A DNA stretch of 23,455 nucleotides, taken from positions 1-23,455 of IMG/VR virus record IMGVR_UViG_3300022591_000575. One strand, written 5' to 3'. Shown piece by piece: positions 1 through 23,455 of this stretch (the first letter of the stretch is position 1; every line of letters starts with the position of its first letter). The stretch is from a virus. The position numbers and the translations under genes are program-made. Below the pieces are notes generated by a model. The model ran no database searches and was not told the DNA's origin. It saw nothing but the letters and a program-made list of their open reading frames with translations.

Positions 1-2
1 GT

Positions 3-1628
3 ATTAATATCACTAACGTGGATAATGTATTTCGTAGCAATCAACTTACTGTAACTAATGTTAAAGGAACTATTTTAATAGGACAATACATTACGTTCGA
101 AGATAGTGTACCCGGTGCTAGCAATGAAGTTTACAGAATTACCAACGTTGTTAATATCAGTACCGGAGTATATAGAATATATATTGGTTCACCGTTATCA
201 CATGATATCCCTGCTAATACAATATTCTACATTGGCACGTTATGTACCTTCCCCCCTGGAATTAGTTTTGATTTAAACTCTGCCCAACTATATGGCAATA
301 TACCTTATCAGCCTGCGGTTACAAATACCTATACATTTACACTAACTGCAACAAGACCTGGCAATAAAGGCGATAGTCTTAGTTCAAGCAAAACATTTAG
401 TATAACTGTCATTGGAGAAATTGATAGTGTTATTACTTGGAATACTCCAAGCAATCTTGGAACAATCCATGCTAACTATGTTTCAACGTTAAGAATTTCT
501 GCTAGTACAACAATTCCAAATGCTGTTGTACTATACACTATCACTAGCGGACAATTACCAAACGGTCTTTCACTAACCAGCGATGGCGAAATAATTGGTA
601 AAGTTATACAGTTTCCAGACCCTGCAAATCATGTGTTAGGACTTACTAGCTTCGACGGCGGCAATTTAACATTCGATGCTAAGACCACTTCTGTTGATAG
701 ATCATATAGTTTTACTATCGAAGCTAACGACCAATTTAATTATAGTGCAGTTTCCAGAACATTTACAGTATCTATTGATGTGCCCGATGCTATTGCATAT
801 AGTAACATACGAGTACAGCCATACTTGAATAATACTCAACGATCATCGTTTAAGAGTTTTATGAATAATACTTCGGTGTTTACTCCCGAAGCTATTTACA
901 GATTAAACGATCCAAACTTTGGACTACAATTTAATCTTGGTATGGTTGCGTATGCTGGCATTCAAACAAATAGTGCGGCAAAAATTGCGGCGGCTATGGG
1001 ATTAAATCATAAACGTAAACGATTTATTTTTGATAGTGTGCAAACCGCAGTGGCATATTTGCCGGGAACTACAACCGCAGTATACGAAGTAGTTTATCTA
1101 AAAATGATGGACCCATTGGAACCTAACGGATTACATCTTCCAAATAAGATAAAGAGCTTAGGACAGCAATCGGATACTATAACTATTGATAGCGTTCCTA
1201 ATCTTTGGAGCAGAAAGATATCAGATTTAGTAGCAAATGCTCCTTATAATAGCAGACCTTTGGAAAGTGTGACTGCGGATAGCTCGGGCTATCAAGTTAG
1301 TAATCCAAATGTAAAAACATTTTTCCCTAGTAGTATAACTAATTGGCAGTATCAAATTGGCAAAACTGGGCTTACAGAGCGCAATTATTTGCCCTTATGG
1401 ATGCGTAGTATCCAGCCTGGAACTAAACAAGAATTAGGTTTTATACTAGCAGTTCCGCTTTGCTATTGCTTAGTAGGAAAAAGTGCGGGAATAAAACTAT
1501 TAATAGAAAATAGCGGGTTTGATTTTAAACAATTAGACTATACTGTAGACAGATATGTAATAGATTCTGTCACCGGTTACGCAAGCGATAAATACCTAGT
1601 ATTCAAAAACGATAGGATAACAGTATGA
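3..1628 (+). CDS. Tail or adhesin-type structural protein with Ig-like (He_PIG-like) domains, 5' partial
   Basis: The frame is open to the left edge (first whole codon at 3). The GTG at 18 has no visible ribosome binding site, so the gene very probably starts upstream. Counting from that GTG, residues 1-75 are a beta-rich stretch. Two segments resemble the He_PIG/cadherin-like Ig fold: FPPGISFD...LYGNIP at about 78-97 and LPNGLSLTSDGEIIGK at about 180-195, each near a TFxxTxxA or SFTIEA beta strand. Residues beyond 260 are not recognisable to me. Such Ig-like modules are common in phage tail fibres, baseplate decorations and adhesins, so a surface-exposed role in host contact is likely but not proven. 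The gene shares an ATGA overlap with the next structural gene, which suggests co-translation. No enzyme motif is visible. Confidence 0.7.
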   Translation: MNITNVDNVFRSNQLTVTNVKGTILIGQYITFEDSVPGASNEVYRITNVVNISTGVYRIYIGSPLSHDIPANTIFYIGTLCTFPPGISFDLNSAQLYGNIPYQPAVTNTYTFTLTATRPGNKGDSLSSSKTFSITVIGEIDSVITWNTPSNLGTIHANYVSTLRISASTTIPNAVVLYTITSGQLPNGLSLTSDGEIIGKVIQFPDPANHVLGLTSFDGGNLTFDAKTTSVDRSYSFTIEANDQFNYSAVSRTFTVSIDVPDAIAYSNIRVQPYLNNTQRSSFKSFMNNTSVFTPEAIYRLNDPNFGLQFNLGMVAYAGIQTNSAAKIAAAMGLNHKRKRFIFDSVQTAVAYLPGTTTAVYEVVYLKMMDPLEPNGLHLPNKIKSLGQQSDTITIDSVPNLWSRKISDLVANAPYNSRPLESVTADSSGYQVSNPNVKTFFPSSITNWQYQIGKTGLTERNYLPLWMRSIQPGTKQELGFILAVPLCYCLVGKSAGIKLLIENSGFDFKQLDYTVDRYVIDSVTGYASDKYLVFKNDRITV

Positions 1629-2737
1629 CCAGTCAGATTAATTATGGTGCAATTAACACAACTTACCCTGTGGCAGGGCAAGACAACAACAGCCAAGGAT
1701 TTAGAGATAATTTTACAGCTATCTCCACAGGGCTAGGCGTTGCCAAAACAGAAATCACAGCATTACAAGCTAATTCTGTATTAAAAGCAGACTTGGCCAC
1801 TGGTACTCAACCTGTACAAAATAACATGTTAGGTAGTACAATATATAATGTATTGTATAGCCAATTTTACGGAGTGTATTTTGATGGTAGTTTGTTAGGT
1901 GTTAGTGCAAATGCAAACATCGATTTAACCAACGGTCCTTTACAAAAATTTAAACTAGCAGGTAATCCTACTTTAACTTTTATCAATTGGCCAACTACTG
2001 TCGGTCAATGGGCTAAAATACAAGTTATATTAATGGGCGACAACAATGGTGTAAGAACTGCTAGTTTTAGTACAGAACGATCTGGTGCAATCCATTATGC
2101 TACTGACTATCCAACATTGCCTGGTACTAGTACATTAGGCTTTACAGTTGGTGGCGAAAGTGTTACCAGCATTACAGTATCTGCCGCAGGTGCTGGATTT
2201 ACAACTCCTGCTGTTGTGAATTTTACCAACCCAACATTAACTGGCGGTACAGCTCCAACTGCTACAGCTACATATAAAATTGTCAGTGCTACAGTAGCAA
2301 ACGGTGGTTCAGGATTTGTAGCAGGTGATCAACTAGTTGTTGATGCACATAGCGATGTTATTTTAACAGTAGCTACAGTTAACGCAGGTGCAATCACAGC
2401 GTTTACTGTGACTAACGGCGGAGTCCTATCACGTCCATACCCAGGTTCGTTTAATCTTACAGCAATTAGTGGTTCAGGTACTGGTGCTAGAGCAACATTA
2501 TCTAATGGTATCAACACTATTAATGTTGTTACAGCTGGAGACGGGTATACTACAGTTCCTCCTACTATTACTTTTACAAATGCATTAGGTCAGTCTTTAA
2601 CTTCCTTAGGTGCAACTGCGGTAGCTGTTATTACAACAGGAGCCGATGTTACTGATAATAATATTAAAGTTATCGAAGCATGGACATATGATGCTGGCAC
2701 TAATGTATACATTAAATATCTAGGCGAGTTCCATTAA
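1625..2737 (+). CDS. Tail fibre-like structural protein with internal beta repeats
   Basis: This 370-aa protein starts at the ATG of an ATGA overlap. Residues 6-50 (INYGAINTTYPVAGQDNNSQ, then GFRDNF and a helix) look like an N-terminal module I recall from environmental T4-like phages, where it heads tail-associated proteins. The C-terminus (VIEAWTYDAGTNVYIKYLGEF) looks like the matching end module. Between them, about residues 175-340, lies a Gly/Thr/Val-rich stretch of imperfect beta repeats built around (N/A)GGxG(F/Y) or AGDGY followed by a TP-x-x-x-F-T-N strand: about 187-203, 226-240, 263-280 and 302-320. That is typical of elongated trimeric fibre shafts. A role as a fibre or short adhesin is inferred. 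It ends in a TAATG overlap with the next gene. Confidence 0.7.
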   Translation: MTSQINYGAINTTYPVAGQDNNSQGFRDNFTAISTGLGVAKTEITALQANSVLKADLATGTQPVQNNMLGSTIYNVLYSQFYGVYFDGSLLGVSANANIDLTNGPLQKFKLAGNPTLTFINWPTTVGQWAKIQVILMGDNNGVRTASFSTERSGAIHYATDYPTLPGTSTLGFTVGGESVTSITVSAAGAGFTTPAVVNFTNPTLTGGTAPTATATYKIVSATVANGGSGFVAGDQLVVDAHSDVILTVATVNAGAITAFTVTNGGVLSRPYPGSFNLTAISGSGTGARATLSNGINTINVVTAGDGYTTVPPTITFTNALGQSLTSLGATAVAVITTGADVTDNNIKVIEAWTYDAGTNVYIKYLGEFH

Positions 2738-2967
2738 TGCATCCACTGGTAGGCGATCTTAGTACAATAAAAGATGTCGAGTTAGAAAATAAAATCAATG
2801 ATCTAACTCGTAAATATTTTATGACTAGTAATTTTGGTGTACAGCAACAAATAAGTACACTATTAGATACCTACAAAGCAGAAACGAACAAACGACGTCA
2901 AGCCGAATACGAAAAAATGATGAATAATCGTGATAAAGGGCTTGACAAACTGATCAATATCAATTAA
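2737..2967 (+). CDS. Conserved small phage protein, unknown function
   Basis: A 76-aa charged, mostly helical protein starting at the ATG of a TAATG overlap. It begins MHPLVGDLSTIKDVELENKI, continues with a helix around LTRKYFM, and ends in a Lys/Arg/Glu-rich helix (NKRRQAEYEKMM). There is no signal peptide, membrane segment or catalytic motif. I recall similar short proteins beside tail genes in T4-like environmental phages, without an assigned function. Its position right after two structural genes suggests a virion or assembly role, but this is only context. An inverted repeat (CGAGTTAG at 2778-2785 and CTAACTCG at 2803-2810) lies inside the gene. Confidence 0.7.
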   Translation: MHPLVGDLSTIKDVELENKINDLTRKYFMTSNFGVQQQISTLLDTYKAETNKRRQAEYEKMMNNRDKGLDKLININ

Positions 2968-2968
2968 A

Positions 2969-2986
2969 CTAGGCAAATGCGCCTAG
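2969..2986 (+). other. Short hairpin presenting a start codon in its loop
   Basis: CTAGGC (2969-2974) and GCCTAG (2981-2986) form a 6-bp stem around a six-base loop that contains the ATG (2977-2979) of the next gene. No convincing Shine-Dalgarno sequence precedes that ATG. The hairpin is seen directly; any effect on initiation is inference. Confidence 0.4.
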
Positions 2987-3480
2987 ACAAATATAGTAAT
3001 CCCATCTTTAACGAACACGATTTATTTGATGCCATTTATACTGGTTATCAATTTAATGTCGACGATACTATAATTGTCGAACGTACCGATGCTGTTAAGC
3101 AGTTAGAAGAACAAATTGGTTTTAAATTTGTTTCACCCTACGAAACTCACCCTGTAATACAAGACTACGATAAGGCATGCCAGCAAGTATGGTTCATGCC
3201 CAAAGACTACTGCCCAAACTTAGTAGAAATGTTGTATGGCATGTGTACTACCGAAGAACAAACTACCCGTGTAAGTGAAGAACTTGAAGCATTTATTGCT
3301 CACGGTATGATGGAACTGTTGTATTATCTTAAATACTTGGTAGATACATTAGAAGAAAATGAGATACTATGGGGTGTCGGAAGAGGATCAAGTGTAGCAA
3401 GTTATGTGCTATATTTGATTGGAGTTCATAAGATTGACAGTTTAGCCTATAATCTAGATTGGCGTGAATTCCTAAGATAA
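2977..3480 (+). CDS. Truncated DNA polymerase III alpha (DnaE)-like palm fragment
   Basis: A 167-aa protein. Its C-terminal third matches the stretch of bacterial Pol III alpha around the first palm motif: a helix with R-x-x-E-E-L-x-x-F-I-x-x-G (about 98-110), then GVGRGSSVASYVLYLIGVHK (133-152), IDSLAYNL and a terminal WREFLR. In DnaE the corresponding run is GPGRGSxxGSLVAYxxxIT-x-x-DPL...FERFL, immediately followed by the PDxDxDF motif carrying two catalytic aspartates. Here translation stops exactly where that motif should begin, so this protein cannot be a polymerase alone. The N-terminal 95 residues are not recognised. It may be a repurposed nucleotide- or DNA-binding domain. There is no strong Shine-Dalgarno sequence, and the start codon lies in a hairpin loop. 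Homology is fairly secure; function is unknown. Confidence 0.7.
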   Translation: MRLDKYSNPIFNEHDLFDAIYTGYQFNVDDTIIVERTDAVKQLEEQIGFKFVSPYETHPVIQDYDKACQQVWFMPKDYCPNLVEMLYGMCTTEEQTTRVSEELEAFIAHGMMELLYYLKYLVDTLEENEILWGVGRGSSVASYVLYLIGVHKIDSLAYNLDWREFLR

Positions 3481-3507
3481 GTACTATTATAATCCAAGGA
3501 GATTAAT

Positions 3508-3822
3508 ATGGCAATGAAAGAGCAACCAAAAACTGTTTACCGCTCAATGCAAGGTAAAGCAGTTGATATGAACAAACTAATTAATTTAAACGAAACTACC
3601 CCTGCGGTTGGTAACATGAAAGTTAATGCACGTGGTGATGAATTAGGCCAAGGTGGCAAAATTGTACGCAAACGAGAAGAAATTATTGCCGCTAGCAATG
3701 GGCCAGCGCCAGTATTAGATGAAATTAACATGCGTGAAATACCTGCGCCTGCTCCTGTTGTAACAACACCTGTTACCAGTAAGAAGGATGTGTCTAATCA
3801 GGATCCGGAAGGAAAAGAGTAA
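3508..3822 (+). CDS. Conserved phage protein, unknown function
   Basis: A 104-aa protein with a good Shine-Dalgarno sequence (AAGGAG at 3496-3501) before ATG 3508. The upstream gap also holds a TATAAT-like hexamer, but I found no matching -35 element. The core is VYRSMQGKAVDMNKL, TPAVGNMKVNARGDELGQGG and KIVRKREEI, motifs I recall from small T4-like environmental phage proteins with no known role. The C-terminal 30 residues are Pro/Ala/Val-rich and probably disordered. No membrane segment or catalytic signature is visible. It is joined to the co-chaperonin gene by a TAATG overlap, so the two are probably translated together; this does not establish a chaperone role. Confidence 0.7.
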   Translation: MAMKEQPKTVYRSMQGKAVDMNKLINLNETTPAVGNMKVNARGDELGQGGKIVRKREEIIAASNGPAPVLDEINMREIPAPAPVVTTPVTSKKDVSNQDPEGKE

Positions 3823-4241
3823 TGTTAGAATCAAAAGGTATTGGGCATGTAGGAATCAAGCCAATGGTAAAAGGAACAATTTTACCTATTCGTGATAATG
3901 TATTTGTTACCGATATGAGCTTTGATGAGCAAATCAGTGCTGGCGGTATTGTTATTCCAAGTGATGATGGTAGAAGTGAAGGTATTAAACCTCGCTGGGG
4001 CCGTGTGTATGCAGTTGGGCCTAAACAAACTGAAGTCAAGGTCGGCGAATGGATCTTAATTGAGCACGGTCGCTGGACACGAGCCATTAATATCGAAGAA
4101 CCCGATGGCACTAAACGTAAAATATTCCGTGTAGATATCAACTGTATGCTTATGTCTACTGATGATAAGCCTAACGAACTATCGTTTGGATTGCCTGCTA
4201 TAGATTTAAGTCCTCCAGAATACGATTTTCATCCGAAATAA
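3822..4241 (+). CDS. GroES/gp31-like co-chaperonin
   Basis: A 139-aa protein with the co-chaperonin 10 layout. PIRDNVFVTDM (about 22-32) matches the first strand of GroES (PLHDRVIV). SAGGIVIPSDD (about 39-49) is the mobile loop, carrying the hydrophobic tripeptide I-V-I that docks on GroEL. GRVYAVGPKQTEVKVGEWIL (about 60-79) matches the G-x-V-x-A-V-G...VKVGDxV segment. T4 gp31 replaces host GroES so that GroEL can fold the large capsid protein gp23, and a similar role here is the natural inference. It is longer than GroES (about 97 aa) because of an N-terminal extension of about 20 residues and a C-terminal tail ending LSPPEYDFHPK. It is the last gene before a terminator. Confidence 0.82.
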   Translation: MLESKGIGHVGIKPMVKGTILPIRDNVFVTDMSFDEQISAGGIVIPSDDGRSEGIKPRWGRVYAVGPKQTEVKVGEWILIEHGRWTRAINIEEPDGTKRKIFRVDINCMLMSTDDKPNELSFGLPAIDLSPPEYDFHPK

Positions 4242-4254
4242 TATATATTCGAGC

Positions 4255-4281
4255 AACAGGCCTCTTGACCAGGCCTGTTTT
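4255..4281 (+). terminator. Rho-independent-type terminator after the co-chaperonin gene
   Basis: AACAGGCCT (4255-4263) and AGGCCTGTT (4271-4279) are perfect complements forming a 9-bp stem with a 7-base loop, CTTGACC. The T-run after the stem is short (TTTT across 4278-4281), so termination may be partial. The loop holds the -35 hexamer of the next promoter. Confidence 0.7.
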
Positions 4282-4293
4282 CACCTGTATAAT
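4265..4293 (+). promoter_or_regulatory. Sigma70-type promoter for the MazG/clamp-loader operon
   Basis: TTGACC (4265-4270), a 17-base spacer and TATAAT (4288-4293) give a near-consensus sigma70 promoter. The -35 lies in the loop of the preceding terminator. A start 6-8 bases after the -10 would fall around 4299-4301, almost on the ATG at 4303, so the mRNA could be nearly leaderless, and the AAGGA at 4294-4298 may not be in the transcript. Confidence 0.65.
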
Positions 4294-4302
4294 AAGGACT
4301 AT

Positions 4303-4530
4303 ATGTTAAACAACACCGACCCAGATTTACAAGATTTGTATAATAAACAATTAGAATTTGCATCAATTATGATGGAAGAACATGGTGCTATGGCAGTAGC
4401 CGCTATTATGTTGTACCAAGCATTAAGCATTTACAGAACAGGATTAGACGAGATCGATTATCATAAAATGGTAGATTTGATCTCATCTAGTAGAGATCAA
4501 ATTGTAAAATTTACACCGGATATACTATAA
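4303..4530 (+). CDS. Small conserved phage protein, unknown function
   Basis: A 75-aa acidic helical protein beginning MLNNTDPDLQDLYNKQLEFA, with a central hydrophobic helix (AMAVAAIMLYQALSIY, about 29-44) and a second helix (MVDLISSSRDQIVKF). The hydrophobic stretch is short and punctuated by polar residues, so I read it as an amphipathic helix rather than a membrane segment. I recall similar uncharacterised proteins upstream of MazG-like genes in T4-like environmental phages. AAGGA (4294-4298) would serve as a ribosome binding site if transcription starts further upstream. It ends in a TAATG overlap with the MazG-like gene. Its position in a replication/nucleotide operon hints at an early or middle role. 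Function unknown. Confidence 0.7.
   Translation: MLNNTDPDLQDLYNKQLEFASIMMEEHGAMAVAAIMLYQALSIYRTGLDEIDYHKMVDLISSSRDQIVKFTPDIL
4475..4502 (+). other. Strong inverted repeat upstream of the MazG-like gene
   Basis: ATTTGATCTC (4475-4484) and GAGATCAAAT (4493-4502) are exact complements: a 10-bp stem with an 8-base loop inside the end of the 75-aa gene, 27 bases before the MazG-like start. It lacks a T-run, so it is not a standard terminator. It could affect translation or be a DNA dyad. Confidence 0.5.
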
Positions 4531-4904
4531 TGACAAACCCATTTCGCGATCAAGAAAAATTTATGAAAGCCTGCGATCAATCTGTAGGCGATTGGAACGA
4601 AGATCAATTCAATATGTATCTTAAGCTAATTGAAGAAGAATGTAAAGAGCTTGTACTTGCACTTAATCATAAAGATAGAGTTGAAACACTTGACGCATTA
4701 CTAGATATTGTAGTAGTATGCATTGGTGCTATGCATAGTATGGGAGCAGATCCTGAAGGTGGCTGGAAAGAAGTCATGAATACTAACTTTGCTAAGATCG
4801 ATAAAGAAACTGGTAAGGTACGTAAGCGTGAAGACGGCAAAGTACTAAAACCTATCGGCTGGGCTCCTCCCAATTTAAAACAATTTGTTAAGGATATCGA
4901 ATGA
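4530..4904 (+). CDS. MazG-like nucleoside triphosphate pyrophosphohydrolase
   Basis: A 124-aa all-alpha protein with the MazG/PRA-PH metal-binding pattern: LIEEECKELVLAL (about 31-43, E-E-x-x-E type), then ETLDALLDIVVVCIGAMHSM (about 52-71), giving the E-x-x-D-A-x-x-D second half that completes the Mg site. The C-terminal part (NFAKIDKETGKVRKREDGK, then VLKPIGWAPPNL) is the tail I associate with phage MazG-like proteins. Family members hydrolyse (d)NTPs to the monophosphate and pyrophosphate. In phages they are thought to adjust nucleotide or ppGpp pools, though the substrate cannot be told from sequence. It overlaps both neighbours (TAATG before, ATGA after), which ties it to the clamp loader and fits a role in supplying replication. 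Confidence 0.82.
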   Translation: MTNPFRDQEKFMKACDQSVGDWNEDQFNMYLKLIEEECKELVLALNHKDRVETLDALLDIVVVCIGAMHSMGADPEGGWKEVMNTNFAKIDKETGKVRKREDGKVLKPIGWAPPNLKQFVKDIE

Positions 4905-5824
4905 AGCAGTTATGGGTTGAAAAATATCGTCCTAAAAACTTAGACGACTATGTGTTTAGGGACGAAAACCAACGAGCACAAATTAAAGCATGGGTCAAGG
5001 ACGGAAGTATCCCACACCTATTGCTAAGTGGTAGCCCAGGCATTGGTAAAACTACTCTTGCTAAAGTACTAATGCAAGAATTAGAAATCCCAGACTTTGA
5101 TATTCTCGAAGTTAATGCCAGTAGAGATACTGGCATTAGAGAAGTAGTTAGAGAAAAGATCACTAACTTTGTACAAATGATTCCGTTTGGGCCATTCAAA
5201 GTAGTACTACTAGACGAAGCAGACCGTTTGAGCCCAGAAGCACAGGATGCGCTTAAAGGTGTGATGGAAGAGTACAGTGATCACAGTCGTTTCATTCTAA
5301 CTTGTAACACTCCCAACAGGATTGTGCCAGCACTACACAGTCGTTGTCAACAAATGCACTTTGCCAGCATTGACCAAACTGAGTATACTGCTCGTGCGGC
5401 TACTATCCTGGTAGAAGAAGGCATCGAGTTTGACTTAGACACATTAGATACCTATGTTAAAAGTGTTTATCCAGACTTGCGTAAGTGTATTAACCTATTG
5501 CAACAACATAGTATGGAAGGTAAACTAATGAGTCCACAGACCAGTGATAGCGGAGTAAGCGATTACAAAGTTGAAATGGTCGAATTGTTTAAAGCAGGCA
5601 AAATTTCCGATGCAAGAAAACTACTTTGCGGCCGTGCTCGTCCAGATGAAATGGAAGACATCTATCGTTGGTTGTATGATAACATTACCTTGTTTGGCGA
5701 GGACGCAACCCAAGACAAAGCTGTCCTAATTATTAAACAAGGACTTGTGGATCATACGTTTGTTGCAGATCCAGAAATTAATCTTGCGGCGACCTTAATT
5801 AGACTAGGTCATTTGACACAATAA
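4901..5824 (+). CDS. Sliding-clamp loader ATPase, large subunit (gp44-like)
   Basis: A 307-aa RFC-small-subunit/T4 gp44-type AAA+ ATPase. MKQLWVEKYRPKNLDDYVFR is the classical RFC N-terminus (W-x-x-K-Y-R-P). Walker A is GSPGIGKT (44-51), the RFC box is VNASRDTGIR (71-80), Walker B is VVLLDEAD (101-108), sensor 1 is FILTCNTPNR (131-140), and the S-R-C motif at 147-149 supplies the arginine finger in trans. In T4, four gp44 and one gp62 open and load the gp45 clamp using ATP. No gp62 or gp45 gene is visible here, so they should lie elsewhere in the genome. The start is the ATG of an ATGA overlap with the MazG-like gene. A strong bidirectional terminator follows immediately. Confidence 0.92.
   Translation: MKQLWVEKYRPKNLDDYVFRDENQRAQIKAWVKDGSIPHLLLSGSPGIGKTTLAKVLMQELEIPDFDILEVNASRDTGIREVVREKITNFVQMIPFGPFKVVLLDEADRLSPEAQDALKGVMEEYSDHSRFILTCNTPNRIVPALHSRCQQMHFASIDQTEYTARAATILVEEGIEFDLDTLDTYVKSVYPDLRKCINLLQQHSMEGKLMSPQTSDSGVSDYKVEMVELFKAGKISDARKLLCGRARPDEMEDIYRWLYDNITLFGEDATQDKAVLIIKQGLVDHTFVADPEINLAATLIRLGHLTQ
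5113..5138 (+). other. Intragenic hairpin with GNRA-type tetraloop in the clamp-loader gene
   Basis: TAATGCCAGTA (5113-5123) and TACTGGCATTA (5128-5138) are exact complements around a GAGA loop (5124-5127), giving an 11-bp stem with a GNRA tetraloop in RNA. It lies over the codons of the RFC-box motif VNASRDTGIR, so part of the symmetry could be coding coincidence. Confidence 0.5.
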
Positions 5825-5850
5825 AAAAGGGCCGTCGGACGGCCCTTTTT
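5823..5850. terminator. Bidirectional terminator between the clamp loader and phoH
   Basis: GGGCCG (5829-5834) and CGGCCC (5840-5845) form a GC-rich stem with loop TCGGA, preceded by six A (5823-5828) and followed by five T (5846-5850). The A-run serves as the T-run on the minus strand, so it can end both the + operon and the convergent phoH transcript. Confidence 0.9.
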
Positions 5851-5861
5851 AATGACTATCT

Positions 5862-5880
5862 AAAATAGTAGAACTATTTT
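5862..5880. terminator. Second, AT-rich hairpin at the end of phoH
   Basis: AAAATAGT (5862-5869) and ACTATTTT (5873-5880) are perfect complements with a 3-base loop. The hairpin touches the phoH stop codon (5879-5881, minus strand). It is weak because it is AT-rich and may assist termination or protect the 3' end; the strong GC terminator lies just beyond it. Confidence 0.4.
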
Positions 5881-6598
5881 ATTCTCCATAAACCGCTAAC
5901 ACCTCCTTCACGGCATTATGGCGTTCGATGTCTTTGTTGTCAAATCGAATAATATCGATATGCTCCAAGTATTCTTTTTGTTCAAGTAGATTGCAAAAAT
6001 CAATTAAACCATTATCGCTTAATCTATCTGCTTGTGCTAAATCTCCTGTGACTACCATCTTAGACCCGGCTCCCAAACGGGTAAGTAGCATCTTCATTTG
6101 ATTAACTGTAGCATTTTGCATTTCATCTGCGACAATGTATGCATTTTTAAATGTACGGCCACGCATATAGGCCAATGGGCTTATTTCAATAACACCTTCC
6201 TCCAGCATGCTTGCTATCTCTTTCTTTTGATAATATTCGCCCAAGACATCAAATATAGGTCTAGTCCATGGTGCCATCTTTTCATTTAAGTCACCTGGTA
6301 AAAATCCTAAATCTTCATCTACGGACACGGCGGGTCTTGTCACAACGATCCTGTCAACCTTCCCTTCCTGAAATAACTTTATTCCGAATTGTACAGCCAG
6401 CATAGTTTTGCCTGTGCCGGCAGGGCCGATAGCAAGTACTATGCTAGTGGCTTCTTCGTATAATTTGCTGAGATAAAGTTTTTGATTAGCATTACGTGCT
6501 TGAATACTCACACGTTGCTTTTTTGCCGGAAGATACGGCTGAAAGTCAATTATGTTAACTTCTGATGTAAAACGCTTTTTCACTCGTTGTTTACTCAT
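5879..6598 (-). CDS. phoH: PhoH-like P-loop ATPase
   Basis: A 239-aa PhoH-family protein and the only minus-strand gene. Walker A is GPAGTGKT (58-65). RIVVTRPAVSVDEDLGFLPG (83-102) is the PhoH signature following the P-loop. MAPWTRPIFDVL (108-119) and SPLAYMRGRTF (140-150) are also family hallmarks. Walker B is YIVADEMQNAT (154-164) with a TGD sensor at 184-186. The family is ATP-binding, probably an RNA-directed ATPase/helicase-like activity. It is very common in marine phages, where its exact benefit is unclear and a link to phosphate stress is unproven. On the minus strand AGGAG (6612-6608) sits 9 bases before the ATG at 6598, and four of its five bases are locked in a 10-bp hairpin (see the regulatory entry). 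It is convergent with the clamp-loader operon. Confidence 0.92.
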   Translation of the reverse strand: MSKQRVKKRFTSEVNIIDFQPYLPAKKQRVSIQARNANQKLYLSKLYEEATSIVLAIGPAGTGKTMLAVQFGIKLFQEGKVDRIVVTRPAVSVDEDLGFLPGDLNEKMAPWTRPIFDVLGEYYQKKEIASMLEEGVIEISPLAYMRGRTFKNAYIVADEMQNATVNQMKMLLTRLGAGSKMVVTGDLAQADRLSDNGLIDFCNLLEQKEYLEHIDIIRFDNKDIERHNAVKEVLAVYGE

Positions 6599-6608
6599 CT
6601 AGTTGTGC

Positions 6609-6671
6609 TCCTACTTTACGGGTTAAAGTAGGACTTGTAGTGACCGCCCTTGATAACTACAGAGGTCCTAC
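6609..6671 (-). promoter_or_regulatory. Candidate RNA switch in the phoH leader that can hide the ribosome binding site
   Basis: Three mutually complementary segments lie in the leader. A: TCCTACTTTA (6609-6618) pairs with TAAAGTAGGA (6624-6633), a perfect 10-bp stem with 5-base loop. On the minus-strand RNA the AGGA of the phoH Shine-Dalgarno is inside this stem. B: the overlapping GTAGGAC (6628-6634) also pairs perfectly with GTCCTAC (6665-6671), and inside that TGTAGT (6636-6641) pairs with ACTACA (6656-6661), leaving a 14-base loop. The two folds share 6628-6633 and so exclude each other: one hides and the other frees the ribosome binding site. The pairings are seen directly. The switching function and any trigger are inferred. 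Confidence 0.55.
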
Positions 6672-6727
6672 ACTATTATTTACATAATTCCTAGAATAAT
6701 AAACTGTTAGCTTATGATTTGAAACCA

Positions 6728-6735
6728 GCTAAATA
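6728..6735 (+). promoter_or_regulatory. T4-late-like promoter core
   Basis: GCTAAATA, with TAAATA at 6730-6735, lies 25 bases before the ATG at 6761, in the only longer gap of this part. It resembles the T4 late core TATAAATA, and a related element precedes three other gene groups here (near 9463, 14613 and 18931). No -35 is needed for T4 late promoters. Inference from motif and position only. Confidence 0.4.
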
Positions 6736-6760
6736 AGTATACAAGTTTCTGGAACCCAAC

Positions 6761-7348
6761 ATGCATGATATTTTAGACGTAATACAGAACATACAAGATC
6801 TATATGAAAATAATAGCAGTCTAGCTGTGCTTAAAGACTTTGAGCGAGTGTTAGACGAGATGGATACGTATGTATACGAAAACTGGGAAGATGGCGAATT
6901 AGCCTATGGACCACGTGTGGACCGTCATTGGATCACTGCTGGCTTTATGTGGCCACAAAATAAAATGCCTGATCCAATTGCGGGTAAACGTTTAATGGAA
7001 TTAGGTTGCAAGATCAGTTATCAAAAGAGTCATTTAGTAGAACCTCGCAAAATTCGCACAGCAGAAGACATTCGTCCTAACAGTAAAAAGGGTCGCTTAG
7101 ACCGCCATCCTATTTGGATCGTAGAAATACAAATGCCAAAGAAAATTGCATTTGATATCTACAAGGGTTACATGAGTAAAATGAAAAACGAAGGACAAGG
7201 TACAGAAGCTCCTAAGTCTGCTGTGGCCGCCAGTGCCGCTGCCGCTCCTGCTCCACAAACTCCGGGCATGGTTCCAGGTGCAGGGCCTGCACCAACTCCA
7301 GGTATGTCTGCTCCTCCCGGTGGCGCACCAGCTCCGACTCCAGTTTAA
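6761..7348 (+). CDS. Unknown phage protein with Pro/Ala/Gly-rich tail
   Basis: A 195-aa protein. Residues 1-145 are a folded-looking domain with a helical start (MHDILDVIQNIQDLYENNSS), DGELAYGPRVDRHWITAGFM (about 45-64) and a later strand HPIWIVEIQMPKKI. Residues from about 145 to the end are low-complexity Ala/Pro/Gly (for example TPGMVPGAGPAPTPGMSAPP), probably a flexible linker or tail. I recall similar proteins in environmental T4-like phages, annotated only as hypothetical or structural. No clear Shine-Dalgarno precedes ATG 6761 (GGAA at 6751-6754 is weak). It is separated by 8 bases from the following gene and probably co-transcribed with the lysis cassette, which suggests late expression. 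I cannot assign a function. Confidence 0.6.
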   Translation: MHDILDVIQNIQDLYENNSSLAVLKDFERVLDEMDTYVYENWEDGELAYGPRVDRHWITAGFMWPQNKMPDPIAGKRLMELGCKISYQKSHLVEPRKIRTAEDIRPNSKKGRLDRHPIWIVEIQMPKKIAFDIYKGYMSKMKNEGQGTEAPKSAVAASAAAAPAPQTPGMVPGAGPAPTPGMSAPPGGAPAPTPV

Positions 7349-7356
7349 GGATTAAC

Positions 7357-8088
7357 ATGCAACTAACAGAAAGTTTACATGCTGGAGATCTTGAATACTT
7401 GGTTAAAAAAGTATTTGGTATCGATGCATTCAAAAGCAAAATAGGCGACGATGACCAAGTTGTAGTAGTGAGCTTTGAAGTCAAACAAGAAGATGCCGCT
7501 AAGGATCTTGAGAATTTTATAGAGATGGGTTATAGCTTTGTGCTCGATGCAGATTGTACTGCTGGTGAAGGCGATGACGGAAGCTATTTTGTATTTGTAG
7601 AACTAGAGCGTGGCAGACATGTTGCAGAACAGATATTAGAAATTATCGAAGGTGTAAAAAAGTTAGCTAACCTCGATGGTATGAGATTTAGGTATTTTAA
7701 AAACTTTAAAAGCCAAGAAGCTAATGTGGAAACTATTAACATAGCAGTTCCACAAGATAAAGAATCATATGAAGTTGCTACTAAAAGAAATTCGATGGAT
7801 AACTTTCAAGAATTCTTTAAAAATAGTTATGCTGACGAAATTAAATTATTAGATGAAAGTATTAGTTTTACTAGACCTTATAGCGGAACAGTAATATTTG
7901 ATATTTTAGACAGTGGCAATAAACAAGATGTATACGATAATGTAAAAGGTCCTATTATTTTAGAAAGCAAGGACATGGCTGAAGTTATGTTTTTAACTAA
8001 AGTAATCGGTAATTACAATATTACTAAAATTAAAGATACATTTATATTTGAAAGCAACGGCTGGGCTGTTGCACTAAAGAGGAAATAA
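7357..8088 (+). CDS. Unknown phage protein, possible virion component
   Basis: A 243-aa acidic alpha/beta protein starting at ATG 7357 after an AAGGA-type ribosome binding site. The N-terminus MQLTESLHAGDLEYLVKKVF has the same spacing (M-x-L-x-E-x-L-x-A) as the tag seen on several proteins further right. The middle contains a strand-helix pattern (VVVVSFEVKQEDAAKDLENF, then SYFVFVELERGRHVAEQILE) and a C-terminal domain ending IFESNGWAVALKRK. No catalytic motif, transmembrane segment or signal peptide is evident. It sits directly upstream of the endolysin, with only one base between stop and start, so it is very likely in the same late transcript. Function unknown. Confidence 0.6.
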   Translation: MQLTESLHAGDLEYLVKKVFGIDAFKSKIGDDDQVVVVSFEVKQEDAAKDLENFIEMGYSFVLDADCTAGEGDDGSYFVFVELERGRHVAEQILEIIEGVKKLANLDGMRFRYFKNFKSQEANVETINIAVPQDKESYEVATKRNSMDNFQEFFKNSYADEIKLLDESISFTRPYSGTVIFDILDSGNKQDVYDNVKGPIILESKDMAEVMFLTKVIGNYNITKIKDTFIFESNGWAVALKRK

Positions 8089-8089
8089 C

Positions 8090-8716
8090 ATGGCAGATTT
8101 TACATTCGATTTTTCACAAGAAAAATGCACAGCAATATTACAAAATAATCCGTATAGCGAACATTGGCACGAAGCACTATGCCAGATTTTGCCTGACTAC
8201 GATATTAACACACCAGAGCGTGTTGCGGCTTTCTTAGCTCAAACAATGCACGAAAGCGGCGGCTACAGAGCACTAACAGAAAACTTAAACTATAAAGCAG
8301 AAAGTTTATGCAAAGTATGGCCTCGTTATTTCAATGCAGGTAACGCTAACGAATATGCTCACAATCCAGAAAAGATTGCTAACAGAGCATACGCTAATCG
8401 TATGGGCAACGGTCCAGAAGAATCTGGCGACGGATTTAAATACTGTGGCAGAGGACTTATTCAATTGACAGGTAAACAAAACTATAGCAAATTTGCCGAA
8501 AGTATTGATACACCAGTAGATCAAATTCCTGAATTCTTAGGAACATTTGAAGGTGCTATTCAATCAGCTTGCTGGTTCTGGGAAACTAACAACTTGAATC
8601 AATATGCAGATTCGGGCGACATTTTAACTATGACTAAAAGAATTAACGGCGGCACTTTAGGACTAGAAGATCGTCAGAATCATTTCCAACACGCAATACA
8701 AATTCTAAAAGGATAA
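8090..8716 (+). CDS. Endolysin, GH19 chitinase-like glycoside hydrolase
   Basis: A 208-aa single-domain protein of the GH19/lysozyme-like fold used by many phages as a peptidoglycan hydrolase. Residues 47-58 (AAFLAQTMHESG and the next G) hold the catalytic glutamate E55 in HESGG. TENLNYKAESL (63-73) and GFKYCGRGLIQLTGKQNYSK (115-134) are family hallmarks of the substrate cleft. The C-terminal half (FEGAIQSACWFWETNNLNQY and the KRINGG motif) completes the fold. There is no signal peptide, so export depends on a holin, consistent with the holin-like gene downstream. The ribosome binding site AGAGGAAATAAC precedes ATG 8090. Together with the next three genes it forms a complete Gram-negative lysis cassette. 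Confidence 0.88.
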   Translation: MADFTFDFSQEKCTAILQNNPYSEHWHEALCQILPDYDINTPERVAAFLAQTMHESGGYRALTENLNYKAESLCKVWPRYFNAGNANEYAHNPEKIANRAYANRMGNGPEESGDGFKYCGRGLIQLTGKQNYSKFAESIDTPVDQIPEFLGTFEGAIQSACWFWETNNLNQYADSGDILTMTKRINGGTLGLEDRQNHFQHAIQILKG

Positions 8717-8719
8717 TGT

Positions 8720-9208
8720 ATGGATCAGATTCAGTGGGTGCTTAGTCTATTACCAGACGCTGTATTAAACTGGATTTACTGGGCCATCATTCTAGCAGGA
8801 CTTACAGGGCTATTTGCCGGATGGATCGGCAAATACATTCCATTTTATGGAAATTATGCCAGGTTCTTAAAACCGATAGGCATTGTATTATTAGTACTAG
8901 GCGTATGGTTACGTGGCGGCTACGATACTGAAATGCGTTGGAGAGCTAAAGTTGAAGAAGCGCAGGCTAAAGTAGTCAAGGCTGAACAAGCTAGTAAAGA
9001 ATTTAACAGCAAGTTAGATGAAGAGCGCAAGAAAAAAGCCAAAGTTCGAACAGAGTACATTACTACAGTTAAAGAGCGTATTGTTAAAGAAGCCCAAATA
9101 ATCGATGCTGAGTGTAAAGTTGCTCCTGAAGCTATAAAGGATCTTAACGATGCCGCTAAGAATCCATTGAAAAAAGGAACTGTAACTATTAGCGAGGTTT
9201 CAAAATGA
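8720..9208 (+). CDS. Inner-membrane spanin-like protein (i-spanin, Rz-like)
   Basis: A 162-aa protein with two predicted hydrophobic segments, about residues 15-35 (LNWIYWAIILAGLTGLFAGW) and 52-65 (PIGIVLLVLGVWLR), followed by a long charged helical stretch (about 72-125, rich in Glu, Lys and Ala: KVEEAQAKVVKAEQASKEFN) typical of an Rz periplasmic coiled coil. Classical Rz has one N-terminal membrane anchor; the extra segment here means a hairpin topology or a holin-like addition. The assignment rests mainly on the pairing with the next gene, an overlapping lipoprotein. i-spanin and o-spanin together fuse inner and outer membranes in the last step of Gram-negative lysis. AAAGGA lies upstream of ATG 8720. 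Confidence 0.72.
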   Translation: MDQIQWVLSLLPDAVLNWIYWAIILAGLTGLFAGWIGKYIPFYGNYARFLKPIGIVLLVLGVWLRGGYDTEMRWRAKVEEAQAKVVKAEQASKEFNSKLDEERKKKAKVRTEYITTVKERIVKEAQIIDAECKVAPEAIKDLNDAAKNPLKKGTVTISEVSK

Positions 9209-9465
9209 AGCATCTAATAATCGTAGGGCTAATTGCGTTAGCTGGGTGTACAAGTGTTCCAGTAGCAATGAAATTCCCAGAAGTTCCAAAAGATATGCTA
9301 GAAGCATGTCCTGATTTAAAGCTAGCACCCGAAACTACCAAGTTAAGCGAAGTATTGCCTGTTGTAGTAGACAATTATGGGCAATATTATACTTGTAAAG
9401 ACAACGTTGATAGCTGGATAGAATGGTACACTAACCAAAAGAAGATATTCGATAGTATCAAATAA
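9205..9465 (+). CDS. Outer-membrane lipoprotein spanin (o-spanin, Rz1-like)
   Basis: An 86-aa prolipoprotein. MKHLIIVGLIALAGC has a charged start, hydrophobic core and lipobox LAGC (12-15), with Cys15 the lipidated residue. The mature part includes FPEVPKDMLEACPDLKL, a Pro/Cys-containing pattern common in separate-gene o-spanins of T4-like and other phages, and a C-terminal WIEWYTNQKKIFDSI helix. Residue 16 is T and 17 is S, with no Asp at +2, consistent with outer-membrane sorting. The start ATG overlaps the i-spanin stop by ATGA. This is an overlapped, not embedded, spanin arrangement. Its presence implies a Gram-negative host. Confidence 0.85.
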   Translation: MKHLIIVGLIALAGCTSVPVAMKFPEVPKDMLEACPDLKLAPETTKLSEVLPVVVDNYGQYYTCKDNVDSWIEWYTNQKKIFDSIK

Positions 9466-9468
9466 ATA
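9461..9468 (+). promoter_or_regulatory. T4-late-like promoter core
   Basis: AATAAATA, with TAAATA at 9463-9468, overlaps the o-spanin stop codon and lies 30 bases before the holin-like start. It is one of four related elements at the head of late-type gene groups in the window. CAGGAG (9485-9490) is the ribosome binding site of the next gene. Confidence 0.4.
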
Positions 9469-9498
9469 CGTATATAACAGCCAACAGGAGCGAAAACT

Positions 9499-10110
9499 AT
9501 GGCAGAAGAGAAAGACGAAAAAGAAGGCGGAGCCGAATGGATGCAGAAATATTGGCGTCCAGCAATGGGTTGGATGTACATGATTATATGTCTTGCAGAC
9601 ATGTTAGTATTTCCAATATTATGGTCACTATTGCAAGCAATGATGCACATGCCTATCACACAATGGAATCCGCTGACACTACAAGGTGCAGGCTTATTCC
9701 ATATTGCAATGGGTGCAGTATTAGGTATTAGTGCGTTCGGTCGTACACAAGAAAAATTAGCAGGAACAGCGGCTAATCCAACATCAACACAAACTATCAG
9801 TACACAAAACATGACTGGTAACGTAGCTGGCGGATTCGGTAGCGGAGGAGCAAGTAATGGCGGATTCGGCGGCAACAACTCATCATTTGGCGGGGCTCCA
9901 GCATTTGGCGCACCTGCGACAGGATTCGGTTCCTCGACAGGGAGCTTCGGTTCTCCAGCATCAACAACAGGGTTCGGAAGCGCACCGCTTGGCGGGAACA
10001 GCGCAAGTAGCTTTGGCGGAGGCGGGTTTGGAAGCACACCTGCAACAACGCCAGCAGTAAATGCAAGCGGTAAGAAAGTTATTCCAACTTTTGACCAACC
10101 AGCAATATAA
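9499..10110 (+). CDS. Holin-like membrane protein with FG-repeat low-complexity tail
   Basis: A 203-aa protein. The first 90 residues resemble the 3TM holin group (gene-transfer-agent holin type): a charged N-terminus, WRPAMGWMYMIICLADMLVF (19-38), ILWSLLQAMM, the linker TQWNPLTLQGAGLFHIAMGA (55-74) and VLGISAFGRTQEK. Holins form inner-membrane lesions that release the endolysin and trigger lysis. From about 107 to 183 the protein is almost only Gly, Ser, Ala, Phe, Asn, Pro and Thr, with nine Phe-Gly pairs (113, 123, 130, 136, 143, 150, 159, 172 and 177) in contexts GGFGS, SFGGAP, GFGSS. This resembles nucleoporin FG repeats in composition, presumably by convergence. It ends GKKVIPTFDQPAI. 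This stretch is more GC-rich than its surroundings. Holin assignment is moderate; its place beside endolysin and spanins supports it. Confidence 0.7.
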   Translation: MAEEKDEKEGGAEWMQKYWRPAMGWMYMIICLADMLVFPILWSLLQAMMHMPITQWNPLTLQGAGLFHIAMGAVLGISAFGRTQEKLAGTAANPTSTQTISTQNMTGNVAGGFGSGGASNGGFGGNNSSFGGAPAFGAPATGFGSSTGSFGSPASTTGFGSAPLGGNSASSFGGGGFGSTPATTPAVNASGKKVIPTFDQPAI

Positions 10111-10119
10111 GGAAACATT

Positions 10120-10290
10120 ATGAAAAAACTATTAGCACTTTTAATCGTAGCAGTATTTGCATCAACAGCCATGGCGGCAGACAAAAAACCTGCTCCAGCT
10201 AAAAAAGAAGTTAAGCATCATAAAAAAGCAGAAGGTACTAAAGTAGAAGGCACAAAACCAGATACAGTGGCGCCAAAAAAGAAAAAGTAA
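10120..10290 (+). CDS. Small secreted Lys-rich protein (56 aa)
   Basis: A short ORF, ATG 10120 to TAA 10290, with a good ribosome binding site (AAGGAA, 10109-10114) right after the holin stop. MKKLLALLIVAVFASTAMA is a textbook Sec signal peptide with a signal peptidase I site A-M-A at 17-19, before ADKKPAPAKKEVKHHKK. The mature 37 residues are Lys/Pro/Ala-rich with two KxEGTK repeats and end PKKKK. It would be a small, strongly basic periplasmic protein. Its location at the end of the lysis cassette suggests an accessory lysis or envelope function, for example binding anionic cell-wall polymers, but this is speculative. The codon pattern and ribosome binding site make it a convincing gene despite its size. 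A terminator-like hairpin follows. Confidence 0.75.
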   Translation: MKKLLALLIVAVFASTAMAADKKPAPAKKEVKHHKKAEGTKVEGTKPDTVAPKKKK

Positions 10291-10299
10291 TTCAAATAC

Positions 10300-10328
10300 T
10301 TGACAGGCTCCACTTAAGATAGTATAAT
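10300..10328 (+). promoter_or_regulatory. Consensus sigma70 promoter for the dnaJ-def-clpA operon
   Basis: TTGACA (10300-10305), a 17-base spacer and TATAAT (10323-10328) form an exact consensus sigma70 promoter. The predicted start is near 10335. It overlaps the terminator hairpin of the preceding operon, with the -10 inside the hairpin's central part. Host RNA polymerase could use it without phage factors, which suggests early transcription. Confidence 0.85.
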
Positions 10329-10353
10329 TACTATTATTAATGGAGCCTTTTTT
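10306..10353 (+). terminator. Terminator overlapping the dnaJ promoter
   Basis: GGCTCCA (10306-10312) pairs with TGGAGCC (10341-10347), followed by six T (10348-10353). Inside, ATAGTA and TACTAT form a second stem around TAAT. Only read-through RNA from upstream contains both arms. RNA started at the overlapping promoter begins after the left arm and so escapes termination. Confidence 0.7.
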
Positions 10354-10359
10354 ACGACT

Positions 10360-11232
10360 ATGACTGATTATTACCAAACCTTAGGTGTTAGCGAAACCGC
10401 TAGCCCAGACGAAATAAAAAAAGCATATAGATCTTTGGCTAACAAACATCACCCAGACAAAGGTGGCGACCAAGCCAAATTCAAAGATATTAGTGTTGCT
10501 TATGACAATCTAAGCGACCCACAAAAGAAAGCCGAATACGATCATCAACGTCAGTACGGTGGACAACAATTTCACTTCCACACAGGAAATGGCGGGTTTG
10601 ATCCGTTTGGCGCAATGTTCGGTGGAGGTCAAGGTTCACCGTTTCCTCAAGGACATCCATTTGCAGATATCTTTGGTGGGCATCGTGGACAAATGCGACG
10701 CAATAGAGATTTAAACATTCAGTGTCAGATCACACTATTAGATTCTTATGTTGGCAAACAGCTTGAAGCAAACTATCGTTTACCAAGTGGTAGAAATCAA
10801 ACTGTCGTTATCAACGTACCGCCTGGTATACAACATGGCGAAACTATCCGTTACGGAGAATTAGGCGACGATAGTATTGCAGGTGCGGCTCGTGGCAATC
10901 TTAATGTTACAATCATTGTACTACCAGATCCTAATTACAGACGTCAAGGCGATGATTTATATACCACAGTACATATCAATCCTATCGAAGCTATGATAGG
11001 TTGTAAGAAGACTGTTAAAATTATCAACGGAACTAAACTTGATTTGGATATTAGACCTGGAGTAGAATCTGGAGTAGAATTTGCTAGTGCTGGCAACGGA
11101 TTTCAAAATGTAAATCATGGCGGCAAGGGAAGATTTGTAAGTGTAATCAATATCAAAGCACCATCCATCGAAGATCCTACTCTAGTAGCTAAACTACGCC
11201 AACTAAATGATGAAATTAGTAAAATTTCCTGA
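10360..11232 (+). CDS. DnaJ/CbpA-like Hsp40 co-chaperone
   Basis: A 290-aa type B J-protein. The J domain covers about 2-65 with YYQTLGVSETASPDEIKKAY, the HPD tripeptide at 31-33 needed to stimulate DnaK ATPase, and the DPQKKAEYD end helix. A Gly/Phe/Gln linker follows (FHTGNGGFDPFGAMFGGGQG), then two beta-barrel C-terminal substrate domains (VVINVPPGIQHGETIRYGEL and GDDLYTTVHINPIEAMIG). The four-repeat zinc finger of canonical DnaJ is absent, so it matches CbpA in layout and length (E. coli CbpA about 306 aa). It probably works with host DnaK. No strong Shine-Dalgarno lies close to ATG 10360; GGAG at 10342-10345 is 14 bases away. It overlaps the deformylase gene by 26 bases. Confidence 0.9.
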   Translation: MTDYYQTLGVSETASPDEIKKAYRSLANKHHPDKGGDQAKFKDISVAYDNLSDPQKKAEYDHQRQYGGQQFHFHTGNGGFDPFGAMFGGGQGSPFPQGHPFADIFGGHRGQMRRNRDLNIQCQITLLDSYVGKQLEANYRLPSGRNQTVVINVPPGIQHGETIRYGELGDDSIAGAARGNLNVTIIVLPDPNYRRQGDDLYTTVHINPIEAMIGCKKTVKIINGTKLDLDIRPGVESGVEFASAGNGFQNVNHGGKGRFVSVINIKAPSIEDPTLVAKLRQLNDEISKIS

Positions 11233-11701
11233 TATTGTTTTAAAACAACAAGCCGAACCGTGGGATTTTGAAAAGGATCTCAATGCAAAAGAATTAGAAG
11301 TTGATATGGTTCAACTTATGATTGAAAGCAATGGCATCGGCTTGGCGGCGAACCAAGTAGGTTTACTCAAACGAGTATTTGCTATCCATCTTAAAGATCA
11401 AGTACCGTTTTGTATGTTTAATCCATATATACTACACGGTGACAACGATATAGTTGAAGGTGAAGAAGGATGTTTAAGTTTTCCGGATCTATTTCTAAAA
11501 GTTCCTCGCCATAACAAAATCACTGCCGGTTACCTTGACAGACAAGGAAATAAGTGTATAATAGAACTAAGTGGACTAGATTCAAGATGTTTTCAACATG
11601 AACTAGATCATTTAGATGGTGTATGTTTTACAGAACACATTAGTCCGCTAAAATTAGCATTAGCTAAAAAGAAATTACTAAAGAGAAAAGGAAAAAAGTA
11701 A
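11207..11701 (+). CDS. def: Peptide deformylase
   Basis: A 164-aa metalloenzyme that removes formyl from the N-terminal Met of new proteins. All three signatures are intact: motif 1 GIGLAANQVG (43-52), motif 2 EGCLSF (87-92) with the metal ligand Cys89, and motif 3 QHELDHLDG (130-138) with ligands His131 and His135 and catalytic Glu132. The length is close to bacterial Def (about 169 aa), so unlike short cyanophage deformylases this one keeps a C-terminal helix, here Lys-rich (ALAKKKLLKRKGKK). ATG 11207 lies inside the dnaJ-like gene; the ATG at 11210 is an alternative. A TAATG overlap joins it to the ClpA-like gene. It probably boosts maturation of phage proteins. Confidence 0.93.
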   Translation: MMKLVKFPDIVLKQQAEPWDFEKDLNAKELEVDMVQLMIESNGIGLAANQVGLLKRVFAIHLKDQVPFCMFNPYILHGDNDIVEGEEGCLSFPDLFLKVPRHNKITAGYLDRQGNKCIIELSGLDSRCFQHELDHLDGVCFTEHISPLKLALAKKKLLKRKGKK

Positions 11702-13974
11702 TGGTTGAACCAAGTGATAACCTACAAGCAGTGTTTGAAAGAGCAATTGAAACTGCTAAAAAACTACATCACGAATATCTGACCATAGAACATATTCTGT
11801 TGGCTATGTTAGCAGAAGATAGTTTTAGCGAGTGCATTAAAACTTTTGGAGCTAAACCGGATGAACTTAAAAAGAATCTTACCAGCTACCTAGCTAATAA
11901 TTGTGCTGAAATCGTAGTACCAGACGTAGTTGTTAAACCACGTAAAACTCAAAGTGTAGAGCGTGTACTTAATCGTGCATTCACACAAGTGTTGTTTAAT
12001 GGTCGTCAGCGTATTGAATCCACTGATGTATTCATTGCTATGATGGGTGAAAAACGTAGTTGGGCACAATTTTATATTCAGCAAGCCGGTATTGACCGTG
12101 ATAAATTTGCTGACTTTATTAATAATAGTGTAGAAGAAGTTACAGAAGAAGAAGCTCCTGAAAACAATACACTAACAAGAGCACTAGCGGCATTTACTAC
12201 TAACTTGAATGATCAAGTTACTAAGAACAAAATCGATCCAGTTATTGGTCGTATCGACGAACTAGAAAATATTAGCCTGGCATTAGGTCGTCGTAGTAAA
12301 AACAATGTAATCCTTGTTGGAGATCCTGGTGTGGGAAAGACGGCTATAGCCGAAGGTCTTGCCTACAACATAGTAAAGGGCGCAGTTCCAGATTTCCTCA
12401 AAGAGTACAAAGTTTATAGTTTAGATATTTCAGCTATGTTAGCTGGATCTAAATATCGTGGAGACTTTGAAGAACGTTTCAAACACGTTATTAAAGCTCT
12501 ACAAAAGAAAGGTAAGACTGTGCTGTTCATCGATGAGGCACATATGATCTCTGGCGCAGGATCTGCTGGTAACTCAGCTAACGATCTCGCTAACATGATG
12601 AAACCTGCTCTAAGCAAAGGCAACATTAAAGTTGTGGCATCAACTACCTGGGAAGAATATCGTAAGCACTTTGAAAAGGATCGTGCATTGATGCGCCGTT
12701 TCCAACGCATTACTGTTGACGAGCCTACGCAAGAAATGACTTATAGTATTTTGCAAGGCATTAAGAAGTACTACGAAACATTCCACAATGTTAAGATCCG
12801 TAATGATGCATTACAAGCGGCTATTAAATTGTCAGTCAAGTATCAAGCTGACAAAAAGTTACCAGATAAGGCTATTGACCTAATTGATGTAGCATGCAGT
12901 CGCTTTAATTTGAAAATTGCAGAAGATCGTGTAATCGGCGAACGTGAAGTGCAGTACGAACTTGCTAAGATGGTTGCTATGCCTGAAGAACAGATTATGG
13001 AATCAGAAAGTTCAAGTATTGCTAAACTACAAGATAACGTAAATGCAGATGTATTCGGACAAGATAACGCTATTGAAGAAATTGTAGACAAGATTATTGT
13101 TGCACAAGCTGGTCTAAAGCCAGAGAACAAGCCGATTGGTAGCTTTGTATTCATGGGCCCAACTGGTTGCGGTAAGACTGAGACAGCTAAGAGCCTTGCT
13201 AAACACTTGGGTACTAAGTTGCTACGCTTTGATATGAGTGAATATCAAGAGAAGCATAGTATCAGTAAGCTGATCGGTAGCCCTCCTGGTTATGTTGGCT
13301 TTGAAGAAAATGCAGGCTTATTGATTACACAAATTCAAGAGAATCCAAATGCTGTTCTATTGTTTGACGAAGTAGAAAAGTCACATCCAGATGTTAGCAC
13401 AGTATTGTTGCAAATGATGGATAACGGTTTTATTACTGGTTCAAACGGCAAACGAGCGGACTGTCGCAACATTGTATTGATCCTTACTACAAATGCAGGT
13501 GCGCAGGATTCAGAAAAGAATAACATTGGTTTTGGTTCGCAGGAAAAAGACTACAGCGATAAAGAACTTAAGAAATTCTTTACACCTGAATTCCGTAATC
13601 GCTTAGATGCTGTTATTACATTCAACAAGTTAAGCAAAGAAACTATTGTTAAAGTAGTTGAGAAGTTTATCGATGAAATGCGTGAGCAAGTTAAAGATAA
13701 AGGTATCCGTATCAAGATTGATAAGGAAGCTACTACATGGTTGATCGACAACGGCTTTGATAAGAAGATGGGTGCTCGTCCGTTGCAACGTGTTATTGAC
13801 AAGGAAATTAAACGTTCTTTGGCAAAAATGATGTTGTTCGGAGACCTAAAGAATGGCGGCTGGCTAACTATTACTGTTGAAAACAATAAGATTATGCTAG
13901 TTGCAAAACCTAAGTTACCTAAAACTCCATTGTTAATGGTAGATACCATAGAGCATGCAGTACAAGATAACTAG
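11701..13974 (+). CDS. clpA: ClpA-like AAA+ unfoldase
   Basis: A 757-aa two-ring Hsp100 protein, nearly the length of E. coli ClpA (758). The N-domain (about 1-145) has the ClpN double repeat (HHEYLTIEHILLAMLAE, then RIESTDVFIAMM). D1 has Walker A GDPGVGKT (207-214), Walker B VLFIDEAH (274-281) and pore loop KYRG (251-254). D2 has Walker A GPTGCGKT (486-493), Walker B VLLFDEVE (552-559), pore loop GYVG (530-533) and RNRLD (632-636). No ClpB-type middle coiled coil is present. The tripeptide I-G-F at 609-611 sits where ClpA carries its IGL ClpP-docking loop, so it may still feed host ClpP. It lies in an operon with the J-protein and deformylase. Possible roles are degrading host proteins or remodelling virion proteins. 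Confidence 0.93.
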   Translation: MVEPSDNLQAVFERAIETAKKLHHEYLTIEHILLAMLAEDSFSECIKTFGAKPDELKKNLTSYLANNCAEIVVPDVVVKPRKTQSVERVLNRAFTQVLFNGRQRIESTDVFIAMMGEKRSWAQFYIQQAGIDRDKFADFINNSVEEVTEEEAPENNTLTRALAAFTTNLNDQVTKNKIDPVIGRIDELENISLALGRRSKNNVILVGDPGVGKTAIAEGLAYNIVKGAVPDFLKEYKVYSLDISAMLAGSKYRGDFEERFKHVIKALQKKGKTVLFIDEAHMISGAGSAGNSANDLANMMKPALSKGNIKVVASTTWEEYRKHFEKDRALMRRFQRITVDEPTQEMTYSILQGIKKYYETFHNVKIRNDALQAAIKLSVKYQADKKLPDKAIDLIDVACSRFNLKIAEDRVIGEREVQYELAKMVAMPEEQIMESESSSIAKLQDNVNADVFGQDNAIEEIVDKIIVAQAGLKPENKPIGSFVFMGPTGCGKTETAKSLAKHLGTKLLRFDMSEYQEKHSISKLIGSPPGYVGFEENAGLLITQIQENPNAVLLFDEVEKSHPDVSTVLLQMMDNGFITGSNGKRADCRNIVLILTTNAGAQDSEKNNIGFGSQEKDYSDKELKKFFTPEFRNRLDAVITFNKLSKETIVKVVEKFIDEMREQVKDKGIRIKIDKEATTWLIDNGFDKKMGARPLQRVIDKEIKRSLAKMMLFGDLKNGGWLTITVENNKIMLVAKPKLPKTPLLMVDTIEHAVQDN

Positions 13975-14596
13975 AAAACTATTCGGGGGCATATATCAGT
14001 ACAAAATTGTACTGACATGTGCTGGCTCGAGCTTGTTTAGGCATGCTGACTTAGATAGTGTATATAAGAGTTTATCCGAAATTACACTATCTAATCAGCC
14101 TAGACAAAGTCAGTTTGGCACTTATCGAACCGCAGGCATTAGTACCCAAGATGAATTGACCTATGCCTTGCAGTTGCACAAGGCATTATCTAAAATGTCC
14201 GATATTGATATCAGAGTAGAAAGTCCTTGGTTAAGCATTTATAGTAATAAGCTGGCAGATATTAATGCTCTGGCTAAAATTGATAAGCACCAAGTAAAGT
14301 ATATTTCTAAACCTCCTGATAACACTACATTGGACGCAGGAACTGTTATTATGCCCAAGATGAACTACGATTTTCGTATCACATTAGGCAAAACTACACA
14401 GGAACACAGTGCATTTATCCAATGGGCTGAGGCTAATAAGAAACTTAAATTAACTAAAAGCTGTATCAAAGACTTGCTAAAGCCACGCAGTTGGGGCGGT
14501 ACACACTTCTATATCACAGGTGATAACAACTTGCTCATGGCTAAGATGCATCTTGGTGGTAGTATCAGCAAAGTTGAGCGCATAGTTAAAAACTAA
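13955..14596 (+). CDS. Unknown phage protein at the end of the proteostasis operon
   Basis: A 213-aa protein whose ATG at 13955 lies 20 bases inside the ClpA-like gene, in another frame. It has a beta-rich start (MQYKITRKLFGGIYQYKIVL), a helical middle (DELTYALQLHKALSKMSDID) and a C-terminal part (RITLGKTTQEHSAFIQWAEA, then DLLKPRSWGGTHFYITGDNN). There is no signal peptide, membrane helix or known catalytic motif. I recall comparable uncharacterised proteins in environmental T4-like phages. The long overlap suggests coupled expression with clpA, so an adaptor role for the unfoldase is possible, but nothing in the sequence proves it. A 20-base near-palindrome lies 41 bases into the gene. Confidence 0.6.
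   Translation: MQYKITRKLFGGIYQYKIVLTCAGSSLFRHADLDSVYKSLSEITLSNQPRQSQFGTYRTAGISTQDELTYALQLHKALSKMSDIDIRVESPWLSIYSNKLADINALAKIDKHQVKYISKPPDNTTLDAGTVIMPKMNYDFRITLGKTTQEHSAFIQWAEANKKLKLTKSCIKDLLKPRSWGGTHFYITGDNNLLMAKMHLGGSISKVERIVKN
13996..14015. other. Near-perfect palindrome (operator-like dyad)
   Basis: TCAGTACAA (13996-14004) and TTGTACTGA (14007-14015) are exact complements separated by two bases. The symmetry is of the type bound by dimeric repressors, but it lies inside a coding region with no nearby promoter recognised, so function is uncertain. Confidence 0.35.
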
Positions 14597-14610
14597 AGCC
14601 CTGCAAAAGC

Positions 14611-14618
14611 GATAAATA
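14611..14618 (+). promoter_or_regulatory. T4-late-like promoter core
   Basis: GATAAATA, with TAAATA at 14613-14618, lies in the 68-base gap before the gene at 14665. Two inverted repeats flank it: GCAGA (14627-14631) with TCTGC (14636-14640), and AAGCCC (14596-14601) with GGGCTT (14655-14660). The transcript leader would therefore be structured. No Shine-Dalgarno precedes the ATG at 14665. Confidence 0.4.
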
Positions 14619-14664
14619 CTCTAACCGCAGAGATTTCTGCTGATTTATAAATTTGGGCTTAAAA

Positions 14665-15030
14665 ATGCGTATAAATGAACTATTAGAGGGCAAATACTTC
14701 GATGATATGAAGTTTATCAAACCTGTAGAAGGTGGTGGTAGAGAATTAAACTTCGATCTAGCAGAAGACTTAATACACTTCATGCACAACGATGATGATG
14801 TATATCGCCGCCATGTATTTCCTAGTTTAACTAAATGTCTTGATAAAAAAGGCGAAATAAGCAGTAAAGTATTTCAACCAGCTGTAGAAAGCAGTTATCA
14901 AATTTACGTTAAAAAATTCCCTATTCGTGAATTGCCAGATCATTTAGACGAAAAACTTTGCAATGATATTTGCAAAAAGATGTTAGAAGATACCAAAGAG
15001 CATATTTCTAACGGCAAGTACAAGGACTAA
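14665..15030 (+). CDS. Unknown phage protein with N-terminal LLE tag
   Basis: A 121-aa protein. I chose the ATG at 14665 over an in-frame TTG at 14653 because the resulting N-terminus, MRINELLEGKYFDD, matches the tag of other nearby proteins (M-x-I/L/M-x-E/Q/D-L-L/F-E-G/A). LLE followed by G at residues 6-9 fits the cleavage consensus of T4-type prohead protease gp21. The rest is an acidic, helical protein (FDLAEDLIHFMHNDDDVYRR, then LCNDICKKMLEDTKEHI). No domain is recognised. It is first in a group with the ligase-like and nucleotidylyltransferase genes, and 2 bases separate it from the next start. If the tag is real, it would be an internal head protein. Confidence 0.65.
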   Translation: MRINELLEGKYFDDMKFIKPVEGGGRELNFDLAEDLIHFMHNDDDVYRRHVFPSLTKCLDKKGEISSKVFQPAVESSYQIYVKKFPIRELPDHLDEKLCNDICKKMLEDTKEHISNGKYKD

Positions 15031-15032
15031 TC

Positions 15033-16277
15033 GTGCTGTTAAGAGAAATGTTCTATTATGAAGGTAAAGCTATTGCTGTTAATGATGACAGTATGGAAAA
15101 GTACGGCAGGCCTTTTAATCATCCGGAACATTTAGTTTTCTTTAAAGGTGTAAATGGTACTTTAGAAGCACTTAATCACTTTAAAGAAATTACTGACGAA
15201 AAAGCAGGACAAACTACAGTTCGACGCAAGTGGGATGGCAATCCTCAAGTATACTGGGGACGTGAAAAGAAAGGCGGGCCGTTAATACTTGCAGGTCACA
15301 ACCAATGGGGTCGAGGTGTTAAGAGCGATAGTCCAGAAGGTGTATACGACTTTATTGCAAATCAAAGTGGTAATCCAAAATCTCCCGAAGATCAACAAAA
15401 GCGTCAGCAGTTTGCTACTAACTTTAGCAATTTGTATCCATTGTTTGATGCCGCTACACCTAAAAACTTTGTTGGCTTTGTATATGCAGATGCATTGTTT
15501 GGAGTTGATCCTAGTTTAAATAAACGACTTACTCCACCTACTAAAGAATATCCAAAAGGTGTATGGGAGTTTAGTCCTAACCCGTTAAGCGACACAACAT
15601 ATCACGTGGATGCCGGTAGTGCATTAGGTCAGCGCATTAGCCAAACACAAGTAATGGTAGTAGGACATGCAACATTTCCATCGTTCGGTGCAGATGACCG
15701 TTCGCAAGTACCTAAAGATAATTTTGAAGAGTTTAATAAAACTCCCGGCCTTATTGTACAAGGTCCAATCTATACAGATGCGGCGCCTCAAGTGGATGTT
15801 AGTGCAGTAGACGAAATGATTGAATATGCACAAACACATGCCGGAGTAATAGATGGTTTCTTGAACAGTTTGCCTGATGCAGATAAGAATGGAATCTTTT
15901 ATCCTTTCTTTAATGACATGAGTAACAAACATGCAAATGCTCAACAAGACTTTAGTAGCATTACAGGCAGTACATTTGTATCTTGGATGCAGGCAAAGGG
16001 CAAGAGTCCTAAGAAAATACAACATATCATTGATATGACACAAGCACATCCTGGCGGATTAGATGCTATATTGTTTTTAATCAAAGGTATACGCAACATG
16101 AAAGATACTGTGGATGCCGCAATTAAACAGCAACCACGAAAAGAAATTTGGGATACGCACGGCGAAGGCCATGTACGTTATGCGCAAAAAGGTCATAAGT
16201 ATGGCAACATTAAAATTGTTCCTACAACATGGGCTCCTGGTAAAAAGCCAGTTACTCAACCGGAGGCACCGCAGTGA
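15033..16277 (+). CDS. KxDG nucleotidyltransferase (ATP-dependent ligase-like, DUF6267-type)
   Basis: A 414-aa protein with a GTG start at 15033 (AAGGA at 15022-15026). It begins MLLREMFYYEGKA, a variant of the shared N-terminal tag. RRKWDGNPQVYWGRE (64-78) carries the K-x-D-G motif I of the covalent nucleotidyltransferase superfamily (DNA/RNA ligases and capping enzymes), where Lys66 would take AMP. NQWGRGVKS (90-98) resembles motif Ia, and KNFVGFVYADALFG may correspond to motif III. I recall this type as DUF6267 in environmental T4-like phages, sometimes called RNA ligase. Motifs IV and V I cannot place confidently. Role in repair or modification of RNA or DNA is inferred. It overlaps the next gene (GTGA), linking it to another nucleotidyl-transfer enzyme. 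Confidence 0.7.
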   Translation: MLLREMFYYEGKAIAVNDDSMEKYGRPFNHPEHLVFFKGVNGTLEALNHFKEITDEKAGQTTVRRKWDGNPQVYWGREKKGGPLILAGHNQWGRGVKSDSPEGVYDFIANQSGNPKSPEDQQKRQQFATNFSNLYPLFDAATPKNFVGFVYADALFGVDPSLNKRLTPPTKEYPKGVWEFSPNPLSDTTYHVDAGSALGQRISQTQVMVVGHATFPSFGADDRSQVPKDNFEEFNKTPGLIVQGPIYTDAAPQVDVSAVDEMIEYAQTHAGVIDGFLNSLPDADKNGIFYPFFNDMSNKHANAQQDFSSITGSTFVSWMQAKGKSPKKIQHIIDMTQAHPGGLDAILFLIKGIRNMKDTVDAAIKQQPRKEIWDTHGEGHVRYAQKGHKYGNIKIVPTTWAPGKKPVTQPEAPQ

Positions 16278-17479
16278 AATTAAGACAGTTATTTGAGGCA
16301 CATCATAAAGCAGATGCGGCATTTTGTTTTGGAAGATTCAATCCTCCACATCAAGGTCACATGGAAGTGTGGAACGCTGTTAAACATGCAGGACGCCATT
16401 GGTTCATCGGAACTAATCCTGGTACTATTGGGCCTAATGATCCATTGCCATATGAGTTAAAAACCGCTTGGATGACTGCAATTGATCCTCAAATTAAAGG
16501 ACATATCTTAGGCGAACAAAGTGTTGTTACCTTAGCCGCTAAGATTTATCAACAAGTAGGTGATGGTGCAACTATTGCTTATGTAACAGATAGCCAAGAC
16601 TGGGCTTGGGCTGGAAAACTATTACATCAGTATAACGGCAAAGAAAGCAATCATGGTTATTTTAATTTTGCCAAGATTATTCACGTAGAAAGCCCCCGTG
16701 TAAGTAGTGCTACTGCTCTACGCACAGCCGCTCGTGCTGGTGATATGAATGCGTTTTATCAAGCCGCAGGTACCGATCCTAACTTAGTAGTAAATGGTAA
16801 ACACTACTACGATACAGTTGTTGATGCTGTAGGACAACATCCTGAAAAAGTTAAGAAAGTTAAGAAAGAAAAACCTGTAGCAGAACCATTAGCACAAGAA
16901 AGTTTAATGGGCTTTATGGCTAAGCCGACTAAAAAGAAAGTATCGGCCAGTACAGAAGAAATGCGAAAGTATTTTGAAAAAGAAAAATCTAAAGAACCTG
17001 ATAAAATGGAGCGCGGAGAAGGCAATAAAAAAGTTAAACAAGTATATACTAAGGCTGATGAGAATTCGATTAAATATGCTAATAAGGTATTAAGAGAAAT
17101 GCGAGCAAGAGATTTTGTACAAGAAGGTAAAATTACTAAACGTCATCCGCACCATGATGCCGCAAGCCAAGGTGTGAGTCGTAGCCGAGATATTGGAGGA
17201 TACGACCGTATCTATCATATGAATCGTTTAATGATGGCTATGGCCATGGCGGATGGTAAGGATACTAAAGCGGTAGACAGCCCGCAAGAAACATGGTCTG
17301 AAAAATTTAATACTCATCATCCTTATACGCAACAAGAAGACAACATGATTAGGGCCGCTTTCAATACTGTTCCCACTGATGGAAATCATATTAGTAAGTT
17401 TGGAAAAAGTGTCGAGCCCAACGATACACACAAAGTAAGTGCTGTTGCAAAATCTAAAAGAAACAAATACGGAATTTAA
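16274..17479 (+). CDS. HxGH nucleotidylyltransferase (NMNAT/cytidylyltransferase-like) with C-terminal phage module
   Basis: A 401-aa protein starting at GTG 16274 (GGAGG at 16262-16266). The N-terminus MKLRQLFEAHHKAD carries the shared tag, with LFE followed by A at 6-9. Residues 14-185 are a HUP-type nucleotidylyltransferase: FCFGRFNPPHQGHMEVW (17-33) with the HxGH ATP site, AYVTDSQDWAW (102-112), and VSSATALR (143-150), the ISSTxxR-type phosphate-binding motif. It would transfer NMP from an NTP to a phosphorylated substrate such as NMN; the substrate is uncertain. A Lys-rich linker (190-260) leads to DIGGYDRIYHMNRLMMAMAM...NTHHPYTQQEDNMI (306-359), a C-terminal module I recall on unrelated proteins of marine phages. 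LAQESLMGFM at 206-215 lies in the linker. Confidence 0.8.
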   Translation: MKLRQLFEAHHKADAAFCFGRFNPPHQGHMEVWNAVKHAGRHWFIGTNPGTIGPNDPLPYELKTAWMTAIDPQIKGHILGEQSVVTLAAKIYQQVGDGATIAYVTDSQDWAWAGKLLHQYNGKESNHGYFNFAKIIHVESPRVSSATALRTAARAGDMNAFYQAAGTDPNLVVNGKHYYDTVVDAVGQHPEKVKKVKKEKPVAEPLAQESLMGFMAKPTKKKVSASTEEMRKYFEKEKSKEPDKMERGEGNKKVKQVYTKADENSIKYANKVLREMRARDFVQEGKITKRHPHHDAASQGVSRSRDIGGYDRIYHMNRLMMAMAMADGKDTKAVDSPQETWSEKFNTHHPYTQQEDNMIRAAFNTVPTDGNHISKFGKSVEPNDTHKVSAVAKSKRNKYGI

Positions 17480-17480
17480 T

Positions 17481-17918
17481 ATGGACGAAAAATATCATCT
17501 AGCACTTAAAACAGCATTTGCTAGTGAATACGCCTTTGCATTAAAGGCACAGAACTTTCACTGGAATGTAGAAGGACCTCTGTTTCCTCAACTACACGCA
17601 TTGTTCGATACTATCTATACAGAAGTATATGGCAGTATCGACACGTTTGCTGAACAACTTCGTGCATTACAAATATATACTCCAGCAAGTCTAGTTAAAT
17701 TTAGTATGTTATCTAAAGTAGAAGATGAAAATAGTGTACCAGACTTTCACGGTATGTTAAGCGAGTTGTTAGAAGACAGCGAGCGTATGGCTAACATATT
17801 CCGTATTACATTTACTATGGCAGAACAAGCTGGCGATCATGGACTAAGTAACTTTTTAGCAGATCGCCAAGATGCTCATAAGAAACATAGCTGGATGCTA
17901 AGATCAAGTTTAAAATGA
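17481..17918 (+). CDS. dps: Dps/ferritin-like DNA-protection protein
   Basis: A 145-aa four-helix protein. I start at ATG 17481 (MDEKYHLAL), just after the upstream stop, rather than a longer in-frame extension to 17439 that would overlap the previous gene. NFHWNVEGPLFPQLHALFDT (25-44) is the Dps signature. The ferroxidase residues keep the exact spacing of E. coli Dps (His51, His63, Asp67, Asp78, Glu82): here His27, His39, Asp43, Asp54 and Glu58. A mini-ferritin would oxidise and store iron and remove peroxide. It lacks the Lys-rich N-terminal tail that lets E. coli Dps bind DNA. It lies between the nucleotidylyltransferase and a small unknown gene, sharing ATGA with the latter. Phage Dps is uncommon but reported. 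Confidence 0.88.
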   Translation: MDEKYHLALKTAFASEYAFALKAQNFHWNVEGPLFPQLHALFDTIYTEVYGSIDTFAEQLRALQIYTPASLVKFSMLSKVEDENSVPDFHGMLSELLEDSERMANIFRITFTMAEQAGDHGLSNFLADRQDAHKKHSWMLRSSLK

Positions 17919-18175
17919 AACAATATAAGATCACTACACAAGATATAAATCCATCTTCAGACGAAGATTGTTATCTTGCGCCAGATGATCCTATACACCA
18001 GTTAAAAGCAGTTAGTATGATGGGCGGATTAGGCAGTGCAGAAGCCCTGGCTAACTATAACAATTTACAACTGCCACAAATACAAGGCAGCGACAAAGGT
18101 CGTATCGCCAGAGAACAAAATATCAAACCAGGAACCGATGCTTGGTTTAAACATTGGTTTGGGAGAACCGTATGA
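17915..18175 (+). CDS. Small conserved phage protein, unknown function
   Basis: An 86-aa protein beginning at the ATG of an ATGA overlap with dps and ending in another ATGA overlap with the next gene, so the three are translationally linked. It reads MKQYKITTQDINPSSDEDCY, LAPDDPIHQLKAVSMMGGLG, then GSDKGRIAREQNIKPGTDAW and FKHWFGRTV. The DDPIHQLK and IKPGTDAWFKHWFG parts look familiar from environmental T4-like phages but have no assigned function. There is no tag of the M-x-L-x-E-L-L-E type, no signal peptide and no catalytic motif. It could be a small virion or regulatory protein. Confidence 0.6.
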   Translation: MKQYKITTQDINPSSDEDCYLAPDDPIHQLKAVSMMGGLGSAEALANYNNLQLPQIQGSDKGRIAREQNIKPGTDAWFKHWFGRTV

Positions 18176-18933
18176 AAATGCAAGATTTATTAGAAGGTAT
18201 CGACTATACTCAGCCCGGTCCTATAACTAAAGATTCAGCTGGACAAAAATTAGAATATGGTATTCCTGTAAATGCCAAGGGTGATTTTATTCCTCCTAAT
18301 CAAAATTTACCGGATGACGAATATATGCAACAGTTAAATGCATATAAAACATGGAAGGCAGACTATTTAAGACGCTGGCCTAATGCTACACAGCAACCAG
18401 ATGGATCAATGCAAGGTATAAAGCCCGGACTAGCGGCTCCTAAGTTCCAAGAAGGTTACAACGACTATCATAATAATCGTACAGGATTTAGTCGTCACCG
18501 TAGAGAAGAAGATGAAGCTAACCTAATGTACATCTATGATGACGGTGCCGGGAGACTCAAACAACGTATGGTTTCAAACCATGAAGAGCATTCAGCACAC
18601 CAGCAAGGCTTTAGACAAACTCCTGAAGCCGCACTTAAAGTACACAATATTATTCGTAGCAAATTTGATCCTAAGAAATTCGTACAAAATCAAGGCGGAA
18701 AGTGGGTTGTAGTACACCCATATGGGCAGAAAGATGTGTCAGAATCATCTTCAGTAGGCAGTACAAGCGCAGGAAATATAGCTAGTGTAGAAGGCGGAGC
18801 TGCCGCATATAGCAAAGGGCCTGTAAAAAGCGTGAATGCATTGGATCAAGATGAAGTTAGTTTGTTCGGCGGGCCGATGGAAGACATTAAAACTAAGCCA
18901 AGTAAGAAAGTAGCTATCATCAAAAGACGCTAA
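18172..18933 (+). CDS. Unknown phage protein with N-terminal LLE tag
   Basis: A 253-aa protein. An ATG at 18154 is in frame, but I choose ATG 18172: it makes a 4-base ATGA overlap, has GGGAGA at 18161-18166 as ribosome binding site, and gives MKMQDLLEGIDYTQ, with LLE followed by G at 6-9 exactly as in the gene at 14665. The body is polar: PPNQNLPDDEYMQQLNAYKT, then EEDEANLMYIYDDGAGRLKQ, then a region (AALKVHNIIRSKFDPKKFVQ) before KWVVVHPYGQKDV. The tail is Ser/Gly-rich and ends KKVAIIKRR. No known domain. If the tag is a prohead-targeting signal, this would be a packaged protein. The stop overlaps the TAAATA element before the next gene. Confidence 0.65.
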   Translation: MKMQDLLEGIDYTQPGPITKDSAGQKLEYGIPVNAKGDFIPPNQNLPDDEYMQQLNAYKTWKADYLRRWPNATQQPDGSMQGIKPGLAAPKFQEGYNDYHNNRTGFSRHRREEDEANLMYIYDDGAGRLKQRMVSNHEEHSAHQQGFRQTPEAALKVHNIIRSKFDPKKFVQNQGGKWVVVHPYGQKDVSESSSVGSTSAGNIASVEGGAAAYSKGPVKSVNALDQDEVSLFGGPMEDIKTKPSKKVAIIKRR

Positions 18934-18936
18934 ATA
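18929..18936 (+). promoter_or_regulatory. T4-late-like promoter core
   Basis: GCTAAATA, with TAAATA at 18931-18936, overlaps the stop codon of the previous gene and lies 23 bases before ATG 18960. The next gene has ACGGAG (18947-18952) as ribosome binding site. It is the fourth such element in the window and is identical in its eight bases to the one at 6728. Confidence 0.4.
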
Positions 18937-18959
18937 TATAAAGATAACGGAGTATACTC

Positions 18960-20573
18960 ATGCCAGCAGAATTAGATCAAATGACACCAGCAACAGGGTC
19001 AGAACCAACAGATACACCAGCACCTGAAATGGGCGGTGAAGTTGTAGGCGTACACAACGGCGAAACAGACCGTGAAGGTGCTATGGCCAAAGCTGATTTG
19101 TACAAATTAGCTAATTATTCACACAAGCTATTCCAACAAATTCAAGACGAAGATCAATTAGAAGGTTGGGTACAAGCTAAGATTACTAAAGCCGCTGATT
19201 ATATCGCCAGCGTCTATCATTATTTAGAGTACGAAATGAAGTTCAGCGAGTACGGACATCATTTAGACAACAGCGATACATTAAGCGAAGGACAAAAAAT
19301 GCGACTAAAAGAAATGTTATCTGAAGCTAAAGATAAAATGAAAGATTTGAAAAAATCACAAGCTGAAAAAATGAAGGGCAAACATGAGCACAAAGTTGAC
19401 GAAGGTATGGTCGGCGGTGGTCAAAAGCCTTGTGTAGAATGCGGCGGTACAGGTATGGTGTTTGAAGAGCCTAAGCCAGTTCCAGCACATGTTCAAAGCA
19501 AAGTTGACAAGTATAAGACATTAGTTAAAGCTACTAAAGCCGCTCACAAGCGTTTAGATGCTAATCACAATGGTATTCCTGATGCTGAAGAAACAGTTGA
19601 TGAAGAAACAAGTTCAACTGGTGGAACTATTAGTCGTCCAAAGCCAGGTGTAACACGTCATACACACAATCCAGATCGTTTCAGCGATGAGCCACATGCT
19701 GAGCCAGCAAGTAAAGTAAAAGCACGTTCAGCTGGCGAGAAAGCCGGTGAGAAAGCTCAAGACAAAGCTGATGAGAAAGAATCTAAAGCATGGGGCAAAG
19801 CTAATCCAGGAAAACAAACTATCGTTAAAGGTGGCAAGAAAGTAGATCCTAATGCTCCTAAAGAAAAGAAAGAAAAAGAAGTTGACGAAACGTATGGCGT
19901 TGGAGTTTACGAAGCTAAGAAGGGCAAGAAAGCCGGTAAAGATTATGACGGCGATGGCAAAGTAGAAAGCGACAAAGACGAAGTATGGGGTTCACGTGCT
20001 AAGGCTGCCGCTAAAGCAGGTAAGCCATTCAAAGAAGGTGTAGGTGCGGAGGCTGATGCGATAGCACGTCAACTTGATGCGTTAATGAAACAATATCAAG
20101 AGGCAAAAGCCAGAGGTGATCAAAAAGCAATGACTCAATTGGCCGCTGATTACCAAAAAACTAAATCTTTGGCAGGCACTGCACCGGTCCAAGAAGGCAA
20201 ACCAAGTGCAGGACTAAGCAAGGCTAAAAAATCTGCTGTAGTTAAAAAAGCAAAAGCCGGTGGTGACATTGGTAAGCCAGGTAAGGGATTTGATAAATTA
20301 GCTAAAAAAGCAGGCGGTGGCGAAAAAGGCGAGAAGATTGCCGCTACCGCTATGTGGAAGAACATGAAAGAAACTGTTGCTTACATGGCAGAAAAGAAAG
20401 CCGCTACAAAAGATTTGCCAGGCAATCAAGAAAAGATTGATGCAGATCATGATGGTAAGATTGAAAAATCAGACTTAGCCGCATTACGTGCTGGTAAGAA
20501 AGAAAAAGAAACTGTAAAAGAGTCAGCAGATTTCAATCGTATGAAAGAGTTGATGCAACGTTTGAACGGTTAA
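18960..20573 (+). CDS. Lys/Glu-rich phage protein with EF-hand-like loops and a single CxxCxGxG knuckle
   Basis: A 537-aa, highly charged protein of low complexity. Residues 40-135 are a helical domain (AMAKADLYKLANYSHKLFQQ, then WVQAKITKAADYIASVYHYL). C158 and C161 in CVECGGTGMVFEE form one CxxCxGxG unit of the DnaJ zinc-finger type, too little for a full finger alone. Three Asp-rich loops match the EF-hand/excalibur calcium pattern: DANHNGIPDAEE (200-211), DYDGDGKVESDKDE (328-341) and DADHDGKIEKSD (494-505). Much of the rest is Lys/Ala/Gly/Glu repeats (for example GEKAGEKAQDKADEK) and probably disordered. LSE followed by G or A occurs at 108-111 and 120-123. I recall similar mosaic proteins in marine T4-like phages. 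A virion-internal, DNA- or ion-binding role is a guess. Confidence 0.7.
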   Translation: MPAELDQMTPATGSEPTDTPAPEMGGEVVGVHNGETDREGAMAKADLYKLANYSHKLFQQIQDEDQLEGWVQAKITKAADYIASVYHYLEYEMKFSEYGHHLDNSDTLSEGQKMRLKEMLSEAKDKMKDLKKSQAEKMKGKHEHKVDEGMVGGGQKPCVECGGTGMVFEEPKPVPAHVQSKVDKYKTLVKATKAAHKRLDANHNGIPDAEETVDEETSSTGGTISRPKPGVTRHTHNPDRFSDEPHAEPASKVKARSAGEKAGEKAQDKADEKESKAWGKANPGKQTIVKGGKKVDPNAPKEKKEKEVDETYGVGVYEAKKGKKAGKDYDGDGKVESDKDEVWGSRAKAAAKAGKPFKEGVGAEADAIARQLDALMKQYQEAKARGDQKAMTQLAADYQKTKSLAGTAPVQEGKPSAGLSKAKKSAVVKKAKAGGDIGKPGKGFDKLAKKAGGGEKGEKIAATAMWKNMKETVAYMAEKKAATKDLPGNQEKIDADHDGKIEKSDLAALRAGKKEKETVKESADFNRMKELMQRLNG

Positions 20574-20576
20574 TAT

Positions 20577-21938
20577 ATGGACATGAAGCGTATACTACAG
20601 GCGATGGATGGTGTTGCTACTAAACCTGTAGTAGGCGCTAATGACATGGCTAAATTTTTATCTATTGTAGATAAGAATGCTAGCGTTCAACTATTGCAAG
20701 AAGGTAATCCCCATAAAGTGTCATTGCCAGTACAAATGGCAATGCAACACTATCAAAAAGAAGAATGTACTCCACAGCCTCAAGTAGCTCGAGAAAGCAT
20801 TGTTCGCAAATACTTTGACGAAGCTGAACAAGCTATCGAAGAAGAACAAGTCAAAAAAAGAAACTTTTATAAACAATACGCTCAGACTATTGCTGAACGT
20901 GTATTGATGAAAGAAGATGCTGTATCCGGCGGTGTCCAAGCTGTTAAAAAATTAGCAGGTGCGGCGGCCTCTCATCCTAAGTCAACAGGTATAACCGCAG
21001 GTGGTGGTGCTATACACGCGGCAGCTGGCAATGTAGATCAGGATGCCGGTGATTGGTGGCACGAACGAATCATTCCAGAAATTCCATATAGTAGATTAGA
21101 GCTAGCTATTGATTTAGGTGTAGTTGGTGCAGGTGCAGTAGCTGGTGCAATCGGTGGGCCAGCTGGTGAAGGTGCGGCACTGGCCGCTAATGCTACTAGA
21201 GTTGAAAGACTTGCTAGAATTATTTCAAAAGGTTTATCCTTAGTGGGTGCAGATGTTAAGCGTAGTGGGGCAAAATTAATTCCTCCTATTAGAGAATGGC
21301 TTAAAGCATTTGGCAGAACCGCAATAACTACTACTGCAATCCATACACTTGTAGATTTACTTAATGATGCAGTTAGAAACCTAGACGAAAGAAGTACTAC
21401 TGAAAAACAAGCACGTACAATGGCCGTGGCCGCGCATAATCCTGCGTTTGCTAAGAAAGTAGGCATTGATCAAAAAGTTGCTAAAGAATTTAATCAAAAA
21501 GATAAAGGCACAGCTTTATTAAGCAATGCTATGAAAGGCAAGCGAAAGAAAGTTAAAGAGCTTGATGGACATAGTATGGGATTTAAACCGCAAGGCCCTG
21601 GTTTACAAAGTAATGCTCCAGACGGCGGCCATTTAAACCTAAGCGAACTAAGCACAGAAAAATTAGCCCAATATAAAAAAGCCGCGTATGCTGATGCTAA
21701 GAAAGCAGATGCCGAAGGCGACTATGAACGTGGCAATAAACGTTTCAAAGGTATTAATAAAGCTACTGTTAAACAATTTGACAATGATTTGAAAAAACAT
21801 AATCAGAGTCCTATCAAAGAAGCTAACGCTAAAAAACGAACACTAAAGAATTCAAACCCATGCTGGAAAGGTTACCATCCAGTTGGAACTAAAAAGAAAG
21901 GCGGACGCACAGTGCCTAACTGTGTACCAAAGGAATAA
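20577..21938 (+). CDS. Phage protein with glycine-zipper hydrophobic core, possible ejection or membrane-active protein
   Basis: A 453-aa protein. The N-terminal part (MDMKRILQAMDGVATKP, ANDMAKFLSIVD, then LLQEGNPHKVSLPVQMAM) is a module I recall from several environmental T4-like phage proteins; LQE followed by G occurs at 40-43. Residues 78-112 form a charged helix. A hydrophobic, Gly/Ala-patterned stretch at about 178-204 (IDLGVVGAGAVAGAIGGPAG) is a glycine zipper, followed by an amphipathic helix (RVERLARIISKGLSLVG) and another hydrophobic helix near 245-264. The C-terminus (NPCWKGYHPVGTKKKGGRTV, with Cys429 and Cys449) is a recurrent phage end motif. These traits would fit a protein that inserts in a membrane, perhaps during genome ejection; this is inference. 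The start is ATG 20577, and ATG 20583 is possible. Confidence 0.65.
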   Translation: MDMKRILQAMDGVATKPVVGANDMAKFLSIVDKNASVQLLQEGNPHKVSLPVQMAMQHYQKEECTPQPQVARESIVRKYFDEAEQAIEEEQVKKRNFYKQYAQTIAERVLMKEDAVSGGVQAVKKLAGAAASHPKSTGITAGGGAIHAAAGNVDQDAGDWWHERIIPEIPYSRLELAIDLGVVGAGAVAGAIGGPAGEGAALAANATRVERLARIISKGLSLVGADVKRSGAKLIPPIREWLKAFGRTAITTTAIHTLVDLLNDAVRNLDERSTTEKQARTMAVAAHNPAFAKKVGIDQKVAKEFNQKDKGTALLSNAMKGKRKKVKELDGHSMGFKPQGPGLQSNAPDGGHLNLSELSTEKLAQYKKAAYADAKKADAEGDYERGNKRFKGINKATVKQFDNDLKKHNQSPIKEANAKKRTLKNSNPCWKGYHPVGTKKKGGRTVPNCVPKE

Positions 21939-21939
21939 C

Positions 21940-23455
21940 ATGAACTTAAGAGATTTAATTAATCGCATTGAAACAATCGAACTTAGCGAAGGTCTGAGAT
22001 TAAAGGATATTGAGGCACAAGTTGCTAGCGAGCCTAATGAGCAGAAACGTGCTCAGACATTAATGACTCTTGCACAAACTAACAAGTTGCCAGGATTATA
22101 TGATCCTGTCAGCGGATACTTTGTCAGTGCAGATCCAGATATGAATCGCGGAGAAGGCGGTACAAGTGAACCTAAGCCACGCATTAGTGCAACTGGAACC
22201 GAAGAGATGGATGCGTTGTTAGCCAAACGTGGATTAGTCCCTCCTAAAGCAAACACAAGTACAGTATTCCGCAAACTAAATCCTTTTAGTTCTAGTAATA
22301 AAGATTACGATAGCGGCGTTCAAGGTGGTAGCCAATCAGCTATTGCTCGTCAGAATAAAGAAGATGAAGAATTAAAACAATTAGCAGATTTAATTCCTAA
22401 GTATAAAGCTCTTAAAGATAAGTTAGCATCTTTAAATGGGGTAAACACAGATGCACGTACCGGACAAGGTATTGTTCCAGCAGATCAACCATTAGCAGAA
22501 TCATTAATGGAAAGTTTCAGTTATTTGTTCGACGATGTAACTGGTGCTGGAAGAGCGGCTGGCGAAATGCTACCTAAGATATGGAATAAATTGCCATCAG
22601 TAGTACGTGGTGGCGAGAAACAAGCTGGCAAAGATTTTGATATATTAGATCGATTACCAAACCAACTTAGCACAGAATTAAAAACACCTCCCCGTCCAGA
22701 TATTACAGATGTTGAATGGCGCACAGTTCCAGACAATATGAAAGGTGGAGTTGCATCTTGGTTAAAAGCTAATCCTGGAAAAAGTATGGCTGCGGCCATG
22801 CTGGCTTTGGCGGCGGGTAGTCAAATGCGTGGTGGAAGTAAAAATGCCAATCCTGCTCCTGCTATTCCTGGCGATGCTAAAACATCAGATGCAACTACTG
22901 GACAAGCTGGTGTTACAGCACCTGGACAAGCTGGTGTTACAGCACCTGGACAAGCTGGTGTTACAGCACCTACTGCACCGACCACTTATCAAATTAAACC
23001 CGGTGATAATTTAAGCTCTATTGCTAAACGTAATAATGTCAGCGTTGCTGAATTGATGGCGGCTAATCCTAGCATTACAAATCCTAACAAGATTACAGCT
23101 GGTGCATCATTAACAATTCCGTCAGCAAGTGGCAAACCAACATATGACCAAGGTGTAGGTTCTAAACCAGATGTAAAACCTGCCGATTCATCATCAGATC
23201 AAGCAGAGAGAGACGATGCTGCCAAGGTCGATGCTGATGAAGCTAAAAAGAAAGCTGATATCGAAGCTACACAAAAAGAAATCGATGACACTAAACAACA
23301 GCTTGCCGCTTTAATTGTTGATTTAGAAAAATCTGAAGATGAAGATAATATTCGTCAGGTAAAAGATTTAGAATCACAATTAGATGATCTTGAAGAAATT
23401 AAAAATTCACAAGCTGGCAAAACTGCCGCAATGATTGATGTGGATAAACAGATTG
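21940..23455 (+). CDS. LysM-domain phage protein, 3' partial
   Basis: Open from ATG 21940 (AGGAA at 21931-21935) to the right edge, 505 codons so far. The N-terminus MNLRDLINRIETIELSEGLR is a looser version of the shared tag, with LSE followed by G at 15-18. Residues 20-200 are polar and unrecognised. A short hydrophobic stretch lies near 282-292 (MAAAMLALAAG). A low-complexity linker has three exact copies of GQAGVTAP. Residues 350-394 are a LysM domain (YQIKPGDNLSSIAKRNNVSV, AANPSI, GASLTIP), which binds peptidoglycan GlcNAc units. From about 430 on there is a long coiled coil (ADEAKKKADIEATQKEIDDT). It could be a packaged or tail-associated protein contacting the cell wall at entry. The end of the gene is outside the window. 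Confidence 0.8.
   Translation, partial: MNLRDLINRIETIELSEGLRLKDIEAQVASEPNEQKRAQTLMTLAQTNKLPGLYDPVSGYFVSADPDMNRGEGGTSEPKPRISATGTEEMDALLAKRGLVPPKANTSTVFRKLNPFSSSNKDYDSGVQGGSQSAIARQNKEDEELKQLADLIPKYKALKDKLASLNGVNTDARTGQGIVPADQPLAESLMESFSYLFDDVTGAGRAAGEMLPKIWNKLPSVVRGGEKQAGKDFDILDRLPNQLSTELKTPPRPDITDVEWRTVPDNMKGGVASWLKANPGKSMAAAMLALAAGSQMRGGSKNANPAPAIPGDAKTSDATTGQAGVTAPGQAGVTAPGQAGVTAPTAPTTYQIKPGDNLSSIAKRNNVSVAELMAANPSITNPNKITAGASLTIPSASGKPTYDQGVGSKPDVKPADSSSDQAERDDAAKVDADEAKKKADIEATQKEIDDTKQQLAALIVDLEKSEDEDNIRQVKDLESQLDDLEEIKNSQAGKTAAMIDVDKQI
22900..22971 (+). repeat. Three exact 24-bp tandem repeats in the LysM gene
   Basis: Three identical 24-base units (22900-22923, 22924-22947, 22948-22971), each encoding GQAGVTAP, make a flexible linker just before the LysM domain. 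Perfect identity including third positions points to recent slippage-type expansion, so copy number may vary between related phages. Confidence 0.95.

Follow-up and report, generated by a model that had tools for sequence, protein, structure and literature searches.

We find that a gene cassette in a viral DNA stretch of 23,455 nucleotides (IMG/VR record IMGVR_UViG_3300022591_000575; henceforth the window) probably specifies proteins that belong inside the head of a T4-superfamily jumbo phage, most of them bearing a T4-type capsid-targeting sequence at which a gp21-type protease would cut. The cassette lies directly downstream of the DnaJ, peptide deformylase and ClpA genes, and one short N-terminal segment is common to several of its non-homologous products (Table 1). 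This segment shows a hydrophobic spacing followed by an (L/I)-x-E site in families A, C, D and F, in most of family B and in the LQE↓G of protein E (the arrow marks the predicted cut), with P3 being Tyr in the window's protein B and some other members of its family. The tag carriers would be proteins A, B, C, D and F, joined by E through a longer propeptide. Through its hydrophobic residues (I/L/M3, L6 and F/L7), which surround an acidic residue or Gln at position 5, the tag would bind the prohead core, and a gp21-type prohead protease would cut the next bond, (L/I)-x-E↓(G/A/S/N), freeing the mature protein inside the head, from where it could enter the cell along with the DNA. We infer such packaging, cleavage and injection for the window's phage, with a cargo that would include an RNA-ligase-like DUF6267 enzyme and an NMNAT/cytidylyltransferase-like enzyme.

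Table 1. Features of the window; arrows mark predicted cleavage sites.
Feature	Position	Strand	Start	Tag, site or other mark
Protein A, 121 aa, no known family	14665..15030	+	ATG	MRINELLE↓G, codons 14665-14688
Protein B, DUF6267, RNA-ligase-like	15033..16277	+	GTG	MLLREMFYYE↓G, codons 15033-15062
Protein C, CTP_transf_like / NMNAT-like	16274..17479	+	GTG	MKLRQLFE↓A, codons 16274-16297
Internal tag-like segment of protein C	17099..17125	+		MRARDFVQE↓G; VQE↓G at residue 284
Dps/ferritin-like protein	17481..17918	+	ATG 17481 (true start)	untagged; Pfam Ferritin E 3.2e-21
86-aa cassette protein	17915..18175	+		untagged; orthologues MKQYRITTQDLN
Protein D, 253 aa	18172..18933	+	ATG	MKMQDLLE↓G, codons 18172-18195
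Protein X, 537 aa	18960..20573	+		no N-terminal tag; internal LxE↓(G/A/S) sites
Protein E, 453 aa	20577..21938	+	ATG	N-terminus MDMKRILQA; LLQE↓G at residue 42, codons 20577-20702
Protein F, LysM, cut by window end	21940..23455	+	ATG, MNLRDLINRIETIELSEG	MNLRDLINRIETIELSE↓G, codons 21940-21990
Protein G, PHROG virion structural protein	7357..8088	+	ATG, MQLTESLHA	LTE↓S, codons 7357-7371

The N-termini quoted in the sequence-only reading were all found at their positions, and the strict motif M-x-(I/L/M)-x-(E/Q/D)-L-(L/F)-E-(G/A) forms the N-terminus of proteins A, C and D. As this motif was framed on the window itself, its occurrence in 3 of about 30 proteins does not constitute a test. A tag of only 8-10 residues, with loose versions also found elsewhere in the proteomes, might reflect nothing more than short amphipathic N-termini that are alike by chance and of which the best were picked. 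This explanation is scarcely credible given the background: the strict motif occurs at none of 323,444 internal positions in six related contigs (0/55713, 0/84700, 0/84795, 0/38678, 0/38935 and 0/20623), which makes chance untenable for it, and the equal frequency in unrelated cytoplasmic proteins that would have told against the tag is not seen. It is further opposed by conservation of the tag over two body classes in family B and by its enrichment in the cassette. In related contigs, looser patterns generalised from the T4 tags cluster in the syntenic cassette, with Fisher p=1.4e-4 in contig G002, 2.5e-5 in G017, 0.001-0.011 in G004, 0.003-0.18 in G007 and 0.013-0.017 in G014. The LLEG of protein A is encoded by CTA TTA GAG GGC and that of protein D by TTA TTA GAA GGT; since the codons differ between families, the likeness lies at the protein level, and a common DNA-level start element or a recent copying of the 5' end is ruled out as its origin.

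Examination of orthologues showed that the tag is retained family by family. In family A the core M-R-[IM]-x-[ED]-L-[LI]-E is kept in the distinct orthologue N-termini listed, while family C keeps its tag in 24 orthologue N-termini. Family B has M-[LFR]-L-R-E-[LM]-F in all 28 forms, which cover two body classes: in the 617-aa class a Glu precedes GGNIW, and P3 is L/I, in 12/12 despite a variable linker length, and position 10 of the 405-aa class holds Glu in 15 of 16 forms and Asp in the other. Family D orthologues start MKMHELDEG, MKIKELLEG and MKMHELDES, and the tags of family F, whose window member has a LysM match (E 7.8e-14), end in LSEG, LNEG or LDEG. The near-invariance of the tag ahead of a variable linker supports its being under a constraint of its own, and the earlier claim that unrelated bodies stand behind a common tag holds in this sense, the tag being constrained separately and borne by different bodies. 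The C-terminal domain of protein C, which comes right after the internal segment MRARDFVQE↓G, is free-standing in the relative G009, where it begins MRAYEFLTE↓G. By contrast, Dps orthologues start MDEKYHLALK.

Looser versions of the tag had also been proposed for four further proteins. Those of B and F stand, while in protein E the site is not in MDMKRILQA but in VQLLQE↓G ending at residue 42. Here a propeptide-like stretch leads up to the site and is followed by a conserved body; the hydrophobic-x-E-G/A junction is kept in most orthologues despite N-terminal indels. Protein E has PHROG virion structural matches, and its C-terminal modules are common to other phages. Protein G, which matches phrog_13138 (E 1.2e-24), opens with [IL]-[TNS]-E-[SNTA]-L, a pattern related to the cassette tag but distinct from it, and it has 5 LxE sites against 1.05 expected (p=0.0025). 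Our provisional listing of protein G as a non-substrate, made when its homologue in G002 seemed to lack a motif, was withdrawn because orthologues carry [IL]xE. Protein X has 6 internal LxE↓(G/A/S) sites where 2.1 are expected (p=0.019), which makes it a candidate for a protein of the core or scaffold type.

The window, which is a fragment, does not contain the protease gene. Of 18 related contigs, the 8 larger ones carry genes for Peptidase_S77 (PF03420) and Gp23 (PF07068) along with the same cassette. The gp22 scaffold of these relatives has 13 (L/I/V/M)-x-E↓(G/A/S) sites where 2.6 would be expected, whereas in the comparison proteins ClpA, DnaJ, PhoH and Dps LxE(G/A/S) sites are near or below expectation, and Gp23 of the relatives has LLE↓G-18 and L-x-E↓S-41. 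The tags end in the same site as those of the scaffold. Of the earlier reading of a T4-type tag cut by a gp21-type protease, what concerns the protease and Gp23 genes, the scaffold sites and the tagged enzyme homologues is supported by computation; its extension to the whole cassette is not, given that Dps, the 86-aa protein and protein X are untagged. Alternatively, the tag could be an uncut peptide for scaffold docking or assembly, its bearers being structural proteins of head or tail with intact N-termini. We consider this improbable: in the midst of a linker that varies freely the Glu is near-invariant, usually with a small residue after it, and the scaffold holds five times as many of these sites as expected. 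It accords, on the other hand, with the single Asp at position 10 among the 16 family B forms, with the pelagiphage cytidyltransferases (MKTLKELLRK), which have the tag without the Glu and hence no cleavage site, and with T4, where targeting and processing are separable in that Asp at position 10 stops cutting but not targeting (PMC9026906).

The two enzymes could be assigned by their motifs. Protein B matches Pfam DUF6267 (E 1.1e-9), and alignment of 14 sequences showed an invariant K66 W67 D68 G69 corresponding to the KxDG motif I. A VIA structure comparison gave a best Z of 7.3, to the N. gruberi RNA ligase, the best matches being RNA ligases and the matches listed comprising ligases and one capping enzyme; Foldseek retrieved no significant fold (best E 0.5). 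Protein B is thus predicted to be an RNA-ligase-like covalent nucleotidyltransferase, and its tag lies outside the confident fold, as residues 1-28 of its AlphaFold2 model have pLDDT <50. Protein C has a marginal match to PF01467 (21.3 bits, cut-off 21), a match to a PHROG cytidyltransferase (E 1.4e-14) and the HxGH motif of nucleotidylyltransferases as HQGH in GRFNPPHQGH, which points to an NMNAT/cytidylyltransferase-like enzyme. DUF6267 and cytidyltransferase genes are adjacent in 90 of the 98 contigs with both, and this pair stands side by side in several Kyanoviridae as well as in the window's lineage. Direct tblastn with protein B found no cultured phage; it is tied to cultured phages through Pfam DUF6267 and synteny, full-length DUF6267 being present in S-SZBM1, HTVC008M and Melnitz.

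Proteomics has found the cytidylyltransferases of the cyanophages S-SCSM1 and S-CREM2 in virions; the authors could not exclude carry-over of abundant proteins and gave no packaging signal (PMC9602691, PMC10665884). Cyanophage-type cytidyltransferases start MRFxxF[IL]xE↓A; that of S-CREM2, detected by MS, starts MKNFSSFLTE↓A, a near-perfect T4 tag, and that of S-SCSM1, an annotated virion protein, MKSFLQFLKE↓A. In S-CREM2 a T4 pattern is carried by 5 of 52 virion proteins and by none of the 134 others (p=0.0015), this being the one significant regex of four, with its exact form widened after matches were seen; the five include a SAM hydrolase, a kinase and the cytidylyltransferase. In the jumbo phage PA5oct, LxE(G/A/S) within residues 3-14 marks 9/93 virion against 4/295 other proteins (p=5.6e-4), with a regex fixed before the PA5oct proteins were read and one of two among five at p<0.05. 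Any L/I-x-E near the N-terminus is not enriched in PA5oct (p=0.24), nor is the T4-derived regex T (p=0.44), which also has no virion match in S-CREM2. A profile of the cassette tag does not separate PA5oct virion proteins from the others (AUC 0.49), since the majority of virion proteins have no tag and the tags of PA5oct are of another form. The cyanophage DUF6267 starts MAKNTHLEH, without a site. This association with virions bears on whether the tag might instead serve another partner in the infected cell, such as the ClpA/DnaJ set upstream, or enzyme regulation unrelated to the head. Clp proteases do have N-terminal recognition signals, and the DnaJ, peptide deformylase and ClpA genes directly precede the cassette. 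Yet virion proteins bear the same type of tag in both S-CREM2 and PA5oct, the cytidyltransferase-like EST35_0307 of PA5oct is untagged and has no MS note, and in Melnitz and HTVC008M the tagged pairs of DUF6267 and cytidyltransferase adjoin genes for DNA replication, no Clp gene being among the neighbours listed, which renders such a role very unlikely.

The closest known counterpart of these head-targeting tags is the T4 capsid-targeting sequence of IPI-IPIII and Alt, which is likewise N-terminal and about 10 residues long; its form MKTYQEFIAE, the propeptide of IPII and IPIII, is annotated as a 10-residue signal peptide in IPII. The two share the hydrophobic spacing, the Glu before the cut and the non-homologous bodies, and both T4 and the relatives of the window have a gp21-type protease and a Gp23 capsid. 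However, the lineage consensus M-x-[LIM]-x-[EDQ]-L-[FL]-(x0-3)-E is usually two residues shorter, its core is E-L-L-E rather than E-F-I-A-E, and its cargo comes from a gene cassette that includes ligase-like and NMNAT-like enzymes, whereas that of T4 consists of small restriction inhibitors or an ADP-ribosyltransferase. A further counterpart is the set of virion-associated NMNAT/cytidylyltransferase, kinase and SAM hydrolase of S-SCSM1 and S-CREM2, which carry T4-like tags and whose cytidylyltransferase family is related to that of the window. The principle that a short capsid-targeting sequence lets T4-like phages package diverse proteins has already been published (PMC9026906); the tag as an explanation of why enzymes keep being found in the virions of cyanophages, where the authors could not tell cargo from carry-over, is apparently new within the literature searched. 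What was a peculiarity of T4 would thereby become a packaging code that is general to T4-superfamily phages and can be read from sequence. Such tags would also predict which uncharacterised jumbo phage proteins reach the host at time zero, and would make the content injected by these phages a directly testable question. More speculatively, and on balance doubtfully, capsid-targeting tags might serve T4-superfamily phages as far apart as cyanophages and uncultured jumbo phages to load the head with a conserved two-enzyme kit (the RNA-ligase-like DUF6267 protein and the NMNAT-like enzyme) along with assorted lineage-specific cargo. Once injected, this load would mend RNA and NAD that host defences have damaged, before any phage gene is expressed. 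Inner-body and ejection proteins of phiKZ-like and SPN3US-like phages offer a more distant parallel, since a prohead protease removes N-terminal propeptides from their head proteins by cutting after x-x-E; they differ in that several of these propeptides exceed 100 residues and in the protease motif, AXE in SPN3US and SXE in phiKZ (PMC5694885). A segment from 201phi2-1 resembles part of protein E.

The sequence-only reading had proposed that non-homologous proteins of this phage share a short N-terminal tag, and all the N-termini it quoted are present where it placed them. The strict motif M-x-(I/L/M)-x-(E/Q/D)-L-(L/F)-E-(G/A) occurs at 0 of 323,444 internal positions in six relatives, and the motif search in related genomes that it had suggested showed looser T4-derived patterns clustering in the syntenic cassette (p=1.4e-4 in contig G002 and 2.5e-5 in G017), with weaker concentration there in G004, G007 and G014. 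The codons of the tags differ from gene to gene; their likeness therefore lies at the protein level, and recent DNA copying is ruled out as its source.

Relatives retain both the gene order and the tags. The N-termini of orthologues of the protein starting at 14665 vary around the pattern M-R-[IM]-x-[ED]-L-[LI]-E. The locus of protein B (15033) encodes two body classes of about 405 and 617 aa, which have M-[LFR]-L-R-E-[LM]-F in common (28/28 forms); in some relatives (L022-L046) the 617-aa protein, starting MLLRELF, stands in place of the 405-aa DUF6267-like protein. The 617 class has a linker variable in length and sequence, with Glu preceding a conserved GGNIW and Leu/Ile at P3 in 12/12, and position 10 of the 405 class is occupied by Glu in 15/16 and by Asp in one. 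Orthologues of protein C (16274) all have L3 and R4, and 21/24 have E8, whereas the sequence varies strongly over residues 9-18 and the spacing up to the catalytic motif is anything from 18 to 32. Residues 1-28 of the AlphaFold model of protein B have pLDDT <50. A removable address label would be expected to show this combination: conservation of the element itself, little order in the N-terminus that holds it, and drift in the linker behind it.

The window is an IMG/VR viral fragment of 23,455 bases, and no nucleotide match to it was recovered among 50,697 phage records; at the protein level it has relatives among contigs, the longest of them 356 kb. Of 18 related records, 8 (the larger ones) contain a Gp23 capsid gene together with a Peptidase_S77 of the T4 gp21 family; judged by these genes, the lineage is a member of the T4 superfamily. 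The gp22-type scaffold beside the protease in G002 has 13 (L/I/V/M)-x-E/(G/A/S) sites (slash, predicted cut) vs 2.6 expected from shuffles (p=0.0005), Gp23 keeps LLE/G-18 and L-x-E/S-41, and sites of this type also close the cassette tags. Counts above expectation also mark the proteins at 7357 and 18960 and the G002 orthologues of proteins E (20577) and F (21940), with no such excess in ClpA, DnaJ, PhoH or Dps; the 18960 product may be a core-like protein with internal cutting.

Capsid-targeting sequences are already known from T4: MKTYQEFIAE is annotated in IPII as a signal peptide of 10 residues. A review (PMC9026906) gives the IPIII leader as identical and suggests that such sequences enable T4-like phages to load a range of proteins into the head. 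The leader is the sole part shared by Ip1-3, which are injected restriction inhibitors (PMC12373910). Among fifteen papers mentioning capsid-targeting sequences, no title concerned cyanophages or the present enzymes. We regard the tagged cassette proteins as putative cargo, predicted to be packaged, cleaved and injected.

Virion proteomes of other phages bear on this prediction. The Pseudomonas phage PA5oct record marks proteins detected by ESI-MS/MS; LxE(G/A/S) within residues 3-14, a pattern fixed before this record was read, is present in 9/93 detected vs 4/295 of the remainder (p=5.6e-4, or about 0.003 with correction for five patterns), as in MKINDIITEG and MKIKDILVES. As a single control, the cytidyltransferase-like EST35_0307 (MSILTSILNN) is untagged and carries no MS note. 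Among the 52 virion proteins of S-CREM2 (Table 3 of PMC10665884), five have a T4 IPIII-like pattern vs 0/134 remaining proteins with a length of >=60 aa (p=0.0015), including a SAM hydrolase (MKDFDSFLEE), a kinase (MKRFDAFLTE) and a cytidylyltransferase (MKNFSSFLTE/A). The virion-detected Cas9/Csn1-like gp12 is possibly a packaged and injected nuclease. In S-SCSM1 annotated virion proteins form a run around an NMNAT starting MKSFLQFLKE/A.

DUF6267 has full-length matches in S-SZBM1, HTVC008M and Melnitz, where it adjoins the cytidyltransferase or precedes it by one to two genes, and it lies within three genes of one in 90/98 IMG/VR contigs with both; DUF6267 then cytidyltransferase is also the window's B-C order. 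Cyanophage cytidyltransferases start MRFxxF[IL]xE/A, pelagiphage DUF6267 proteins have a short variable N-terminal piece that ends in L-x-E/DKNTHLEH, and in each group the partner gene lacks the cut site. KWDG is invariant in protein B and HxGH is kept in protein C. The best VIA-align matches of the protein B model are RNA ligases (Z 7.3, 183 residues, 4.1 A), a likeness that is suggestive only, since Foldseek gave no significant match. An NAD or RNA repair role is speculation from family knowledge.

Protein C has an internal MRARDFVQE/G ahead of a C-terminal domain that stands alone in G009 as MRAYEFLTE/G. In a second G014 cluster, 6/12 genes start with MRxx[ED]F vs 1/439 elsewhere (p=6e-10, the pattern having been picked after the cluster was seen); their bodies, as read from the sequences, resemble M23 peptidase, GDSL-type hydrolase and HAD phosphatase. 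Thus the design of tagged unrelated proteins recurs. The S-SCSM1 DUF3008 protein, annotated as a virion protein, looks similar to protein E residues 273-318.

Features of the window and of related phages, with coordinates
Feature	Position	Observation
Window genes		clamp loader, PhoH, GroES-like protein, DnaJ, peptide deformylase, ClpA-like ATPase, lysis genes
Window cassette	from 14665	
DNA polymerase fragment	window 2977-3480	separate gene, short, 167 aa (phrog_11127)
Protein E residues 273-318	window 21393-21530	resembles short proteins from 201phi2-1 and PhiPA3, both phiKZ-like phages (<=70% identity over 40 aa)
Protein E end	window 21850-21938	C-terminal module NPCWKGYHPVGTKKKGGRTVPNCVPKE, also in cyanophages S-CREM1 (within a large protein beside a NadR-like gene) and B23
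S-CREM2 gp12	L187 7704-10313	T4-like tag RFASFMAE/A at residues 18-25
G014 second cluster (L133-L152), tagged unrelated proteins	326700-335400 (326.7-335.4 kb)	MRAKEFLILEA (peptidase-like), MRAKEFLPET, MRAKDFILFE
G014 second cluster (L133-L152), further members		MRFTEFKLVLKE (hydrolase-like), MRATEFITEG, MRAQEF (HAD-like)
Proteins close to tail genes	G002 26559; G007 25471; G014 22800	start MKKITES/MKKMINET, another I-x-E/(S/T) N-terminus
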